A DNA stretch of 64,000 nucleotides from Natronomonas halophila (lineage in GTDB: Archaea > Halobacteriota > Halobacteria > Halobacteriales > Haloarculaceae): NCBI RefSeq assembly GCF_013391085.1, contig NZ_CP058334.1, positions 992,001 through 1,056,000 on the forward strand, given 5' to 3'. The stretch's first letter is position 1. Every line of letters starts with the position of its first letter. Below the pieces are notes generated by a model, which made no database searches, was not told the DNA's origin, and saw nothing but the letters and a program-made list of their open reading frames with translations. Position numbers and translations under genes: made by a program. Below, piece after piece: positions 1 to 64,000 of the stretch.

Positions 1-465
1 AATCCCCTCCTCGAAGATGGTCGTCGCCTGCACCGGCATGCTCCCGGGAGTCTTCCCCCCGACGTCCATCAGGTTGCCCCACTGGCTGGAGAAGCCGACG
101 AGGTCGCCCTCGTAGAAGATGGGCCGCAGCAGCAACATGTCCGGCGTGTGGGAGACGGCGCCGGCACACATGTACGGGTCGTTGGTGGCGATGACGTCGC
201 CGTCCTCGAGGTCGTCCCAGTCGAACGGCGAGTTCTCGATTATCGTGTCGATGGCCGACCCGAACTGGCCCATGACCATTCGCCCGTGACGGTCGGCGAT
301 GAGCGGGAACTGGTCGGACTGTTCCCGGATGACCGGGCTGATGGCGGTCGTCTCGACGACACGGTCCATCTCGTCGCGGGTGTTGGCCAGCGTGCTCTCG
401 ATGATATCGAGCGTCGTCGCGTCGATATCGTGTTCGCCGACGAAATCCGGCGATTCAGCGCTCAT
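1..465 (-). CDS. hyuB: Hydantoinase B / 5-oxoprolinase beta subunit (N-terminal part, cut by window edge)
   Basis: The first 155 residues of a HyuB-type subunit, which with HyuA performs ATP-dependent hydrolysis of a hydantoin or 5-oxoproline ring; the exact substrate cannot be told from sequence. Visible family features are the N-terminal helix with RDEMDRVVETTAISP, then LIADRHGRMVMGQ and a NDPYMCAGAVSHTPD stretch typical of HyuB. Its ATG overlaps the hyuA stop by four bases (ATGA), so the two are translationally coupled. The C-terminal three quarters lie outside the window. Confidence 0.93.
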   Translation of the reverse strand, partial: MSAESPDFVGEHDIDATTLDIIESTLANTRDEMDRVVETTAISPVIREQSDQFPLIADRHGRMVMGQFGSAIDTIIENSPFDWDDLEDGDVIATNDPYMCAGAVSHTPDMLLLRPIFYEGDLVGFSSQWGNLMDVGGKTPGSMPVQATTIFEEGI

Positions 466-2525
466 CGGCCATCACCTCGCGTGATTTCGATGTTCGCATA
501 GCGGTCGATGGTCGCGGTGTGGTCCGGCTGAACGACGACCGTCGAGTCGTCGTCGATGACGATGGCCGGCCCCGCAATCTCGTTGCCCGGTCGCAGCTCG
601 GTTCGGTCGTAGATTGGCGTGTCATGGTAGCTGCCGTCGAAATACACCTCGTCGGTGTCCACCAACGCGTCGCTGGGGTCGGTACCTTCGAGGTCCGCCG
701 CTTCGATCGTGACGCCTTGCATCGTCCCCTTGCCGATGACCCGAAGGTTGGCGATCTCCAGCGGCGCATCGAGGGAGAAGCCGAACCGGCGGTCGTGGCG
801 ACTCTCGAAGTCGCCCTTGATTTCGGCGAGGCCCGTCTCGCTTCGCAGGTTGTCGATGTCGATAGGGATGGACATCTGGATGTCCTGTCGGAAGTAGCGA
901 CACTCCGCGAAGTACTCGAAGGCGTGGTTTTCCTCGTCGACGCCTTCGGAGTTCAGCCAGTCGGTCGCTTCCTCGCGCAGGGTCCGGAGTTCGTCGTAGA
1001 CATCGTCGCCGGTGACATCGTCGTCAGTCTGGAGGTAGGTTTCCGAGAACTCGTTTTGCACGTCGGAGGTGAGAAAGCCGAACGCCGACATGACGCCGGG
1101 GCCCGGCGGGATGACGAGCGGATACGAATCCATCACGTCCGCGAGCGCGTTGGCGTGCATCGGGCCCGCGCCGCCGAAGGCGACGAGACCGAAGTCGCGC
1201 GGGTCGTACCCTCGCTCGACGGATACCACACGGAGGGCACCGTGCATGTTCTCGTTGACGATATCGAGAATTGCCTGTGCGGCCTCCTCAATCGAACTGC
1301 CTCGCTCCTCGGCGATACCGGCGATGGCCTCGCGGGCCGCCTCATGGTCGAGGTCCATCTTCCCGCCCAGTTGAACACCCGATGGGATGCGACCGAGGAC
1401 GACGTTCGCATCGGTAACCGTCGGCTCCTCGCCACCCTGTCCGTAGCAGGCTGGACCGGGGTCGGCACCGCTGCTTTCCGGGCCAACCTGCAGCGATCCG
1501 CTCAACTGGACGCGAGCGACCGAACCGCCGCCCGCACCTACCGTGTTCACGTCGACCGACCGGGACTTGAACTCCCGATACCCGACCTTTGTTTGGCGCG
1601 TCGTCTCGGGCGTCCCGTCTTCGACCAGCGAGACGTCCGTCGACGTACCGCCCATGTCCAGCGTGAGTACATCGGGAACGCCCTTTTTCGCGGCGATAGC
1701 TGCGGCACCGACGACGCCGCCACTCGGGCCGGAGAGCGCGAGTTCGACCGGCTGACTCTTGGCGGCCTCCGAACTCATCAGTCCGCCGTCGGACCGAACG
1801 ACGTTCATTTTGGCCGTCGACCCGGCCTCGTCCAGCGACGCGTCGAGGTCGTCGAGATACTGAATGACCTTCGGGCGGGCGTAGTCGTTGATAACCGTCG
1901 TGAGCGTCCGTTCGTACTCGCCGTACTCCGGGACGATTTCCGAGGATATCGAAACGGGCAATTCAGAGGTTTCCTCTTCGACGATCTCCCGGACCCGTTC
2001 TTCATGTTCCGGATTGAGATACGAGTTGAGCAGGGCGACGGTCAACGACTCGACGCCTGCGTCCTCCAGTTCCCGAACGGCCTCGCGGACCTCCGTCTCG
2101 TCGAGCGGTTCCGTCTCCTCGCCATCCGGCGAATTAATCGTCCCCGAGATACCTCTCGTGTCGACGAGGTCCGCGAGCGGGTCGGGCTTCTCCATGTCCA
2201 TCCAGCCGTACAGCGGGCCGGGTGTCCAGGCACGCGCCAGATGCAGGACGTCCTCGTGGCCTTCGGTTGTGATAAGTCCGACTCGAGAGCCGGTCTCCTC
2301 GAGCAGCATGTTCGTTACGACCGTCGTCCCGTGAAAGAGGTGGTCCAGTTCCCCGACCGACGTACCGGCTTTCGTAGTCGCCTCCTCGATACCCTGTAAG
2401 ACGCCTTCAGAGGGGTTTTCCGGCGTTGATAGTACTTTGTCTATCGTGAGTTCATGCGTGGATTCGTCGAAGACGATGACGTCCGTAAAGGTGCCACCGA
2501 CGTCCACGCCGAGGTTGTGTGTCAT
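462..2525 (-). CDS. hyuA: Hydantoinase A / 5-oxoprolinase alpha subunit
   Basis: A 687-residue HyuA-type ATPase subunit of the ASKHA (actin/hexokinase) fold. The N terminus has the phosphate-binding motif GVDVGGTFTDV (residues 6-16). Later come the typical HyuA segments SGPSGGVVGA, LDMGGTSTDVSLV (second phosphate loop), GAGGGSVA, and GAGPMHA near residue 450. Length fits the family (about 680-700). It is the first gene of a coupled hyuA-hyuB unit and diverges from a Bat-type regulator at 2716; the shared spacer holds a perfect 16-base palindrome that could be an operator. The physiological substrate (hydantoin, N-methylhydantoin or oxoproline) is not determined. Confidence 0.95.
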   Translation of the reverse strand: MTHNLGVDVGGTFTDVIVFDESTHELTIDKVLSTPENPSEGVLQGIEEATTKAGTSVGELDHLFHGTTVVTNMLLEETGSRVGLITTEGHEDVLHLARAWTPGPLYGWMDMEKPDPLADLVDTRGISGTINSPDGEETEPLDETEVREAVRELEDAGVESLTVALLNSYLNPEHEERVREIVEEETSELPVSISSEIVPEYGEYERTLTTVINDYARPKVIQYLDDLDASLDEAGSTAKMNVVRSDGGLMSSEAAKSQPVELALSGPSGGVVGAAAIAAKKGVPDVLTLDMGGTSTDVSLVEDGTPETTRQTKVGYREFKSRSVDVNTVGAGGGSVARVQLSGSLQVGPESSGADPGPACYGQGGEEPTVTDANVVLGRIPSGVQLGGKMDLDHEAAREAIAGIAEERGSSIEEAAQAILDIVNENMHGALRVVSVERGYDPRDFGLVAFGGAGPMHANALADVMDSYPLVIPPGPGVMSAFGFLTSDVQNEFSETYLQTDDDVTGDDVYDELRTLREEATDWLNSEGVDEENHAFEYFAECRYFRQDIQMSIPIDIDNLRSETGLAEIKGDFESRHDRRFGFSLDAPLEIANLRVIGKGTMQGVTIEAADLEGTDPSDALVDTDEVYFDGSYHDTPIYDRTELRPGNEIAGPAIVIDDDSTVVVQPDHTATIDRYANIEITRGDGR

Positions 2526-2572
2526 TTGGTATCGTACACTTGGGATACAGTCGTTCGGAGGGTAAGAATTCT

Positions 2573-2588
2573 CCCAACAGCTGTTGGG
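2573..2588. promoter_or_regulatory. Perfect 16-base palindrome in the hyuA/regulator spacer (candidate operator)
   Basis: CCCAACAGCTGTTGGG is a perfect inverted repeat without a spacer. It ends two bases before the TATA-like stretch TTTTTATA (2591-2598) that faces the regulator gene, so it occupies the BRE/upstream activator position. It also lies about 50 bases upstream of hyuA. Position and symmetry suggest a dimeric regulator binding site; the regulator is inferred. Confidence 0.5.
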
Positions 2589-2590
2589 TC

Positions 2591-2598
2591 TTTTTATA
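2591..2598 (+). promoter_or_regulatory. TATA box for the divergent Bat-type regulator
   Basis: TTTTTATA in an AT-rich patch. The start of transcription would fall near 2620, close to an in-frame ATG at 2623, or would give a leader of about 95 bases to the preferred ATG at 2716. Confidence 0.5.
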
Positions 2599-2715
2599 CT
2601 ATATCCGAGTCATCGCTCGCTAATGCTCGGCCGGGAGGATGATGAAACGTTCGAAATATGGCATAATGCACGACCATTTATCGTCGTCGGGCGCGGATAC
2701 TCCGGGAACCCCGAG

Positions 2716-3387
2716 ATGTTCACCGCGACGATTCACTTCACGCAACACCGGGAATGCATCCTCCAGCGACTTACGGCGGATACCGACACGCCGCTGCCGA
2801 TCGAGATCGAAGAGGTCAGAGACGGGTCGGTGACGTTCGTCATCCGGGCGGGCGACCACGCCGAGCGGTTCCACCGGGAACTCGACGCCGCCGAGCAGGT
2901 CGAACACGTCGACAGGCTCGATTCCGACAACCTCCTCGTGACGAAGCCGTCGTGTGGCGCGTATTCAGCGATTTACCGGAACCACGGGACGCTACGGCGT
3001 TCGAACACGGTCCACGGCCAACAGCGGGAATACAACGTGTTGGTGTTTCGTCGGGACGACCTCAAGGACATCATCGACGACCTCGAAGCGTTCGGAACCG
3101 TCACGCTCGGGAAACTCGAACAGTTCAGCGCCACCTCCGAATCCCCGCTGACCGAACGCCAGCAGGAAGTCGCCGGGGAGGCACTCGCCCGTGGCTACTA
3201 CGAGTGGCCTCGGAAGATCAACAACGAAGAACTCGCTGAGGCGCTCGAGATCAGTCGAGCAACGTTGCACGAACACCTCCGAAAGGCCGAACGAAAACTC
3301 CTGTCGGCGGCGCTCGACGACGAAGCAAACCGTACGGATGGCCTCCGGGCCGAACACGGACCGCCCGCGAAACCGAACAGATGGTAG
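2716..3387 (+). CDS. Bat-type (HTH_10) transcriptional regulator
   Basis: A 223-residue haloarchaeal regulator of the bacterio-opsin-activator family. The N-terminal about 150 residues form the beta-rich sensor-like half (begins MFTATIHFTQH). The C-terminal part is the HTH_10 domain: LTERQQEVAGEALARGYYEWP followed by NEELAEALEISRATLHEHLRKAERK. I chose the ATG at 2716 because family members start directly at the first beta-strand and the upstream in-frame stretch (ATG at 2623) has lower GC at third positions. The TATA box at 2591 would however suit leaderless initiation at 2623. It diverges from hyuA and is a plausible controller of it (inference). Confidence 0.8.
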   Translation: MFTATIHFTQHRECILQRLTADTDTPLPIEIEEVRDGSVTFVIRAGDHAERFHRELDAAEQVEHVDRLDSDNLLVTKPSCGAYSAIYRNHGTLRRSNTVHGQQREYNVLVFRRDDLKDIIDDLEAFGTVTLGKLEQFSATSESPLTERQQEVAGEALARGYYEWPRKINNEELAEALEISRATLHEHLRKAERKLLSAALDDEANRTDGLRAEHGPPAKPNRW

Positions 3388-4530
3388 TTACAGTCCCAGT
3401 TCCCGCCCTAACACGAGATGCTGAATCTCGCTGGTCCCCTCGCCGATTTCCATGAGTTTCGCGTCCCGGTAGAAGCGTTGCGGTGCGAAATCAGTCGTGT
3501 AGCCGTAGCCGCCGAGCACCTGCACGGCGTCCTCGGCGACTTCCCGTGAAATCTCGGAGGCGTCGAGTTTGGCCAGCGAGGAGATGCGGGTCACGTCCTC
3601 GCCGTTGTCGTATTTGACCGCAGCCTTGTGGGTAAGCAACCGCGCGCGCTCGATTTTCCGGTCCATCGAGACGATCATGTCGCGGACCGCGTCGAACTTG
3701 GAGATTGGCTGGTCGAACTGCTCACGCTCGGTGGCGTACTCACGGGCAGCCTCGAAGGCGCCCTGACCGAGGCCCGTCGAGAGCGCGGCAATCGAGATGC
3801 GGCCGCCGTCCAGCGTCTTCTTGGTCTGGTCCCAGCCGTCGCCTTCCTCGCCGAGCAGGCGGTCCTCGGGGACCCGGACGTCATCGAGTTGGATTTCGCA
3901 GGTCGGCGAGGCGTTGAGGCCCATCTTGTCCCAGACGGTGGTGACCTCGAAGCCATCGTCCTCATCGGGGTCGACGATGAACGTCGAGATGCCGTCGTAG
4001 CCGGCGTCGGGGTCGGTGACTGCCTTCACGAGGACCGAGCCAGCGACGTTGGCGTTGGTGATGAACTGCTTGGTGCCGTTGAGGACGTACTCGTCGCCGT
4101 CTTTCTCGGCCATCGTGTCCATATCGGAGGCGTCCGACCCGGATTCGGGTTCGGTCAGCGCCCACGAACCGAGGTATTCGCCCTCGGCGAGCGGCTTGGC
4201 CCAGCGTTCCTTCTGTTCCTCGGTGCCGAACTTGATAATCGGCATCGTCGCCAGCGAGGTGTGGGCGACATACGAGAGGCCGACCGACCCCGAGACGCGG
4301 CCGAGTTCCTCGGCGACGAGCGCGTACATGAGGTAGTCGCCGCCGGCGCCGCCGTACTCCTCGGGGACGGGCACGCCCATCAAATCGAGGTCGGCCAATT
4401 CCTCGAAGATTTCCTCGGGGAACCGGTGTTCGTCCTCGATGTCCTGAGCGATGGGTTCGATTTCCGTCTCACAGAAATCCCGGACGACCTCACGGGTCAT
4501 CTCGTGTTCGTCGGGGAGCGTGAAGTCCAT
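3388..4530 (-). CDS. Acyl-CoA dehydrogenase
   Basis: A 380-residue FAD-dependent acyl-CoA dehydrogenase of fatty-acid or branched-chain catabolism. Seen: MDFTLPDEHEMTREVVRDF start; GSWALTEPESGSD (flavin-binding signature); the substrate loop GLNASPTCEIQLDDVRVP; C-terminal VQVLGGYGYTTDFAPQRFYRDAK; and IGEGTSEIQHLVLGREL, which carries the region of the catalytic Glu (YxGTxEIQ-like). An ATG further upstream is possible, but the family start is at 4530, which lies 30 bases after a TATTTT-type box. Acyl chain preference is unknown. Confidence 0.95.
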   Translation of the reverse strand: MDFTLPDEHEMTREVVRDFCETEIEPIAQDIEDEHRFPEEIFEELADLDLMGVPVPEEYGGAGGDYLMYALVAEELGRVSGSVGLSYVAHTSLATMPIIKFGTEEQKERWAKPLAEGEYLGSWALTEPESGSDASDMDTMAEKDGDEYVLNGTKQFITNANVAGSVLVKAVTDPDAGYDGISTFIVDPDEDDGFEVTTVWDKMGLNASPTCEIQLDDVRVPEDRLLGEEGDGWDQTKKTLDGGRISIAALSTGLGQGAFEAAREYATEREQFDQPISKFDAVRDMIVSMDRKIERARLLTHKAAVKYDNGEDVTRISSLAKLDASEISREVAEDAVQVLGGYGYTTDFAPQRFYRDAKLMEIGEGTSEIQHLVLGRELGL

Positions 4531-4550
4531 GCGGGACACCTTCGACGGCG

Positions 4551-4560
4551 ACAAAATAAA
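4551..4560 (-). promoter_or_regulatory. TATA box of the acyl-CoA dehydrogenase gene
   Basis: On the minus strand TTTATTTTGT begins 30 bases before the ATG at 4530, the spacing expected for a leaderless haloarchaeal transcript. It supports the short start of the gene. Confidence 0.6.
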
Positions 4561-4604
4561 CGTGCCGGCACGACTTACCACGCGTTTATAATTTCTTCAC
4601 GCAG

Positions 4605-4610
4605 TTTAAG
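4605..4610 (+). promoter_or_regulatory. TATA box of the kinase gene
   Basis: TTTAAG starts 31 bases before the ATG at 4636, consistent with leaderless transcription. A second AT-rich box, TTTATAAT, lies at 4585-4592. Confidence 0.6.
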
Positions 4611-4635
4611 TCCCGAGGCGGCCTACCGAAAACGA

Positions 4636-5445
4636 ATGGCGTTCCGACGCGTCCTCCGAGCGAGCGTGCCCCAGTCCCGACTCCGGGCGGTGGGCGAGGA
4701 GGTCGCGAAACGCTACGGCGAACCGCTGGACTCCATCGAATCGCTGGAAGCCGACAACTGGCTGTCGGTGCCGTGTGTCGTCAACGAACGCTGGTTCGTG
4801 AAGGTCATCGCCGACCAGCACACGCTGGTTCACGGCCTGCTGACGACGGGCCGCAACCTCGGCGCCTTCTCCTCCGGAACCGAGGGCTTTTTCGAACACT
4901 TCTCGACGCCCGTCGAGATGGCCGAACACGAACTCGAATCGACCCGCCGAATGCGCGAGTTGGGCGTCAACGCCCCCGAACCGCTCGAAGCCTTCGAACA
5001 CGACGGCCTCGGCGTGCTCGTCCTCGAATACCTGCCCTCCTTCCGTACGCTCGATGCGGTGTCCTCCGAGGAACTCTCCGACCTCGTCGACGGCCTCTTC
5101 GGGAACCTCTCGCGGATGCACGAGGCCGGCATCGCCCACGGCGATTTGCGGGCTGAAAACGTCCTCGTCGCGCCGAAAGACGGCGACCCGACCCTCTATT
5201 TCATCGACGCGACGCGGGTCAACGACGACGCCATCGAGGACGCGCGGGCCTACGACCTCGCGTGTGCGCTGGCCTCGCTGGCACCGCTTTTGGGGCCGGC
5301 CGACGCCGTGTCGGCGGCCGCCGACCACTACTCGGCCGAGGACCTGCTGTCGGCGCGGGAGTTCCTCGATTTCGTCAATCTCCGGCCGGACCACGATTTC
5401 GACGCGGCGCAGGTCAAAGGCGAAATCGAGAAATTCGCCGCGTAA
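4636..5445 (+). CDS. Small RIO/Bud32-like protein kinase
   Basis: A 269-residue kinase-fold protein. Seen: a candidate ATP-binding Lys at WFVKVI (residue 56), a helix-C Glu candidate near 98-101, the catalytic loop HGDLRAEN (Asp170, Asn175), and a metal-binding IDA (Asp191) replacing DFG. Such reduced kinases occur in the RIO, Bud32 and LPS-kinase groups. It is a separate gene from the Bud32 domain fused to Kae1 at 47209, so it is not the KEOPS kinase. The NYN-domain gene follows 48 bases downstream on the same strand. Substrate is unknown; phosphorylation of a small molecule is also possible. Confidence 0.8.
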   Translation: MAFRRVLRASVPQSRLRAVGEEVAKRYGEPLDSIESLEADNWLSVPCVVNERWFVKVIADQHTLVHGLLTTGRNLGAFSSGTEGFFEHFSTPVEMAEHELESTRRMRELGVNAPEPLEAFEHDGLGVLVLEYLPSFRTLDAVSSEELSDLVDGLFGNLSRMHEAGIAHGDLRAENVLVAPKDGDPTLYFIDATRVNDDAIEDARAYDLACALASLAPLLGPADAVSAAADHYSAEDLLSAREFLDFVNLRPDHDFDAAQVKGEIEKFAA

Positions 5446-5493
5446 CCGGGGCCGATACGAAGGCATTTCCGGGAGGCCGAACCACATTCGACT

Positions 5494-5991
5494 ATGCCGC
5501 CGATTCACGAGAGCCAGCGAGTGGCCGTACTCGCAGACTCGCAGAACCTCTATCACACCGCCCACACCCTCTATTCGCAGAACCTGGATTACACCGCGCT
5601 GCTCGATGACGCCGTCGCCGACCGCGAACTCGTGCGTGCCATCGCCTACGTCATTCGCGCGGATTCGCCCTCGGAGGAGGACTTCTTCGAAGCCCTCCGC
5701 GATATCGGCTTCGAGACGAAAATCAAGGACATCAAGACCTTCGCCGACGGCAGCCAGAAGGCCAACTGGGACCTCGGAATGACGCTGGACGCCGTGACGC
5801 TGGCGCCCAAAATCGACACGTTCGTCCTCTTCAGCGGCGACGGCGATTTCGCCCGCCTCTGTACCCACCTCCGACACGAGGGCGTCCGCACCGAGGTGAT
5901 GGGCTTCCGCTCTTCGACCGCCGAGGAGCTAATCGAGGCCGCCGACTCCTTCGTCGATTTGAGCGAAAACGAGGACCGCTACCTGCTGTAA
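5494..5991 (+). CDS. NYN-domain (PIN-like, LabA/DUF88) putative ribonuclease
   Basis: A 165-residue protein filling a single NYN domain. The acidic metal-binding residues of the fold are visible: Asp15 in VLADSQNLY, Asp93 and Asp99 in NWDLGMTLDA, and Asp116/Asp118 in LFSGDGDFA. Later GVRTEVMGFRSSTAEELIEAADSFVDL matches the last strand and helix. NYN proteins are predicted metal-dependent RNases; the target RNA is unknown. It follows the small kinase gene closely and may be co-transcribed. Confidence 0.85.
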   Translation: MPPIHESQRVAVLADSQNLYHTAHTLYSQNLDYTALLDDAVADRELVRAIAYVIRADSPSEEDFFEALRDIGFETKIKDIKTFADGSQKANWDLGMTLDAVTLAPKIDTFVLFSGDGDFARLCTHLRHEGVRTEVMGFRSSTAEELIEAADSFVDLSENEDRYLL

Positions 5992-6039
5992 GCAGGGCCA
6001 GTCACGTCGTAAGGACGGCAAGTGGGGCAACGAGTGGAC

Positions 6040-6273
6040 TCACTCCTCGCGCCGTTCGATGGACTGAACCGGCGTGTGCTCGGGGAGGTCGACCACGAGT
6101 TCGGTAAACGCCGCGGCCGTCTCGATGTCACCGGCGTCGCTGTGGGCGGCCGCCACCTCGGAGACGACCTGCTCGATGGCCGCCTCCCACTCGCCGTCGT
6201 AGTTGACCGACAAATCAGCCGATATCGTGCCGTGGGAACCGTTCGCGTCTCGAAACGCGAGGAACACGTACAC
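6040..6273 (-). CDS. Small hypothetical protein (77 aa)
   Basis: An acidic 77-residue protein not recognised as a named family. It begins with a strand-like YVFLAFRDANG and continues with SADLSVNYDGEWEAAIEQVVSEV, suggesting a small alpha/beta fold. The start is a GTG, and CTATAAT on the minus strand (6292-6299) is 20-25 bases upstream, supporting a leaderless transcript. It lies tail-to-tail with the NYN gene and downstream of the M20 hydrolase. Confidence 0.6.
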   Translation of the reverse strand: MYVFLAFRDANGSHGTISADLSVNYDGEWEAAIEQVVSEVAAAHSDAGDIETAAAFTELVVDLPEHTPVQSIERREE

Positions 6274-6307
6274 CCCGTTCTCAATCCGTCCTGATTATAG
6301 CAACGGA

Positions 6308-7597
6308 TTAGCTATCGCCGTTCGACGACGGCGACTCTCGACTGGTCGCCTCGATAGCCTCGCTCAGCACGTCGACGCCGATTTCCAGTGAGTCCTCGTC
6401 GACGTCGAAGGTCTCGGTGTGATGGCCACCGGGGTGGTCCGTCCCGATGCCGACGTAGGTCGCGAGACCGCCGTTGTCCTGAACGTACTGCATGAGGAAA
6501 GTGGCGTCCTCGCTGCCGCCCAACTCGCCGCGGCGGGTCGGTTGGCGGACGTCCGGATGGGACTCGGAGATGCCGTGGACGATATCGACCAGTTCCTCGT
6601 CGCTTTCCGCGGAGGGGGCCTCGCCTTCGATTTTGATGTCGCATTCACAGTCGTGGGACAGCGCCGCGCCCTCGAAGACCTTCTCCGCGCGGTCGAAGGT
6701 GTAATCGCGGATTTCGGTCGTCTCGCCGCGGACTTCGCCGTGGACGAACGCCTCCTCGGGGATGATGTTCGTTGCCGTGCCGCCGCCGACCCGGCCGGCG
6801 TTGACGCGGGAGGCGCCGTCGCTGTGTCGCGGGATACCGTAGAGGTTCTGGACGGCGGTTGCCATCGCCTGCACGGCGTTGCGACCCTCCTCCGGGCGTG
6901 CGCCCGCATGGCCCGGCGCGCCGGTGAAGGTGGTGTAGAACTGCGTTACCGCGAGGATGCCGCCGACGCCGGCGACGACTTCGCCGGTCGGGAAGTCGAG
7001 GCCGACGTGAATCGCATAGAGGTAGTCCACGTCGTCGAGGTGGCCGGATTCGGCCATCGGCTTGCCGCCGCCGATGACCTCCTCGGCCGGCTGGAAGAAG
7101 ACTTTCAGCGTCCCCGCAAAGTCGCTGTCCTTGATTGCCTCGATGACGCCGAGACCGATGGTCGCGTGGGCGTCGTGGCCGCAGGCGTGCATCGCGCCCG
7201 TCTCCGAGCGGAAGCCCTCGCGGGCGGGGTCGTGGGATTCCTCGGTTGATTCCTCCCGCGGGAGGCCGTCGATATCGACCCGGAGGCCGACCGTCGGGCC
7301 CTCGCCCTGTTCGATGACGGCGACGGCGCCGGTCCAGCCGCCGTCCATCTTCTCGACCAGTTCGGGGTCGGCGCCCGCCTCGCGAGCGCGGTCCATCCAC
7401 GGGCCGAGTTCCTCGTCGTCGGGCACCGAGAGCCGCTGGTCGGCCAGCGCGTCCCGACCGACGTAGAGGTCGTCGACGCCGATGGATTCCAGTTCCTCGA
7501 CGATGCGTGCGGTCGTCCAGAACTCCTTCCAGGCGGGTTCGGGATGGCGATGTAACTCCCGACGCAGTTCGACCAGTCGGTCACGTCGCGTGCTCAT
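6308..7597 (-). CDS. M20 family amidohydrolase, AbgA-like
   Basis: A 429-residue zinc peptidase/amidohydrolase. Seen: RRELHRHPEPAWKEFWT at the start, the metal-binding stretch MHACGHDAHATIG, FFQPAEEVIGGG with the catalytic Glu pair, the dimerisation-domain GAPGHAGARPEEGRNA, and C-terminal HHTETFDVDE with the last metal ligand. An insertion after GRDALADQR resembles aminobenzoyl-glutamate utilisation protein A (about 436 residues) more than simple acyl-amino-acid hydrolases. Substrate remains uncertain. I chose ATG 7597 because MSTRRDRLVELRRELHRHP is the family start and a TATATAT box lies 24-30 bases upstream. Confidence 0.9.
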   Translation of the reverse strand: MSTRRDRLVELRRELHRHPEPAWKEFWTTARIVEELESIGVDDLYVGRDALADQRLSVPDDEELGPWMDRAREAGADPELVEKMDGGWTGAVAVIEQGEGPTVGLRVDIDGLPREESTEESHDPAREGFRSETGAMHACGHDAHATIGLGVIEAIKDSDFAGTLKVFFQPAEEVIGGGKPMAESGHLDDVDYLYAIHVGLDFPTGEVVAGVGGILAVTQFYTTFTGAPGHAGARPEEGRNAVQAMATAVQNLYGIPRHSDGASRVNAGRVGGGTATNIIPEEAFVHGEVRGETTEIRDYTFDRAEKVFEGAALSHDCECDIKIEGEAPSAESDEELVDIVHGISESHPDVRQPTRRGELGGSEDATFLMQYVQDNGGLATYVGIGTDHPGGHHTETFDVDEDSLEIGVDVLSEAIEATSRESPSSNGDS

Positions 7598-7620
7598 ACG
7601 TTGGCCGAAGCACGCCCCGA

Positions 7621-7627
7621 ATATATA
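7621..7627 (-). promoter_or_regulatory. TATA box of the M20 hydrolase gene
   Basis: The alternating stretch ATATATA ends 30 bases before the ATG at 7597 on the minus strand and fits a leaderless start. Confidence 0.6.
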
Positions 7628-7684
7628 CTGTCGGTGCTCGGCCGACGACGACACGCTCTTTGAGGCGCGGCGGCTACGCGCCGT

Positions 7685-8161
7685 ATGGACGTTTCACGAC
7701 GGCGCCTGCTCGCCGGTCTCGGGGGCGCGTCCGCCGTCGCGCTTGCGGGATGTACCGGCGGGTCGCCGGGGCGAACCTCGACGGCCGTCTTCGTCACGAA
7801 CGAACGCGACGAGGAGACGCGGGTAACGCTGCGGATATACCGGCTCCCGCCGGGCGCGGCCAGTACTGAAACGGCCAGCACCGAAACGGACGGTACTGAA
7901 ACCGCCGGTACGGAGACCACCACGCAAACGGCCAGTCCGGGCCCCGACGACCTCGAACAGGTGTATTTCGAGCGGGCGACACTCGCGCCCGACGGCGGGT
8001 TCGCCGTCGCCGGTGAGAACGTGCCGAACGCGGACCTGCGGCTTCGGGTCGTGACGACGAACGGTCCCGAAGGAAGTTACGACTGGGACCGTATCGACGA
8101 ACTCTCGTCGATAGATATCCGAATCGAGGCGTCGGGCGTGCAGTTCGTGGAACTGGACTAG
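7685..8161 (+). CDS. Tat-exported lipoprotein with Thr-Glu repeat linker
   Basis: A 158-residue secreted protein. The N terminus MDVSRRRLLAGLGG has a twin-arginine motif, and ALAGC at residues 19-23 is a lipobox, so Cys23 would be lipid-anchored. Residues about 58-82 are a low-complexity linker of repeated (S/G)TET units, visible in DNA as imperfect 15-base tandem repeats. The rest is a small beta-rich domain (VFVTNERDEETRVTLRIY; LRLRVVTTNG) of unknown function. Its stop codon overlaps that of the convergent uS10-like gene by three bases. Confidence 0.8.
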   Translation: MDVSRRRLLAGLGGASAVALAGCTGGSPGRTSTAVFVTNERDEETRVTLRIYRLPPGAASTETASTETDGTETAGTETTTQTASPGPDDLEQVYFERATLAPDGGFAVAGENVPNADLRLRVVTTNGPEGSYDWDRIDELSSIDIRIEASGVQFVELD

Positions 8162-8487
8162 CGACTGCCGGGCGCGGAGACGCGCTCGACGTCGACGTCG
8201 AGGTGGATGCCGGCCGGGAACTCCTGTCCGGCGACGTTGCGGGCGAACTCGTCGTGGCCGACGATTTCCATCGTTCGCGTGTAGATCGTGTAGTTCCACG
8301 ACCGGAATCGGGGGCCGCTGGCCGAGAGCCGCTTGGACTGTGGTATCGACGCGTCGTGCGGCGATTCGGCGTGCGGACCTCGCAGTTCGACGCCCTTCCG
8401 TTCGGCGCGCTCCTTTATCGACCCGACGATGCGTTCCAGAACGTTGCGGTCCCCGCTCTGGAGCGTCAGGGTTGTGACGAAGGGCAT
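8158..8487 (-). CDS. uS10/mL48-family ribosomal protein paralogue
   Basis: A 109-residue protein with the uS10 fold: MPFVTTLTLQSGDRNVLERIV, KGVELRGPHAESP, the loop IPQSKRL, and SWNYTIYTRTMEIVG matching the canonical strand carrying YxxRxHKR/LID in S10. Haloarchaea carry a canonical rps10 beside tuf, and this is a second divergent member; whether it sits in the ribosome is unknown. ATG 8487 is chosen because upstream codons do not match the family. It is convergent with the lipoprotein gene and divergent from the Nudix gene. Confidence 0.85.
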   Translation of the reverse strand: MPFVTTLTLQSGDRNVLERIVGSIKERAERKGVELRGPHAESPHDASIPQSKRLSASGPRFRSWNYTIYTRTMEIVGHDEFARNVAGQEFPAGIHLDVDVERVSAPGSR

Positions 8488-8581
8488 ACACCCTACTGGA
8501 TGCTCGATGCTCAAAAGCGCACCTATCCGGCCGAAGGTGTGCGTCCGTGGGGCAAACGGCCGAACGACCGTCCGATATTCC

Positions 8582-8587
8582 TTTAAG
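8582..8587 (+). promoter_or_regulatory. TATA box of the Nudix gene
   Basis: TTTAAG begins 29 bases before the ATG at 8611, selecting that start over the in-frame upstream ATG at 8590. Confidence 0.65.
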
Positions 8588-8610
8588 CGGTGCCCGTTTA
8601 CCCGAAAGTA

Positions 8611-9063
8611 ATGCAAGAGGCCACGAGCGCGGGAGCCATCCTCTTTCGCGATACGCGTGGCCGGCGTGAGTACCTGCTGCTCAAGTCCCGTCCCGGTGAT
8701 TGGGAGTTTCCCAAAGGCGGCGTCGAGGGCGAGGAGGAACTACAGCAGACCGCCATCCGCGAAGTGAAAGAGGAGGCCGGAATCGAGGATTTCCGGCTGT
8801 TAGACGGCTTCCGAGAGGACTACGACTACGTGTTCGAAGCGAACGGTACGACCATCCACAAGACCGTCCACCTGTTCATCGCCAAATCCTACGAGGCGTC
8901 GGCGGAGCTCTCCGAGGAGCACCGCGACATGCAGTGGCGCGACTACGAGCAGGCCATCAACACCATCACGCAGGACGGCCCCCGTGAGATTCTGGAGGAC
9001 GCCCACGAGTTCCTCGACGAGAAACTCGAGAGCGATGACGAAGACGAGGACGACGAGGAGTAA
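8611..9063 (+). CDS. Nudix hydrolase, Ap4A-hydrolase-like
   Basis: A 150-residue Nudix protein. The Nudix box GGVEGEEELQQTAIREVKEEAGI fits GX5EX7REUXEEXGU. Upstream LKSRPGDWEFPKGG and the N-terminal SAGAILFRD are typical of bis(5'-nucleosyl)-tetraphosphatases, which remove dinucleoside polyphosphates. The last 15 residues are almost wholly Asp/Glu, a common halophilic tail. The start at 8611 is supported by the TATA box and by the family N terminus MQEATSAGAI. Confidence 0.88.
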   Translation: MQEATSAGAILFRDTRGRREYLLLKSRPGDWEFPKGGVEGEEELQQTAIREVKEEAGIEDFRLLDGFREDYDYVFEANGTTIHKTVHLFIAKSYEASAELSEEHRDMQWRDYEQAINTITQDGPREILEDAHEFLDEKLESDDEDEDDEE

Positions 9064-9166
9064 CCCCCTCGCATCGCCGGTCGGCGTCCGATAGCGACGG
9101 CGAACGCCACCGCCGACGGACCGCGAACCGCGAACGCTTTTCGGTTCGGCGGTCGACGCCCCGACA

Positions 9167-9934
9167 ATGAGTCGCATCGACCGGACGGCGTTCGTCGCCC
9201 TCTTTTCGGCCGGCCTCCTCGGCGTCCTCGCGCTGCTGCCCTACCTCTTTGCCCTCGTCCCGCCGACCGAGGGCGTGTCGTTGACAGTCATCGCCGCCGC
9301 GGCGGTCGTCCAGTTGGGCGCAATCGTCGCCGTTTCCTGCCTCGTCGGCCTCTATCTCGGTCCGAAAGTCGGCCTCGGCGCACCGCTGCTCCGGGCACGA
9401 CTGAACGGACACCCGGTCGCCGACGAACTCCGCGGGACGGTCCGAGTTGCCGTGCCGCTCGGCGTCGCGGCGGCCGTCGTCATCGTCGTCCTCGATGTCG
9501 CCTTCGGGGCTGCCGGCGTCTCGATACCCGCCGGTTCCGTCGAGCAGCCCGAACTCTGGAAGCGCGCGCTCGCGTCACTGTACGGGGGAATCACGGAGGA
9601 ACTGCTCGTTCGGTTCGGCCTCATGACGCTGCTTGTGTGGCTATCGACGTTCGTCGTCGGCGAGGACGGCCCCGCGGACGGCGCCGTCTGGGCCGCCATC
9701 GTCGTCACCGCCCTCGCGTTCGGCGCCGGCCATCTCGGCACGCTCGCGTCGATTACCGACCCGACGCCGCTGCTCGTGGTTCGCACTGTCCTTTTGAACG
9801 CCGTCGGGGGCATCGTCTTCGGGTGGCTCTACTGGCGTCGGGGCATCGAGGCCGCGATGGCCGCCCACCTCACGGCGGACCTGACGCTGCACGTCGTCGC
9901 GGCGGAACTGCTGGCGGTCGCCGTCGGTGGCTGA
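9167..9934 (+). CDS. CPBP family intramembrane metalloprotease
   Basis: A 255-residue polytopic membrane protein with roughly seven hydrophobic segments. The three CPBP/Abi motifs are present in order: EELLVR (Glu144, Glu145, Arg149), FGAGH (His189), and HLTAD (His234, Asp238). Members are CAAX-prenyl-protease-like or bacteriocin-immunity-like proteases; the substrate here is unknown. Neighbours (Nudix, PAC2 protein) give no functional hint. Confidence 0.88.
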   Translation: MSRIDRTAFVALFSAGLLGVLALLPYLFALVPPTEGVSLTVIAAAAVVQLGAIVAVSCLVGLYLGPKVGLGAPLLRARLNGHPVADELRGTVRVAVPLGVAAAVVIVVLDVAFGAAGVSIPAGSVEQPELWKRALASLYGGITEELLVRFGLMTLLVWLSTFVVGEDGPADGAVWAAIVVTALAFGAGHLGTLASITDPTPLLVVRTVLLNAVGGIVFGWLYWRRGIEAAMAAHLTADLTLHVVAAELLAVAVGG

Positions 9935-9948
9935 ATGGTTTAAAACAG

Positions 9949-10686
9949 TTACTGGAAGCCCCGAATCGATTGGGCCTGCGTGCTCTCCTCGCCGGCTTCG
10001 TGGAGTCGCTGAGCCAACTCCTCGCGGGCCTCCTGAATCTCGTCGGCGCGTTCCAGCAGTGCGTCCGTCTCCACGTCGATATCCGCAATCGGCCCGATAC
10101 CGTGTTCGAGGAGGACCCGTGCGGCCTCGGGGTCCGGGAACTGGGCCTCCGTCTGGACGATGAGGCCGACGGAGTCGAGGCCGGTCTGGCCGGCATGATA
10201 GAGCAGCGCCCCCGTCGGACCGGTGACGATGCCGCCCTGTCGAGGCGGGACGATACCCTGGTCTTCGATGTATTCGTGGCCGTCGCCGGTGGCGACGCCG
10301 TACATATCGGGGATGTCCTTTTTCTCCTCCGGGAGGCCGCTGAGATACAGGGGGAGAACGTCGTTTTCGTCGAGCCAGTCGGTGATACAGGTCGCGAACC
10401 CGCTGGCCTGCGTCGGGGAGACTGGCACGTCGCTCTGGAGGACTAGCAGGTCGTTGTCGCCGTCCGCATAGAGCCGAACTGGCGGGCGGATATCGGACTG
10501 TTCGCCCTCGTAGATGGCGACTTCGGGAAGCCCCTCACACCGGACCGCGCCGTAGTAGTCCATGTCGAACTCCTCGACGAGGTGGTCGGCTGCAATCTTC
10601 CCGACGAGGCCGGCACCCGGCAGTCCTTCGACCAGCACGGGCGAATCGAGGTCGATAGCCTCGGCGTGAACCTGAACGTGTGCCAT
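9949..10686 (-). CDS. PAC2 family protein (proteasome assembly chaperone-like)
   Basis: A 245-residue archaeal PAC2-family (ATP-grasp/DUF75-like) protein. Seen: VLVEGLPGAGLVGKIAADHL near the start, YYGAVRCEGLPEVAIYEG, PPVRLYA, VLQSDVPVSP and a glycine-rich GPTGALLYHAGQ. Eukaryotic relatives assist 20S proteasome assembly; the archaeal role is not established. The C-terminal helix is Glu/Gln rich. The start at 10686 gives the family N terminus; a longer in-frame extension upstream has no homology-like features. Confidence 0.85.
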   Translation of the reverse strand: MAHVQVHAEAIDLDSPVLVEGLPGAGLVGKIAADHLVEEFDMDYYGAVRCEGLPEVAIYEGEQSDIRPPVRLYADGDNDLLVLQSDVPVSPTQASGFATCITDWLDENDVLPLYLSGLPEEKKDIPDMYGVATGDGHEYIEDQGIVPPRQGGIVTGPTGALLYHAGQTGLDSVGLIVQTEAQFPDPEAARVLLEHGIGPIADIDVETDALLERADEIQEAREELAQRLHEAGEESTQAQSIRGFQ

Positions 10687-10816
10687 ACGCGTACGGTGGC
10701 GTGGACGGCCCTTAACTGTGGCCGCCGAACGGATGGATTCAACGGATGCGGTAGCGGCCCGACCGCTGCCGGTCACGGACCGACACCGACAAACCCGCGG
10801 CAATCGGAGCGTGTGT

Positions 10817-11728
10817 ATGGACCCGCTCGAGAGATACGACTCGCTCGTGGACGACCCCGAGGCGTTCCACGAGGCCTGCGCCCGGTCGCTGCCCTCGGTC
10901 GTCCGGGTCAACGACATCAAGGCGACCCCGGACCGCGTCCGCCGTGCCTTCGACGAAGCGGGCGTCGACTACGAGCGCGTCGACTGGCACGACGGCCTCT
11001 TCCGGTTGGCCGACGACGTCTCCCCCGGCAACACCTGGCCCTACGTCCACGGCTGGGTGCACGGCCAAGAGGAGGTCTCGGCTATCCCACCGCTGGCGCT
11101 GTCCCCCGAGGCCGGCGACCGCGTGCTCGACTGCTGTGCCGCGCCGGGCAGCAAGACGACACAACTGGCCTCGTTGATGGACGACCACGGAACGCTGGTC
11201 GGCAACGACAACAACCTCGGCCGGCTGTCGGCCCTTCGCTCCAATGCCGAGCGCTGCGGCGTGACGAACGTCGTCGTCACCCGACAGGACGCCCGGAACT
11301 TCTCGCTGAAACCCTTCGGTGGCGAACCGTTCGACGGCGTCCTCGTCGACGTGCCCTGCTCGTGTGAGGGGACGATTCGGAAGAACCCCGACGCCCTCAA
11401 GAACTGGTCGCTGGGCCACATCGAGAGCATCGCGGAGGTTCAGCGGGCAATCCTCGACCGCTCTATCGAGATTACGCGCGAGGGCGGCACCGTCGTCTAC
11501 TCGACGTGTACCTTCGCCCCCGAAGAAAACGAGGCCGTCCTGCAGGACGCCCTCGATACCGGCGACGTCCGACTCGTCGACTACGACCTCGGCCTCGAAC
11601 ACGCGCCCGGCATCACCGAGTGGGAAGGCGAGGAATTCGACGAGACGATGACCCGCGCCAAGCGCGTCTACCCGCACCACAACGACACGGGCGGGTTCTT
11701 CTGTGCGAAACTGGAGGTGACCGCATGA
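10817..11728 (+). CDS. NSUN/RsmB-type RNA (cytosine-5)-methyltransferase
   Basis: A 303-residue SAM-dependent methyltransferase that makes m5C in tRNA or rRNA. Seen: motif I DCCAAPGSKTTQ (about residues 106-116), DVPCSCEGTIRKNP with Cys181 (release cysteine) and YSTCTFAPEENE with Cys231 (catalytic nucleophile). There is no PUA or NusB domain in the protein itself. The next gene, coupled by an ATGA overlap, encodes a PUA-like protein that appears to supply the missing RNA-binding module. Target (tRNA C48/49 or rRNA) is undetermined. Confidence 0.9.
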   Translation: MDPLERYDSLVDDPEAFHEACARSLPSVVRVNDIKATPDRVRRAFDEAGVDYERVDWHDGLFRLADDVSPGNTWPYVHGWVHGQEEVSAIPPLALSPEAGDRVLDCCAAPGSKTTQLASLMDDHGTLVGNDNNLGRLSALRSNAERCGVTNVVVTRQDARNFSLKPFGGEPFDGVLVDVPCSCEGTIRKNPDALKNWSLGHIESIAEVQRAILDRSIEITREGGTVVYSTCTFAPEENEAVLQDALDTGDVRLVDYDLGLEHAPGITEWEGEEFDETMTRAKRVYPHHNDTGGFFCAKLEVTA

Positions 11729-12225
11729 GCAACGACGGCCAGGTGTTCAATCGACTCCCCGCGACGGAGGCCGAACGCGAAACCGAGGGCCGCGCCACCC
11801 GTGAGGCAGTCATCGACTGGTGGGTCGACCGGTTCGGCCTCGACCCCGAGACTTTCGCCGGCCACACCTTCTGGGAGAAGGGCGCCGGGAAAATCTGGGC
11901 CTTCGCCGACGACATCGACTCGCCGGCCGAGGTGGAGGGTCTCGGCATGACCTTCCTCCGGACTCGGCAGGAACACTGGAAGCCGACGACCGACGCCGTC
12001 CAGCGGTTCGGTCGCGAGGCAACGAAGAACATTATCGTTCTCGACGACGACGAAGCCAAGGCCTTCCTGCAGGGCGAGGACCTCGACCCCGACTGGGCGG
12101 GCGACTGGGGGTATCTCATCGCCGCCCACGAAATCGCGGGCGAGGTCGAACCCATCGGCGTCGGCCTCTACGTCCACGACGAGTTCCGCTCCCAGATGCC
12201 GAAGGGCCGCCAGCGCGACGTCTGA
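11725..12225 (+). CDS. PUA-like partner of the NSUN methyltransferase
   Basis: A 166-residue protein whose C terminus, EPIGVGLYVHDEFRSQMPKGRQRD, resembles the last strands of the PUA-like domain found at the end of RsmF/NSUN enzymes (GxGxxxxxxxxNxxPKGxR). The N-terminal half has EAVIDWWVDRFGLDPETF and FWEKGAGKIWAF. Its ATG overlaps the methyltransferase stop (ATGA). I infer that catalytic and RNA-binding parts, fused in bacteria, are separate coupled genes here. It belongs to a haloarchaeal family of unassigned function. Confidence 0.75.
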   Translation: MSNDGQVFNRLPATEAERETEGRATREAVIDWWVDRFGLDPETFAGHTFWEKGAGKIWAFADDIDSPAEVEGLGMTFLRTRQEHWKPTTDAVQRFGREATKNIIVLDDDEAKAFLQGEDLDPDWAGDWGYLIAAHEIAGEVEPIGVGLYVHDEFRSQMPKGRQRDV

Positions 12226-12227
12226 CC

Positions 12228-12761
12228 GTGACCCGCTATCTCGCCGCCGACCTGCATTTCGACCACGGCGAGGTACTGGAGTACACCGACCGCCCCTTCG
12301 CGTCGGTCGGCGAGATGAACGACCGCCTGCTGGCAAACTGGAATCGGGTCGTCGGCCCCGACGACGAGGTGGTCTATCTCGGCGACCTCGTGGTACCGTC
12401 CGAACCGACGACGGTCCGGCGGTGGCTCCGCCGCCTGAACGGTGATATCACGTTCGTCGTTGGCGACCACGACGAGGGCGTCCGCCGGACCCGCGCGGTT
12501 ACCGCACGCCGGCAGTACCGCTTCGAGGCCGACGGCTCCGGGTTTCTCTGTATCCACGACCCCGCCGATGCGCCGTCAGAGCGAAGCGACTGGCTGATTC
12601 ACGGCCACCACCACGACATGCGACCCGAGGAGTTCCCCTTCGTCGACCCCGAAACCCGCCGAAGTAACGTCTCCGTCGAACTGACGGGCTACGAACCCGT
12701 GCCGGTCGCGGAACTGGTCGATTACGTACGACGACGGAAGCGACTGCGGACCCGCCCGTAG
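12228..12761 (+). CDS. Metallophosphoesterase (YfcE/calcineurin-like)
   Basis: A 177-residue binuclear metallophosphoesterase. Metal-binding motifs in order: DLHFDH (D-x-H), YLGDLV (GD), VGDHDEG (in place of GNHD, so Asp replaces Asn), and IHGHHHDM (GHxH). It starts with GTG two bases after the stop of the PUA-like gene, completing a three-gene operon with the RNA methyltransferase. Substrate is unknown; small nucleotide phosphoesters are typical for the family. The Asn-to-Asp change at the GNHD motif is worth noting because that Asn is normally a metal ligand. Confidence 0.85.
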   Translation: MTRYLAADLHFDHGEVLEYTDRPFASVGEMNDRLLANWNRVVGPDDEVVYLGDLVVPSEPTTVRRWLRRLNGDITFVVGDHDEGVRRTRAVTARRQYRFEADGSGFLCIHDPADAPSERSDWLIHGHHHDMRPEEFPFVDPETRRSNVSVELTGYEPVPVAELVDYVRRRKRLRTRP

Positions 12762-12762
12762 C

Positions 12763-14265
12763 CTATTTTTCGCGAACCGTGCCGCCACCGAGGCCTTCCC
12801 ATTCGACGCGATAACCGAGTCGCGACAGCACGGCGCTCGTCTCGTCGATACCGCGCTGGTCCAGCAACGCTTCGACTTCCGAGAGGTCCAACCCCGCCTC
12901 GATATCCTCAGCGATGTCCTCAAGCACAGCGGGTCGGACCAGCGTTCGGCCGACCAACTCGTGGTCCGGGAACGCGGCGTCTTCGATTGCCGACTCGGGG
13001 ACGCCGTACTCCTCGGCGAGTCCGGCGATGGTGGTCACGTCAGTCTCGGGTGACAGTTCGTCCGGCAGCGAATCGGCGCTTTCGGCCCGGAGGTCCTCCT
13101 CGTAGTGTCGCAGGGCGTCCCGAATGTCCTTGAGGCGGACGGTCCGCTTGTAGGGAATCGCCCGGTGGCCCGCGGCCTCGATGTCCTCGCCGACGCCGAG
13201 GCTCTCGTCGTAGGCGACGATGAAGGCCACGTCCTCGAGGTCCGCAAACCGGGAGAGTTTCTTGTCGACGTACTCGGGCGTCCAGAACCCCATAATCTCG
13301 AAGAACACGCGGAACTCCGAGTGCTTCCAGTCGAAGGCGAAGTCGGGGATGACGACGTGTTCGCCGGCCGCCAGCGGTTCGGGTTCGCGGACGATGCCCC
13401 AATCGAGGTCCAGCGACTCGAAGCGAGCGTAGAAGTCCGATTCGACGCCGCTGTCGAAGGTCGGTTCGGCAACGGGGTCGGTTCCCGGAACCGTCACGTC
13501 GCCCGTGTCGAGCCGTAGCAGGCGTTCGGTGCCGCGGTCGTCGATGGTCGCTTCGAGGTGCCATTCGTTGGCTTTCGCGACCGTCCGTAGAAGGCGGGCA
13601 AAGCGCGTGCCGTAGCGGCGGGAGCGCCGAAAGAGCGCGTCGGGGCCGGTGACGATGACCTCACGGCCCTCGTCCGTCCGCTCGATTTCGTACATCAACC
13701 GAAGCCGTTTGACCGCCGAGACGAGCGCTTTCGGGTCCGACGAGCGAACATGGACCTCCGTGGCATCGAAGAGGGCGGTCTGGGCGAGCGAGAGGTCGTA
13801 CTGCTCGCGGAGGCTTTCAGGGTCGTATCGAGTATCGCAATCGACCAGTACCTGCTCGATATCGCGGTCGGCAAAGAGCGAGGCATCGATATCGCCGGCC
13901 TCGGCGTCGAGTCGGTCCGCCGCACGGTTCAGAGCGGCTTCGCGGGCCTCCTCGGTGACGACGCCACCGGCGGCTTCGGCGGCCTCGAAGGCGGCCGTCC
14001 GTGCGCGAATCGGGTCGACCGGCGCGCGCGTCTCGAAGGTCGCCTCCCGTTCGAGGAGTTTGGCGAATCCCCGGACCAGTTTGAAATCGTCGGCCTCCCG
14101 TTCGAGGTCCGTCAGGGCTGCCTCCAGCTCCTCGCGGCGCTTGTCGACGTGGCCCTGATAGACGCCGAGAACGCGGGCAGCGAGCGCCTCGTCGTCGGGG
14201 CCGGTGAACTGCGGGTGGTAGCCGCCGCCGGCCCGCGAGACGCGGAGGAGGTCCTTCGTCAGCAC
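12763..14265 (-). CDS. Bax1-type nuclease (DUF790)
   Basis: A 500-residue DUF790 protein. This family includes Bax1, the endonuclease that binds archaeal XPB helicase and cuts DNA at bubble or Y structures in a nucleotide-excision-repair-like process. Seen: LTKDLLRVSRAGGGYHPQF at the very start, RLRLMYEIERTDEG, and the nuclease-domain region VVIPDFAFDWKHSEFRVFFEIMGFWTPEYVDKKL with the acidic Asp-Glu pattern of a PD-(D/E)XK core. I chose the GTG at 14265 because family members begin at MLTKDLL. No xpb gene is adjacent here. Confidence 0.88.
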   Translation of the reverse strand: MLTKDLLRVSRAGGGYHPQFTGPDDEALAARVLGVYQGHVDKRREELEAALTDLEREADDFKLVRGFAKLLEREATFETRAPVDPIRARTAAFEAAEAAGGVVTEEAREAALNRAADRLDAEAGDIDASLFADRDIEQVLVDCDTRYDPESLREQYDLSLAQTALFDATEVHVRSSDPKALVSAVKRLRLMYEIERTDEGREVIVTGPDALFRRSRRYGTRFARLLRTVAKANEWHLEATIDDRGTERLLRLDTGDVTVPGTDPVAEPTFDSGVESDFYARFESLDLDWGIVREPEPLAAGEHVVIPDFAFDWKHSEFRVFFEIMGFWTPEYVDKKLSRFADLEDVAFIVAYDESLGVGEDIEAAGHRAIPYKRTVRLKDIRDALRHYEEDLRAESADSLPDELSPETDVTTIAGLAEEYGVPESAIEDAAFPDHELVGRTLVRPAVLEDIAEDIEAGLDLSEVEALLDQRGIDETSAVLSRLGYRVEWEGLGGGTVREK

Positions 14266-14357
14266 TACCCGACCATCGGCCGCCGGGGGCCAAAAACTCC
14301 CCGGCGTGTCGCCGAAACCGCAAGACACTATTGTCGGATTCCGCTACGCCCTCGGTA

Positions 14358-15275
14358 GTGTTTGGTTTCCGCCGCGTGCTTGGATATCTCGCGCTGGTAG
14401 CGACGCCGACCGCGCTGCTTGCCTCCTCGCTTTTCGGTGACGTCACCGACACCCCGCTCGTCAGTGTTTACGGCCTCATTGGCCTCACCGGCGCTACGAC
14501 GGTCGTCGCCGAACGGGACCGCGTCTTCGGCGTCGGCACGACCTCGCTCACGGCCGACGACACGCTGGACGCCGTCGCCGTCGTGGCCGGGGCCGTCCTC
14601 ACGCACGTGGCGAGCGTCGACGTCGGCCTCGGTCCCGTCGTCGCCTCGGCGCTGGTCGGCCTGCTCGCCGGCCTCCTGACGCCACGGGTCGACGCCGCGG
14701 CCTACTGTGGCTCCTTCGTCGGCATGGCCTCGGCACAGGTGTTTCCGGCCGTCGAATACCTGCTTCTCGCGGGGGGCGTCTCGGCTCTCGCCTTCGTCGC
14801 GGCAAAGGGCGCCTTCGAGGGAGTCGGTGGGAAACTCGGCACGCTGGCGCTGTTCGGCTGTGTGACGACGGTCGCACTCACGGGCGCCGACTTCACCGCT
14901 GGCGAGGCCCTCGCGCCGACGGCAGCGGTTTCCGTCGTCCCGGTCGCCGCCCTCGCCGCCGTCGCGACCGTCGTCGTGAGCCTGCGGTTCGACCACGGGG
15001 CCGTCGTCGGGTCCGCGCTCGTCGGGCTGGTCGCGGGGCTCTTCCTGACCGCAGTCGGTTCCGAGACGCTGGCCGTCGTCACGTTCTGTGCCACCTTCGT
15101 CGGCATGTCCTCACGTGACCGGCTCCGCCATGAGGGCTACGTCGCGCTCGCGGGCGCGCTATCGGGCATCGTCTTCATCGCCGTCGCAACGGCCTTCGCT
15201 GGCGCAGGGGGCAAACTCGGTACGATTGCCTTTATCGCCTGTATCTCGATTGCTGGCGCCGAACGGTTCGTCTGA
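14358..15275 (+). CDS. Polytopic membrane protein, hypothetical
   Basis: About 305 residues, almost entirely hydrophobic, with about ten predicted membrane segments rich in Ala, Val and Gly. Two GGKLGT(L/I)A motifs, one in each half (VGGKLGTLALFGCV and AGGKLGTIAFIACI), plus two FVGM(A/S)S motifs, indicate an internal duplication. Function is unknown; the duplication suggests a transporter- or channel-like fold. The GTG at 14358 is taken as start; a TTG at 14331 is also in frame. It diverges from the Bax1-type gene. Confidence 0.7.
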   Translation: MFGFRRVLGYLALVATPTALLASSLFGDVTDTPLVSVYGLIGLTGATTVVAERDRVFGVGTTSLTADDTLDAVAVVAGAVLTHVASVDVGLGPVVASALVGLLAGLLTPRVDAAAYCGSFVGMASAQVFPAVEYLLLAGGVSALAFVAAKGAFEGVGGKLGTLALFGCVTTVALTGADFTAGEALAPTAAVSVVPVAALAAVATVVVSLRFDHGAVVGSALVGLVAGLFLTAVGSETLAVVTFCATFVGMSSRDRLRHEGYVALAGALSGIVFIAVATAFAGAGGKLGTIAFIACISIAGAERFV

Positions 15276-15276
15276 T

Positions 15277-16098
15277 TCAGTCCTCGGCCGCTTCGGGCGC
15301 CTCCGCCGGGTCGACGAGTTCGCCGGTTTCGGGGTAGACGCCGACCTGTTCACAGAGGTCGGCCATCGGACAGGCGTCGGGGTCGTCGAGACACGCGGGT
15401 TTGCGCGCCGAACAGAACTCCCGACCGAACTGAATCATCGCCGTGTGGCCGAACCCGCATTTCTCGGCGGGGACCGCGGCTTCGAGGTGTTCGCGGACTT
15501 CCTCGTGGTCGGCATCCGCAGGCGCCAGTCCCATCCGGCGGGCGATGCGGTGGACGTGGGTATCCACGGGAAAGACGCCGCCGCGGCCACCCGAGAACAA
15601 CAGGACGCAATCGGCGGTTTTCGGCCCGACACCCTTCATATCGAGGAGGGCGTCTCGAACCTCGTCGGGGTCACCGTCCTTGACGAACTCGTCGAAGCCG
15701 TCCGCGCCGCCGTATTCCTCGACGATACCGCCGGCGAGACGGATGAGCGTCTCGGACTTTTGATTGTACAGGCCCGCCGAGGAGATGGTTTCGGCGAGTT
15801 CGTCCTGCGGAGCGTCGGTGAGGGCTTCCGCGAGGTCACCCGGATTGCCGGTGTCGTATTTTTCCATCAGCGCGTCGTGGGCCGGCTGGCTCGCCTTATC
15901 CGAGGTGTTCTGGCTCAGAATCGTCCGGACCAGACACTCGAAGCCATCCCGGCCGCCGTACGTCTTCTGCCAGTAGCGGTCGCCGAGGCGGTCGACGACG
16001 CGCTCGGCGCGCGTATCGGCGGTTTCGGGGTCGAAATCGGCGAAGGCACCGCCGCCAGACGCGCCCCCGGAGATGTTCTCGGCGGGTTCGTCGTTCAT
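15277..16098 (-). CDS. nth: Endonuclease III (DNA glycosylase/AP lyase)
   Basis: A 273-residue HhH-GPD glycosylase for oxidised pyrimidines. Seen: helix-hairpin-helix MKGVGPKTADCVLLF with catalytic Lys160, PVDTHVHRIARRMG with catalytic Asp179, and the iron-sulfur cysteines Cys229, Cys236, Cys243 and Cys249. The cluster spacing is C-x6-C-x6-C-x5-C instead of the bacterial C-x6-C-x2-C-x5-C, so there are four extra residues in the loop. N-terminal 20 residues are Gly/Ala rich and probably disordered. It is convergent with the membrane protein gene (one base between stops). Confidence 0.93.
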   Translation of the reverse strand: MNDEPAENISGGASGGGAFADFDPETADTRAERVVDRLGDRYWQKTYGGRDGFECLVRTILSQNTSDKASQPAHDALMEKYDTGNPGDLAEALTDAPQDELAETISSAGLYNQKSETLIRLAGGIVEEYGGADGFDEFVKDGDPDEVRDALLDMKGVGPKTADCVLLFSGGRGGVFPVDTHVHRIARRMGLAPADADHEEVREHLEAAVPAEKCGFGHTAMIQFGREFCSARKPACLDDPDACPMADLCEQVGVYPETGELVDPAEAPEAAED

Positions 16099-16182
16099 GG
16101 ATGTGGGTAGGGCTTGCTTCGAAAAAACGCTACGTCCCCCGGCAGTCACGTCATCGACGCCCCCGCGTTTCGAGTCGAATCG

Positions 16183-16599
16183 CTACGCGTCGACTCGCAG
16201 GACGCATTCGAGGTCGGCGCCCTCGGCGAGTGCGGCCACGAGATTGCGGTCGATGTCCGCGGCGGCCTTGTCCGCGCCGACCATAATCGTGCGGTCGTCG
16301 ACGTAGTCGCTGGTGCGGCCGACCATGCTCCGGTCGTTCTCGAAGGAGAGGTCGGGATGGCCGCGGCCCTCGATGGTCTCCTCGTGGCCGTCGGCCCGGA
16401 GCGTGGCCGTAATCGTCGCTTTGTGGGACTGGCAGGCCTCGACGAACTCCGCATCGAGGTCGGCAGGGACGGTATCGGCCTCGACGGCGAGGATACAGTC
16501 GCCCGCGGGCGTGAGCCAGTCGTCGCTGGTGAGTTCGAAGGTGCTCGCGTGTTCGGCCGAGACGTTCTCGTGGCCGCTCGCGCGTACGCGTCGTTCCAT
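16183..16599 (-). CDS. DUF371 family protein
   Basis: A 138-residue protein of the archaeal DUF371 family. Seen: ASGHENVSAEHASTFELTSDDWLTPAGDC near the N terminus, a pattern (GH..v.a.H..T.E.T....LT..GDCI) characteristic of the family, and GRGHPDLSFENDRSMVGRTSD in the second half. It is mostly beta structure. Function is not known. Upstream (16661-16670) a TATATAAATA-like stretch could serve as its promoter, with a leader of 30-40 bases. Confidence 0.82.
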   Translation of the reverse strand: MERRVRASGHENVSAEHASTFELTSDDWLTPAGDCILAVEADTVPADLDAEFVEACQSHKATITATLRADGHEETIEGRGHPDLSFENDRSMVGRTSDYVDDRTIMVGADKAAADIDRNLVAALAEGADLECVLRVDA

Positions 16600-16916
16600 G
16601 GTCGGTCGGAAACGGTGCCGGTACTTCAGACCGTCCGTTCGCGTCGACGTCTACGGATAGTATTTATATACTAGCCGAACACCGTTTGGTAACCAATAAC
16701 GTACGAATTTCGGTGTGTGATAGCTGTTTTCACGGGGGTAAACCTCCGCAATTTTTAAATACGGCAATCCAGTATGTACAGGTACCAGAACGCGTCCGGC
16801 GTTCGGCAGCATCGTAAGCCGACCAGAATGACAGGAGCACTTCCTTATATGGCGACTGGCCTTTCCAGTAGTGGTAGCTGTCGCCGCCGGAGCGGTAATG
16901 GAGTAGATCGATAACC
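16600..16916. other. Intergenic region with three AT-rich promoter-like boxes
   Basis: This 317-base spacer separates divergent genes. It is AT-rich and carries TATTTATATA (16661-16670), AATTTTTAAATA (16749-16760) and CCTTATATGG (near 16844). The first suits the DUF371 gene, the last suits the coiled-coil gene with a leader of about 45 bases. The middle one has no obvious gene and might start a small RNA. The only long ORF (minus, 16651-16929) has no coding character. Confidence 0.4.
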
Positions 16917-17807
16917 ATGGCAGAGTCAATTAACGAATCCGATAACGTAGAACTCACAGACGACGACCTCGAAAACAAATCCAAAGGGCAGCTCATCAAG
17001 CTCGCCGGTCAACTGCGCGACCGACGAAACGAGCTGAACCAGATGGCCTCCGAGCGGGCCTCCAAACGCGACGAACTCAACGCGAAGACGCGTGAGAAGG
17101 TCGACGAGGCCCAGGAACACCGCGAGAAGCGGGACGAACTGAACGAGCAGGTTCAGGAACACAAGGAAAGCCGAAACGAGCTGAACGCGAAGGCCAACGA
17201 GCTTTTCGACAAGGTCGACGACCTCAAAGAGGACCTCGAACTCGACGAGGGCAAGAGTGTCGACCAGCTCAAAGAGGAGATCGAGGAGTTGGAGTTCAAA
17301 CAGCAGACCGAGGTTCTCTCGACCGAGGACGAGCGCGAACTCATCGAGAAAATCGAGGAGAAACGCGAGAAGCTTCAGGACCGCAAGGACAAGCTCAACC
17401 AGACGGACGACCTCGACGAGCTGAAAGAGGAAGCCCAGGAAGTCCGCGCCGAAGCCTCCCAGCACCACCAGAAGGTGACCGAGCTTGCGGACAAGGCCCA
17501 AGAGCACCACAACGAGATGATCGAGGCTTACCGCGAGGCCGACGACATCCGTGACGAGGCCGACGAATGGCACGAGAAGTTCGTCGACGCTCAGGAAGCC
17601 GCCGACCGGCACCACGAGGACTTCGTCCGCGTCCAGAAGCGCCTCCGCGAACTCGACAAGGAAGAAGAGGAAGAGCGCGAGGACGAGCGTGCCGAGGAAC
17701 GCGAGGCCGCCAAGGAAGAGGCCGAGGAAATCTACCAGAAGTTCAAGGAAGGCGAAACCCTCGACACCGAGGACCTCATGAAGCTGCAGAAGGCCGGCAA
17801 ACTCTAA
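16917..17807 (+). CDS. Long coiled-coil protein (archaeal DUF7121-like)
   Basis: A 296-residue, highly charged, almost wholly helical protein with heptad repeats from about residue 20 to 275 (for example KRDELNAKTREKVDEAQEHR and REKRDELNEQVQEHKESR). The repeated element RDELN(A/E) recurs every 20-25 residues in the first third. A short C-terminal tail KEGETLDTEDLMKLQKAGKL is the most conserved-looking part. Homologues are widespread in archaea and sometimes mislabelled as phosphoserine phosphatase; I see no catalytic domain. Function unknown, probably a structural or chromosome-associated protein. Confidence 0.85.
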   Translation: MAESINESDNVELTDDDLENKSKGQLIKLAGQLRDRRNELNQMASERASKRDELNAKTREKVDEAQEHREKRDELNEQVQEHKESRNELNAKANELFDKVDDLKEDLELDEGKSVDQLKEEIEELEFKQQTEVLSTEDERELIEKIEEKREKLQDRKDKLNQTDDLDELKEEAQEVRAEASQHHQKVTELADKAQEHHNEMIEAYREADDIRDEADEWHEKFVDAQEAADRHHEDFVRVQKRLRELDKEEEEEREDERAEEREAAKEEAEEIYQKFKEGETLDTEDLMKLQKAGKL

Positions 17808-17828
17808 TACTGCTCCACAACGCGACTC

Positions 17829-17863
17829 GCTCCTGTCGCGGCCTGACGGCCGCCGGATAGTCG
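17829..17863 (+). repeat. Isolated module of the gene-end hairpin family
   Basis: The stretch CTCCTGTCGCGGCCTGACGG followed by CCG...TAGTCG matches the internal module of the copy at 37136-37175 (CTCCTGTCGCGGGCCTGACGG...GGTAGTCG), 22 bases after the stop of the coiled-coil gene. The leading TTTTTGCAC hairpin is missing, so this is a degenerate or partial copy. Confidence 0.6.
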
Positions 17864-17972
17864 CACACCACGATTTGCAGTTTTCTCACTTTCACGATAT
17901 TCGCACCTCATAGCGGTAGCACTGGCGAAGCTACGAACTATCGTTTCGCGATATTACACAGAAATAGTAGTT

Positions 17973-18122
17973 AGCATCCGCGAGGGCGGGTTCGAAGAAC
18001 CCGCCCGAAGCGGTTCACCGCGCGAGCGAAGCGAGCGCGGGACCGAGGCCTGACCGAAGGGAAGGCCGAAGTGTCTTTTTCATCGAAGTTTTTGCCGGCG
18101 CGCGAAGCGCGCCGTGCAAAAA
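17973..18122 (-). repeat. Gene-end multi-hairpin element, copy A (after tfs)
   Basis: Read on the minus strand the element starts TTTTTGCAC 24 bases after the tfs stop, then a GGCGCGC/GCGCGCC hairpin, GGCAAAAAC, ATGAAAAAGACACTTCG, a hairpin with arms GCCT/AGGC around TCCCTTCGGTC, CTCGGTCCCGCGC, a further hairpin, GAACCGC, a GGGCGGGTTC/GAACCCGCCC hairpin, and ends GCGGATGCT. Same subtype as the copies at 28314 and 40668. Confidence 0.85.
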
Positions 18123-18146
18123 GTTCGGTGTAAAACGTGGGGGTTT

Positions 18147-18473
18147 CTAGTGATCGTCCTCGCGCCACTTGTGGTCGCACTCGACGCAGGTGAAAAAGCG
18201 GGTTTCGGATTCGTCGGCGGCGCGAATCTGTTTCATCTCGTAGCGGGCGCGGTCGTGGCCGCATTCGGGACAGCGGGCGTTGGTCGTCGGGCCGATTTCG
18301 GCGTCGTCGACTTCGGACATGTCGACGGGGCCGCTGTCGTGGTCCTGGCCTTCGGTCGTGGTCATGCGGTCGGCGTCGCTGTCGCCCTGTGCTTTCTCGA
18401 AATCACAAGAACTGCAGACCCACAGCCCGTCCTCGCTGTGCATCATCGAACCGCACTCGTCGCAGAATTCCAT
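18147..18473 (-). CDS. tfs: Transcription elongation factor TFS
   Basis: A 108-residue archaeal TFS, which stimulates transcript cleavage by backtracked RNA polymerase. The N-terminal zinc ribbon has CDEC (Cys4, Cys7) and CSSC (Cys20, Cys23). The C-terminal TFIIS-like ribbon has CPEC (Cys68, Cys71) and CVEC (Cys96, Cys99), with the catalytic hairpin acidic pair Asp87-Glu88 in RAADESET. The linker is acidic. Downstream lies a multi-hairpin gene-end element. The DUF5789-type gene lies upstream on the same strand. Confidence 0.95.
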   Translation of the reverse strand: MEFCDECGSMMHSEDGLWVCSSCDFEKAQGDSDADRMTTTEGQDHDSGPVDMSEVDDAEIGPTTNARCPECGHDRARYEMKQIRAADESETRFFTCVECDHKWREDDH

Positions 18474-18515
18474 CTTGGTTCGGAAGAGGCCAGCCGCGTA
18501 TTTAAACGGCGGGAT

Positions 18516-18773
18516 TCAGCCCTCGCCTTCGGACTGGCCGGGTTCGCCGATGGCTTCCGTCGGGAGATACTCGTAGAGTTCGTCCCGGAACTCGGCAGCG
18601 GAGTCGTAGCTGTCGCTGGTGGTCTCGCTGATGAGGTCGCCGAGGTTGGCCTCGCCGTCGGCCAACTCGACGGTGACGTCGGCGAGTTCGTCGGCGGCAA
18701 CCTCGCGGTCGACGGGGTAGGAAAGCGAATTGAGGACGGCCTCGATGCGGCTGAGTTTGACAGTACGTGACAT
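18516..18773 (-). CDS. DUF5789-like small haloarchaeal protein
   Basis: An 85-residue acidic protein. MSRTVKLSRIEAVLNSLSYP, then VAADELADVTVELADGEANLGDLI and a short C-terminal tail, match the DUF5789 (DUF2795-like) pattern, a small helical domain common in haloarchaea. The start at 18773 is chosen because upstream codons do not look coding. It precedes tfs by 42 bases on the same strand and may be co-transcribed. Function unknown. Confidence 0.75.
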   Translation of the reverse strand: MSRTVKLSRIEAVLNSLSYPVDREVAADELADVTVELADGEANLGDLISETTSDSYDSAAEFRDELYEYLPTEAIGEPGQSEGEG

Positions 18774-18852
18774 GGTTTGGATAGGGCGGCCGACCACAAA
18801 GTCCCGTCGGCGTTCGGAAAGGTGATACGGCGCCCGTTCGACGGATGGATAG

Positions 18853-20145
18853 ATGCTGGGGACGGACCGACGAGTTATCGTGCTGGCGTTGGCGCGGATG
18901 GCCGACGCCGTCGCGAACTCCTTTCTGATTATCGTCCTGCCGCTGTACATCGCTAGCGGCGAGTTGGCGCTGCCGGGGCTCGAAGGGCTAGTGATATTCG
19001 GCTATCAGATTACGCTGGAGTTGCTCATCGGCTTTGCGCTGTCGCTTTTCGGCTTTCTGAACAGTTTTGCCCAGCCGTTTACGGGCCGGCTCTCGGACCG
19101 AACCGGCCGACGGAAAATCTACATCCTCTTCGGGTTGTCCGTGCTGGCGGTGACGGCGGTGGCGTACGCCTTCGTCGACACCTACGAGGCGCTGTTGGTC
19201 GTGCGGGCGCTGCAGGGCCTCGGCGGTGCCTTCGTCATCCCGACGACCATCGCGCTGGTGAACGACCTCGCCCGGAGCGACGCCGAGCGGGGCGGCAACT
19301 TCGGGGTGTTCAACACCTTCCGACTCATCGGGTTCGGCTTCGGGCCCATCGTCGCCGGCCTCGTGGTACAGGCCGGTCCCTATACGCTCGTGAACGGCGT
19401 CGTCCTTTCGGGGTTCAACGCCGCCTTCGGGGTGGCCGTCATGGGCGCGCTGGTCAGTTTCACGCTGGTCACGATTCTCGTCGAGGAGCCGGAGATCGCC
19501 AAGGCCGACGCCACCGACGACATCTCGATTTCGGTCACGGGCGAGCCCGCCGACCAGTTGCTCGACCCGATCTTCGTTCTCGGAATCGGCACCCTGTTCA
19601 TGGCCATCAGTATCGCGCTGTTCGCGACGCTGCAGGAGGCGGTCAACACGCGACTGGACCAAGGGCCGATGTGGTTCGGCATCCAGTTTTCGGCGGTCGT
19701 CATCGCCAACGTCGTCCTCCAGATGCCAATCGGTCGGGCATCGGACCGTATCGGCCGGCGGCCATTCCTCGTCGGCGGACTGGTCATCCTCGCGCCGGCC
19801 GTCCTCGCACAGGGACTGGTTACCTCCCCGTGGACGATGCTCGTCGCGCGCCTCTTCCACGGGGTCTCGGTAGCGATGGTGTTCGCACCGGCGCTGGCCG
19901 TCGCGGGCGACCTCGCCGAGGAGGGCCAATCCGGAACCACGCTGTCGGTACTGACGATGGCGTTCGGCTTCGGCACCGCCATCGGGCCGCTCGCGTCGGG
20001 GCTGCTGTTCGGGTACGGCTTCGTCGTTCCCTTCGCCTTCGGCGCCGTGCTGGCGGTCGCGGCGCTCGTACTCGTCGCGACGCAGGTCGAAGAAACGCTG
20101 GAGGGGGCCGTCGTCCCGCAACTCATCCCGCGGCGGGGCGAGTGA
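18853..20145 (+). CDS. MFS transporter
   Basis: A 430-residue major facilitator with twelve hydrophobic segments. Motif A appears in both halves: GRLSDRTGRRKIY (loop 2-3) and GRASDRIGRRPFLVGG (loop 8-9). A long polar central loop (about residues 215-240, EEPEIAKADATDDISIS) separates the two bundles. The pattern resembles drug/proton antiporters. Substrate unknown. It diverges from the DUF5789-type gene. Confidence 0.88.
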   Translation: MLGTDRRVIVLALARMADAVANSFLIIVLPLYIASGELALPGLEGLVIFGYQITLELLIGFALSLFGFLNSFAQPFTGRLSDRTGRRKIYILFGLSVLAVTAVAYAFVDTYEALLVVRALQGLGGAFVIPTTIALVNDLARSDAERGGNFGVFNTFRLIGFGFGPIVAGLVVQAGPYTLVNGVVLSGFNAAFGVAVMGALVSFTLVTILVEEPEIAKADATDDISISVTGEPADQLLDPIFVLGIGTLFMAISIALFATLQEAVNTRLDQGPMWFGIQFSAVVIANVVLQMPIGRASDRIGRRPFLVGGLVILAPAVLAQGLVTSPWTMLVARLFHGVSVAMVFAPALAVAGDLAEEGQSGTTLSVLTMAFGFGTAIGPLASGLLFGYGFVVPFAFGAVLAVAALVLVATQVEETLEGAVVPQLIPRRGE

Positions 20146-20151
20146 GGGCCA

Positions 20152-20280
20152 TCAGAAATCCGTCGTCCAGCAGTGACTACATTCCGCACACTCGAAGGCC
20201 GTCTGAATCCCCGCATCGGTTATCTCGCGGTTCATGATTCGTCCTGCCTCCGCCGCACACTCCGGACAGGTCCGTCGCAC
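20152..20280 (-). CDS. Small zinc-ribbon protein (42 aa)
   Basis: Reading from a GTG at 20280 gives about 42 residues with RTCPEC at the start and ECAECSHCW near the end: two CxxC knuckles about 30 residues apart, the arrangement of a single zinc ribbon. The ORF stays open upstream to the stop of the next gene (20350) but has no ATG, so the true start is uncertain. It lies tail-to-tail with the MFS gene. The cysteine pattern supports it despite its size. Confidence 0.45.
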   Translation of the reverse strand: MRRTCPECAAEAGRIMNREITDAGIQTAFECAECSHCWTTDF

Positions 20281-20349
20281 ACATCTAGATTCGACGCTGT
20301 CCGTATGAGGGGTTTCCCTAATTACTTGGATGAGTAACAGGACAGCCGG

Positions 20350-20538
20350 TCAGTAGCCGCCGGTCACGTCGAAGCAGTTTCCACACCGTGCGACGTCGCC
20401 GTCGAGTTCCTCCACGGAGACCAGTCGGGTTCGTGTCGGTGGAACATCCCTGAGCGACCCGCACGCTGCCACCCCCATGCCGTCCTCGTTGCAGGGTTTG
20501 TGGAGCGTCTCGGTGTGCGTATTGAGGACGTGCGCCAT
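20350..20538 (-). CDS. Small Cys-containing protein (62 aa)
   Basis: A 62-residue haloarchaeal protein with MAHVLNTHTETLHKPCNEDG at the start and DGDVARCGNCFDVTGGY at the end; four cysteines (two in a CGNC knuckle) could bind a metal. Promoter support is good: GACTATACC on the minus strand lies 25-30 bases before the ATG. Function unknown. It may be transcribed with the zinc-ribbon ORF that follows. Confidence 0.6.
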   Translation of the reverse strand: MAHVLNTHTETLHKPCNEDGMGVAACGSLRDVPPTRTRLVSVEELDGDVARCGNCFDVTGGY

Positions 20539-20561
20539 GAAACATGGATAGGCGACAATCG

Positions 20562-20567
20562 GGTATA
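20562..20567 (-). promoter_or_regulatory. TATA box of the 62-aa protein gene
   Basis: TATACC (minus strand) begins 29 bases before the ATG at 20538, the leaderless spacing seen repeatedly in this window. Confidence 0.55.
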
Positions 20568-20630
20568 GTCTTCCACCCTTAACGTTTAGGGCGGGAACGG
20601 AAGCGAGAGGAACGGAACGCGCCGGGAGCG

Positions 20631-22250
20631 TTACCGGTTACGACCGAGCGATTCGTGGCTGGTCACCCAGTCGGAGGCGGAGATGGCGGCACCCAGCGAG
20701 ATTTCACCGGCGAGAACGGTCGCGGCAGCGATTTCGGCGAGTTTGTTGACGTTACCGGGGCCCTTGCAGTCGATCATCTCCAGACACTCCTGTTGAGTCG
20801 CCATCCCCGTCCCGCCGCCGTAGGTGGCGACGATAAGCGAGGGAATGGTCACCGAGATGTGCAGCGAGTCGTCGTCCAGTAGCGTCGTGTTGAGGATGGC
20901 CGCCGAGGATTCGGCGACGTTGGCCTCGTCCTGTCCGGTCGCGATAAACAGCGACGCCAGCCCATTTGCGGGGTGGGCGCCGTTGGTGTTCGCGCCCGAG
21001 AAGAAGGAGCCGATGGTCGCGATTTTGCCGTGGTGGGCGAGGCTTTCGGGTTCGGCACCGAGGTGGTGGATGCACGTCTCACGGTCCAGCGTCACCTCGG
21101 CGGTGACGCGCTTGCCGCGAGTCATCAGGTCGTTGACCTTGGAGGCCTTCTTGTCCGTCCCGAAGTTGCCCTCCAGATAGAAGTTCTCGACGTAGCCGGG
21201 ATACTCCTGTAGAATCCAGTTGCAGGCCGCGAAGGTAGCCTTCCCGACCATGTTCTGGCCGGCGGCGTCGCCCGTTTTGAAACTGAACCGCAGGTGGGCG
21301 AAGTTGTTGGTGAGGTAGTCCTCGACCTCGATGAGTTCGGCGACGCTGGAGGTCTCTTCGGCCTTCTCCTTGATGGTGTCAAAGTGGTCGGCGACCCAGT
21401 CACGGAAGTCCCGGGCGTTGCGGGCGTCCTCGAAGACGAAGACGGGCGCGCGGTTCATCCGGTCGTCGGCGACGGTCGTTTTCGCGCCGCCGTTCATGTT
21501 GATGGCCTTCATCCCGCGGCTGTAAGAGGCCACGAGCGTCCCCTCGGTCGTCGCCAGCGGAATCGGATAGTAGCCCTCGGCGTGTTCGCCGTTGACCTTC
21601 ACGGGACCGGCGATGCCCAGCGGCATCTGGGCGACGCCGACGAAGTTCTCGATGTTGCCCTGCCCCATCGAGGAATCGAATGAGTACTGCGGGACGTGTT
21701 CGAGGTCGACCCCGGTCTCCTCCTCGAGCCACTCGTGGCGCTCGGCGATGGCCTCCTCGCTGTAGTTGTCCTCTTCGGACCGAGGAACGCTCGGCAGTTG
21801 GCCCTCATCGCGGATGGTATCGCTAATCTCCAGGGAGAGTTCGCCGAACGGTTCGGCGAGGAAGTCGATATCGATGTCGTGGTCGCCCGAGGGGAGGTTG
21901 AACCCCTCGACGATGACCGTGACGGTACGGCCGACCGGGAACGGAATCGGGTCGTTCTCGGAGATTTCGTCGAGCGTGAACGTCTTGCCGTCCGCAGTCT
22001 CCAGCCGAACCGATTCGGGGTCGATTTCCTCGCCGTTGACGACCAGCCGCGACACTCCCGCGAACTTGGCGTCCTGCAGCCGGTTTTTCACTTCGAACTC
22101 GATGCCGTCGTCGGTGTCCTTCAGGCTCCCGTAGGTGTAGAGCCGTTTCAGAATCTTATCCGGGATGTCGAGGGAGACGAACCGCCCCGCCCCGATGAGG
22201 TTCGCGTAGAGACGCTTCAGAATCCCGCTATCTGGGGTTGGAATGACCAT
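20631..22250 (-). CDS. HMG-CoA reductase family protein with extra N-terminal domain
   Basis: A 539-residue protein, about 140 longer than the usual archaeal enzyme. Residues about 165-539 are a class-I-like HMG-CoA reductase domain: PLGIAGPV, TTEGTLVAS with Glu236, GTDKKAS with Lys367/368, TGQDEANV with Asp441, and C-terminal SHESLGR with His533, so the catalytic set is complete. Residues 1-150 form a separate beta-rich domain (KRLYTYGSLKDTDDGIEFEV, PFPVGRTVTVIVEG, PFGELSLEI) resembling DUF6379. The core is divergent (SYSRGMKAIN, ATYGGGTG), so a role outside the mevalonate pathway is possible. An enoyl-CoA hydratase gene precedes it. Confidence 0.85.
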   Translation of the reverse strand: MVIPTPDSGILKRLYANLIGAGRFVSLDIPDKILKRLYTYGSLKDTDDGIEFEVKNRLQDAKFAGVSRLVVNGEEIDPESVRLETADGKTFTLDEISENDPIPFPVGRTVTVIVEGFNLPSGDHDIDIDFLAEPFGELSLEISDTIRDEGQLPSVPRSEEDNYSEEAIAERHEWLEEETGVDLEHVPQYSFDSSMGQGNIENFVGVAQMPLGIAGPVKVNGEHAEGYYPIPLATTEGTLVASYSRGMKAINMNGGAKTTVADDRMNRAPVFVFEDARNARDFRDWVADHFDTIKEKAEETSSVAELIEVEDYLTNNFAHLRFSFKTGDAAGQNMVGKATFAACNWILQEYPGYVENFYLEGNFGTDKKASKVNDLMTRGKRVTAEVTLDRETCIHHLGAEPESLAHHGKIATIGSFFSGANTNGAHPANGLASLFIATGQDEANVAESSAAILNTTLLDDDSLHISVTIPSLIVATYGGGTGMATQQECLEMIDCKGPGNVNKLAEIAAATVLAGEISLGAAISASDWVTSHESLGRNR

Positions 22251-22390
22251 CGCTGTGGCTCATGCTCAATACAAGCACTGAAAAAGATTGTGTGGAACCC
22301 CTAGGAACAGCCTAAAGGAATCGATATCAGTTCGCGTGACACACGGCTTAAACAGCCATTTTGAGACGGCCTCGAGCCGTATTTTATACG

Positions 22391-23137
22391 TTAGCGGTCG
22401 AGGAATTCCCGCATCGCTTCCCGCTGGGTGTCGGTGCCGAACAGTTCCCCCCAGAGGCGGCGCTGGTAGCCTCGCTCGGCGTCCGGTTCCCGCCAGGCGT
22501 ACTCGAACGCTTCCTTTGCGGCCCGCATCGCGAAGGACGGCTGAGAGGCGAGGTCCTCCGCCAGCCCCTCGGCGTAGTCGGTGACGTTGTCGTGGGCCAT
22601 CACGTCGCCCACCAGACCGAGTTCGTAGGCGTCCTGTGCGTCGATACGTTCGGCGAAGAATACCAGTCGCCGGGCCGTCTCGTCGTCGACCAGTCGGACC
22701 AGTTTCCGGACGCCGCCCCAGACGGGCACGACCGCGAGGTCGAGTTCGGTGTGGCCGAGGACTGCACGTTCGCTGGCGACGCGAATATCGCAGTTCAGCG
22801 CGAACTCCCAGCCGCCGCCGAGACAGTAGCCGTTGATGGCGGCGATTGTCGGTACCGGAAAGCGGGCGATATCTCGTGTGACGCGCTGGGCGGTTTCGAT
22901 GTAGGCGTCGGCTTCGGCAACCGTCGCATCGACGAGTTCCCGAACGTCCGCGCCGACCGAGAAGGCCTCCTCGCCCCCGCCGGTCAGCACCAGAGCGTCG
23001 ATATCGGAATCGCGGGCGTCGGCGAGGGCGCCTTCCAAGGCCTCCAGCGTCGCCGAATCCAAGGCGTTGTACCGCTCCGGGCGGTCGATAGTGAGCGTCC
23101 CCACGCCGCCGTCGGTGTCGAGCCGGACCGTGGTCAT
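22391..23137 (-). CDS. Enoyl-CoA hydratase/isomerase family protein
   Basis: A 248-residue crotonase-fold protein. Seen: IDRPERYNALDSATL, LTGGGEEAFSVGADVREL (oxyanion-hole region), AAINGYCLGGGWEFALNCDIRVAS, and HTELDLAVVPVWGGVRKL carrying the catalytic Glu position. It hydrates an enoyl-CoA in fatty-acid or related degradation. It lies 140 bases upstream of the HMG-CoA-reductase-like gene on the same strand, so the two may act on related CoA esters (inference). Confidence 0.92.
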   Translation of the reverse strand: MTTVRLDTDGGVGTLTIDRPERYNALDSATLEALEGALADARDSDIDALVLTGGGEEAFSVGADVRELVDATVAEADAYIETAQRVTRDIARFPVPTIAAINGYCLGGGWEFALNCDIRVASERAVLGHTELDLAVVPVWGGVRKLVRLVDDETARRLVFFAERIDAQDAYELGLVGDVMAHDNVTDYAEGLAEDLASQPSFAMRAAKEAFEYAWREPDAERGYQRRLWGELFGTDTQREAMREFLDR

Positions 23138-23207
23138 GCGTCGGCAAACGGGCGGGGAGGATATAAGGCCCGGTGGCCGAGAGGATACCGCGCCCGAAGA
23201 GACCGGA

Positions 23208-24467
23208 TTACAGCCCGGTCGTGTACCCGTCGAAGTCGTCGAGGCCACCCTCCACGGAGCCGACGCTATCGAGGCTTTCACCGACCGGTCCGAGCCGCTC
23301 TTCCATGATTCGTTCGAGTTCCGTGACGGGCGTCGTCTCCAGCAACTCCCGTGGCAGGTCGTCGATGACTTCGAGTTCGCGTTCGAGGCGTTCCGGCATC
23401 GCTGCCTCCCGGACGGATTCGGGCAGTACGTCGAGACTGAGTTCGTCTTCGCCGGGGATGGCAGGCGTCGGGTATCCGGGCTGGTTCGGCGGGCCACCGG
23501 GCCGGTACTCGCGAGGCGGCGCGCCGGCAGTACTGCCGTGGGGACCGTCTGGCGTCGGGTAAATCCACGCGTGCATCATCGGCGCCGTATAACAGGGCAA
23601 CGTGAGGTCCTCCGGGTTGCCGGAGGCGTAGTCCGATTCGTGGACCTGCCGGTAGTACCACCACGCGAACCGACCTGGAACCCCGTCGTGGGGGTGATAC
23701 GGGAAGCACTCACCGCAGTTGTTCTCGTAGCCCCACGCGTCGCGGACCTCCATGATTTCGTCTTCCCTGTCGGCCCAGTTCGGGTCGCCGTTCTTCGCCG
23801 CGACGTACATCGGGCCGAGCGGCTTCCACCATTTGTTGTCGAGGATGATGGCGTCCGGCCGCCACGGTTTGGGTGCGTAATACTCGTCGCCGATATAGCG
23901 CGGGTTCAACCAGTGGGAGACGCCATCGTTGACCGGTCCCGGTGTGGCGATATCGAAGTAGGGAATGTACCCCTGCGCGATGAGCGCGCCCGGGTTGTTG
24001 AGCGCCGGCGATGTAAGCGCCTCTCTGGAGGCCTTGATAAGGTCGATCGTTTGCTGGGGCCAATCGGTGCAGTCCGGCCAATCCGCTTCGGTACAGCCGC
24101 TGGATGCGTGGTCCGGGCTGTTGCCGCTGGGCTCCGAAAGGCCCGTGCCGTACGGACAGGCGCCCATCGACGCGTTGACGTGATGCATCGTATGGCCCGG
24201 CCCGGTTGAAGCGTGCGGGTGGTCCGGACACATCAGTTCCTGCACCCGGTCGTCGTGTTCCCCTTCGCCGTGTTCACCGCCGCCGTGCATCTCGCCCGCC
24301 GCGGCGATACTGTAATACTGGCAGTTCCCGCCGCCGTGGCCGTCATCTCCCCCGTGGCCGCCTTCGTCTGCGCTCGCGGCACCGACGAGCGTGAGACTCG
24401 CCGCCGTACCGCTCGTCGCCTTCAGGACTCGCCGTCGGGAGAGGCCGTTCGGTTCGGAGTTCGACAT
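23208..24467 (-). CDS. Tat-exported His/Cys/Trp-rich protein of unknown function
   Basis: A 419-residue secreted protein. The Tat signal is SRRRVLK followed by a hydrophobic stretch ending GAASA. Just after it is a His/Gly-rich segment (GGHGGDDGHGGG; MHGGGEHGEGEHDD) that looks metal-binding. The central part is rich in Trp, His, Tyr and Cys: CPDHPHASTGPGHTMHH, LDNKWWKPLGPMYVA, NNCGECFPYHPHDGVPGRF, TAPMMHAWIYPTPDGPHG. The C terminus is a charged helical region. No known catalytic motif is recognised; metal or heme binding is inferred. It diverges from a Bat-type regulator. Confidence 0.75.
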   Translation of the reverse strand: MSNSEPNGLSRRRVLKATSGTAASLTLVGAASADEGGHGGDDGHGGGNCQYYSIAAAGEMHGGGEHGEGEHDDRVQELMCPDHPHASTGPGHTMHHVNASMGACPYGTGLSEPSGNSPDHASSGCTEADWPDCTDWPQQTIDLIKASREALTSPALNNPGALIAQGYIPYFDIATPGPVNDGVSHWLNPRYIGDEYYAPKPWRPDAIILDNKWWKPLGPMYVAAKNGDPNWADREDEIMEVRDAWGYENNCGECFPYHPHDGVPGRFAWWYYRQVHESDYASGNPEDLTLPCYTAPMMHAWIYPTPDGPHGSTAGAPPREYRPGGPPNQPGYPTPAIPGEDELSLDVLPESVREAAMPERLERELEVIDDLPRELLETTPVTELERIMEERLGPVGESLDSVGSVEGGLDDFDGYTTGL

Positions 24468-24606
24468 GCGACTAGCGCGTCAATCACTACCAAAGTCATT
24501 CTTGGGCCGCAGATATGCAACTCGGTCGAAACCACCCGTAATGACGGATATACCCCCGGTTATGTTCGCCACATTGCTATTGGGTCCGAAGCGTGTCGCC
24601 CGAACT

Positions 24607-25302
24607 ATGCGGTCTGTTGACATACACTTAACTACGGCCCGTGGGTGGTTCGGGCCGTTTCACAGGGGTGTCGTCGAATCGGCGGCGGTTCGGCTACGGG
24701 CAGTCCACGAGATACGACTGCTGAACGACGGAACGACGGTCATGCTCTACGAGTATGCTGGCGACGAGGCCGCGGCCCGACGACTCGCAGCCGAATATTT
24801 CGACTCCGAGCAGGCGAACTGGCAAACCGCGACCATCGACGGCACGCAGTTGATGTACGCGAACGCGAGACCGAGCACCCTCGTCGCCGGCATACTGTCC
24901 GTGCTCGATGAGTGGCGCATCGCCGTCGACTGGCCGATTACGTTCTCAACCGACGAACGACTCAAGGCGACGCTCGTCGGCGACCACGAAGCGATTCGCG
25001 AGGCGCTTCGGTCGGTGCCCGACGACGTCAACGTACAGGTCAACCGCACCGGCGAGTACCGCTCCGAGCGGGACGCCATTCTGACGGACTTGACTCCCCG
25101 AGAGCGCGAAATCCTGGAAACTGCCGTCGCCCTCGGCTACTACCGTAACCCTCGGGGGGCCAACTACACCGACCTTGCGGCGGCGCTGGACTGCTCGACG
25201 GGGACTGTCGGCGAGCACCTCCGCAACGCCGAAACGAAGGTGATGGCCGCGCTGTTCGACAGCCACGACACCGACCGAAGCCGTCTCGCCGAGGCTGACT
25301 GA
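24607..25302 (+). CDS. Bat-type (HTH_10) transcriptional regulator
   Basis: A 231-residue regulator. The N-terminal about 150 residues are the sensor-like alpha/beta half (AVHEIRLLNDGTTVMLYEYAGD). The C terminus is the HTH_10 domain: LTPREREILETAVALGYYRNPRGANYTDLAAALDCSTGTVGEHLRNAETKVM. The ATG at 24607 gives the family-like N terminus; longer in-frame starts overlap the divergent Tat gene's coding region. The 139-base spacer shared with that gene suggests it controls it (inference). Confidence 0.85.
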   Translation: MRSVDIHLTTARGWFGPFHRGVVESAAVRLRAVHEIRLLNDGTTVMLYEYAGDEAAARRLAAEYFDSEQANWQTATIDGTQLMYANARPSTLVAGILSVLDEWRIAVDWPITFSTDERLKATLVGDHEAIREALRSVPDDVNVQVNRTGEYRSERDAILTDLTPREREILETAVALGYYRNPRGANYTDLAAALDCSTGTVGEHLRNAETKVMAALFDSHDTDRSRLAEAD

Positions 25303-25355
25303 GCGCTGTATCGAAACATCCCCTTTTTGTACGCGACGCCGCGTAGTCGTCCTCA

Positions 25356-25844
25356 ATGACGCTCTCGGAGGAGGCCGAATCCCGTCTGGAGGACCTCGTG
25401 GCCCTGCAACCGACGAAGAACAGCGAACTGCAGGACCGCTGGAGCATGGACAGCGGCAGCGACGTCCACCAGTACCTCGAATCGGAACTGAAGGAGTACT
25501 ACTACCGCGACGAGGACAGCCTCATCCGCGCGACGCCGGAAGCCGCCGACCTCGTCGGAATGGACGTCGGTGAGGACATCGTCCGCGTTCCCGAACTGCA
25601 GGCCCGGATTCTGGACGTCATCGCCGGCCCCGACGAGGACCCCCAGAGTGTCGTCTCCGTCCTCCATGCCCTCCGTGAGGAGACCGACCTCGACCCCGAT
25701 ACCGATTCCGTCCGTTCGGGCCTCCGGAGCCTCGAAGACAAGGGCGTCGTCGAAGTCATCTCGAAGACCGTTCCCACCTTCCGGCTGGCCGTCGAACGTG
25801 CGGACCTACAGGTCGAGGTGCTGGACGACCCCGTCGAAGCCTGA
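25356..25844 (+). CDS. DUF5797-like haloarchaeal protein
   Basis: A 162-residue acidic protein. MTLSEEAESRLEDLVALQPTKNSELQDRW opens like a winged-helix domain, with YYYRDEDSLIRATPEAADLV as the wing. The second half (ILDVIAGPDEDPQSVVSVLHALREE, then RSGLRSLEDKGVVEVISKTVPTFRLA) resembles another winged helix. The family is restricted to haloarchaea and unassigned; a DNA-binding regulatory role is a reasonable guess. Confidence 0.75.
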   Translation: MTLSEEAESRLEDLVALQPTKNSELQDRWSMDSGSDVHQYLESELKEYYYRDEDSLIRATPEAADLVGMDVGEDIVRVPELQARILDVIAGPDEDPQSVVSVLHALREETDLDPDTDSVRSGLRSLEDKGVVEVISKTVPTFRLAVERADLQVEVLDDPVEA

Positions 25845-25986
25845 CGCGCCTGCTCGGTCCTCCTCTCAGTTTTCATTTGCAGGGCAGACCTGCGGTGCCG
25901 CGATGCTATATCAACTGCCGGGTGGTATGCGTTCGGCCGGCACATGAGCCCGACAGTTAAGCCCGAGGGACGGATACGGACCCACA

Positions 25987-27030
25987 ATGACGGACCACTA
26001 TCAGGTGACGGTCGTCGGCGGGGGTCCCGCCGGACTGACGACAGCGCTGTATACCACGCGACTCGGCCACGACACGGCGGTCATCAACCGCGGCGGCGGC
26101 CGTGCGGCGATGATGCTGGATACCCACAACGTCATCGGCGTCACCGAGGACGTCTCGGGCAACGAGTTCCTCGAGACGGCAACCGAGCAGGTGCAGGAGT
26201 ACGGCGCCGACTACTACCAGGACTTCGTCTCCGACATCGAGGAAACCGACGACGGCTACCGTGTCACCGCCGGCAACGTCGAGGTGACGACCGACCACGT
26301 CGTGTTGGCGACGGGCTTCTCCGACGAACGACCCGACCCGCCGCTGCCCCGTACCGGCAAGGGCCTCCACTACTGTCTGCACTGTGACGCCTACATGTTC
26401 GTCGACGAGCCGGTCTACGTGATGGGCACCGGCGATTCGGCGGCCTACGTCGCGATGATTATGCTCAACTTCACGCCCGAAGTCGACCTCCTCACCCGCG
26501 GCGACGAGCCGGAATGGTCCGAGGAGACGGGCGAGATGCTCGACAACCACCCCATCGACGTCATCCACGAGGAGATTACGGGCATGGAAAAGCGCGACGA
26601 CGGCTGGCTCGAAGCCTTCGAGTTCGAGGATGGGACCAGCCGTGAATACCGCGGCGGCTTCCCGATGTACGGCTCCGATTATAACACCGACCTCGCCGAG
26701 TCGCTCGGCGTCGAACTCAACGACGACGGCACCATCGCCGTCGACGACCACGGCCGCACCAACGTCGACGGCATCTACGCGGTCGGCGACGTGACGCCCG
26801 GCCACAACCAGATTCCGACCGCGATGGGCGAAGGCGCCCGCTGTGGCATCGGCAACCACTACGACCTGCGGCCGTTCCCCCGCTCGCTGGACGAAATCGA
26901 AGAGCAGGGCCCCGTCACGAAAGACGACATCCCCGCCATCTCCGGCGACCTCCGCGAACACGCGGTCGACCACGAGGGCCATCCCGGCGAAGGACAGGCC
27001 AGGGCGGCAGCCGAAACGGACGACGACTAA
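25987..27030 (+). CDS. Thioredoxin-reductase-like FAD/NAD(P) oxidoreductase
   Basis: A 347-residue flavoprotein. FAD-binding GGGPAGLTTALYTTRLG (residues 11-27), redox pair Cys130-Leu-His-Cys133 in CLHCDAY (the TrxR position, usually CATC), a second nucleotide-binding GTGDSAAYVAMIML, and GIYAVGDVTPGHNQI. The second Rossmann motif GTGDSA lacks a clear NADPH-type arginine pair nearby, so the electron donor is unsure. A 40-residue acidic C-terminal extension follows. It would reduce a thioredoxin-like partner. A hairpin element begins 3 bases after its stop. Confidence 0.88.
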   Translation: MTDHYQVTVVGGGPAGLTTALYTTRLGHDTAVINRGGGRAAMMLDTHNVIGVTEDVSGNEFLETATEQVQEYGADYYQDFVSDIEETDDGYRVTAGNVEVTTDHVVLATGFSDERPDPPLPRTGKGLHYCLHCDAYMFVDEPVYVMGTGDSAAYVAMIMLNFTPEVDLLTRGDEPEWSEETGEMLDNHPIDVIHEEITGMEKRDDGWLEAFEFEDGTSREYRGGFPMYGSDYNTDLAESLGVELNDDGTIAVDDHGRTNVDGIYAVGDVTPGHNQIPTAMGEGARCGIGNHYDLRPFPRSLDEIEEQGPVTKDDIPAISGDLREHAVDHEGHPGEGQARAAAETDDD

Positions 27031-27033
27031 CCA

Positions 27034-27135
27034 TTTTTTGCACGGGCCGGGTTCGCCGGCCCGTGCAAAAACATGGTGAAAATATGCGCGCGTGTTCCTT
27101 CCGGCGGCCTTCGGACGCCCCCTCGGCGGATGCTC
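27034..27135 (+). repeat. Gene-end multi-hairpin element, copy D (after the TrxR-like gene)
   Basis: Begins with a perfect 16-bp stem (TTTTTGCACGGGCCGG, 27035-27050; CCGGCCCGTGCAAAAA, 27056-27071) around the loop GTTCG, three bases after the stop codon. It is followed by CATGGTGAAAATATGCGCGC, a CGGCGGCCTTCGG hairpin and the terminal CTCGGCGGATGCT. The shortest copy of the GTGGTGAAAATATGCGCGC subtype. Confidence 0.85.
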
Positions 27136-27243
27136 GACAAAACACACTTCTCCCGCGCTGGAAGCGACTAAGGATTCGAGTCTTGCCGCATTGTTCCTGA
27201 CACAATATTATGGGACGTGTCGGATATACCTCGTATATAGTGA

Positions 27244-27251
27244 ATATTAAG
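27244..27251 (+). promoter_or_regulatory. TATA box of phoU
   Basis: ATATTAAG starts 31 bases before the ATG at 27275; a second AT-rich patch (TCGTATATAG) lies just upstream. Confidence 0.55.
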
Positions 27252-27274
27252 GTGTCTGGCAACGAGGATAGGGT

Positions 27275-28309
27275 ATGGAGACACGCAAGGTACAGCGGCT
27301 AGGGCCGTCGACGCTGGCGATGACCCTGCCCGCCGAGTGGGCCAGCAAACAGGACGTCGAGAAAGGCGACGAGGTCTCGCTGCGGATGGGTTCGAAGGGC
27401 ACGCTGACGGTCATGCCCGAGTCCGTCCAACAGGAGGAAAGCGAGGCGGTCATCCACGCCCAGAACCTCGACGCCGACGCCGTCGAGCGCGCGATTATCG
27501 CCCAGTACGTTCTCGGCCGACGTATCATCCACGTCGAAGTCGGCGAGGGCAACACGCTCGATTCCGCCCAGATTAACGCCGTCTACAACGCCGAAACCCA
27601 GCTGATGGGCCTCGGTGTCATCGAGGAAACGCCCGAACGCATCGCCATCCGCTGTTCGGTCGACCCCGAGGACTTCACCCTCGACAACCTTCTCGAACGG
27701 CTGGAATCGACCGGTTCGACCATGCGAAACGAGGCCATCAAGGCGCTCGCCCACGGCAATCCCGACCTCGCCCAGCGCGCCCTGAACCGCGAGCGACAGG
27801 CGAACAAGATTTTCGTCCTCCTGCTTCGCCTCATCTTCACCGCCTACCAGAACCCGAACCTCGCACGCGCGGTCGGCCTCGATTCGGGCTTCCCGCTTAT
27901 CGGCTACCGGTCTATCGCCAAGAACCTCGAACTCACCGCCGACAACGCCGAGGACATCGCCGAAATCGTCCTCGAAACCGAGGGCCACTCCCTCGACGTC
28001 GACCAGGCGACGATGCGTCGCATCCGGGAGTTCACCGACCAGGTCAACGAAATCACCGAACTCGGCGTCGCCGCCGCCGTCGAACGCGACTACGACAAGG
28101 CCATCCAGACCCGCGAGAAGTTCGCCGACATCGGCGACCGCGAGGCCGAAATCCTCGATGACCTCGATGAGATGTCCAACGAGGACCTCCTGCGGGTCCG
28201 CGAAGTACTCGTCAGCCTCGGCCAGACCGCACAGTACGCCGTCCGAAACGCCGAAATCGCGACGAACCTCGCGCTGAACGAGGACAGCGACCACGTTTCC
28301 ATCAAATAG
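27275..28309 (+). CDS. phoU: PhoU-type phosphate uptake regulator with AbrB-like N-terminal domain
   Basis: A 344-residue protein. Residues 1-50 are a SpoVT/AbrB-like DNA-binding fold (METRKVQRLGPSTLAMTLPAEWASKQ, GDEVSLRMG). The rest holds two PhoU helical bundles, with DNLLERLESTGSTMRNEAIKAL and REKFADIGDREAEILDDLDE matching the PhoU E/DxxxD metal-binding helices. This archaeal fusion is thought to control phosphate uptake at the transcriptional level. No pst genes are adjacent. A multi-hairpin element begins five bases after its stop. Confidence 0.9.
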   Translation: METRKVQRLGPSTLAMTLPAEWASKQDVEKGDEVSLRMGSKGTLTVMPESVQQEESEAVIHAQNLDADAVERAIIAQYVLGRRIIHVEVGEGNTLDSAQINAVYNAETQLMGLGVIEETPERIAIRCSVDPEDFTLDNLLERLESTGSTMRNEAIKALAHGNPDLAQRALNRERQANKIFVLLLRLIFTAYQNPNLARAVGLDSGFPLIGYRSIAKNLELTADNAEDIAEIVLETEGHSLDVDQATMRRIREFTDQVNEITELGVAAAVERDYDKAIQTREKFADIGDREAEILDDLDEMSNEDLLRVREVLVSLGQTAQYAVRNAEIATNLALNEDSDHVSIK

Positions 28310-28313
28310 AACC

Positions 28314-28464
28314 TTTTTGCACGCTCGGGCGCCTGCGGCGCCCTCGCGGCAAAAACGTTCATGAAAAAGACACTTCGACCCTCCCTACGGTCGGGTCTCG
28401 GTCCCGCGCCTCACTTCGTTCGGCGCGGCGGAACCGCTCGCTCACTACGTTCGCTCGCGGATGC
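28314..28464 (+). repeat. Gene-end multi-hairpin element, copy B (after phoU)
   Basis: TTTTTGCAC, hairpin with CGGGCGCC TGC GGCGCCC, GGCAAAAAC, GTTCATGAAAAAGACACTTCG, hairpin arms ACCC/GGGT around TCCCTACGGTC, CTCGGTCCCGCGC, hairpin, GAACCGC, hairpin, GCGGATGCT. The same subtype as copies A and C, but with different stem sequences. It fills the junction between phoU and the convergent gene at 28488. Confidence 0.88.
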
Positions 28465-28487
28465 TCTACGTTTCTGCTTTCTCAGCC

Positions 28488-28925
28488 TTAGTCAGCGATG
28501 ACCGCCTCCTCAGCCATCGCTTCCGCTGTTTCCTTCCGTATTCGCAGCGGGTTCCGCGACACCGTCTCGCAGTCGAAGGCGGGGTGTTCCGCGAAGTGTC
28601 TGAGTACCATATGCCGACGGGTGCCGGTGATTCCGGTGCGGCCGACGGCCTCCGCGTCGAACTCCTCGGGTAAGCGCTCGTAGAGCCGTTGCAGTCGTTC
28701 GAAGGAATCGAACACCTTCTCGTTGCCCGAGGAGTCGGCCCCGCGTCGGGAAACCACGTAGGAGCCATCGGCGCGATGCTCGCCAGCGGTTCGGAAGAAC
28801 TCCTGACGGGTTGCCATCGCTTCGCCGATATCGTCGGCTAACTGGCTGGCAACGTCGCGCGGTAACTCGTGGGTGGTTCCGTCGATACTGATGGCGATAC
28901 GATCAGCGCCGGATTCGACGTTCAC
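28488..28925 (-). CDS. Haloarchaeal hypothetical protein (145 aa)
   Basis: A 145-residue protein starting at a GTG. N-terminal ADRIAISIDGTTHELPRDVASQLADDIGEAM, then EFFRTAGEHRADGSYVVSRRGADSSGN, and a C-terminal helical part ending KETAEAMAEEAVIAD. It resembles an unassigned haloarchaeal DUF (DUF7528-like). Codons upstream of the GTG continue in a coding-like frame without another start codon, so the N terminus is uncertain. A TATA-like ATTATAT lies near 28994-29003. Confidence 0.65.
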   Translation of the reverse strand: MNVESGADRIAISIDGTTHELPRDVASQLADDIGEAMATRQEFFRTAGEHRADGSYVVSRRGADSSGNEKVFDSFERLQRLYERLPEEFDAEAVGRTGITGTRRHMVLRHFAEHPAFDCETVSRNPLRIRKETAEAMAEEAVIAD

Positions 28926-29029
28926 GTCGCTATCCGAGAACTCGATCCGGAGAGTGGCTACTCCGTTCCATACACTGGCATGGGGCGAGGACCGATATAA
29001 TGCTACCGCCCGGGAGAGTGTCTCATTCC

Positions 29030-30154
29030 TTAAACGATACCGTCGTCAGTCGGCGTTTCGGTGTCCGTCGCGGTGTCGGTCTCGTCCAGAAGGCCGCCGT
29101 CGTCCGGCGTCGACGTGGGCGTCGGGGTCGGCGTTGGTGTCGGCGTCGTCTCACCGTTCGGCGTGGTTGCCGTTTCGTTGCTGCCGCCGCTGTTCTTGTT
29201 GCCGAAGATATCCGTCTCGATGGTCTCCTCGTAGGTGAGTTCGTCCAGCGGGACCCGAATCGTGTTGCCGGTCGGCAACTCGACACGAGCGTAGAACTCG
29301 ATGCGGAGGTCCGTCACCTGCCCGCGCTGGAGGTGGGAGACCCACCACTCGTCGAGCTGCTGGTTCTGGATAGCCGCACGCGTGTTGAGAGTCTCGGTCG
29401 ACCCGCCCTCGATGACGTAGGCGTCCTCGGTCGCCCCCTCACCGACGAGCAGGCCGTTCATCGTGATTTCGTAGCCCAGTTCGGTGACGACGTAGGGCTC
29501 CAGTTGCGGGTTATAGACGTCGAACCGCATGTTGATGGGCGTCTCCTGTTCGGTGACGCTACCCCACTGAGCACCGGTTCGGTTGACATAGAGGATGGGG
29601 TTGGATGTGGTCGGCGGCGGGTCATCGGCGTTGATTGGCCGGGTCTCGTCGGAATTGAACTGGCCGATGAGGTCCGTCTCGATTTGTCGCTCCTGTGTGA
29701 TGTCGAACTTGCGTTGGCCGAGGACGGAAGTGTGGACGGTTGCGTTGATGCTGACCTGTGTCACCTCGCCGTTCTCGATGTGACTGCGCCACCACGGCGG
29801 AATCTGGCCGTTGTCCATCTCGGTGGTGAACTCCTCGGTGGAGTTGCCGGTCTTGATGTTCAGGCCCTCGCCGCCACCGGTTGCCATCGGCACCTCGTTC
29901 ATCCGAACGGTGTAGTTGATGCGGGTGTCCCCGAGTTGGACGCCGATGGGATTCGGGTTGTTGACCACGAGGTCGGTGTGGATGACCGTGGTCTCGTTCG
30001 TGACCTCACCGAACTCGTTGTCGACGGCTTCGACGGACGGCGCGCCGATGACGCCGAACGCCGCGGCGCCGACAAGCGACACAGTCAGAACGCCGAGAAC
30101 CGCCGCTGCGACCTTCAGTTTCGCGAGGCCGAGCAGGCCACGGTCCCATGTCAT
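29030..30154 (-). CDS. Membrane-anchored protein with two LEA14/WHy domains
   Basis: A 374-residue protein. One N-terminal membrane segment (about residues 13-38, VAAAVLGVLTVSLVGAAAFG) anchors it, with the rest outside. Two tandem LEA type-2/WHy-like domains follow: one around HTDLVVNNPNPIGVQLGDTRINYTVRMN, one around INMRFDVYNPQLEPYVVTELGYEITMNG. NPNP/NPQ turns are typical of the fold. The C terminus is a Thr/Pro-rich low-complexity tail (PTPTPTPTPTSTP), perhaps a glycosylated cell-wall linker. Exact role unknown. Confidence 0.85.
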   Translation of the reverse strand: MTWDRGLLGLAKLKVAAAVLGVLTVSLVGAAAFGVIGAPSVEAVDNEFGEVTNETTVIHTDLVVNNPNPIGVQLGDTRINYTVRMNEVPMATGGGEGLNIKTGNSTEEFTTEMDNGQIPPWWRSHIENGEVTQVSINATVHTSVLGQRKFDITQERQIETDLIGQFNSDETRPINADDPPPTTSNPILYVNRTGAQWGSVTEQETPINMRFDVYNPQLEPYVVTELGYEITMNGLLVGEGATEDAYVIEGGSTETLNTRAAIQNQQLDEWWVSHLQRGQVTDLRIEFYARVELPTGNTIRVPLDELTYEETIETDIFGNKNSGGSNETATTPNGETTPTPTPTPTPTSTPDDGGLLDETDTATDTETPTDDGIV

Positions 30155-30240
30155 CGTTGTTTCACGACGAGGAACTCCGGAGAGATATAGCCTATGGCTC
30201 CCGCCGACGGCCCGCGTCTGACGAACCGCGAACGGCGGGA

Positions 30241-30246
30241 TTTATG
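30241..30246 (+). promoter_or_regulatory. TATA box of the 62-aa membrane protein gene
   Basis: TTTATG begins 29 bases before the ATG at 30270 and supports that start over the upstream in-frame codon at 30246. Confidence 0.55.
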
Positions 30247-30269
30247 TGCGCCGTGCCGTAGCCTCGGAT

Positions 30270-30458
30270 ATGGCAACTGCTTCCACGACGGACAAGAGTG
30301 TCGGCTTCCCGCTGGTGTTGGGCGTTCTCGCGGTGCTCGGCGCCGTCGGGATGACTGTCTTCGGCTTCACTGGCGACCAGCTCGCGTCCGGGCTTTCCTT
30401 CGGCGTCGCGATGCTGGCCGGGTCGCTGGCCGTGGCGGCCTACCACGTCTACGACTGA
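30270..30458 (+). CDS. Small two-TM membrane protein (62 aa; DUF7525-like)
   Basis: A 62-residue protein with two hydrophobic helices: FPLVLGVLAVLGAVGMTVFGFTG and LSFGVAMLAGSLAVAAYHVYD. It matches the size and composition of an unassigned haloarchaeal family. It is followed after 39 bases by the small winged-helix gene. Function unknown. Confidence 0.7.
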   Translation: MATASTTDKSVGFPLVLGVLAVLGAVGMTVFGFTGDQLASGLSFGVAMLAGSLAVAAYHVYD

Positions 30459-30497
30459 AGGGCGTATCTTAAGCCCGTCCATCAACTAGGGACAGCC

Positions 30498-30722
30498 ATG
30501 AGTGAACTCAGCGAGGAAGACGAGCGGATTCTCTCGCATCTCCGCGAACGCGCCGCCGGTGGTGACCGGTATTTCCGCGCGAAACACATCGCTGATGCCA
30601 TCGGCCTGACAGCCAAGCAGGTCGGGGCCCGTCTGCCACGACTCGCCGAGCGCTCCGAGGACGTCGACATCGAGAAGTGGTCCCGTGCCCGGTCGACGAC
30701 CTGGCGAGTCACGCCCGAATAA
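30498..30722 (+). CDS. Small winged-helix-like protein (DUF7123-like)
   Basis: A 74-residue protein fitting a single helix-turn-helix domain: ILSHLRERAAGGDRYFRAKHIADAIGLTAKQVGARLPRLAERSEDVDIEKWSR, with a recognition-helix-like TAKQVGARLPRLA and a C-terminal wing strand STTWRVTPE. Likely DNA-binding in haloarchaea; target unknown. The nitrilase-family gene starts five bases after its stop, so the two are probably co-transcribed. Confidence 0.8.
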   Translation: MSELSEEDERILSHLRERAAGGDRYFRAKHIADAIGLTAKQVGARLPRLAERSEDVDIEKWSRARSTTWRVTPE

Positions 30723-30727
30723 CGCCG

Positions 30728-31534
30728 ATGCGTCTCGCACTCGCACAGCTTCGTATCGAAGCCGCGGCCGTCGACGACAACGTCGACCGCGCCGTTTCGA
30801 CCATCGCAACCGCCGCCGAGGAAGGCGCCGACCTGGTGGCCCTCCCCGAAATCTTCAACGTCGGCTATTTCGCCTTCGAGTCCTACGAACGCGCCAGCGA
30901 GCCGCTCGGCGGCGACACCCACCAGCGGGTCCGCGAGGCGGCTATCGAACACGACGTGTCGGTGCTGGCGGGCACCATCGTCGAGGACCTCGCGGGTTCC
31001 GCGGATGCGGGCGAAGCCGTCCCCGCCGAATCGGGACTGGCCAACACGGCGGTCCTCTTCGATTCGGACGGCAAGCGCCGCCTCGTCTACCGCAAGCACC
31101 ACCTCTTCGGCTACGATTCGGCGGAGGCTGAACTGCTCGTGCCCGGCGAGCAGTTGCCGACCGCCGACATCGGCGGCCACACCGTCGGCGTGACGACCTG
31201 CTATGACCTGCGGTTTCCGGAACTCTACCGCCGACTGGTCGACGACGGCGCCACGATGGTGCTGGTCCCGAGCGCGTGGCCCTACCCGCGCGTCGAACAC
31301 TGGAAACTCCTGCCGCGCGCTCGCGCCGTCGAGAACCTGCTCTATGTCGGCGCCGTCAACGGGTCGGCGGCCTTCGACGACGCCTCCCTCGTCGGCCGGT
31401 CGACGGTCTACGACCCCTGGGGAACGCCGCTGGCGTCCTCGGACGACGACGCGACCATCGTCTACGCCGATTGTGACCCCGAGCGCGTCGATGACGTCCG
31501 AACGGATTTCCCGGCACTCCGTGACCGCCGCTAG
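30728..31534 (+). CDS. Carbon-nitrogen hydrolase (nitrilase superfamily, Nit-like)
   Basis: A 268-residue amidase. The catalytic triad is visible: Glu41 in LPEIFNVGYF, Lys122 in VYRKHHLFGYD, and Cys157 in TTCYDLRFPELYR. The GYD and YDLRFPELYR motifs match omega-amidase/Nit1-2-like enzymes, which deaminate alpha-keto-glutaramate or deaminated glutathione. The assignment to a subclass is an inference. It follows the winged-helix gene closely. Confidence 0.9.
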   Translation: MRLALAQLRIEAAAVDDNVDRAVSTIATAAEEGADLVALPEIFNVGYFAFESYERASEPLGGDTHQRVREAAIEHDVSVLAGTIVEDLAGSADAGEAVPAESGLANTAVLFDSDGKRRLVYRKHHLFGYDSAEAELLVPGEQLPTADIGGHTVGVTTCYDLRFPELYRRLVDDGATMVLVPSAWPYPRVEHWKLLPRARAVENLLYVGAVNGSAAFDDASLVGRSTVYDPWGTPLASSDDDATIVYADCDPERVDDVRTDFPALRDRR

Positions 31535-31551
31535 CGGTTTGGAAACAAGGG

Positions 31552-31606
31552 TTTATAAGTCAGCCCGAAGTACAATCGAATGCCTAAACGACGCTTTTCT
31601 CGTCGT
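31552..31606 (+). promoter_or_regulatory. TATA box plus short hairpin after the nitrilase gene (possible small transcript)
   Basis: TTTATAAG at 31552-31559 lies 28 bases before an ATG at 31580. Immediately after it is a 6-bp hairpin (ACGACG CTTTTCT CGTCGT, 31588-31606). No convincing protein follows: the reading frame from 31580 gives an Arg/Pro/Ser-rich 104-residue peptide that runs antisense into the aldehyde dehydrogenase gene. This 236-base spacer may encode a small RNA instead. Confidence 0.3.
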
Positions 31607-31770
31607 GATGGCAGACTACAAGCCCGCCGCGCGCCCGTCCCACCGAGTCGAGGTTGCCCGGTCCTCGGCTCGCTCGTCCGCCTCCCCCACTCCTCTCCGC
31701 CACCTCGTTTCCACGCGTGCATCACCGAGAGAGGCGTGTCTCGACGAGATAGACGAAAACCGGTGCCTCC

Positions 31771-33285
31771 TCAGTCGTCCTCGGTCTTGATATCCGCCGA
31801 CAGCCCCTGTGCCATCTCGATGTCCTTGGAGTTGTTCAGCGTCCACGCCGTCCGCTCGGTAACGGCTTCGATGACCTCACGAGCGGAGGGGTAGCCGTTG
31901 CCCGATTTCTTGACGCCGCCGAACGGCAGTTGGACCTCGGCGCCGATACACGGCAGGTTGCCGTAGGCAAGCCCGAGGTCCGCGCGGTCGCGGAACCGGT
32001 TGATTTGTCGGTAGTCGTCGCTGATAATCGCGCCCGCAAGTCCGTAGGGCGTGTCGTTGTGGATTTCGATGGCGCGGTCGATATCGCCGTCGTACTCCAG
32101 CAGGGCGACGTGGGGGCCGAAGACCTCCTCCTTGATACACCGGCGGTCCGGGTCGTAGTCGATTTCGTAGACGAACGGGCCGACCCAATGGCCCGCTTCG
32201 TGCCCGTCCGGAATCTCGTCGGTACCTAACTCCTCGCGGTCGACGAGCACGTTCGCGCCCTCTTCTCGGGCGAGGTCGTTATACCGGCCGAACTTCTCGA
32301 TTTGGTCCGCATCGACCAGCGGGCCCATGAAGGTGGCCTCGTCGAGCGGGTCGCCGACGGCGATTTTCTCGGCGACGTCAACGAAGCGCTCCTTGAACTC
32401 GTCGTAGACGTCGGTGTGAACGATGAGGCGTTCGCTCGACACGCAGCGCTGGCCCGTCGTCTTGAAGGAGGACATCACCGCCGAGTGGACGGCGATATCG
32501 AGGTCCGCCTCCTCGGTGATGACGACGGCGTTCTTGCCGCCCATTTCGCAGGCCGCGAGTTTGCCGGGCGTGCCGCCCACCTCGTCGGCGATGGAGTGGC
32601 CGACCTCCGAGGACCCGGTAAAGAGGACGGTATCGACCCGCTGGTCCTCGACGATAGCGGCCCCGGCGTCGCCGTAGCCCTGAACCATATTGAAGACGCC
32701 GTCCGGGATGCCCGTATCATCGAACATCTCGGCGATGATCTGGCCGCACCACGGGGTCTGTTCGGCGGGTTTCCAGACGACGGCGTTGCCCTCGACCAGC
32801 GCGACGGCCATATGCCAGAAGGGAATCGCGACCGGGAAGTTCCACGGCGTGATACAGCCGACGACACCGCGGGGCTTCCGCCGCATGTAGGCGTCCTTGC
32901 TCGGGATTTCCGAGGGGACGACATCGCCGTGCGGATGGCGGGCGTTCCCGGCGGCCCACTCGACCATGTGCCAGGCTTCCGTGACGTCGGCTTTGCCCTC
33001 CGAGATTTCCTTGCCGCACTCCTTGGTGACGATTTCGCCCAACTCCTCGTGGCGGTCACGCAACTCGTGGTAAATATCCCAGAGGTACTCGGCGCGGTCG
33101 ATGTAGGAGAGTTCGCGCCACTCCTCGAACGCCTCGTCGGCGGCCGCCAGCGCGCGGTCGACCTCACTTTCGGTCCCGCGGGGGAAGGTCCCCAGCGTCT
33201 CCCCGGTTGCGGGGTTCCTGCTCTCGAAAGTGTCGCCGTCACCGTCGACCCATTCGCCGTCGATGTAATGTTGGTATTCAGCCAT
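31771..33285 (-). CDS. Aldehyde dehydrogenase family protein
   Basis: A 504-residue NAD(P)-dependent aldehyde dehydrogenase. Seen: VVGCITPWNFPVAIPFWHMA (nucleotide-binding start), TGSSEVGHSIADEVGG, CEMGGKNAVVI with the general-base Glu, TTGQRCVSSERLIV with the catalytic Cys, and EVFGPHVALLEYDGD. The substrate is undetermined; haloarchaeal relatives act on semialdehydes or glyceraldehyde-type substrates. The gene is tail-to-tail with the nitrilase gene and diverges from the DUF5787 gene. Confidence 0.93.
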   Translation of the reverse strand: MAEYQHYIDGEWVDGDGDTFESRNPATGETLGTFPRGTESEVDRALAAADEAFEEWRELSYIDRAEYLWDIYHELRDRHEELGEIVTKECGKEISEGKADVTEAWHMVEWAAGNARHPHGDVVPSEIPSKDAYMRRKPRGVVGCITPWNFPVAIPFWHMAVALVEGNAVVWKPAEQTPWCGQIIAEMFDDTGIPDGVFNMVQGYGDAGAAIVEDQRVDTVLFTGSSEVGHSIADEVGGTPGKLAACEMGGKNAVVITEEADLDIAVHSAVMSSFKTTGQRCVSSERLIVHTDVYDEFKERFVDVAEKIAVGDPLDEATFMGPLVDADQIEKFGRYNDLAREEGANVLVDREELGTDEIPDGHEAGHWVGPFVYEIDYDPDRRCIKEEVFGPHVALLEYDGDIDRAIEIHNDTPYGLAGAIISDDYRQINRFRDRADLGLAYGNLPCIGAEVQLPFGGVKKSGNGYPSAREVIEAVTERTAWTLNNSKDIEMAQGLSADIKTEDD

Positions 33286-33370
33286 GTGTCAATATTTGCA
33301 ATGGCGTGGTGAAAAAGCTAGCCGCCGCGTCGTCGAACCGCTTAGGTTTCCGCGACTCCGAGGGCGGACC

Positions 33371-34417
33371 GTGAAGGAGTTCGGCTTCGAGTTGCGGGTC
33401 TGTTCGTGGGCCGAGCGCAACTGGCCGCCCGCGGAACGAGGACGGTCCGACGCCGGGAGCGACGCCGACGGTGCGGCCCTCGTTGCCCGCCAACTCGGGA
33501 CCCGTCGCCGCCGCTGGGACACCCTCGTCGTCGAGACGAGCGAGGACGCGCTCGACCACCGGGCGCCCTTCGGCGACGAGCGACTGGATTCGGACCTGCT
33601 ACATATCGCCCGCAACGCACCGGGGTCGTGGGCCTTCTATCGGGACGCCCTGCCCGACCCCGGCTATCCGTGGCGCTACGTTCGTGAGGCCGTCCATCGC
33701 GCCGCCGACCGCGGGTTCATCGAGAAGCGCAGGGACGGCAACCGCATCGAGATTCGTCGTCGCTATCGCTACCCCGAGTGGGTCGACCGCATCGTCGCCA
33801 TCGAGAACAAACCGGACCTCGATGCGTCCGCCGCGCGCGTGCTCGCCGACCAACTCGAACACGACGTGGCCCTGTCGCTGGCCGACGAGGTATGGCTGGC
33901 GACGCGGGCGACCCGTGGGGAAATCGAACCCGCGCTCTTGGAGGCGATGCCGGTCGAGGTCGGCATCCTCGCCGTCTCCGAGGGCCCCGACGGCTGGCGT
34001 GCCGACCCGGTCTGGAATCCCCGGACGCTATCCGTGTCGGACCCCGGAACGCGGATTCTGGAACGTCCGGACGGCGGCGACCACGACGCCTCGGCGTGTC
34101 GCTTCGAGTACGCCGACCCCGACTGGAAGGCCCGCAAACGACTCGAAATCGCCGAACGGGCCTACGAGCGCGGGTGGCGCTCCTACGCCGATACGATGCG
34201 GCCCGACTGCCGCCATTTCGAGATTCGAGAACCGGAAGGACCGTTCCCGTACTGTGCCGCCAAAGGACGCGAGCAGACGGCCGCCGAGTGTTCCGGCCGG
34301 TGTTCGGAGTTCGCGCCCGAACCGCCCGCCTGGCGCTCGAAGGGTTGGCCCATCGAGGGCGGCCCCGGGAAAGCCACGAAACGGCTGCTCGACGAGAAAC
34401 GCCGGCGTCGGCGCTGA
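33371..34417 (+). CDS. DUF5787 family protein, paralogue 1
   Basis: A 348-residue haloarchaeal protein starting at a GTG (VKEFGFELRVCSW). Seen: Cys11 near the N terminus, LVARQLG (38-43), YPEWVDRIVAIENKPDL (134-150) with Glu145-Asn-Lys147, LADQLEHDVAL, ERAYERGWRSYADTMRPDC, and FPYCAAKGR. The cysteines Cys11, Cys280, Cys295, Cys307 and Cys311 recall the one-plus-three arrangement of Cas4/AddB iron-sulfur nucleases, and E-x-K the PD-(D/E)XK core, but the fold is only inferred. A second member is at 56775. Confidence 0.8.
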   Translation: MKEFGFELRVCSWAERNWPPAERGRSDAGSDADGAALVARQLGTRRRRWDTLVVETSEDALDHRAPFGDERLDSDLLHIARNAPGSWAFYRDALPDPGYPWRYVREAVHRAADRGFIEKRRDGNRIEIRRRYRYPEWVDRIVAIENKPDLDASAARVLADQLEHDVALSLADEVWLATRATRGEIEPALLEAMPVEVGILAVSEGPDGWRADPVWNPRTLSVSDPGTRILERPDGGDHDASACRFEYADPDWKARKRLEIAERAYERGWRSYADTMRPDCRHFEIREPEGPFPYCAAKGREQTAAECSGRCSEFAPEPPAWRSKGWPIEGGPGKATKRLLDEKRRRRR

Positions 34418-34478
34418 CGGCCCCGTAGAATCCCGCCGGTGGCGCAATCGCTTTCCCCCCGGAGCAGGTAGGAGAGGT

Positions 34479-34814
34479 ATGTCACTCGACGAGGGCCTCC
34501 CGCAGGAACAGGTCAACGAACTGGTCGACGAAACCATCGAGGAAAACGAGGTGGTGCTGTTCATGAAGGGGACACCCATCGCGCCGCAGTGCGGCTACTC
34601 CGAGAAGGCCGTCAACCACATCCAGCGACACCGCGACGACGTCGAAGCCGTCGACGTGCTGGTCTCCAACGAGGAGTTCCGGACGGCACTGGAGCGACAC
34701 AGCGGCTGGACGACGATTCCGCAGGTCTACGTCGACGGGGAGTTCATCGGCGGCAGCGACATCCTCGAGGAACTCGACGAGCAGGGCGAACTCGCCGCCG
34801 AACTGAACGCCTGA
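34479..34814 (+). CDS. Monothiol glutaredoxin (CGYS type)
   Basis: A 111-residue glutaredoxin of the Grx4/Grx5 class, which carries or transfers iron-sulfur clusters. Seen: VVLFMKGTPIAPQCGYS with Cys38 (CGYS replacing the usual CGFS), WTTIPQVYVDGEFIGGSD (cis-Pro and glutathione-binding GG), and a C-terminal helix. Thioredoxin-like fold of standard length. It follows the DUF5787 gene by 61 bases on the same strand. Confidence 0.92.
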   Translation: MSLDEGLPQEQVNELVDETIEENEVVLFMKGTPIAPQCGYSEKAVNHIQRHRDDVEAVDVLVSNEEFRTALERHSGWTTIPQVYVDGEFIGGSDILEELDEQGELAAELNA

Positions 34815-34939
34815 ATCCCGCGGTAGAGCCGTGTCATTCCCTCACAAAGGGAAGGACAGGTGATATAAGTGAGGAACCCCTACATTTAGCTGGACCACTC
34901 GCGTCAGAGGGTAAGCGCCCTCTGTGGGACAGGGATACC

Positions 34940-35590
34940 ATGACCAGTCGTGTTTACAGACTTCATTCGACGCTGGAACTGCAACTCGACGACGTTCACG
35001 AATTTTTCGACGGGTACGAGCTACCCGTCGAAATCGAGGACGTCGAAGTAACGAGGCGAAACAATACGCTCATCGTGAGTGCCGTCGCGGCCGAAGACAA
35101 CATTTCGAAGTATACGCCCACGGCACAACTCAAGGCGAGCGTCACCGAAAACCGGATTTACGAGACCGAAGACGGGTGGTCGGAGACACCACCCGACCCG
35201 CAGAACGGCGCCGCATCCACCGACAGCGACGACGACGACGATGACGGCCCGCAGTGGGGCAGCCTCGGCGAAGGCGGCCAACTGCAGGAGGAAGAAGAGG
35301 AGATCAACTCCAAACTCGTCGAGTACGCCTGTTTCAAGGGCGACCGCGAAACCGTCCTCCAGAACACCGCACTCCAGTACCCGATGTTCGTGGTACTGTG
35401 TGACCTCGCCAAGTTCGCCGAGAAAGGCACGTTGACGGCCATCGCCGCCGTCGACGACGAACTCGAAGCGACCCGCATCGTCGATGGCGAGGAACGGTCG
35501 GCCAGCATCGAGGTCATCGACGACCCACGAGAGCGCGAGGGCGAAAACACCGTCAACTGGCGCGATAACAAGTTCATCAGCGACGACTGA
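34940..35590 (+). CDS. DUF7110-like acidic haloarchaeal protein
   Basis: A 216-residue protein. Residues 1-75 are a beta-rich unit (MTSRVYRLHSTLELQLDDV, NNTLIVSAVAAEDN). An Asp/Glu-rich linker (DSDDDDDDG; LQEEEEEINS, about 90-125) follows, and a second unit (YACFKGDRETVLQNTALQYPMFVVLCDLAKFAEKGTLTAIAAVDDELEAT). The family is haloarchaeal and unassigned. TATA-like TGATATAAG lies near 34861; the long leader contains a GAGGGT/GCCCTC hairpin near 34909-34924. Confidence 0.7.
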   Translation: MTSRVYRLHSTLELQLDDVHEFFDGYELPVEIEDVEVTRRNNTLIVSAVAAEDNISKYTPTAQLKASVTENRIYETEDGWSETPPDPQNGAASTDSDDDDDDGPQWGSLGEGGQLQEEEEEINSKLVEYACFKGDRETVLQNTALQYPMFVVLCDLAKFAEKGTLTAIAAVDDELEATRIVDGEERSASIEVIDDPREREGENTVNWRDNKFISDD

Positions 35591-35720
35591 GACCGACGAC
35601 GGTCGTTTCCTTTTGTCACGGCACGATACCACTGCAAAGCCTGTTGACCGACTGGTCGGACGACTGGCTGGCGAGTGTAACCGATTCGGTGGGTGAAAAC
35701 AGGACGTTCGGCGCGGGCGC

Positions 35721-35930
35721 CTACCGCTGTTCAAGCGGGCCACCGCAGACGCCGCATGTCACGTTGGAACCCCCCATCGTATTGATGTCCTTCTCGCGTT
35801 TACACGTCGTACACAGCATCGCGCCGCAACTCCTGCAGACGTAGCCGTCGGGCGAGGAAAACGACAGCAACCCCCGGAGACCACCTTTTTCGGGTTCCAT
35901 CTCCGCACCGCAGTTGCTGCACTCGGGCAT
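35721..35930 (-). CDS. Zinc-ribbon protein with four CxxC motifs (69 aa)
   Basis: A 69-residue protein that is mostly cysteine knuckles: CSNC (4-7), CRSC and CTTC (about 32-43), and CGVC near the C terminus, enough for two zinc sites. The middle stretch GYVCRSCGAMLCTTCKREKD resembles the central part of small CPxCG proteins. Probably a nucleic-acid- or protein-binding zinc protein. It is convergent with the acidic protein gene. Confidence 0.8.
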   Translation of the reverse strand: MPECSNCGAEMEPEKGGLRGLLSFSSPDGYVCRSCGAMLCTTCKREKDINTMGGSNVTCGVCGGPLEQR

Positions 35931-36090
35931 TACCGCGCACTCGAACGCGCCGACGAAAAGTCGTTTCGGAGGACTACCCCATACAACCAGAATTTTTTAC
36001 CGGGAGTACCGACGACGCGTCACCGGTCGGCCCGGCGCTCGCCGAACCCAAAAAACCCTTTACGCTCCTAATGAGATGTAATTATACGCC

Positions 36091-37059
36091 ATGAGCGAAT
36101 TCCCAGACTACGTCGACGTCGACTATACCGACGGCGAAGGCGAAGACCCCGAGGACTACCCGAACCTCGAGGACAAAATCGAGAAGGCCATCGAGGTCGT
36201 CACGACGGGCCTCGAAGAGTACGAGAACCCCGCCATCATGTGGACCGGCGGCAAGGACTCGACGCTCACCCTGTACTTCGTGAAGGAAGTCGTCGAGCAG
36301 TTCGACTACGAGATGCCGCCGACGGTCTTCATCGACCACTACCAGCACTTCGACGAGCTGCTCGACTTCGTCGAGCGCTGGGCCGACGAGTGGGACCTCG
36401 AAGTCATCTTCGCGCGCAACGAGGACGTCGGCGCCTACGTCGACGAGAACGGGCTCGAACCCGGCGACGACATCCCCGTCGACGCCCTCGACGAGAACAA
36501 CCAGCACCACATCCGCAACATCCTCGAATACGAGGAGGACACCTTCCCGTTCCTGCTGGACACCTACGTCGGCAACCACCTGCTGAAGACCGTCGCGCTC
36601 AACAACACCCTCGAAGAACACGACATCGACGGCATCATCTCGGGCATCCGCTGGGACGAGCAGGAAGCCCGCGCCGACGAGACGTTCTTCAGCCCACGTC
36701 ACGACCCCGACATCTACCCCCCGCACGACCGCGTCCAGCCCATCCTGCAGTTCGACGAAGCCGACGTCTGGGACGCCTTCTGGTTCTACGTCGTCCCCGA
36801 AACCGTCGAGGGCTTCCCGGACGACGGCTACGTCCCCCAGGACTACGACGACCTGCCGAACGACCTCACCCACGAGGACATCCCGGTCTCGCCGAAGTAC
36901 TTCGCCGGGTTCCGCTCGCTGGGTAGCGAAATCTCGACCGAAAAGTCCGACGAAGAGCCTGCCTGGCTGCAGGACCTCGAGAACACGACCGAGCGCGCCG
37001 GCCGCGCCCAGGACAAAGAAGACCTGATGGAGCGCCTGCGCGACCTCGGCTACATGTAA
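36091..37059 (+). CDS. PAPS reductase/ATP-sulfurylase (CysD/CysH) family protein
   Basis: A 322-residue PP-loop ATPase fold. PP-loop WTGGKDST (51-58, in place of SGGKDS); then LEVIFARNEDV, and GIRWDEQEARADETFFSPRHDP, PILQFDEADVWDAFWFYV. These match the CysD/CysH family that handles adenylylated sulfate. Haloarchaeal members are annotated as phosphoadenosine phosphosulfate reductase-like; the sulfur substrate is not certain, and no CxxC reductase tail is seen. A hairpin element follows six bases after its stop. Confidence 0.85.
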   Translation: MSEFPDYVDVDYTDGEGEDPEDYPNLEDKIEKAIEVVTTGLEEYENPAIMWTGGKDSTLTLYFVKEVVEQFDYEMPPTVFIDHYQHFDELLDFVERWADEWDLEVIFARNEDVGAYVDENGLEPGDDIPVDALDENNQHHIRNILEYEEDTFPFLLDTYVGNHLLKTVALNNTLEEHDIDGIISGIRWDEQEARADETFFSPRHDPDIYPPHDRVQPILQFDEADVWDAFWFYVVPETVEGFPDDGYVPQDYDDLPNDLTHEDIPVSPKYFAGFRSLGSEISTEKSDEEPAWLQDLENTTERAGRAQDKEDLMERLRDLGYM

Positions 37060-37065
37060 ACCCAC

Positions 37066-37250
37066 TTTTTGCACTTCCCTCGCGCGCCTTCGGCGCGCTC
37101 AGTCAGGCAAAAACGTGGTGAAAATATGCGCGCGCTCCTCCTGTCGCGGGCCTGACGGCCGGCCCGCGGTAGTCGTCGCGCGCTACGGCGGCCTACGGCC
37201 GCCGCGAACCGCCTCGGGGGCCTTCTTCGAAGGCCCCGCTCGGCGGATGC
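37066..37250 (+). repeat. Gene-end multi-hairpin element, copy E (after the PAPS-reductase-like gene)
   Basis: TTTTTGCAC, hairpin with GCGCGCC TTC GGCGCGC, GGCAAAAAC, GTGGTGAAAATATGCGCGC, a module CTCCTGTCGCGGGCCTGACGG with GCCCGCGGTAGTCG, a CTACGGCGGCCTACGGCCGCCGCG hairpin, CCGCCTCGGGG, hairpin GGGGCCTTC TTC GAAGGCCCC, and GGCGGATGC. Same subtype as copies D and F. Confidence 0.88.
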
Positions 37251-37282
37251 TTTTCGTATAAATAGTCCAGTCGAAACGCTAG

Positions 37283-38023
37283 CTATTCCTCGCCCGAGCG
37301 CGGACGAATCGCGTCAGCCAGTGTCACCACGAAGCCGAGGAACCAGCCCAGCGGCGTCGCGATGGCGAACCACATCAGCGCGACCACGACCCCTTCGAAG
37401 TCGTAGTTGTTGCTGAGATACTCGCTGACCGGGTCAAGCGGCCCGACGAAGACGGTATCGCGGAAGAAGTTCGCGATGGCCGTGCTTTGCTCGATGATGA
37501 CGCCCAGCGAGGGGTCGTAGAGCGCCGCGACGACCGGCGGCAGGAAGACGGCGTTCATCGCGAACGGATACGCGAAGAAGACCGTCGTACCGCGACCGCC
37601 CACGCGGCTGAAGAGGGCTGCCAATCCGGCGGAGACGACGGCGACGGCGCTTGCGGCGCCGACCGCGACGAACCCATCGAAGGATAGCCGGACGCGCGCG
37701 AGCGCTGTCAAACCGCCCCAGACGACCGCCGCCAGGATGACGACGCCGATGATACCGAGTCGGGTCGTCGCGCTGTCGAACCGCTTGGCGTTGAATCGGA
37801 CCGCGAAGCCGACCACCAAGAGCGGATAGAGCAGCGCCACGACGAGGACGCCGAGGGCGGCCCAGATGCGGTACTTGATTCGGTCCCCCCGCGTCCGCGG
37901 CGTCCACTTGCCGAGGACCTTGTGGACGGCCGTCCGCTGACGCGGGAACACGAGCTCCATCCACGTCTCATGGAGCCGCACGATGTCGATTTTGATCCCG
38001 TCGAGGAGACCGCCCGCTGACAT
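37283..38023 (-). CDS. Polytopic membrane protein (YIP1-like?), hypothetical
   Basis: A 246-residue protein. The N-terminal about 45 residues are soluble (ETWMELVFPRQRTAVHKVLGKWTPRTRG), then about five membrane segments (ALGVLVVALLYPLLVVGFAV, LGIIGVVILAAVVWGGLTA, and others), and a short Arg-containing tail. The N-terminal amphipathic part plus five segments resembles Yip1-like or DUF-type proteins, but I cannot assign it. Gene-end element E lies in the junction with the gene at 36091. Confidence 0.7.
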   Translation of the reverse strand: MSAGGLLDGIKIDIVRLHETWMELVFPRQRTAVHKVLGKWTPRTRGDRIKYRIWAALGVLVVALLYPLLVVGFAVRFNAKRFDSATTRLGIIGVVILAAVVWGGLTALARVRLSFDGFVAVGAASAVAVVSAGLAALFSRVGGRGTTVFFAYPFAMNAVFLPPVVAALYDPSLGVIIEQSTAIANFFRDTVFVGPLDPVSEYLSNNYDFEGVVVALMWFAIATPLGWFLGFVVTLADAIRPRSGEE

Positions 38024-38068
38024 ACTCCCACTCTCCCGTCGGGCCGCAAAATAGGTTCCGGCCTCGGG

Positions 38069-38902
38069 TTACCAGCTATCGGGCGCGAAATCCGGGTGGA
38101 CCTTCCGGTCCGTCCGGTCGAGGTCGTCGATACGCGCCATCTCGGCATCCGAGAGCGTGATATCCAGCGACTCGAAGTTGTCGCGGATGTGGTCGGCGCC
38201 GGTCGCCTTCGGAATCGCCGTCACGTCCTTCTGACGGAGCCACGCGAGGCTCACTTGCGCCGCGGAGGCATCGTGTGCGTCGGCGATGTCGGTCAGTACA
38301 TCCACGTCGAAGACGTCGCCGCGCGCGAGCGGCGAGTAGGCGACCAGTTCGACGTCCGCGTCCTCACAGTACTCTCGAAGCTCGCGCTGCTGGAGCAGCG
38401 GATGCATCTCGACCTGATTGGCGAAGATGGGCGCGTCGATGGCCTCCTGTGCGGACTCCAGATGCGACGGCTCGAAGTTCGAGACGCCGATGTTGTTGAT
38501 ACGGCCGTCCTCGCGGAGTTCCTCGAAGGCAGAGAGGGTCTGTTCGGCGTCGTAGGCGTCCGCAGGCCAGTGAACGTACAGCAGGTCGACGTAGTCGACG
38601 CCCAGCCTGTCGAGGCTCTTTTCGGTCGATTCGAGCACGTCGTCGTGGCCGAGCTGGTCGATCCAGACCTTCGTCGCGAGGAAGATGTCCTCGCGGTCGA
38701 CCGACGCCGAGGCGATGCCCTCGCCGACGGCGGCCTCGTTGCCGTAGGCCTGCGCGGTATCGATGTGTCGATACCCCATCTCCAGTGCGTTGCGAACCGA
38801 CGCCGCGCATTGGTCGGGGTCGTCGTTCTGCCACGTTCCAAGCCCGAGCGCCGGCATCCCGCTGTGTTCGGGGGCGCTGCGGCTGGTTTCCTGTTGGACC
38901 AT
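38069..38902 (-). CDS. Aldo/keto reductase
   Basis: A 277-residue NADPH-dependent aldo-keto reductase. Seen: MPALGLGTWQNDDP, GYRHIDTAQAYGNEAAVGEGI (catalytic Asp and Tyr region), IFLATKVWIDQLG with the catalytic Lys, VDLLYVHWPAD with His, INNIGVSNFEPSHL, and C-terminal AIPKATGADHIRDNFESLD (NADPH phosphate binding). The active-site tetrad Asp-Tyr-Lys-His is complete. Similar to YtbE/2,5-diketogluconate reductases; substrate unknown. Confidence 0.92.
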   Translation of the reverse strand: MVQQETSRSAPEHSGMPALGLGTWQNDDPDQCAASVRNALEMGYRHIDTAQAYGNEAAVGEGIASASVDREDIFLATKVWIDQLGHDDVLESTEKSLDRLGVDYVDLLYVHWPADAYDAEQTLSAFEELREDGRINNIGVSNFEPSHLESAQEAIDAPIFANQVEMHPLLQQRELREYCEDADVELVAYSPLARGDVFDVDVLTDIADAHDASAAQVSLAWLRQKDVTAIPKATGADHIRDNFESLDITLSDAEMARIDDLDRTDRKVHPDFAPDSW

Positions 38903-38996
38903 ACCGGCGCTTCGAGCCTGACGTCGAAAACGGTTGGGACACCGGCGAGCCCGTGGGGAAACCGCGACACGCGGCGAGGGAACAGCCAAAGGTGGG

Positions 38997-39005
38997 TTAT
39001 TTATG
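38997..39005 (+). promoter_or_regulatory. TATA box of the geranylgeranyl reductase gene
   Basis: TTATTTATG with TTTATG starting 29-30 bases before the ATG at 39029, fitting a leaderless transcript. Confidence 0.6.
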
Positions 39006-39028
39006 CTATTCCGTGTTAACGCCCGAAC

Positions 39029-40399
39029 ATGCCCGCAGAAACGTATGATATGGTCGTTGTCGGCGGCGGGACCGCCGGCTGTTTCGCCGCGGCAACGGCC
39101 GCTCAGGAAGGGCTGGACGTGGCCCTTCTGGAGCGAAAAACCGAGGACGAGGGCGGCCGCATCGCTTGTGGCGACGCCATCAAGGGGACGAGCACGTTCC
39201 CCGAAGTCATCGACCTCGATTACCTCCGTGAGGAATCGTTCACCAACGAGGGGATCACCCTCGCCCGCTTCGAGAACCCGAAAACCGGCGAGGACCTCGA
39301 CATCGGCTTCCGCGGCGGCAACGGCGCCATCGTCGACCGGAAACGCTACGGCGAGGTCCTCCTCGAAGAGGCCGAACGCGCCGGCGCCGACATCCACTAC
39401 GAGACCGTCGTCCGCGACGTCGTCCAGAACGGCTCGGTCAAGGGCGTCACCGCCACTCAGCGCGGCTCGGTCAAGGAGTTCGAGGCCGACGTCCTCATCG
39501 ACGCCGCCGGCTCGCTGTCGCTCCTGCAGGACAAGACCGACTTCGATAACACCACCTTCGACACCAACGTCAACTACCAGCAGTTCTGTTCGGCCTACCG
39601 CGAAGTCATCGAAATCGACGAACCCGTCGACTGGCACAACGCAATCGTCTTCAAGCCCACCGCCGAACTCGGCTACCTCTGGTATTTCCCGCGGACCCCC
39701 ACCGAAATCAACGTCGGCCTCGGCTTCCAGATGAACAAGGAGCCGATGAAACTCGTCGAACATCTCCGCGAGGACCTCCGCAAGCGCGACGAGTTCAAAA
39801 ACGCCACCGTCAAGGACAAACTCGGCGCCGCGCTCCCGACTCGCCGCCCCTACGACTCGGCGGTCGCCCCCGGCTACATGGCCGTCGGCGACGCAGCCGC
39901 CCACGTCAACCCCTGTACCGGCGGCGGCATCCCCGGCGCCGCGAAGGCCGGCACCTGGGCCGCCGAAGCCGCCATCGAGGCCATCAGCGACGGCGACGTC
40001 AGCGAGGGCGCCCTCTGGGAGTACAACCGCCGCGTCCAGACGGACTTCGGCAAGCGCTTCGCCGCCATGGACCTCTACAACATCTGGGGTGGCACCTACG
40101 ACGTCGATTACCTCGTCGACATCATCAGCGCGATGCCCGGCCAGCAACTCGCCGACGCGCTCGCGCTCGAAGGCACCGCCTCCATGAGTTGGCCGCTCAA
40201 AATCAAGACCGCAATCAAAACCTTCGGCCACTGGAGTACCCTCTTCGAACTCAAGAAACTCAACGAGTACGCGACCGACCTCAAAGGCATCTACGACGAC
40301 TACCCCACGACGCCCGGCGAGTTCGACGACTGGCAAACCCGCCGTGACGGCCTCATGGACGACGTCTACGAACTCACGGACGCCGATCCTAAATACTAA
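39029..40399 (+). CDS. Geranylgeranyl reductase family protein
   Basis: A 456-residue flavoprotein that saturates isoprenoid chains of archaeal membrane lipids (digeranylgeranylglycerophospholipid reductase family). FAD-binding VVVGGGTAGCFAA (8-20), RIACGDAIKG, LWYFPRTPTEINVGLGF (family signature YxWxFPxxxxxNVGxG), and GYMAVGDAAAHVNPCTGGGIPGAAKAG. The Cys in NPCTGG is unusual (NPLTGG is common). Substrate could also be menaquinone or a carotenoid precursor. A multi-hairpin element begins eight bases after the stop codon. Confidence 0.92.
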   Translation: MPAETYDMVVVGGGTAGCFAAATAAQEGLDVALLERKTEDEGGRIACGDAIKGTSTFPEVIDLDYLREESFTNEGITLARFENPKTGEDLDIGFRGGNGAIVDRKRYGEVLLEEAERAGADIHYETVVRDVVQNGSVKGVTATQRGSVKEFEADVLIDAAGSLSLLQDKTDFDNTTFDTNVNYQQFCSAYREVIEIDEPVDWHNAIVFKPTAELGYLWYFPRTPTEINVGLGFQMNKEPMKLVEHLREDLRKRDEFKNATVKDKLGAALPTRRPYDSAVAPGYMAVGDAAAHVNPCTGGGIPGAAKAGTWAAEAAIEAISDGDVSEGALWEYNRRVQTDFGKRFAAMDLYNIWGGTYDVDYLVDIISAMPGQQLADALALEGTASMSWPLKIKTAIKTFGHWSTLFELKKLNEYATDLKGIYDDYPTTPGEFDDWQTRRDGLMDDVYELTDADPKY

Positions 40400-40406
40400 C
40401 AGCCAC

Positions 40407-40599
40407 TTTTTGCACCTCCTTCACGCGCCTGCGGCGCGCTCAGTCGGGCAAAAACGTGGTGAAAATATGCGCGCCTCCTTCCTGCCGCCTCGCTTCGCTC
40501 GGCGTTAGTCAGTCGGCGCTACGGCGACTCGGCCCTACGGGCCTCGTCGCCGCGAACCGCCTCGGGGGCGTTTTTCAAACGCCCCGCTCGGCGGATACA
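40407..40599 (+). repeat. Gene-end multi-hairpin element, copy F (after geranylgeranyl reductase)
   Basis: TTTTTGCAC, hairpin with CGCGCC TGC GGCGCG, GGGCAAAAACGTGGTGAAAA, TATGCGCGC, internal hairpins including CTACGGCGACTCGG and GGGCCTCGTCGCCG, then CCGCCTCGGGG, a hairpin GGGGCGTTT TTC AAACGCCCC and GGCGGAT. Last hairpin covaries with that of copy E (GGGGCCTTC TTC GAAGGCCCC). Faces copy C across 68 bases. Confidence 0.88.
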
Positions 40600-40667
40600 A
40601 GATTGTAGTTGTTTCAGCAAGTCGGAGTAGAGTTCCCTCTTAGTCAGTCAAGTTAACGTATAAGATT

Positions 40668-40938
40668 AGCATCCGCGAGGGCGGGTTCTTCGAACCCGCC
40701 CGAAGCGGTTCACCGCGCGAGCGAAGCGAGCGCGGGACCGAGACTCGACCGTAGGTCCCGCGAACGGAGTGAGCGGGAGCGTTGGAAGACGAGCGCTAGC
40801 GAGTCTTCCTGAGGGAGAGTCGAAGTGTCTTTTTCATGAACGTTCGGAAGACGCCGAAGGCGTCTTCCGCAGCCCATCAGAAGCGCTTCGCGCTTCTGAG
40901 GACGTTTTTGCCGGCGCCCGCAGGGCGCCGTGCAAAAA
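40668..40938 (-). repeat. Gene-end multi-hairpin element, copy C (after pan)
   Basis: Minus strand: TTTTTGCAC starts four bases after the pan stop. Then GGCGCCC TGC GGGCGCC, GGCAAAAAC, two extra hairpins (GAAGCGC/GCGCTTC and GGAAGACGCC/GGCGTCTTCC), GTTCATGAAAAAGACACTTCG, ACTC...GAGT enclosing two further inserted hairpins, CTCGGTCCCGCGC, and the GGGCGGGTTC/GAACCCGCCC hairpin, ending GCGGATGCT. The longest copy, about 270 bases. Confidence 0.88.
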
Positions 40939-40941
40939 GGT

Positions 40942-42159
40942 TCAGTAGAAAGCTATGGGTTTCCCGGCGGATTCCTCGCGGGAGACCTTCTCGAGTGCGT
41001 CCTCGAAGTCCTCCTCGGTGACTTCAGTGCGGCCGTCGCGGATGGCGAACATACCCGCCTCAGTGGCGAGGCTTTCGAGTTCGGCACCGGAGAAGCCCTC
41101 GGTCTGCTCGGCGACCGCTTCGAGGTCGATGTCCGGCGAGAGGTTCATCTTCTTGGTGTGGATGTGGAGAATCTGCTCGCGGCCCTCGATATCCGGTTCG
41201 GGCACCTCGATGAGTCGGTCGAAGCGGCCGGGGCGGAGGATGGCGCGGTCGAGCATATCGAAGCGGTTGGTCGCAGCGATAATCGAGATGTCGCCGCGCT
41301 GGTCGAAGCCGTCCATCTCCGAGAGGAGTTGCATCATCGTCCGCTGGACCTCGGCGTCGCCCGACGTTTTGGATTCGGTGCGCTTCGAGGCGATAGCGTC
41401 GATTTCGTCGATGAAGATGATGGCGGGTTCCCGCTCCGCGGCGAGTTCGAAGAGGTCACGGACGAGGCGTGCGCCCTCGCCGATGAACTTCTGGACGAGT
41501 TCCGAGCCGGCCATCTTGATGAAGGTCGCGTCGGTCTGGTTGGCGACGGCCTTGGCCATCATCGTCTTGCCGGTGCCGGGCGGCCCGTGCAGGAGGACGC
41601 CGCTCGGCGGTTCGATGCCGACCTGCTGGAACTTCTCGGGGTTTGTGAGGGGGTCCTCGACGGCTTCCCGGACCTCCTGAATCTGCTCTTCGAGGCCACC
41701 GATGTCTTCGTAGTGGACGGTGGGCTTCTCGGAAATCTCCATGGCCTGTGCGCGAGCGTCGGTCTCCTGGTCGAGGACCGTCTGGATAGCGAAGGAGTCG
41801 TTGATGGCGACGCGGTCGCCGGCCTGGAGTTTCTGGTAGAGCCGCGGGGAGACGTCCGTCAGAACCTCCTGATTGTTGCCGTGCTGTTTGAGCAGGACCT
41901 GGTCGTCGGTGAGTTCTTCGACCGTGGCGATGTACAGTGACGACGTCTTCAGCGCCTCGTTTTCCTCTTGGAGGTCGCTGACCTCCTCTCGGAGTTCCGA
42001 TTGACGCGAGCGCGCGTCTTCGAGCTGGTCCGCGAGTTCCTCGTGGACCCGAGAGACGTCGATGTAGTGTTCCCGGAGGGCGGCGAGCCGCTCTTCCTCG
42101 GACATATCGGGGTCGAGGTCGAGGGTCGGCCGGTCCGGAAGAGAGGGGCTATGCGACAT
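40942..42159 (-). CDS. pan: Proteasome-activating nucleotidase (PAN)
   Basis: A 405-residue AAA ATPase that unfolds proteins for the 20S proteasome. An N-terminal coiled coil (about 40-80, [19 protein letters not shown]), an OB-like domain (about 80-135), Walker A GPPGTGKT, Walker [11 protein letters not shown], sensor-1 IIAATNR, Arg-finger region RPGRFDR. The C terminus ends AFY, where HbYX would put Tyr second to last; here Phe is in that place. ATG 42159 is preferred to longer starts by the family N terminus. A multi-hairpin element lies directly after the stop. Confidence 0.95.
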
Positions 42160-42265
42160 TGATGGTCCGTAGGGGTTGGAGATTAAAAGTGGCTTTGGGT
42201 GGGGGAAACGGTTGCGGTAGGAAATACCACACCACACGAACCGGCGGCGAACCGAGCGTCGCCCG

Positions 42266-44056
42266 CTATCGGAGCGACTCGTATTCGCCGACCATCTCGT
42301 CGTAGGCTTCGATGGCCGATTCGACGGGTGCAGGCGTCGACATGTCGATGCCGGCGGTCTCCAGCAGTTCCAGCGGGTAGCCGTGCGACCCCGACTGGAG
42401 GAACTCCCGATAGTCGGCCGCGGCCTCCTCGCCGTCCTCATCGATGCGCTCGACGATGGCGTTGGCCGCGCTGATGCCCGTCGCGTACTGGTAGACGTAG
42501 TAGGCCCGGTAGAAGTGCGGAATCCGCATCCACTCGCGGGCGATGCGGTCGTCGACATCCGCCGACGCGTAATACTGGCTCTTGAGGTCGCCGTAGAGGT
42601 CGTCCAGCCGGTCCGGGGTCAGCGCCTCGCCGGCCTCGCTGAGTTCGTGGGCGCGGTGCTCGAAGGAGGCGAACATCGTCTGGCGGAACAACGTCGACCG
42701 GAAGCGTTCGAGGTATTCGTCGAGGACGTGCTTGCGGAACGCCTCGTCCTCGACCGTCTCCAGCAGATGCCGGGTCAAAAGTGCCTCATTGACCGTCGAA
42801 GCGACTTCGGCGACGAAAATCTCGTAGCCCGAGTAGACGTAGGGCTGTTCCTCGCTGGTCAACTCCGAGTGCATCGAGTGGCCGAGTTCGTGGGCCAGCG
42901 TGTACATCGAGGTGATGTCGTCCTGATAGTTCATCAGGATGTACGGCTGGCTGTCGTAGGTGCCGCCGCTGTAGGCGCCCGACTGCTTGTTGGCCGTCTC
43001 GTAGACGTCGACCCACCTCGACTCGAGTCCTTCGGCCATCCGCTCCTGATAGGCCTCACCGAGCGGGGCGACGGCTTCGATGACGTACTCCTTGGCCTGT
43101 TCGTAGTCGACTTCGGGGCTCTCGTCGCCGGCCAGCGGCGCGTAGAGGTCCCACATCTTCAGTTCGTCGACGCCGAGACAGTCCTGTTTCAGTTCGGCGT
43201 GTCGATGGAGAACGTCGAGGTTGTCCTCGACGGTATCGACGAGCGTGTCGTAGACTTCGATGGGCACGTTCGGGCCGTCGAGGGCGGCCTCACGAGCAGT
43301 CTCGTAGTTACGGGCCGCCGCGAGCTTGGAGTCGGACTTGACGCTGTTTTTGTAGGCGGTCCCGACGGAGTTGCGGTACTCGCTCCACTCGTCGTAGAAG
43401 GCCTCGTAGACCCGCTGGCGGAACTCGCGATTGGGGTGTTTCTGGAGTTTCGCGAAGTTCGACAGCGTGACACGCTGGGGTTCGCCCTCAGGGTTCTCGA
43501 CGGCGGGGAACTCCATGTCCGCATTGGTCAGCATGTTGTAGACGTCGCCTGCGGCGTCGGTCACCTCGCTGAGGTCGGCCAGCAGCGCCTCGATTTCGGC
43601 CGAGCGGGTGTGGGGCTTCATCCGCAGCACGTCGTCGAAATAGTGGTCGTAGGTCTCCAGTTTCGGGTTCTCGTCGACGAACGCGTCGATGGCCTCGCGG
43701 TCGAGTTCCTGCAGTTCCGGTTCGATGAAACTCGCGGCGCTGGAGGCGTCGGCGGCCAGCGACTGCGAGCGAGCGGCGAGGGCCTGATAGGTCTGGTTCG
43801 TCGTGTCCTCGTCCTTCCGCATCCGGGCGTAGGCGGCGACGTTCGACACCTGCCGCATGATGGATTCGCGGAGTTCCAGCACCTCCTGAAGGGTCTCGGC
43901 GTCCTCGGTGACACGTCCTTCATAGGCTTCCAGTTCGTCGAGGCGTTCCTCGACGGCCTCGTAGGCCTCCTCCCACTCCTCGTCGTCGGCGAAGAGGTCC
44001 GTGAGGTCCCACGTATACTCCTCGGCGATATCGCTTCGTTCGGGAACCGAACTCAT
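42266..44056 (-). CDS. pepF: Oligoendopeptidase F (M3 metallopeptidase)
   Basis: A 596-residue cytoplasmic zinc peptidase that degrades short peptides. HExxH in [12 protein letters not shown], with the third ligand Glu downstream in [12 protein letters not shown]. Typical M3B features: [18 protein letters not shown] at the start, [31 protein letters not shown]. Length is normal for the family. It follows pan and could finish peptides released by PAN-proteasome (inference). ATG 44056 removes a longer in-frame run without homology. Confidence 0.95.
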
Positions 44057-44093
44057 ACCCCCGGGTATGGGCGGTACCGTCCTAAACCCGTCG

Positions 44094-44900
44094 TCACGGG
44101 TCGCTGTGTTCCGGCGCCAGCGTGCCGGCGACGCGAGCCGTCGCGAGCCGTCGGCGTCGCCGCTCGCCGAAGACCACACGGGCGCTCTCGGCGGCCTCCT
44201 CGTCGACCACGAACTCGATACCGGGGTACGTCACGTCGAGCAACACGAGCGGTTCGGGCGCTGCGGGGGCGATTCCGTCCGGTCCCTCCAGCGGGTCGTT
44301 ACCGAGCGCCCGGTCGAGGAACGCCGGTTCGCGCTCACCGAGGCCGACCGCTTCGACCGTCGAGACGACCCGCCGAACGAGTTGGCGTGCGAACCCACCG
44401 GCGATGCAGTCGACCAGCAGGAAGGGGCCGTCCCGCCGGAGTCGCACCGTCAGGTCGCGTTCGGTGCCCGTCTCGTCGGGCGTGAAGTTGTGGAAATCGT
44501 GTTTTCCCGAGAGTCGCCCAGTAGCCTGTTCGGCGCGTTCGTCGTTCACGTCGGGTGCATACAGGAAGTAGCGATAGGTCCGCTCGACGGCATCGTGTGT
44601 CGCGTGGAACCCCTCCCTCACGTCCGCGTGTGCCCACGCTCGAATATCCGCGGGGAGTTCGCTATTGAGTGCGCGGGGCGTCAGCCAGTCCGGCGCCTCG
44701 ATAGCGACCGTCTGTGCGCGGGCCGAGACCCCCGCATCGGTCCGGCCGGCCGCCGAGTAGCCGACGGGGGCGCCGTCCTCGAACGGGATATCGAGCGTCG
44801 CGAGCGCGTCGAAGAGCGTATCCGCGACCGTCTCGCCGTGAGGCTGTCGCTGGAACCCCCGATAATCTTCCCCGTCGTATGCCACTCGAAACGCGCGCAT
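44094..44900 (-). CDS. truA: tRNA pseudouridine synthase A
   Basis: A 268-residue TruA enzyme making pseudouridine at tRNA positions 38-40. Catalytic motif AGRTDAGVSA (Asp in RTDAG), YDGEDYRGFQRQP at the start, RTYRYFLY, FLLVDCIAGGFARQLVRRVV in the second half. Length is close to bacterial TruA. It is upstream of pepF on the same strand with a 37-base gap. Confidence 0.94.
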   Translation of the reverse strand: MRAFRVAYDGEDYRGFQRQPHGETVADTLFDALATLDIPFEDGAPVGYSAAGRTDAGVSARAQTVAIEAPDWLTPRALNSELPADIRAWAHADVREGFHATHDAVERTYRYFLYAPDVNDERAEQATGRLSGKHDFHNFTPDETGTERDLTVRLRRDGPFLLVDCIAGGFARQLVRRVVSTVEAVGLGEREPAFLDRALGNDPLEGPDGIAPAAPEPLVLLDVTYPGIEFVVDEEAAESARVVFGERRRRRLATARVAGTLAPEHSDP

Positions 44901-44995
44901 GTCTCGGGGACGGGACGGCCAGCGGCTTGGAGATGGCGGTCGGCGTGTTAGCTGTTACCACAAGAATTAACTCTCGGCAGGCTCTAGCTCTGCTG

Positions 44996-45106
44996 ATGAA
45001 TTCGGAACACGGATACAGCGTCATGGGCGGCTATCTCAGCCGAGATGCCGACGAAGACGAGGAGCCGCAACCCGCGGCCGCATCGCTGGGACGGCCGGAC
45101 CGGTAA
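44996..45106 (+). CDS. Possible 36-aa acidic peptide
   Basis: An ATG at 44996 opens a 36-residue frame (HGYSVMGGYLSRDADEDEEP then PQPAAASLGRPDR) with haloarchaeal acidic composition and G/C-rich third positions. GAATTAAC lies about 31 bases upstream (44964), a possible TATA box. It fills the spacer between truA and the PRC-barrel gene. Support is weak: no motif and short length. Confidence 0.3.
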   Translation: MNSEHGYSVMGGYLSRDADEDEEPQPAAASLGRPDR

Positions 45107-45150
45107 ACGGTCCGCTGAGCACGCTCGCGTCTCGAATCAGGAACGGCCGC

Positions 45151-45396
45151 TTATCGGTCGGTGGGGATGCGAACCTCCGTGTCGGTGATCGTTTCGACGG
45201 CATCGGCCGAGATTTTGATATCGTCCTCGTCGGCCTCGCCGAAGCCGAGTCCCTGAATGATGGCGTCGGTAACGCCCGGTTCCGGTTCGACGTAGGCGAT
45301 CTGCCTGTCGACGTCGACGTCGGTGATGATACCGATTTCCTCGGCGTGCTCGTTCGTGAGCACTTTCCCCTGGTCCTGCAACGAGAGCAGCGACAT
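45151..45396 (-). CDS. PRC-barrel domain protein
   Basis: An 81-residue protein made of one PRC barrel: GKVLTNEHAEEIGIITDVDVDRQIAYVEPEPG, then IQGLGFGEADEDDIKISADAVETITDTEVRI. Archaeal PRC-barrel proteins act in RNA processing (RimM-like) or in cell division complexes (CdpB-type); this one is not assigned. It follows hisS on the same strand with 47 bases between. Confidence 0.85.
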   Translation of the reverse strand: MSLLSLQDQGKVLTNEHAEEIGIITDVDVDRQIAYVEPEPGVTDAIIQGLGFGEADEDDIKISADAVETITDTEVRIPTDR

Positions 45397-45443
45397 CCTG
45401 AGGAAACCTGCGTGCCGGCCCGATAAATACCTCGTGGCCCCCG

Positions 45444-46742
45444 TTACTCGTAGTCCTCGAAGGTCGGCCGGCCCTCTTCGGGCGGGAACTCGTCGATGGG
45501 AATCTGCATCTGGTCACCGGACTCCATGTCCTTGATGGTGACCGCGTCGTCTTCGAGGTCCTGTTCGCCGACGACGATGACCGTCTCGGCGTTGATACCG
45601 TCGGCGTAGGACAGCTGGTCGCCGAAGCCGCGGCCCGTCAGGTTCAGTTCGACGACGTGGCCCAACTCGCGGAGTTCCCGAGCGATTTCGGCGGCCGTCT
45701 CCCGCGTGTCGCCGACGGTCAGCACGTAGTAGTCGGTCGCGACTTCCTCCTCGGGCCAGACGCCCGCGCGCTGGCAGAGCAACGAGAGCGTCTCGTGACC
45801 GATACCGACGCCGACGGCGGGCGTCGGTTCGCCGCCGAAGCCCTCGATGAGGTCGTCGTAGCGGCCGCCGCCGAAGACTGACCGGGAAACCTCACCAGCG
45901 GTGTCGAAACACTCGAAGACGACGCCGGTGTAGTAGTCGAGGCCACGCGCCGTCTCCAGCGAAATCGTACAGTACTCCCGAGCGCCGAAGTCCTCGGCGG
46001 CGGCAAGCACCGCACGCAGGTTTGCGACGGCCTCGGCGACCCGGTCGGTTCCCGCGAAATCGACGAGGTCATCGAGGTCGTCGGTACCCAGCACGTCGTC
46101 GAAGGCCTCGGCTTCCTCGTAATCGAGGCCCGCCGCGACCAGCAGGTCGTAGTACTCCTCGATGTCGATTTTCTCCTTCTTGTCGACCGCGCGAATCGCG
46201 TCAGTCGTATCGACGTCGCTATCGAGGGATTCCAACAGACCACCGAGGATGTCGCGATGGGACACCCGGAACTCGAAGTCCTCGCCGGAGAGGCCGAGGT
46301 CGGTCATGATATCGGCGGCCGCCGCGAGGATTTCGGCGTCGGCTTCGGGTTCCTCGGAGCCGAAGATGTCGACGTTGGTCTGGTAGAACTCCCGGAACCG
46401 TCCCTGCTGGACCTGCTCGTAGCGCCAGAAGGGCCGCGTCGAGAACCACTTGATGGGCTTCTGGAGGGCCTGCTGGCGCGCGACGACCATCCGCGCGACC
46501 GTCGGCGTCAGTTCGGGGGTCAGCGATACGTCGCGGCCGCCCTTGTCCTCGAAGTGGTAGAGTTCCTCGACGATTTCCTCGCCCGATTTGTCCACGTACA
46601 TCTGGGTCCGCTCCATCGCCGGCGTCCCCACCTCGCGGAAGCCGTACCGACGCACGCGCTCCTCGATAGCGTCGGTGACCTCCCGTCGGGCGGACATCTC
46701 GCCGGGGTAGAAATCACGGAACCCCTTCAGGCCGTCGTACAT
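45444..46742 (-). CDS. hisS: Histidyl-tRNA synthetase
   Basis: A 432-residue class II aminoacyl-tRNA synthetase. GLKGFRDFYPGEMSARREV start, motif 1 region, motif 2 in KWFSTRPFWRYEQVQQGRFREF, HisRS signature RGLDYYTGVVFE, motif 3 in GVGIGHETL..., plus the C-terminal anticodon domain TDYYVLTVGDTRETAAEIA. ATG 46742 is the family start; the longer reading frame crosses the promoter, where TTTTAGTG (46770-46777) suits it. Confidence 0.95.
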   Translation of the reverse strand: MYDGLKGFRDFYPGEMSARREVTDAIEERVRRYGFREVGTPAMERTQMYVDKSGEEIVEELYHFEDKGGRDVSLTPELTPTVARMVVARQQALQKPIKWFSTRPFWRYEQVQQGRFREFYQTNVDIFGSEEPEADAEILAAAADIMTDLGLSGEDFEFRVSHRDILGGLLESLDSDVDTTDAIRAVDKKEKIDIEEYYDLLVAAGLDYEEAEAFDDVLGTDDLDDLVDFAGTDRVAEAVANLRAVLAAAEDFGAREYCTISLETARGLDYYTGVVFECFDTAGEVSRSVFGGGRYDDLIEGFGGEPTPAVGVGIGHETLSLLCQRAGVWPEEEVATDYYVLTVGDTRETAAEIARELRELGHVVELNLTGRGFGDQLSYADGINAETVIVVGEQDLEDDAVTIKDMESGDQMQIPIDEFPPEEGRPTFEDYE

Positions 46743-46837
46743 GGACGCGACTTCGGCGGCCGGCGCACTAAAAGGTCCGATTGTGGCTCGGTCAGGGAAT
46801 CGAATGCTCGCTATCTCGCGGCTCACTCCGTTCACCG

Positions 46838-46852
46838 CTCGATTTAATCGAG
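46838..46852. other. Palindrome CTCGATTTAATCGAG between the DUF5808-type gene and hisS
   Basis: A 15-base inverted repeat (CTCGA TTTAA TCGAG) with an AT-rich loop in a spacer that also contains two runs of CTCACTCCGTTC/CTCGCTACGCTC-type hairpin DNA. Could be a transcription terminator of the upstream gene or a hisS operator; neither is shown. Confidence 0.35.
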
Positions 46853-46877
46853 ACCCCTCGCTACGCTCGGCGTCTCG

Positions 46878-47153
46878 CTAGTCTTCCACGACCACTTCGA
46901 CCGGCTCTTCGTCCTCCGTCTCCTCGCTTTCGGACCCGGACTGCTGTTGCTGGTAGAAAAGCAGGCCCGCGACCGCCAGCACGACCCACGAGCGCCAGTT
47001 GGCGAGGTTCAGCGTGTAGCCGACGCCGAAGGGCTTCTCGACGAGCATCCCATCGTCGGGTTGCCAGTAGGCGGACATCATACGACCCAGCGAGGGCTTG
47101 TCGAAGTTATACGGGATTCCGAACAGTTCGCCGGACTGCGGTTTTTCTGGCAT
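46878..47153 (-). CDS. DUF5808-domain small membrane protein
   Basis: A 91-residue protein. N-terminal DUF5808 pattern GIPYNFDKPSLGRMMSAYWQPDD then EKPFGVGYTLNLANW, a membrane segment SWVVLAVAGLLFYQQQQ (about 60-75), and an acidic tail (SESEETEDEEPVEVVVED). Function of DUF5808 proteins is unknown. ATG 47153 is preferred to the longer frame. It lies upstream of hisS on the same strand. Confidence 0.8.
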   Translation of the reverse strand: MPEKPQSGELFGIPYNFDKPSLGRMMSAYWQPDDGMLVEKPFGVGYTLNLANWRSWVVLAVAGLLFYQQQQSGSESEETEDEEPVEVVVED

Positions 47154-47208
47154 ACTCGGGCATAGGGCGGGCCGGAACTTATAGGCCCCGGGGACGACGG
47201 CCCCGGAA

Positions 47209-48825
47209 CTACTGATACCGGCCGCGTTCCTCGATTTCGCGCAACTGCTCGACGACCCGCTCGTCACCAGTCTCGCGGTAGGCGGCCTCGAAGGCGTCGA
47301 TAAGTGCGGGCGCGTCGTCCGCGGTTCCGCCGACCGACCCCTCGAAGACGTGGAGGTCCATCGCGTAGTCCTCGATGTCGTCGGTGTAGTAGCCGAGGCC
47401 GAAGTCGATGAGGTAGGCGCGGCCGCCGTCGGCCTCTCCGGACGCGACGCGGACGTTCCGCGGCGTCGGGTCGCCGTGGACGAAGCCGGCCTCGTGACAC
47501 AACGCGAGATGGCGGCCCACGTCGGCGACGTGGGGTTCGGTCAGTACCTCTCGGAGGTCCGACTCGCCGACGAACTCGAAATCAAGCGTCGCCTCGACGG
47601 GGTCGATATCGTAGACGACTGGTGTCGGCACGCCAAGTCGCCGCGCCTCGCTCGTCAATCGGGCCTCCGAACGGGTGCGCAGCTGCCGGAGTTTCGCGTC
47701 CAGTTCCGGATGCCGGTAGGCCTTGGCCAACCGGTGTTTGTGAACGCGCTCGTCGTCGGGGTTGAGGTCGACGATGGCCTCGGCGCCCTGTGCGCGTTCG
47801 TCTGCAGGAACGGGCTTGGCGACCGCTTCGCCGGAGCGCCAGGTCACGTCGACCTCGTCGGGACGGAAATCCGGCAGCACGCGTGATTCGTCGATAGGAA
47901 CCGTATCGCCCGCCTCGTACATCTTCGCGCCGAGAACGGCTATCATGCCGGCGTTGTCCCGCAGGAAACGCGGTTCGGGCGCGTAGAAGTCGGCGCCGCG
48001 TTCCTCGCACATCGATTCGAGCATCGCCCGGAGGCGGTCGTTCTGCCCGACGCCGCCGCCCAACACGAGTTCGTCAGCGCCCGTCAGCGACAGTGCGCGC
48101 TCGCTGACCTCGGTAAGCATCGCGAAGATGGTCTCCTGAAGCCCACAGCAGACGTCCTCGACGGGCGTGCCGCCGTCGTAGGCCTGCTTGGCTGCGGACA
48201 TGATGCCCGAAAACGAGAAGTCCATCCCCTTGACGACGTAGGGGAGGTCGATGTAGTCGCCCTCGCGGGCGTGTTCCTCGACCTTGGGGCCGCCCGGATG
48301 CTGCCAGCCGACGTGGCGGGTGAACTTGTCGATGGCGTTGCCAACGCCGGTGTCCATCGTCTCCCCGAGGACGCGATACCGGCCGTTGCGGAACCCGAGG
48401 ATGTGGGCGTTGGCGCCTGATGCGTTCAGACAGACCGGCGAATCGAACCCCGAGCGATGCCGCCCGATTTCGAGATGGGCGACCATGTGGTTGGCGCCGA
48501 CCAGCGGTATTTCGAGCGCACCGGCGAGCGCGCGCGCCGCGGTACCGGCGATACGGAGACACGGACCGATACCCGGCCCGCGGGAGAAGGCGATGGCGTC
48601 GAGGGCATCGGCCGGGGCGCCGTACTCCTCGCGGACGTGGTCGAGAGCGTCTTCGACGACGGCGGGAATCGCCGAGCGCATATGCTCGGCGGCCTCGCGC
48701 GGGTGAATGCCGCCGCTCTCTGGGACGTACGCGTTGGATTCGATAGAAACGGAATCGGTCTCGGAATCGAAGACGGCCGCGCTGGCACACCAGGCGGTCC
48801 CCTCGATGCCGAGCACGCGGGTCAC
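47209..48825 (-). CDS. kae1-bud32: Kae1-Bud32 fusion, KEOPS tRNA t6A synthesis
   Basis: A 538-residue fusion. Residues 1 to about 325 are Kae1/TsaD: HMVAHLEIG (metal-binding HxxxH), SGANAHILGFRNG, GLQETIFAMLTEV, and GGGVGQNDRLRAM. Residues about 340-538 are the Bud32 kinase: VHGDPTPRNVRV (HGDxxxxN catalytic loop) and IDFGLGYYTDD. It makes N6-threonylcarbamoyladenosine in ANN-decoding tRNAs with the other KEOPS subunits. It starts with GTG, four bases after the S27ae stop, so it is in the ribosomal-protein operon. Confidence 0.95.
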   Translation of the reverse strand: MTRVLGIEGTAWCASAAVFDSETDSVSIESNAYVPESGGIHPREAAEHMRSAIPAVVEDALDHVREEYGAPADALDAIAFSRGPGIGPCLRIAGTAARALAGALEIPLVGANHMVAHLEIGRHRSGFDSPVCLNASGANAHILGFRNGRYRVLGETMDTGVGNAIDKFTRHVGWQHPGGPKVEEHAREGDYIDLPYVVKGMDFSFSGIMSAAKQAYDGGTPVEDVCCGLQETIFAMLTEVSERALSLTGADELVLGGGVGQNDRLRAMLESMCEERGADFYAPEPRFLRDNAGMIAVLGAKMYEAGDTVPIDESRVLPDFRPDEVDVTWRSGEAVAKPVPADERAQGAEAIVDLNPDDERVHKHRLAKAYRHPELDAKLRQLRTRSEARLTSEARRLGVPTPVVYDIDPVEATLDFEFVGESDLREVLTEPHVADVGRHLALCHEAGFVHGDPTPRNVRVASGEADGGRAYLIDFGLGYYTDDIEDYAMDLHVFEGSVGGTADDAPALIDAFEAAYRETGDERVVEQLREIEERGRYQ

Positions 48826-48828
48826 GGC

Positions 48829-48963
48829 CTATTTGAATTCGGTGTAGCTACACTTGCCACAGTGCTGGCGGTCGCCGTAGTCACCGAGGAAGGTGTCACC
48901 ACAGCGGGGACACTGCTCCTTGTCGGTGGAGCCGTCGTCGTTGTAGTACTCGTAGCGAGGCAT
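48829..48963 (-). CDS. rps27ae: 30S ribosomal protein S27ae
   Basis: A 44-residue zinc-ribbon ribosomal protein starting [12 protein letters not shown]. Four cysteines: CPRC ([18 protein letters not shown]) and CGKC. Its ATG directly follows the S24e stop (no spacer), and its stop is four bases before kae1. The gene order S24e-S27ae-Kae1 is the conserved archaeal order. Confidence 0.95.
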
Positions 48964-49293
48964 TTAGGCTTCCTCCGCTTCGGCCTCGGCTTCGGCTTCT
49001 TCGGCTTCCTCGTCGGCCGTAATCTTGTTCCGTTCGAGCATGTACTCCTGCTCGACTTCCTTGGCCTGTTCGGCGCTGTCGTAGACCTTCGCGTAGCCGA
49101 CGCTCTTGCGCATGCCGTATTTCGTGTCGAGTTTGTGCACGACGACTTCGCTGGCGTCCTTGTTGAGTTTCGCAGCGAGGGAGTCGCGAACGGAGAGGCG
49201 GGAGGGCGTGGCTTCCTCGTGGGTCAGTTGAAACCGAACGTCAGTCCGGTGCAACATCGGATTCTCGTCTTCATCGATGATTTCGACGTCCAT
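48964..49293 (-). CDS. rps24e: 30S ribosomal protein S24e
   Basis: A 109-residue ribosomal protein. MDVEIIDEDENPMLHRTDVRF, HEEATPSRLSVRDSLAAKL, VVHKLDTKYGMRKSVGYAKVYDS are S24e signatures. It ends in a Glu/Ala-rich tail (ADEEAEEAEAEAEAEEA), a typical halophile addition. First gene of the S24e-S27ae-Kae1 run. The DPCK gene that normally precedes it is 2.7 kb upstream. Confidence 0.96.
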   Translation of the reverse strand: MDVEIIDEDENPMLHRTDVRFQLTHEEATPSRLSVRDSLAAKLNKDASEVVVHKLDTKYGMRKSVGYAKVYDSAEQAKEVEQEYMLERNKITADEEAEEAEAEAEAEEA

Positions 49294-49431
49294 GGTTACG
49301 TTACCGCTTTTTTCCCGCGAAGCGCGTAAAAGGATTTCGAAGCGGCGGATTCATACGGATCGCTGTAGTCCTTCACTGGTCATCGCCGACCCGTACTCGT
49401 GATAATCAGTGAATCGTTACAACGATCCGTA

Positions 49432-49629
49432 TCAGGCGAACCGGGCATAAATCGACCGGCCGAACTCGATTGCCAACACGACGATGACCGCCAGCACCAG
49501 CGGCGGCCCACCGATGACCCAGTCCTCCCCGTGGACCAGTAGAACGTAGAGGTTTCCGACGACGATGATGACGACGCCGATAAGGAACGGCCAGTATTCG
49601 CGAACCCACTCCTTGCGGTCCTCGTCCAT
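49432..49629 (-). CDS. Small two-TM membrane protein (65 aa)
   Basis: A 65-residue protein with MDEDRKEWVREYWPF as a charged start, then two membrane helices (LIGVVIIVVGNLYVLLV and PPLVLAVIVVLAIEFGR) and a short basic tail. No family recognised. It lies 58 bases downstream of the CocE-like hydrolase gene on the same strand and, with it, interrupts the conserved DPCK-S24e gene order. Confidence 0.65.
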   Translation of the reverse strand: MDEDRKEWVREYWPFLIGVVIIVVGNLYVLLVHGEDWVIGGPPLVLAVIVVLAIEFGRSIYARFA

Positions 49630-49687
49630 AGCACCGCCTCACGCCCGGAACGCAAAAGGACTGGGACGGGCCGAATCGGTCGCCGCC

Positions 49688-51922
49688 TTACGTATCGACG
49701 CCGACGACGAACGCCTCGCCGGTGGTCCCGGAGATGTCCGCCCACGAATCGCCCTGCTTGCGCTGGGCCGGCCCGAACGTGTAATAGCCCGTCCCGGTCG
49801 GCTCCGTCGGCGCCTCCAGCAGATAGTCGTAAGTCGCCTCGTCTGTGGCGCCGCCGGTGAAGTAGACGTACTGGACGCTGCCGTCCGTTTCGACGCGCTG
49901 GACGTCCTCGCAGGCGTCGACGAGCACGTTCCACGAAGCCGGGACGACGTCCCGGACCTTGCCTGGCGATGGCGCCTCGACGGAGACGGTCTGTCGGCTC
50001 AGTTGACCGGCGGTGTAGGCCGTCGAGTCCACAGTCCGGGTGCCGGAAAGCGCCTGCGGCGCCGCCGCGAAGCCGCCGCCCCACGCGTTCACGACGAGGG
50101 TGTTCTCCCCGCCCGTCTCCACCTGAACGGGCGTCGGCGTCGGTGAGTAGGTCCGGCCGCTGACGAAGCCCTGATGGAGAACGAGTGCCAGTCGCTGGCC
50201 CGCCTCGACGACGGCATCCAGCGGCTCGATAGGAATGTTCACGTCGATGGCTTCGCCGGGAACCACGGTACCAGCCTCGGGGGCCGCCTGTGCGTACCGG
50301 AGGTCGACCTGTCCCCAGCCGAGCCGCTGGGCGTTGTCGTTCTCGTCGACGGCGTACAGATAGGCCGTCAGATGCGGCGCCGGTCCCGTCGGCGTCGCCG
50401 TGACGTTTACCTCGGGCACGCCGGCAATACGGAGCCGTTCGTCGACCGCCTCGGAGACGAAGGAGGCACAGGACCGACAGCCCGGTTCGGGGTTCGACGG
50501 CTGCGTCGGGTCGTACTCGCGGGTCTCGTCGACGTAGACGACCTGACTGCCCGTCGACGAATCGGCGCTGGTGCGCAGGTCGCCGTTCGTGCCGAGATAC
50601 AGCGTCTTCGGGTCAGCCTCCTTTGGCGGCCACTCGTCGGCGCTGTACCACTCGCCCGCCGAGTTCTGCGCGTGGACCCGTGCCTCGAAGGCCCGCGAGA
50701 GGTCGCCGTCCGGGTCGTCCGGAATCGCGTCCCCCAGCGCGTTCTCGTTGCGTCCTTTCAGTTCGCTTTCGAACCACTGCAGGAGGTAGTCGGCCCAGTC
50801 GGGGTTGTAGGACGCCGACACGACGGGGTCGCTACTGTCCTTCATCCGGCCGTCGTCGGGATAGCGGTGGCTGAACTGCCCGAAGTAGATGTGGGTCTTG
50901 ATGCCGGCTTCCTCCAGGGCATCGACCCACGGGTACACCTGCGAGGGGTCGACGTTCCAGTCCTGCAGGCCGTGAACGAGCAGGATGCTTCCCTCGTAGT
51001 TGCGCGCGACACCCGGCTTGAGGACGCGCTCGGTCCAGTAACCGCTGGGGTCGTACTCGCCGGTCGCACCCGCATACACCGACCACAGCGCCCCCTGCGT
51101 GTAGTTGTCGGGACATTGGGCCCGCGAAAGGTAGGTCGAAAGCCCCGTCCCGGAGGCCGGCGAATGCTCCGCCAGCGAGATGGCGTAGTAAAGCCCCGGC
51201 AGAACGCCATAGCCGCGTTGCTCCGGCGCGCCACGCTTGTACATCAGGTCGTGGATATCCGGCACGCCCGAGAAGGGGACGATAGTCGCCAGATAGGGGT
51301 TGCCCGCCCGCGCGGCCATCCACGGCGTCGTCCCGTCGTAGGACCGGCCGATGATGGCGACGTTCTCGTTGGAGTTCTCGTGTTCGCCGAGCCACGTCAC
51401 CGCCTGATTGACGTCGGCCTGCTCGTTCGGCCCCATCAGTTCCATACAGCCGCCGGAACCGCCGGTGCCGCGAACCGCGACGGCGGCGACCGCATACCCC
51501 TGCTGGACGTAGTTCTCGGCCAGCCGGCGGGTGCGGATACAGTCCCGGACCGAAAAGCCGCGCAGGTCACTGATATACGGCGTCGCCCGCAGGATGACGG
51601 GCGCCGTCTCGCCCTCGTCGAGGTCCGGCCAGAGGACGCCGATTTGTATCTTCTCGCCGTCGCGGCCGCTTTCGAGTTCGACCGTCTGCTCCTCGCCGAA
51701 GTCGTGGGTCGGTTCCCGGGAAACCTCGGTGTAGTGTTCGGTCCGGCTCGGGTCACAGTCGTAGCCGAAGAACGTGACGTTCGGACCCGGTGCGGGTTCG
51801 TCCGGAACGAGTTCGTCCGCGCTCGCGTTGCCGACGAGCGATACCCCTGCCGTGCCGGCCGCCGCCGACCGCAGTAGCGTTCGTCGCGAAAGTCCTGTGT
51901 CGTGCCCCTCGTTGTCCGTCAT
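49688..51922 (-). CDS. Tat-exported CocE/X-Pro dipeptidyl-peptidase-like hydrolase
   Basis: A 744-residue S15/CocE-type serine hydrolase. Tat signal LSRRTLLRSAAAGTAGVSLVGNASA. Alpha/beta-hydrolase core with nucleophile motif AIIGRSYDGTTPW (GxSYxG; Ser near 200), GGSGGCMELMG, and LLVHGLQDWNVDPSQVY near residue 325 with the candidate catalytic Asp; the His candidate follows in FGQFSHRYPDDG. The C-terminal half is a jelly-roll domain typical of this family. It hydrolyses ester or peptide bonds outside the cell. ATG 51922 is chosen because of the Tat motif. Placement within an essential gene cluster is unusual. Confidence 0.9.
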   Translation of the reverse strand: MTDNEGHDTGLSRRTLLRSAAAGTAGVSLVGNASADELVPDEPAPGPNVTFFGYDCDPSRTEHYTEVSREPTHDFGEEQTVELESGRDGEKIQIGVLWPDLDEGETAPVILRATPYISDLRGFSVRDCIRTRRLAENYVQQGYAVAAVAVRGTGGSGGCMELMGPNEQADVNQAVTWLGEHENSNENVAIIGRSYDGTTPWMAARAGNPYLATIVPFSGVPDIHDLMYKRGAPEQRGYGVLPGLYYAISLAEHSPASGTGLSTYLSRAQCPDNYTQGALWSVYAGATGEYDPSGYWTERVLKPGVARNYEGSILLVHGLQDWNVDPSQVYPWVDALEEAGIKTHIYFGQFSHRYPDDGRMKDSSDPVVSASYNPDWADYLLQWFESELKGRNENALGDAIPDDPDGDLSRAFEARVHAQNSAGEWYSADEWPPKEADPKTLYLGTNGDLRTSADSSTGSQVVYVDETREYDPTQPSNPEPGCRSCASFVSEAVDERLRIAGVPEVNVTATPTGPAPHLTAYLYAVDENDNAQRLGWGQVDLRYAQAAPEAGTVVPGEAIDVNIPIEPLDAVVEAGQRLALVLHQGFVSGRTYSPTPTPVQVETGGENTLVVNAWGGGFAAAPQALSGTRTVDSTAYTAGQLSRQTVSVEAPSPGKVRDVVPASWNVLVDACEDVQRVETDGSVQYVYFTGGATDEATYDYLLEAPTEPTGTGYYTFGPAQRKQGDSWADISGTTGEAFVVGVDT

Positions 51923-52026
51923 GGTACAGCACCACACGGGCGACCGGTATGCAAAAACCCTAGTGATACTAACAGGTTATAATCGCCCGACGTAAGCCGG
52001 GTAGCGCCGGTATTACAAGTAGGAAA

Positions 52027-52566
52027 TCAAGGTGCGAGAATCGAGGCGACGCGAGTATAGTCGCCGTCCATCTTCTCCAACAGATTGCGGCAGTCGATGC
52101 GGAGACCCTCCTCGACGATGGCCAGCACCATCCCCTCGTCGGGTTGGCCGTAGACGACCGAGGCGCCATCCGGCGCGGTAACGATTGCGGGCAGCGCCGC
52201 GAGGTCCTCCTCGCCGACGACGGTGATGACGACGGTGCCGGGCCGTTCGATGGCGTCGACCAGCGCCTCCAGCAGGTCGTCGGTCAGCGTCCCCGGCGGG
52301 TTCTCGACCTCGATTTTGTGGTCGAACCCGTCGATTGCTTCGACGACCTCGCGTTCGACCTCCTCGCGTTTCGTCTTGCCGTCGACAAGCGCCACGTCGG
52401 GCTGATAGCCCGCCGTCAGCAGGTGGTAGGTGACGATGTCGCCGACGGCGATGATAGGTTCGGTCGCGTCCCCCAGCAGGACCTCGGCGTCCGTGTAGAC
52501 GGGGCCCATCGGGTCTTTGAGTTCGTGCCGGAGCGCCTCGGGGAGTTCGGCGACCACCTCGGCCAT
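52027..52566 (-). CDS. GTP-dependent dephospho-CoA kinase (DUF359)
   Basis: A 179-residue DUF359 protein, the archaeal GTP-dependent dephospho-CoA kinase that completes coenzyme A synthesis. Seen: VGDIVTYHLL, ALVDGKTKRE, NPPGTLTDDLLEAL, VVGEEDLAALPAI, and YGQPDEGMVLA. These are the family signatures. It follows spt4 by one base (52567 to 52566), as in the usual archaeal order. Confidence 0.92.
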   Translation of the reverse strand: MAEVVAELPEALRHELKDPMGPVYTDAEVLLGDATEPIIAVGDIVTYHLLTAGYQPDVALVDGKTKREEVEREVVEAIDGFDHKIEVENPPGTLTDDLLEALVDAIERPGTVVITVVGEEDLAALPAIVTAPDGASVVYGQPDEGMVLAIVEEGLRIDCRNLLEKMDGDYTRVASILAP

Positions 52567-52764
52567 CTATCTGACCTTCAGCGCGTAGCGGCCGGGTTCG
52601 GTGACTTCCATCTCCGCCGCAATCTGGCTCTGTTCGGGGTGGGCGATGACGACGTAGCCCGCCCAGTCCTCGGTCAGCGAGTTCGACCCGCAGGCCGTAC
52701 ATTGCTCGCCTTCCTCGACTTCGAGGACGCGATGGCAGTCACGACACACCAGTCGATCGGCCAT
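52567..52764 (-). CDS. spt4: Transcription elongation factor Spt4 (RpoE'')
   Basis: A 65-residue zinc protein. CRDC (about residue 7-10) and CTAC (about 22-25) knuckles, then WAGYVVIAHPEQSQIA, typical of archaeal Spt4. It pairs with Spt5/NusG to aid elongation by RNA polymerase. Coding sequences of rpo7, spt4 and the DPCK abut without spacer. Confidence 0.95.
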   Translation of the reverse strand: MADRLVCRDCHRVLEVEEGEQCTACGSNSLTEDWAGYVVIAHPEQSQIAAEMEVTEPGRYALKVR

Positions 52765-53334
52765 CTAATCACCCGCCTGCGCCTCGCGGCGCTGCCGTTC
52801 CTCTTCGAGCCAGCCGTGCTTGCCGAGGCCGGGCTGTTTGGCCGTCAGGCCGATCTTCGTATCGCGGGGGTTCCGCTCGTCGATGCTCTTGGTGACGATG
52901 CGTGCGCGCACCGAGTCGCCCACCGAAAGCACGCGGTTGGAGTCCCGCGAGGCCAGTTGCTGGTTCTCCTCGTCATAGGCCAGATACTCGTCCGAAATCT
53001 GGGAGACGTGGAGCAGGCCGTCGACGGGGCCGATGCCGACGAAGGCGCCGAAGTTGACGACCTCGACGACCTCGCCATCGACGACTTCCTGCATCTGGGG
53101 GTCGAACGTGACGGCGTCGAACTCCGCCTCGTAGTAGACGCCCGGTCGGTTCGGCAGGACCGCACCCTGTCCGATGTCGTGGACCTCCGAGATGGAGACC
53201 ACGCTCCCGACGTTTTCGTCCATCTGTCCTTCGAGCTTGTCCTGCAGCAGCCGCTTGACGAGCTCGGGCGACACATCCGCGAGGTGCTTCGGCGGCACCT
53301 CAACCGTATCCTTGAGTCGTACCCGTTTGTACAT
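52765..53334 (-). CDS. rpo7: DNA-directed RNA polymerase subunit Rpo7 (RpoE')
   Basis: A 189-residue subunit of the polymerase stalk. MYKRVRLKDTVEVPPKHL N terminus, an OB/S1 domain in GEVVEVVNFGAFVGIGPVDGLLHVSQISDEY, and RIVTKSIDERNPRDTKIGLT. The C-terminal acidic/Gln-rich tail is short. It overlaps neither neighbour: the PIN gene ends one base upstream. Confidence 0.96.
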   Translation of the reverse strand: MYKRVRLKDTVEVPPKHLADVSPELVKRLLQDKLEGQMDENVGSVVSISEVHDIGQGAVLPNRPGVYYEAEFDAVTFDPQMQEVVDGEVVEVVNFGAFVGIGPVDGLLHVSQISDEYLAYDEENQQLASRDSNRVLSVGDSVRARIVTKSIDERNPRDTKIGLTAKQPGLGKHGWLEEERQRREAQAGD

Positions 53335-53335
53335 G

Positions 53336-53710
53336 CTATGGTTCGTTGATATCCAGTTTGTTGCTCCCGCGTAAACTAATTACGGGAACGTTCGCCTCTA
53401 AAAGCCGCTTTTGGAGCGGCTTGTCGTTCGTCACCACGTAGTCGGCCGCCTGGCCGAGTTCCAACACCGCGTCGTCCGCATATTCTGCGTCGTGCTCGAG
53501 TGGTTCGCACTCCCGGCGGGCGAGGTCCGCGCCGACGCTTGCCGCCGTCGCCTCCTCGCCGTGGTCGCCGGCCAGTTCCTCGAGTTCCTCGAGGACCGCC
53601 TCGGGGACCACCGCTTCGTAGTCGCCGAGCAGGCGGTCGAGTTCCTCGAAGGTCCGCACCCCGACTTCGACCGGCATCATCAGTGCGTTCGTATCGAGCA
53701 CCACGCGCAT
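53336..53710 (-). CDS. PIN-domain protein (Fcf1/Utp24-like)
   Basis: A 124-residue PIN-domain protein encoded between aIF2-gamma and rpo7, its usual archaeal place. Acidic residues of the nuclease site: Asp in VVLDTNALM, Glu in LEELEELAGDHGEE, Asp in EYADDAVLELG, and Asp in YVVTNDKPLQKRL. Related archaeal proteins are implicated in rRNA processing. The start overlaps the aif2g stop by one base (TGATG). Confidence 0.88.
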   Translation of the reverse strand: MRVVLDTNALMMPVEVGVRTFEELDRLLGDYEAVVPEAVLEELEELAGDHGEEATAASVGADLARRECEPLEHDAEYADDAVLELGQAADYVVTNDKPLQKRLLEANVPVISLRGSNKLDINEP

Positions 53711-54933
53711 CACCGAAGCGTACCGACGCCGATGAGCCGCCAGCGCGCGCCGACGCGGCGGTTGATGGCTATCTTGGCGCCCTCCTGTGCACAGACGGGG
53801 CGTTTGAGTTTGACCTCACACTCGCCCTCGCGGGCACTCGTGACCGACCCGACGGTCGTCGCCGTCCCGACGGTGAGCATGAGCGGTTCGCCCGTGCTGA
53901 TGGGTTCGACGTCCTCCTCGCCGACGATGCGGTCCAGCAGTTCGACGTCCATCGTGAAGTCGTCGTGGGTCGGCGGGAGCGTGCCCGGCGGGCCCGCGAC
54001 CTGTCCGGCTAAGGCGTCGCCCTTCGTCAGCGAGGGGTCGAGGCCGGTCCCGACGCCGAGCAGACCGCCCGGCGTCACCTCGTCGACGAACTCGCCGCCG
54101 GCCTGTAGCGACCGGATGGATGTCTCGACGGGGCGGTACTCGGACTTGCCGCCTTCCTCGACCTCGCGGCCGGGCTTAATCTCGATTTCGTCGTCGTTTT
54201 CGAGGCGGCCCTGCGTGAGCGAGCCACCCAGAACGCCGCCGGTGAGGTCCTCGAACGTCGTGCCGGGGCGGTTGATGTCGAACGACCGCGCGACCTGCAG
54301 GCGCGCGTCGGCATCGGGGTCGCGGTCCGGCGTCGGAATCTCCTCCTCGATGGTCTGGATGAGGAGGTCCATGTTGACCTCCTGCTGGGCGGAGGTGGGG
54401 ACGATGGGCGCGTCCTCGGCGACCGTGCCCTCGACGAACTCCTGTATCTGTTCGTAGTTGTCGACGGCCTGCTCGCGGTCGACGAGGTCGATCTTGTTCT
54501 GGGCGATGACGATGTTGTCGATGCCGATGATGTCCAGCGCCATCAGGTGTTCTTCGGTCTGGGCACGGGGGACCGGCTCGTTGGCGGCGATGACGAGCAC
54601 GGCGCCGTCCATGATGGACGCCCCCGAGAGCATCGTCGCCATGAGCGTCTCGTGGCCCGGCGCGTCGACGAACGACACCGTTCGGAGATGCTCGCTCTCC
54701 GAGCCGTCCGCGCACGTCTCGTCGACGGTGTAGCGGTCCGGTTCCTCAAGGTCCGGACACTCCCGGAACGTCGCGTCGGCGTATCCGAGGCGAATGGAGA
54801 TGCCGCGTTTCATCTCCTCGGAGTGCTGGTCGGTCCACTCGCCCGAAAGCGCCTGGACGAGGGTCGTCTTGCCGTGGTCGACGTGCCCAACCAGTCCGAT
54901 GTTCACCTCCGGTTGTCGGTGTTCTTGCGTCAT
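53710..54933 (-). CDS. eif2g: Translation initiation factor aIF2 gamma subunit
   Basis: A 407-residue GTPase that delivers initiator tRNA. GTP-binding motifs: G1 [11 protein letters not shown] (16-26), G3 DAPGHE, and G4 NKID. Zinc knuckle region [17 protein letters not shown] differs from the four-cysteine pattern, since only two Cys remain visible there. C-terminal beta-barrel domains are complete. It heads the operon with PIN, rpo7, spt4 and DPCK genes. Confidence 0.95.
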
Positions 54934-55076
54934 TTAGTAATGACGTGAATCTCCGCCCGTGCGCCTGATAACGCTTACTATACCTTCGGCGGCGATTTGG
55001 GCGAAACCGAGACCGATTCGCGACGCCGACTCGCCGCTTCCAAAACAATCACCCCCATTGTGTGCCAACTAAAGTC

Positions 55077-55754
55077 ATGGCCCGCATCGAGACCGTCACC
55101 TTCGATTCGTACAGCACTCTCGTCGACGTCGAGGCCGTCGAATCGGCGCTTGCCGACGCCGTTTCCGACCCCGAACCCGTCTCGAACCACTGGCGCTCGC
55201 GGTCGCTCATGTATACGATGGTGACGAACGAGGTCGACGCCTACGACACCTTCTACGCGCTGAACCGCGCGGCGCTGGAACACGCACTTGCCGCCCACGG
55301 CGTCGACCTCCCCGAAGCAGAGCGGGAGGCTATCCTCGAAACCTACCACGAACTCGCCGTCTTCGACGACGTCCGGGAGGGCCTCCAGCGCCTCCACGAT
55401 GCCGGCGTCGACACCTACGTCGTCTCGAACGGCAACCCCGACATGCTCTCGTCGATGGTCGACCACGCGGGCATCGGCGACTACATCGCCGATACAATCA
55501 GCGCCGACGAGGTGGCGACGTTCAAGCCGAACGCCGAACTCTACCGGCATGCCGCGGCCCGAACGGGCACGCCCATCGACCGCATCGCCCACGTCAGCGC
55601 GCTCTTCTACGACGTCCTCGGCGCCAAACACGCGGGGATGACCGGCGTCTGGCTGGACCGCGGGAAGGTTCCGTGGGACGATTTCGCCGGTAATCCCGAC
55701 GCCATCATCGACGATATCCGCGCGCTGGACGGGACGCTCGATATCGACGGATAA
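55077..55754 (+). CDS. HAD superfamily hydrolase, haloacid dehalogenase type II-like
   Basis: A 225-residue HAD protein. Motif I FDSYSTLVD (nucleophile Asp in FDSYS), motif II VSNGN, motif III Lys in TFKPNAELY, motif IV SALFYDVLGAKHAGMTGVW resembling the sxxxxDxxGAkxaG of L-2-haloacid dehalogenases. Whether it dehalogenates or is a phosphatase cannot be told. It diverges from the aif2g operon. Confidence 0.9.
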   Translation: MARIETVTFDSYSTLVDVEAVESALADAVSDPEPVSNHWRSRSLMYTMVTNEVDAYDTFYALNRAALEHALAAHGVDLPEAEREAILETYHELAVFDDVREGLQRLHDAGVDTYVVSNGNPDMLSSMVDHAGIGDYIADTISADEVATFKPNAELYRHAAARTGTPIDRIAHVSALFYDVLGAKHAGMTGVWLDRGKVPWDDFAGNPDAIIDDIRALDGTLDIDG

Positions 55755-55827
55755 CGGATGTTGACAGCAATATTACAAAAGCGTCGTTGAGGCAAGTTAT
55801 TAGCCGGTAGCGGTACATGGAGCGAAT

Positions 55828-56715
55828 ATGAGCGACGCAGAAAGCGCGGGCGCGTTCGCCTGCGAGGAGTGTCTCCAGCCCGCCGAAGCCTTCGCGGTCA
55901 TCGGCAACGAGACGCGCCTCGCCATCCTCGAAGCCCTCTGGGAATCGCCCGAACGTCCCGTGTCATTTTCCGACCTCCGCCGCCGGGTCGGCACCCGCGA
56001 CAGCGCGCAGTTCAACTACCACCTCCAGAAACTGACCGGCCAGTTCGTCAAGAAGACGGAGTGTGGCTACGACTTCCGCGGCGCCGGCCGTGCCGTCATC
56101 CAGGCCGTCCTCTCGGGTAGCCTCAATCAGGACCCCGAGTTCGGCCCCGTCGAAGTCGACGGCGAATGTGTCGATTGTGGGGCCACGCTGGTCGCGCACT
56201 ATCAGGACGAAACCCTCCGTGTGGAGTGTGCGGACTGCGGCCGACTCCACGCCGACGGCGAGTTCCCGCCCGGCGGCCTCGAAGACCGGACCAAAACCGA
56301 GGTGATGGACGCGTTCAATCAGCGCGTTCGCCACCTGATGTGTCTCATCTCCGACGGCGTCTGTCCGGCCTGCAACGGCCGCACCGAGATGACCATCACC
56401 CGCACCGGCGAGTTCGTCGATTACGACGTCCACATCGAACACGAATGCCAGCGCTGCGGGCAGACCAACCCCACCTCGGTCACTATCGCCCTCCTCGACG
56501 ACGCCGAAGTCGTCTCCTTCTACCGGGACCACGGCATCGACCTCAACGCCGCGGCGTTCTGGACGCTAGAGTGGTGTGTCTCCGACGACCACACCGAAAT
56601 CATCTCGGAGGATCCCTGGGAGTTCCGGGTTCACATCGAACTCGACGACGAACGCCTCGTCGTCGACCTCGACGAGAACCTCGTGGTCGAAGAGGCGAGA
56701 CGGGAACCCCTGTAG
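55828..56715 (+). CDS. ArsR-like winged-helix regulator with zinc-ribbon C-terminal domain
   Basis: A 295-residue protein. N-terminal CEECLQPAEAFAVIGNETRLAILEAL then FSDLRRRVGTRDSAQFNYHLQKLTGQFVKKTECGYDFRGAG is an ArsR-type winged helix. The C-terminal half has cysteine knuckles CVDC, CADC, CPAC and CQRC, giving a DUF7351-like zinc domain. Such proteins are common haloarchaeal regulators; the signal is unknown. The DUF5787 paralogue starts 59 bases downstream on the same strand. Confidence 0.85.
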   Translation: MSDAESAGAFACEECLQPAEAFAVIGNETRLAILEALWESPERPVSFSDLRRRVGTRDSAQFNYHLQKLTGQFVKKTECGYDFRGAGRAVIQAVLSGSLNQDPEFGPVEVDGECVDCGATLVAHYQDETLRVECADCGRLHADGEFPPGGLEDRTKTEVMDAFNQRVRHLMCLISDGVCPACNGRTEMTITRTGEFVDYDVHIEHECQRCGQTNPTSVTIALLDDAEVVSFYRDHGIDLNAAAFWTLEWCVSDDHTEIISEDPWEFRVHIELDDERLVVDLDENLVVEEARREPL

Positions 56716-56774
56716 GCAGGATTTCCATCGCCGGGAGCGCGCTGTTTTTCCTCCTGCCGCCCGTTGCTGCGGAC

Positions 56775-57743
56775 GTGCGGGAGTACGCCTTCGAGTTGGC
56801 GATGTGTGCCGCCGTCGAGGCCGACAGCGACGGCCTCGTCGCCCGCCAACTCGGCAGTCACACCCGCATCGTCGACGCGGTCGAAGTCCTCCCAGGCCCC
56901 GACTTTTCGGCCCGGACCGAGGTTACCGCCGAGGCGATTCCCGACCTCGCCATCGAAAGCGAGGTCGGCGTCGGCCGCGCCCGCTACTGGAAGGACGCCG
57001 TCGACGCCGCGCCCGACCGCGCCGAAAGCGCCGTCGACCGCGCAGTCGATATCGGCTTTTTCACCGATGAGCGTCGCAACGGCCGTCGCTACGTCCGCCA
57101 GACGGCTCGCTATCCGGAGTGGTTCGACGGCCTCCGCGCCTTCGAGAACAAACCCGACCTCGGTCGTCCCGGCGACCTGCAGTTGCAGTTGCGAAAGGAC
57201 GTCTCGCTGGGCCTCTTCGACGAGGTCGTACTGGTCACCGAATCCTACGTCACCGGCGCACACCTGAACCGCATCCCAGAATCAGTCGGTGTCTGGCGCT
57301 TCTCCCCCGATGAGGGCCGCTTCGAGGTGATTCGCGAGGCGACCCCGCTCGCGTCCTCCGGGCCCGGTATCGCCGTCCTCGACGAGACCCCCACCAAGGT
57401 CGACATCGAACCAGTCACCGCCGACGAGAAGGCCCGCTACCGCCGCCGCATCGCCGAACGCGCCTACGGGAAGGGCTGGCGACCCGACGCGCTGCCGGCC
57501 TGCGAGAAAGCGGAAGCGCGCGGCCCCGAGTTCCGCCCCGACGACGCACTGCCCTACTGTGGCTGGAAGGGCCGCTTTGTCGACCCTGCCAGGGAGTGCG
57601 GCGCGGACTGCGACGGATACGCGGCCGCCGACCCGCCCGAAGCCGATGTTGAGGCCGCACGCGCCCGGCATTCACCGTGGAATCCCGACCCGGAGGGGCG
57701 GGAGCGCCGGCAGGTCGGTCTCGACCGCTTCGGCGAAGAGTAA
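56775..57743 (+). CDS. DUF5787 family protein, paralogue 2
   Basis: A 322-residue paralogue of the gene at 33371, starting at a GTG (VREYAFELAMC). Shared with the first: N-terminal Cys, LVARQLG, YPEWFDGLRAFENKPDL with E-N-K, LQLQLRKDVSLGLFDEVVLVT, ERAYGKGWRPDALPAC, LPYCGWKG and ARECGADC. The Cys-x3-Cys and the single N-terminal Cys are kept in both, arguing for a structural metal or iron-sulfur site. It lies after the winged-helix gene. Confidence 0.8.
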   Translation: MREYAFELAMCAAVEADSDGLVARQLGSHTRIVDAVEVLPGPDFSARTEVTAEAIPDLAIESEVGVGRARYWKDAVDAAPDRAESAVDRAVDIGFFTDERRNGRRYVRQTARYPEWFDGLRAFENKPDLGRPGDLQLQLRKDVSLGLFDEVVLVTESYVTGAHLNRIPESVGVWRFSPDEGRFEVIREATPLASSGPGIAVLDETPTKVDIEPVTADEKARYRRRIAERAYGKGWRPDALPACEKAEARGPEFRPDDALPYCGWKGRFVDPARECGADCDGYAAADPPEADVEAARARHSPWNPDPEGRERRQVGLDRFGEE

Positions 57744-57816
57744 TCGTCCCTTCGACCCGCACGACCGGCACCGTGCCGCGGGTAAACCTCTTGACGCCGG
57801 CACTCGCGTATCGACC

Positions 57817-58998
57817 GTGAACCGTGCCGGCCTCGCCTCGCTGACGGCCCTCGTTTTCGTCATAGCGCTCTGTGTCACCGCCGCCACGGGGGCCACTGCG
57901 GCCACCGAAACCGCTGATACCGCTACCTGTGTCGGTCCCGTCGACCGGCCCGCGAACGCCGAGACGCTCGTCACCACGCAGGGACTGCAGGTCGTCGGCA
58001 ACCGTTACGAGAAACGGCCGGCGATGCTGGCGGCGTACGGCCCCACGGCGCGGCCGGTCTGGAGCCACGACCTCGACGAGCGAGGCCGCTTCGTCGGGCG
58101 AAGCGTTGCTGACACCCCAAACGGGACGTTGCTGGTCACACAGGAGGGAAGCCACACCGTCGTCGAACTGCTGGACGACGAGCGGCGACCGGTCTGGGCG
58201 CTCCGGTTCGGCATCGGCGACGGACCGAGAGCCAGTATCGATGTTCGAGACGCACTGCTCGAACCGGAGGGCCTGCTCGTCGCCGACCGGGACCGACTGG
58301 TCCGGTACGACCGGGAGACGGACCGTATCGTCCGTGAGTGGCCCGTGCCGGCCGCGTCACGCGACAACCGGACGATTACCGGCGTCGCGTCGCTTTCGAA
58401 CGGGTATCTCGTTACCGTTGCTGGAGAGAACAACGGGTCGGTGCTGGCCGTGGGCGACGCCGGCGTCCGCTGGCAGGTCGACGGCCTACAGGAACCGTAC
58501 AGTCCGCAGCATCTCGGCGGAAGGGTCCTGTTTGCCGAGATGGGCGCCGACCGTGTCGTGGAGATGACCCCCGACGGCGAGGTCGTCTGGGCCCTGACGG
58601 GACTCGACCGCCCCCGAAGCGCCGAACGCCTGCCCCGCGGGACGACGCTGGTTTCGGACCGGCGGAACCACCGCGTGCTCGAAATCGGGCCGCGCGGGCG
58701 CGTCGTCTGGACGGCGTTTGCGCCGTGGGAACCCGCCGACGCGACCCGGACCGTCGACGGAAAACGGCAGAGCGTGACCGCCGAAAACGTGACCGGGACC
58801 TACGGAGTCACCGCCGCCAACGCGAGTTACGACGAACTGGCCGCCTGCGAGGACGGGTTACTCGCGCTGGCACCGAACCGGACCGAGCGGGCGACGACGC
58901 TGGTCGAGGACGGCACCGACCGCGTCGCTCTCGGCGCACTAATCGGGTCGCTCGTGCTCGTCGGCGCGCTGGTGGCCCGCCGCCGGGCTACAGCGTGA
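57817..58998 (+). CDS. Secreted arylsulfotransferase-like beta-propeller protein
   Basis: A 393-residue protein starting at a GTG. An N-terminal signal-type helix (LASLTALVFVIALCVTAATG), then repeated beta-blades: PVWSHDLDERGRFVG, GTLLVTQEGSHTVVELL, NGYLVTVAGENNGSVLAV, GRVLFAEMGADRVVEMTPDGEVVWAL and RNHRVLEIGPRGRVVWT. The W-rich repeats resemble the ASST (arylsulfotransferase) family. A C-terminal membrane helix (ALIGSLVLVGALVARRR) anchors it. No catalytic His/Arg pair could be confirmed. Its end overlaps the convergent MBL gene by 11 bases. Confidence 0.78.
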   Translation: MNRAGLASLTALVFVIALCVTAATGATAATETADTATCVGPVDRPANAETLVTTQGLQVVGNRYEKRPAMLAAYGPTARPVWSHDLDERGRFVGRSVADTPNGTLLVTQEGSHTVVELLDDERRPVWALRFGIGDGPRASIDVRDALLEPEGLLVADRDRLVRYDRETDRIVREWPVPAASRDNRTITGVASLSNGYLVTVAGENNGSVLAVGDAGVRWQVDGLQEPYSPQHLGGRVLFAEMGADRVVEMTPDGEVVWALTGLDRPRSAERLPRGTTLVSDRRNHRVLEIGPRGRVVWTAFAPWEPADATRTVDGKRQSVTAENVTGTYGVTAANASYDELAACEDGLLALAPNRTERATTLVEDGTDRVALGALIGSLVLVGALVARRRATA

Positions 58999-59812
58999 AC
59001 GTCTCGCCGTCGACGGCCATGTCCTCGTCGAAGGCATCCTCGGCCGGGATGTAGTGGGAAAGGTGGACGAGACGGTGGGTTTCGGCATCGAGGTCCGCGG
59101 CTAGCCGTCGCGCGCCTTCGATGGTCATATGCTTGGTACCGAAGGTGCGGTAGACCCCGTCCCCGTCGGCGTGGTCGCCGCCGTAGGGGTGGTACTCGCA
59201 GTAGTCGGCGGGCACGATACCGTCGGCCAAAAGCAGGTCCGGATTCCGGAGGATGTCACGAGCACGCTCGTCGATGCCGTAGTTGGTATCGCCCGAAAGC
59301 GAGAGTTTCGCGCCGGTGTCGGGGTCCTCGATGGCGAGGCCGTAGCAGACCAGCGGCGGGTGTTCGACCGGCACGAGCGTTACCTCGAACCCGCAGGCTT
59401 CGAAGGATTCGTACGGCGAACAGGGTTGGACGTCGATGGCGTCGAGGTAGTCGTATTTCCGGGCGACCGTCCCGGCGACGCTCTCGTCGGTCACCGGGTC
59501 GGTTTCGTCGGCAGCGTAGACGGGTACGTCGTCGATGAGCCGATAGACGTTGCCGAGGCCGTCGAGGTGGTCGAAGTGAATATGGGAGATCAGAATCGCA
59601 TCGGGAAGCGCGACGTCGGCATCGAGGAACTGCTGGCGGAAGTCGGGGCTGGCGTCGACCAGCAGGCACTCGCCGGTGCGTTCGTTGCGGACGTGGACCG
59701 AAAAGCGCGAGCGCTCGACGCCGCGCTCGCGGGCCTCGGTGCAGGTGTCACAGTCGCAGTTCGGCGTCGGTGTGCCCGTCGTGTCGCCGGTGCCCAGCAG
59801 CGTGACCTCCAT
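58988..59812 (-). CDS. PhnP-like MBL-fold metallohydrolase
   Basis: A 274-residue metallo-beta-lactamase-fold phosphodiesterase. Catalytic motif SHIHFDHLDGLGN (HxHxDH), with later ligands around VEHPPLVCYG and LSGDTNYG, and HLSHY. A cysteine cluster CDCDTC at residues 19-24 matches the extra structural zinc site of PhnP, which cleaves cyclic ribose phosphates. No other phosphonate genes are adjacent, so the substrate is undecided. Confidence 0.9.
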   Translation of the reverse strand: MEVTLLGTGDTTGTPTPNCDCDTCTEARERGVERSRFSVHVRNERTGECLLVDASPDFRQQFLDADVALPDAILISHIHFDHLDGLGNVYRLIDDVPVYAADETDPVTDESVAGTVARKYDYLDAIDVQPCSPYESFEACGFEVTLVPVEHPPLVCYGLAIEDPDTGAKLSLSGDTNYGIDERARDILRNPDLLLADGIVPADYCEYHPYGGDHADGDGVYRTFGTKHMTIEGARRLAADLDAETHRLVHLSHYIPAEDAFDEDMAVDGETFTL

Positions 59813-59888
59813 CGTCGGATGGGAGGGGAGACGGACGCCTAAAGGCCGCGGTTCCGGTGACGAAAGCGCGAGGAAAGCGAGGGCGCCG

Positions 59889-61208
59889 TCAGTCGTCGTG
59901 GTCGTGGTCGTGACCGTCGGTACCGCCGGCGACCAGCGCGTCGGCGTCGCCCTCGATCATGTCCATGTTCTTGAGGTTGTCCCGCTCTTCGAAGTCCTCG
60001 ATAGCTTCCAGCATGTCCTGCTGGGTGAGCGTCGTCCGGTTCTCGGTCAGCGCGTCGAGGACGGCCTCCCGAAGGACGAGTCGGAGGTCGCTGCCGGTCA
60101 GGCCCTCCGTCGCGTCGGCGAGTTCGTCGGGGTCGAAATCGTCGACGTCCATCCGTCGGGTGACGATGCGAAGGATGTCCGAGCGCATGTCGCGGTCCGG
60201 CTTGGGGAAGTTGACGATCTCGTCGAAGCGGCGCCACGCGGCGGCGTCCAGTTGGTCGGGGTGGTTCGTCGCCCCGATGAGGAGTACGTCGTCCTGAATC
60301 AGCGAAATCTCGTCGATGCTCTTCAGGAGGGTGTTCACAGCGCGTTTGATGGCGGCGTGTTCGTCCGACGACCGCGTCTTCGCGACGAAGTCGAACTCGT
60401 CCATGAAGAGGATACACGGCGAGAGCCGTTTGGCGACCTCGAAGGTCTTGTCGACGTTCTTGGCCGTCTCGCCGAGGTACTGGCTCGTAATCATCGAGAG
60501 TTTGACCTCGACGAACGGCAGGTCGAGGTCCTGTGCGAGCGCGCGGGCGACCGACGTCTTCCCGGTGCCCGGCGGGCCGACGAAGAGGAGTTTCCCGATT
60601 TCTCTAAGGCCGATTTCCGCGAGGTAATCGCGGTGTTCGATGGCCTTGACGACCTTGTGAATCTCCTGTTCCTGGTCCTCGGTCAAGACGAGGTCCTCGA
60701 GGGTCATCTCGATTTCCTCGGGCGCGCGGATGTCGACGAGGTCGAGCATCTCCTCTTCGTCCTCGTCGAACATCTCCTCGAGTAGGGAGTCAATCCAGAC
60801 CCGGTCGGCGTGGATGGGGCGGTTCTGTTCGCGGGCTTGTTCGTAGGTGATGTCGTCGAGTCGGTCCTCGAAGGCGTAGACGAGCGTGGGGTTGTTGGCG
60901 AGGCGCTCGTCGCTGATGCGCTCCAGAAGCCACGATTCGGCCATATCGCGGTCGGTGAAGTCGATTTTGCCGGAGAAGTCGTCGCGGTCGGTGAACATCA
61001 GACCGGAGACGGCCTCCCACGGGCGTTCGACGCCCGTCGCGGCGGCGGCCGTGTTCGTGGTGGTGGTCAGGGGGCGTTCGACTTCGCCGTCCTCCCAGAA
61101 GACGCGGCGGTAGCGCGGGGGAAGGTCCCGTTCGTCCAGGTCCCGGTTTTCCGTATAGAGGGACGCAGTCAGCAGAAACTCAACGACGTCGAGCTCGGGG
61201 CTGCTCAT
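59889..61208 (-). CDS. CDC48/RPT-like single-AAA ATPase
   Basis: A 439-residue AAA ATPase with one AAA module. N-terminal about 190 residues contain a unique domain (FWEDGEVERPLTTTTNTA, GKIDFTDRDMAESWLLERI). Walker [12 protein letters not shown] (residue about 228), Walker B CILFMDEFDFVA, sensor-1 LLIGATNHPD, and a WRRFDEIVNF where the Arg finger lies. Pore loop and C-terminal four-helix lid are present. Ends in a His/Asp tail HDHDHDD, suggesting metal binding. A protein-remodelling role is likely; substrate unknown. TATA box CCTTATACC lies 26-33 bases upstream. Confidence 0.85.
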   Translation of the reverse strand: MSSPELDVVEFLLTASLYTENRDLDERDLPPRYRRVFWEDGEVERPLTTTTNTAAAATGVERPWEAVSGLMFTDRDDFSGKIDFTDRDMAESWLLERISDERLANNPTLVYAFEDRLDDITYEQAREQNRPIHADRVWIDSLLEEMFDEDEEEMLDLVDIRAPEEIEMTLEDLVLTEDQEQEIHKVVKAIEHRDYLAEIGLREIGKLLFVGPPGTGKTSVARALAQDLDLPFVEVKLSMITSQYLGETAKNVDKTFEVAKRLSPCILFMDEFDFVAKTRSSDEHAAIKRAVNTLLKSIDEISLIQDDVLLIGATNHPDQLDAAAWRRFDEIVNFPKPDRDMRSDILRIVTRRMDVDDFDPDELADATEGLTGSDLRLVLREAVLDALTENRTTLTQQDMLEAIEDFEERDNLKNMDMIEGDADALVAGGTDGHDHDHDD

Positions 61209-61428
61209 TCTCCAAGAAATTACCGCGCGTGCGGTATAAGGCCGTCGAATCGTCCATATTTCAGGCGCCCCCGACGAGCGAGTCGCGAACCCAGTTCCTG
61301 TCCGGCGCGTTATATAAACACCCTCCCGTAACCGGCTTACAATATAAGACAAATACAGGATTTAGCCTAACAAGTAAAACCCGCCCGAGTAGCAGGTTTA
61401 ACGTAGGTGGACAATAATGACAGAGTGT

Positions 61429-62583
61429 ATGAGTGACAACACGCCCGTTGTAGTAAAAGCGTACCGGACCCCGTTCGGGAAGGAGGACGGCGTCTTCGCG
61501 GACGTCCGGCCGGAAGACCTGTCGATTCCGCTCATCGACCGGATCCTCGAAGAGACCGACCTCACCGGCGAGGACGTCGACGACCTGAAGTGGGGTTGTG
61601 CCCAGCAGCGCAGCGAGCAGGGCAACAACATGGCCCGCGTCATCGCGCTGATGAGCGACCTCGGCGAGGACACCCCCGCGACGACCATCAACCGCTGGTG
61701 TGCCTCCTCCGCAGAGGCAGTCATCTCCGCCGCCGACGCCATCCGCGCCGGCCAGCGTGACTGCATCATCGCCGGCGGCGTCGAGTCGATGTCCCGCGTG
61801 AAGATGGGTCAGAACAACGAGGTCCACCCCGGCCTCAACGACTACCACAACATCGCCGCCCTCCAGATGGGTATCACCGCCGAGGAGGTCGCCGAACGCT
61901 ACGACGTCTCCCGTGAGACCCAAGACGAGTACGCCGCCCAGTCCCAGCAGCGCGCCGTCGCAGCCACCGAGGAAGGCCGCTTCGACGACGAAATCGTCCC
62001 CATCGAGGGCCACGACGACGAGGGCAACGAAATCGTCGTCGAGAAGGACGAAGGCCTCCGCCCCGGTACGACCGCCGAGAAACTCGCCGAACTGCCGACG
62101 GTCTTCAAATCCGATGGGACGGTCACGCCCGGAAACGCCTCCCAGACGACCGACGGCGCCGCCGCGCTGCTCATCACCTCCGAGGAATACGCCGAGGAGC
62201 AGGGCTTCGAAATCCTCGCCGAACTCGGTAACAACGCCATCGCCGGCGTCGAACCCGAAGTGATGGGCATCGGTCCCATCCCGGCCTGTGAGAACCTCTT
62301 CGAGCGCTCCGGCACGACGGCCGACGACTACGACCTCGTCGAACTCAACGAGGCCTTCGCCTCCCAGTGTGTCTACTGTCGTGACCAGCTCGGCTTCGAC
62401 AACGACAGCTACAACGTCAACGGCGGCGCAATCGCCATCGGCCACCCCCTCGGTGCCACCGGCGCGCGCCTCCCCGTGACGCTCATCCACGAGATGCAGA
62501 AGCGCGACGACGCCGAGCGCGGCATCGCGACCGAGTGTGTCGGCTTCGGTCAGGGCGCCGCCATCGAGATCTTCTCGCGATAA
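61429..62583 (+). CDS. Acetyl-CoA acetyltransferase/thiolase
   Basis: A 384-residue thiolase. Catalytic residues: Cys91 in [10 protein letters not shown], His339 in [15 protein letters not shown], Cys370 in [23 protein letters not shown] differs from the usual NRxCxSGxQA. Degradative or biosynthetic direction is not clear; haloarchaea use such enzymes in fatty-acid degradation and isoprenoid or polyhydroxyalkanoate synthesis. ATG 61429 is chosen; an ATG at 61417 is also in frame. Confidence 0.93.
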
Positions 62584-62671
62584 CACGGCCAACTCCCGCA
62601 TTTCTTTCGCGTCGCTACATCCCACAGCCACGGCGCCAGCGTTTTGCCCGACTGGACCGTCCGTCTACCCG

Positions 62672-62893
62672 ATGAACCCACTGGAGAGCGACCTCGGCGT
62701 CTACGTCGTCTCGGGGCTTTTCGCCCTCGTCGTCTTCGCCGTCGCGATGACCGTGCTGGTCACTCGGACGGCCGTCGACCTCTCGGTCGGGACGGTCGCC
62801 ATGTTCTCGGTCGGGTTTCTGCTCTTCGTCGGCGTCTATTTCACCGCGATGGCGGTCTATCGAGGCATCGACAGTCGAGAAGAAGTGCGGTAA
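62672..62893 (+). CDS. Small two-TM membrane protein (DUF7472-like)
   Basis: A 73-residue protein with two membrane helices (VYVVSGLFALVVFAVAMTVLV and TVAMFSVGFLLFVGVYFTAMAVY) and a charged C terminus. Resembles a haloarchaeal unassigned family. It is convergent with hisB (6-base gap). The start at 62672 is chosen because the upstream in-frame part is Arg/Ser/Pro-rich non-coding. Confidence 0.7.
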   Translation: MNPLESDLGVYVVSGLFALVVFAVAMTVLVTRTAVDLSVGTVAMFSVGFLLFVGVYFTAMAVYRGIDSREEVR

Positions 62894-62899
62894 TCGGCG

Positions 62900-63487
62900 T
62901 TACAGTTCGCCTTTCGTGCTCGGCGTGTCGCTGCGCCGCTCGTCGACCCGCGTCGCGTCGTCCAGCGTCCGGGCCAGCCCTTTGAATAGCGCCTCGACCT
63001 CGTGGTGGGCGTTCTCGCCCTCTATCGAGGCGTGCAGCGTCAGACCGGCGTTCAGCGCCAGCGATTCGGCGAAGTGTCGGGCCATGTCGCTGGTGAAATC
63101 GCCAATCGAGGGCTGGCTGAACTCGCCGTCGAAGTAGAAGCGCGGCCGCCCCGAAACGTCGACGACGACCTCGGCGACGGCCTCGTCCAGCGGCACCTTT
63201 CGGTCGGCATAGCGGACGATGCCCCGCTTGTCGCCGAGTGACTCCTCGAAGGCCTCGCCCAAGGTGATACCGACGTCCTCGACGGTGTGGTGGTCGTCGA
63301 TATCCAAATCGCCGTCACAGCGGACCGTGAGGTCGAAGAGGCCGTGCTTGGCGAGGGCTTCGAGCATGTGGTCGAAAAAGCCGATTCCGGTGTCGACGGT
63401 GCTGTCGCCGTCGCCGTCCAAATCGAGAGTCACCTCGATATCCGTCTCGGCCGTCTCGCGGGTCACGGCCGCCGTCCGGTCGGTCAT
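62900..63487 (-). CDS. hisB: Imidazoleglycerol-phosphate dehydratase
   Basis: A 195-residue HisB, sixth step of histidine biosynthesis. Metal-binding histidines and Glu motifs: [33 protein letters not shown], and in the second half [29 protein letters not shown] [16 protein letters not shown]. Length is normal. No other his genes are nearby, which is common for haloarchaea with dispersed his genes. A CTTAAAC box (63509-63515, minus) lies about 25 bases before the ATG. Confidence 0.95.
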
Positions 63488-63598
63488 GGCTGTGTATTTG
63501 CGCGCTCGTTTAAGGTGATTGCGGCGCTAGGAGGCCTTGTTTTTGAGGGTGGCATCCGTCCGAACCACAACACCTCCGAAGCCCTCAGCCGGCTGGCG

Positions 63599-63649
63599 GT
63601 CGCTAAGCGGGATATCCTCGCTCCGCTCGGATAGGGCCCGCTTAGCGAC
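63599..63649. repeat. 13-bp perfect inverted repeat around an inner hairpin
   Basis: GTCGCTAAGCGGG (63599-63611) pairs perfectly with CCCGCTTAGCGAC (63637-63649); the 25-base interval contains a smaller ATCC/GGAT hairpin. The right arm overlaps the start of the TIR-bounded element at 63644. No gene covers it. Confidence 0.75.
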
Positions 63650-64000
63650 TAAACTGAACGCCACCCGGCTTCGCCCTTCGATTCCGCCAAGGAACCGCAC
63701 CACACGCCTCCCCAGCCGACTCCTTCCCTCACTCCGTTCGGTCAGTCGTCCCTCGCGCGCTGGCTGGCCGGACCCCCGCTCGCTGTCGCTCGCGAGGTCG
63801 GCCAGCGCGCGCCATTTAAATAATCAATCGGCCGGGAGCGCGTGCGGCCCCTTGGGCCGTCGCGCGACCCGGGGAAGGGCAGGGCTGTGCAGTTCCTGGT
63901 GTCCTCGTGAGCGACCGAAGGGAGCGAACGAGGGCTCAGGAGAGCTTGCTCTCCTGGTGGACTGAAAGGGCGAGGTGCGGAGGCGTTCAGTTTAGTCGCT
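63644..64000. mobile_element. MITE-like element with terminal inverted repeats (no coding gene)
   Basis: AGCGACTAAACTGAACGCC (63644-63662) is the exact reverse complement of 63982-64000. Similarity continues inward to about 42 bases, with TCGCCCTT matching the opposite end. The interior holds several palindromes (GCGCGCTGGCTGGCC with GGCCAGCGCGCGC around 63757-63810) and an AT island (TTTAAATAATCAAT near 63814). No ORF is convincing. The right end coincides with the window edge, so flanking duplications cannot be checked. Confidence 0.55.

Follow-up and report, generated by a model that had tools for sequence, protein, structure and literature searches.

A dispersed multi-hairpin repeat positioned at gene ends in Natronomonas halophila and other haloarchaea, a candidate T-tract terminator/insulator

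The window, which is the whole 64-kb stretch of DNA that we analyzed (C1:992001-1056000 of the Natronomonas halophila genome, a single contig of 3,211,682 bases), contains six copies of a structured repeat whose T-run lies just past a stop codon. The same repeat is found throughout the genome and in other haloarchaeal genera, where it tends to be present at the same genes while its subtype changes. We favor, with moderate confidence, the reading that it is a T-tract terminator/insulator module that is kept at the ends of transcription units and whose sequence is exchanged among copies by recombination.

RESULTS AND DISCUSSION

Copies in the window

All six copies proposed in the initial annotation of this DNA were located at their positions, and comparison of their letters shows that they start with TTTTTGCAC (TTTTTTGCAC in the copy at 27034) and end with GCGGATGC (GCGGATACA in the copy at 40599). 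The letters of the T-run at which they were said to begin are correct, but the true start is 4 to 5 nt earlier, at bases (CCAC, TGAAC, or CGAA) that pair with the linker. R1, a covariance model whose training set of 34 first hairpins includes the window copies, has exactly six strong matches in the window (E values of 7e-15 to 2e-7), and its weaker matches are reverse-strand echoes or the second half of copy F. A seventh, fragmentary copy that had been claimed was not found in the window.

Copy A (17973 to 18127, minus strand, with its CGAAC clamp arm included) is of the T2 subtype, matches R1 at 18069 to 18128 with 71.5 bits, and has its T-run 24 nt past the stop codon (18147 to 18149) of the tfs gene. 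Copy B (27031 to 27135, plus strand, 53.3 bits) is of the T1 subtype with the linker ATGGTGAAAATATGCGCGC and follows a thioredoxin-reductase-like gene (25987 to 27030). Copy C (28309 to 28464, plus strand, 63.3 bits), a T2 copy with a GAAC/GTTC clamp, follows a phoU-domain gene (27275 to 28309), and copy D (37062 to 37250, plus strand, 57 bits), a T1 copy with a CCAC/GTGG clamp, follows a PAPS-reductase-like gene (36091 to 37059). Copy E (40403 to 40599, plus strand, T1, 56.3 bits), which follows a geranylgeranyl-reductase-family gene (39029 to 40399), is separated by a spacer of ~70 nt (40600 to 40667) from copy F (40668 to 40944, minus strand, T2, 39.8 bits), which follows a gene for a PAN-like AAA ATPase. 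Copy F has two additional hairpins between the first hairpin and the linker, and the TGA stop codon of the PAN-like gene (40942 to 40944) is part of its TGAAC/GTTCA clamp. The gene labels given earlier hold up: TFS scores above the NCBIfam cut-off, and the others belong to the geranylgeranyl reductase superfamily, are thioredoxin-reductase-like, have PhoU or PAPS_reduct domains, or are an AAA ATPase that fits PAN. It is also correct that two copies of different subtype face each other at 40407 to 40938, copy E being T1 and copy F being T2. In contrast, the assignment of one subtype to copies D to F and the other to copies A to C is wrong in coordinate order: the T1 linker TGGTGAAAATATGCGCGC belongs to copies B, D, and E (27034, 37066, and 40407), and the T2 linker ATGAAAAAGACACTTCG (also given as ATGAAAAAGACAC) belongs to copies A, C, and F (17973, 28314, and 40668).

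At the window edge there is also a 46-nt inverted repeat (63644 to 63689 and 63955 to 64000; 80% complementary, 265 nt apart), which possibly represents the ends of a small mobile element.

Architecture and stem covariation

The lower stem of the first hairpin pairs T4-6 with A4-6 of the opposite strand and has, outside it, a variable but complementary clamp of 3 to 5 bp, and thus the first stem takes in bases before the T-run. On its 3' side are an A-rich linker and then more GC-rich hairpins. The element ends with a terminal hairpin and, past it, GCGGATGCT or one of its variants. The clamp pairs seen are CCA/TGG, GCA/TGC, GTA/TAC, GGA/TCC, CGAA/TTCG, and GAAC/GTTC. The pairing partners in T1 copies are CCA(C), on the 5' side of T5, and (G)TGG, on the 3' side of A5; T2 copies have the pairs CGAA/TTCG, GAAC/GTTC, and GAAA/TTTC.

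In an alignment of 34 first hairpins, mostly from the N. halophila genome with five from genus g39, 88% of cells are paired and 11 pairs are changed on both sides (we drew the structure ourselves on the same alignment, with the clamp register shifted by one in T2 rows). The covariation score of 0.215 is higher than that of every shuffle and every slid register, although the shuffle test is inflated by the relatedness of the copies. Independently of this alignment, among 174 copies, clamp pairing (≥3) is present in 93%, versus 43% with shuffled partners. Inner stems of the same copies have a mean of 8.7 contiguous pairs versus 4.9 for mismatched arms; these copies were selected by partial inner complementarity, which favors the inner-stem figure and leaves the clamp figure unaffected. 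The base after the T-run is often unpaired with its opposite (A.C in 48 of 176), and therefore not every stem position is constrained. The fold of copy D has a z score of -5.65. The stem thus carries the compensatory base changes by which structured RNA or DNA elements are generally recognized, and we conclude that the elements are structured.

The architecture is modular. Two-hairpin cassettes are found either within the first hairpin or between the first hairpin and the linker. Cassettes M1 (C1 positions 565335, 868746, 1584525, and 2552262) and M2 (559969, 807669, 1232469, 2467056, and 2503048) are inserted in the first hairpin and have their own conserved short linkers, and M1 is also found at three loci of other genomes (L156, L171, and L203). 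Genome-wide there are 12 facing pairs and no back-to-back pairs. Ten of the 12 consist of one T1 and one T2 copy, and by a simple motif rule the spacer is 70 to 73 nt in 7 of the 12, including the pair at window positions 40407 to 40938. The pairs lie at C1 305008/305415, 939507/939942, 1032407/1032938 (the pair in the window), 1169661/1170084, 1807783/1808256, and 2532942/2533360, plus six more. Some of the spacers look homologous, as though the composite itself were a repeated unit.

Position relative to genes

Pattern searches of the genome gave 97 T-run-anchored copies, or 94 once reverse-strand artefacts were removed, and R1 found 85 copies at an E value of ≤0.01. Genes were called by our own codon-usage script and checked by eye on ~585 kb around the copies plus the window, so that the "other gene ends" used for comparison are neighbors of elements. 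The initial annotation proposed to test whether hits lie within 30 bases of stop codons in the sense orientation, and in 71 of the 94 copies the T-run is 3 to 24 nt past a sense stop codon, with a median of ~7 nt. Fourteen copies instead begin 34 to 56 nt upstream of a divergent gene start (12 of them at 44 to 51 nt) and point away from the adjoining gene, and one follows tRNA-Arg. At least one of the remaining 8 resembles a tRNA end. The statement that copies are always oriented like the upstream gene is therefore true of the window but not of the genome. None of the 94 copies lies inside a predicted gene, a location that had been named as evidence against a gene-end role.

Downstream of the element's 3' end, the distance to the next gene varies broadly (median, 84 or 146 nt), which indicates that the T-run (5') end is the positioned end. 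Of 415 other gene ends, one has the motif CCACTTTT and 32 have T5 within 40 nt. Since both are rare there, it is the element itself that supplies the T-tract. IS200/IS605-derived PATEs and REP-RAYT systems are expected to have a defined target tetra- or pentanucleotide. With regard to a TAR stop as a possible target sequence here, TAA or TAG is the stop codon at 62 of 71 element sites versus 303 of 481 other sites; the promoter-edge copies share no such sequence. The 94 copies are not enriched at convergent genes, and the idea of a special role between convergent genes was dropped for this reason. In other genera the spacing is the same, including after genes for tRNA-Pro, -Ala, -Phe, -Arg, and -Gly.

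Distribution across haloarchaea

Among the 392 Halobacteriales genomes sampled, 250 have the core motif TTTTGC-N-GCAAAA-N-AAAA, with control matches near zero in most. A T1-like linker, with one mismatch allowed, occurs in 163 of the 392, although single matches may be due to chance. Among the named matches are Natronomonas, Haloarcula, Halosimplex, Halorientalis, Halobacterium, Halococcus, and Salinarchaeum; the same scan also returned bacterial contigs without element context, which we take as chance. Viral contigs were considered as carriers and rejected, because none of their eight matches is in element context and all were judged to be chance. Plasmids searched with copy D gave no match.

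Copy number varies widely. The N. halophila genome (G000) and three congeners (G259, G307, and G333) have 30 to 85 copies, and six other congeners have 0 to 4. In genus g39 most genomes have 9 to 39 copies and one (G064) has none, and three genomes of genus g20 have none. A range from 0 to ~85 copies within one genus indicates that the element is dispensable. At two loci, L154 (genome G109) and L158 (G277), 2 to 3 copies are in tandem after one gene with a period of ~160 nt.

Retention at shared genes and exchange of subtype

A clear homologue among the N. halophila genes sampled was present for 40 of 70 element-bearing genes of other genomes, and 31 of these match the 71 element genes while 9 match the 481 others (17 versus 8 when collapsed to families; p of ~3e-10); the 481 are part of the genome, so that elsewhere in it there may be non-element homologues of some of the 30 unmatched genes. 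An element is present, for example, at thermosome genes in Haloarcula-like genomes, Halococcus, Halosimplex, Halorientalis, and N. halophila.

For the comparison of filled and empty sites we used genus g39, because the genus of N. halophila is unsuitable (the closest orthologue of the copy E gene is 87% identical, and its neighbors differ). For 20 element sites of genome G151, the orthologous ends in five congeners were checked, and an element was present at 48 of 96, versus 6 of 110 neighboring gene ends. The occupant is frequently of another subtype with a compensated clamp: at site L342 the clamps across relatives are CCA, GCA, GCA with T4, and CGA, and at L351 they are CCA versus GTA. Site L350 has an insertion-like difference of ~200 bp between G151 and G135, and at L338 G151 has an element in place of native sequence that is similar in four relatives. 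At L407 of G135, which is orthologous to L353, the stop codon and an element-like start are ~320 bp apart, with unrelated sequence between them, and possibly another mobile element landed between the gene and the element. Some of the conserved occupancy could be due to insertions made repeatedly beside the same genes, e.g., highly expressed ones.

These observations bear on the main rival, which we consider less likely, namely, that the element is a nonautonomous mobile repeat (REP/BIME-, PATE-, or MITE-like) that inserts after stop codons or at promoter edges and is mobilized in trans, with terminator activity just making the insertion harmless. It is consistent with the patchy copy number within a genus, the tandem copies in G109 and G277, the recurrence of facing T1-spacer-T2 composites as units, the enrichment of TAA and TAG at element stops, and the differences between congeners at L350 and L338. 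However, the same genes are occupied across genera far above chance, there is no target duplication at the two sites examined, Y1 transposase counts are out of step with element counts, and the element is absent in element context from viral contigs, as copy D is from plasmids. The initial annotation argued against REP sequences or random insertion from position and orientation. The position at gene ends holds, but the elements turn over and swap subtype, so that orientation bias alone is insufficient against an origin as mobile repeats. Mobile origin with later retention accounts for the data nearly as well as a pure terminator does, and the two are compatible.

Proposed function

In the terminator/insulator reading that we prefer, each element presents T4-6 and then NC right past the stop codon. 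A T5C stretch gives ~95% termination in vivo in Haloferax volcanii (PMC7237163), and by analogy the T-tract here would end transcription. Because the complement of the T-tract is also a T-tract, termination would be expected from both sides, and the first hairpin may thus halt traffic in both directions and insulate neighboring units. Two-sided termination would fit both gene ends and the promoter-edge copies. As for the other hairpins, they may work in readthrough RNA or as a structure in the DNA. Copies would swap modules by ectopic recombination or gene conversion, and whole elements would be gained and lost more slowly than modules are exchanged. Intermolecular gene conversion is very efficient in Haloferax (PMC8223754), which makes module exchange by ectopic gene conversion plausible here. 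Such exchange would explain the modular hairpins, the genome-specific linkers, and the replacement of one subtype by another at a fixed position. Counting against the reading as a whole are the dispensability of the element within a genus and its lack of enrichment at convergent genes.

Because the T-run comes ahead of the hairpin loop, an RNA polymerase that halts in it would end the RNA short of most of the element, and some other explanation is then needed for selection on the downstream hairpins. In a second rival reading, the T-run is read through and the element is a posttranscriptional 3'-UTR RNA whose hairpins set mRNA stability, processing, or the binding of RNA-binding proteins. The strongly covarying structure immediately past stop codons in the sense orientation would suit this, and Halobacterium and Haloferax are reported to have conserved processing sites around their stop codons (PMC8303175). 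We nevertheless think it improbable, because a T-tract of the terminating type precedes most of the structure and because the copies after tRNAs and those antisense upstream of promoters are not in mRNA 3' UTRs. In fact, 14 copies upstream of divergent promoters and at least one after a tRNA mean that this is not strictly a 3'-UTR element. The initial proposal of a 3'-UTR or termination/processing role is borne out in part, in the precise, recurrent gene-end position and the covariation, and termination itself is suggested by analogy. Slightly less probable still is a DNA-level element with no RNA role, forming cruciforms or binding protein to set chromosomal topology or shield genes: copies do lie at gene 3' ends as well as at promoter edges, and the 12 facing and 0 back-to-back pairs have near-constant spacers, but the T-run placement agrees with the known haloarchaeal termination motif and copies are not enriched between convergent genes, the place of greatest expected supercoiling stress.

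A more ambitious version of the terminator/insulator reading, which we put forward tentatively, is that the element is a portable bidirectional terminator/insulator kept at shared genes (thermosome, TFS, and others) and tRNAs since before the genera diverged, that its tens to ~100 dispersed copies undergo concerted evolution by ectopic gene conversion, and that it is an archaeal gene-boundary element without a described counterpart.

Novelty and significance

Rfam gave no matches at the gathering score over the window and none up to an E value of 1 over 40380 to 40960; an existing family entry, which the initial annotation had named as grounds for abandoning its proposal, is thus absent from Rfam. 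In open-licence papers on haloarchaeal terminators, archaeal REP-like repeats, and structured 3' RNAs we found no description, although one may exist elsewhere. Within that literature, we found no account of a repeat of this kind, dispersed and palindromic, with a candidate T-tract terminator, a fixed place at gene ends, and a subtype that is swapped while the element is kept at the same genes across genera. How archaeal genes end transcription, and what role nucleic acid structure has in it, if any, is still an open question. The element provides many natural constructs, orthologous ends with and without it and swapped but compensated stems, in an order that has genetic model species, and these allow termination, insulation, and repeat homogenization to be tested directly. 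Annotation would also gain a structured family that is not yet listed, one whose core motif is in 250 of the 392 genomes sampled.

Comparison with known systems

Bacterial REP/BIME and BOX-type repeats are dispersed, palindromic, modular, and intergenic and are present in tens to ~100 copies. The haloarchaeal element resembles them in these respects and in occurring singly or in facing composites. It differs in that its 5' end is fixed to stop codons or promoter edges, in its T-tract, in the refilling of orthologous sites by other subtypes, and in having no associated Y1 transposase pattern. Y1 transposase (PF01797), the one transposase family tested, was rejected as the mobilizer because its counts do not follow the copies: there is one in the N. 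halophila genome (85 copies), none in G307 (30 copies), G072, or G113, and 2 to 5 in G051, G067, G148, G244, and G295, which have 0 to 4 element copies. There is therefore no cognate Y1 transposase that accounts for the copies, as would be expected of an IS200/IS605 PATE or a REP-RAYT system. Integron attC sites are imperfect palindromes that immediately follow a stop codon and are oriented like the gene, and the element is similar in this, but its copies are dispersed singly or as facing pairs and not in cassette arrays. The two element ends, CCACTTTTTGC and GCGGATGCT, are unlike each other, and there is no duplication at the filled and empty sites examined, whereas terminal inverted repeats and target-site duplication are expected of MITEs.

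PATEs, which are of the IS605 type and are found in Haloquadratum and Natronomonas, are transposase-free and heterogeneous, with near-terminal palindromes and no target duplication (PMC3119063). The element shares all of these features and a haloarchaeal host. Gene-end anchoring, however, was not reported for PATEs (PMC3119063), and Y1 transposase copies here do not follow element number; the distinction is by this description, not by terminal motifs. There is also a likeness to haloarchaeal terminators of the T5C type (PMC7237163), which are sense T-stretches downstream of genes: here T4-6 followed by NC lies soon after the stop codon in gene orientation, 3 to 24 nt past 71 of 94 sense stops. 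In contrast to those terminators, the T-tract of the element is an arm of a conserved hairpin, present on both strands, inside a multi-hairpin repeat of 100 to 270 nt; ordinary gene ends of the N. halophila genome seldom have T5 within 40 nt (32/415).
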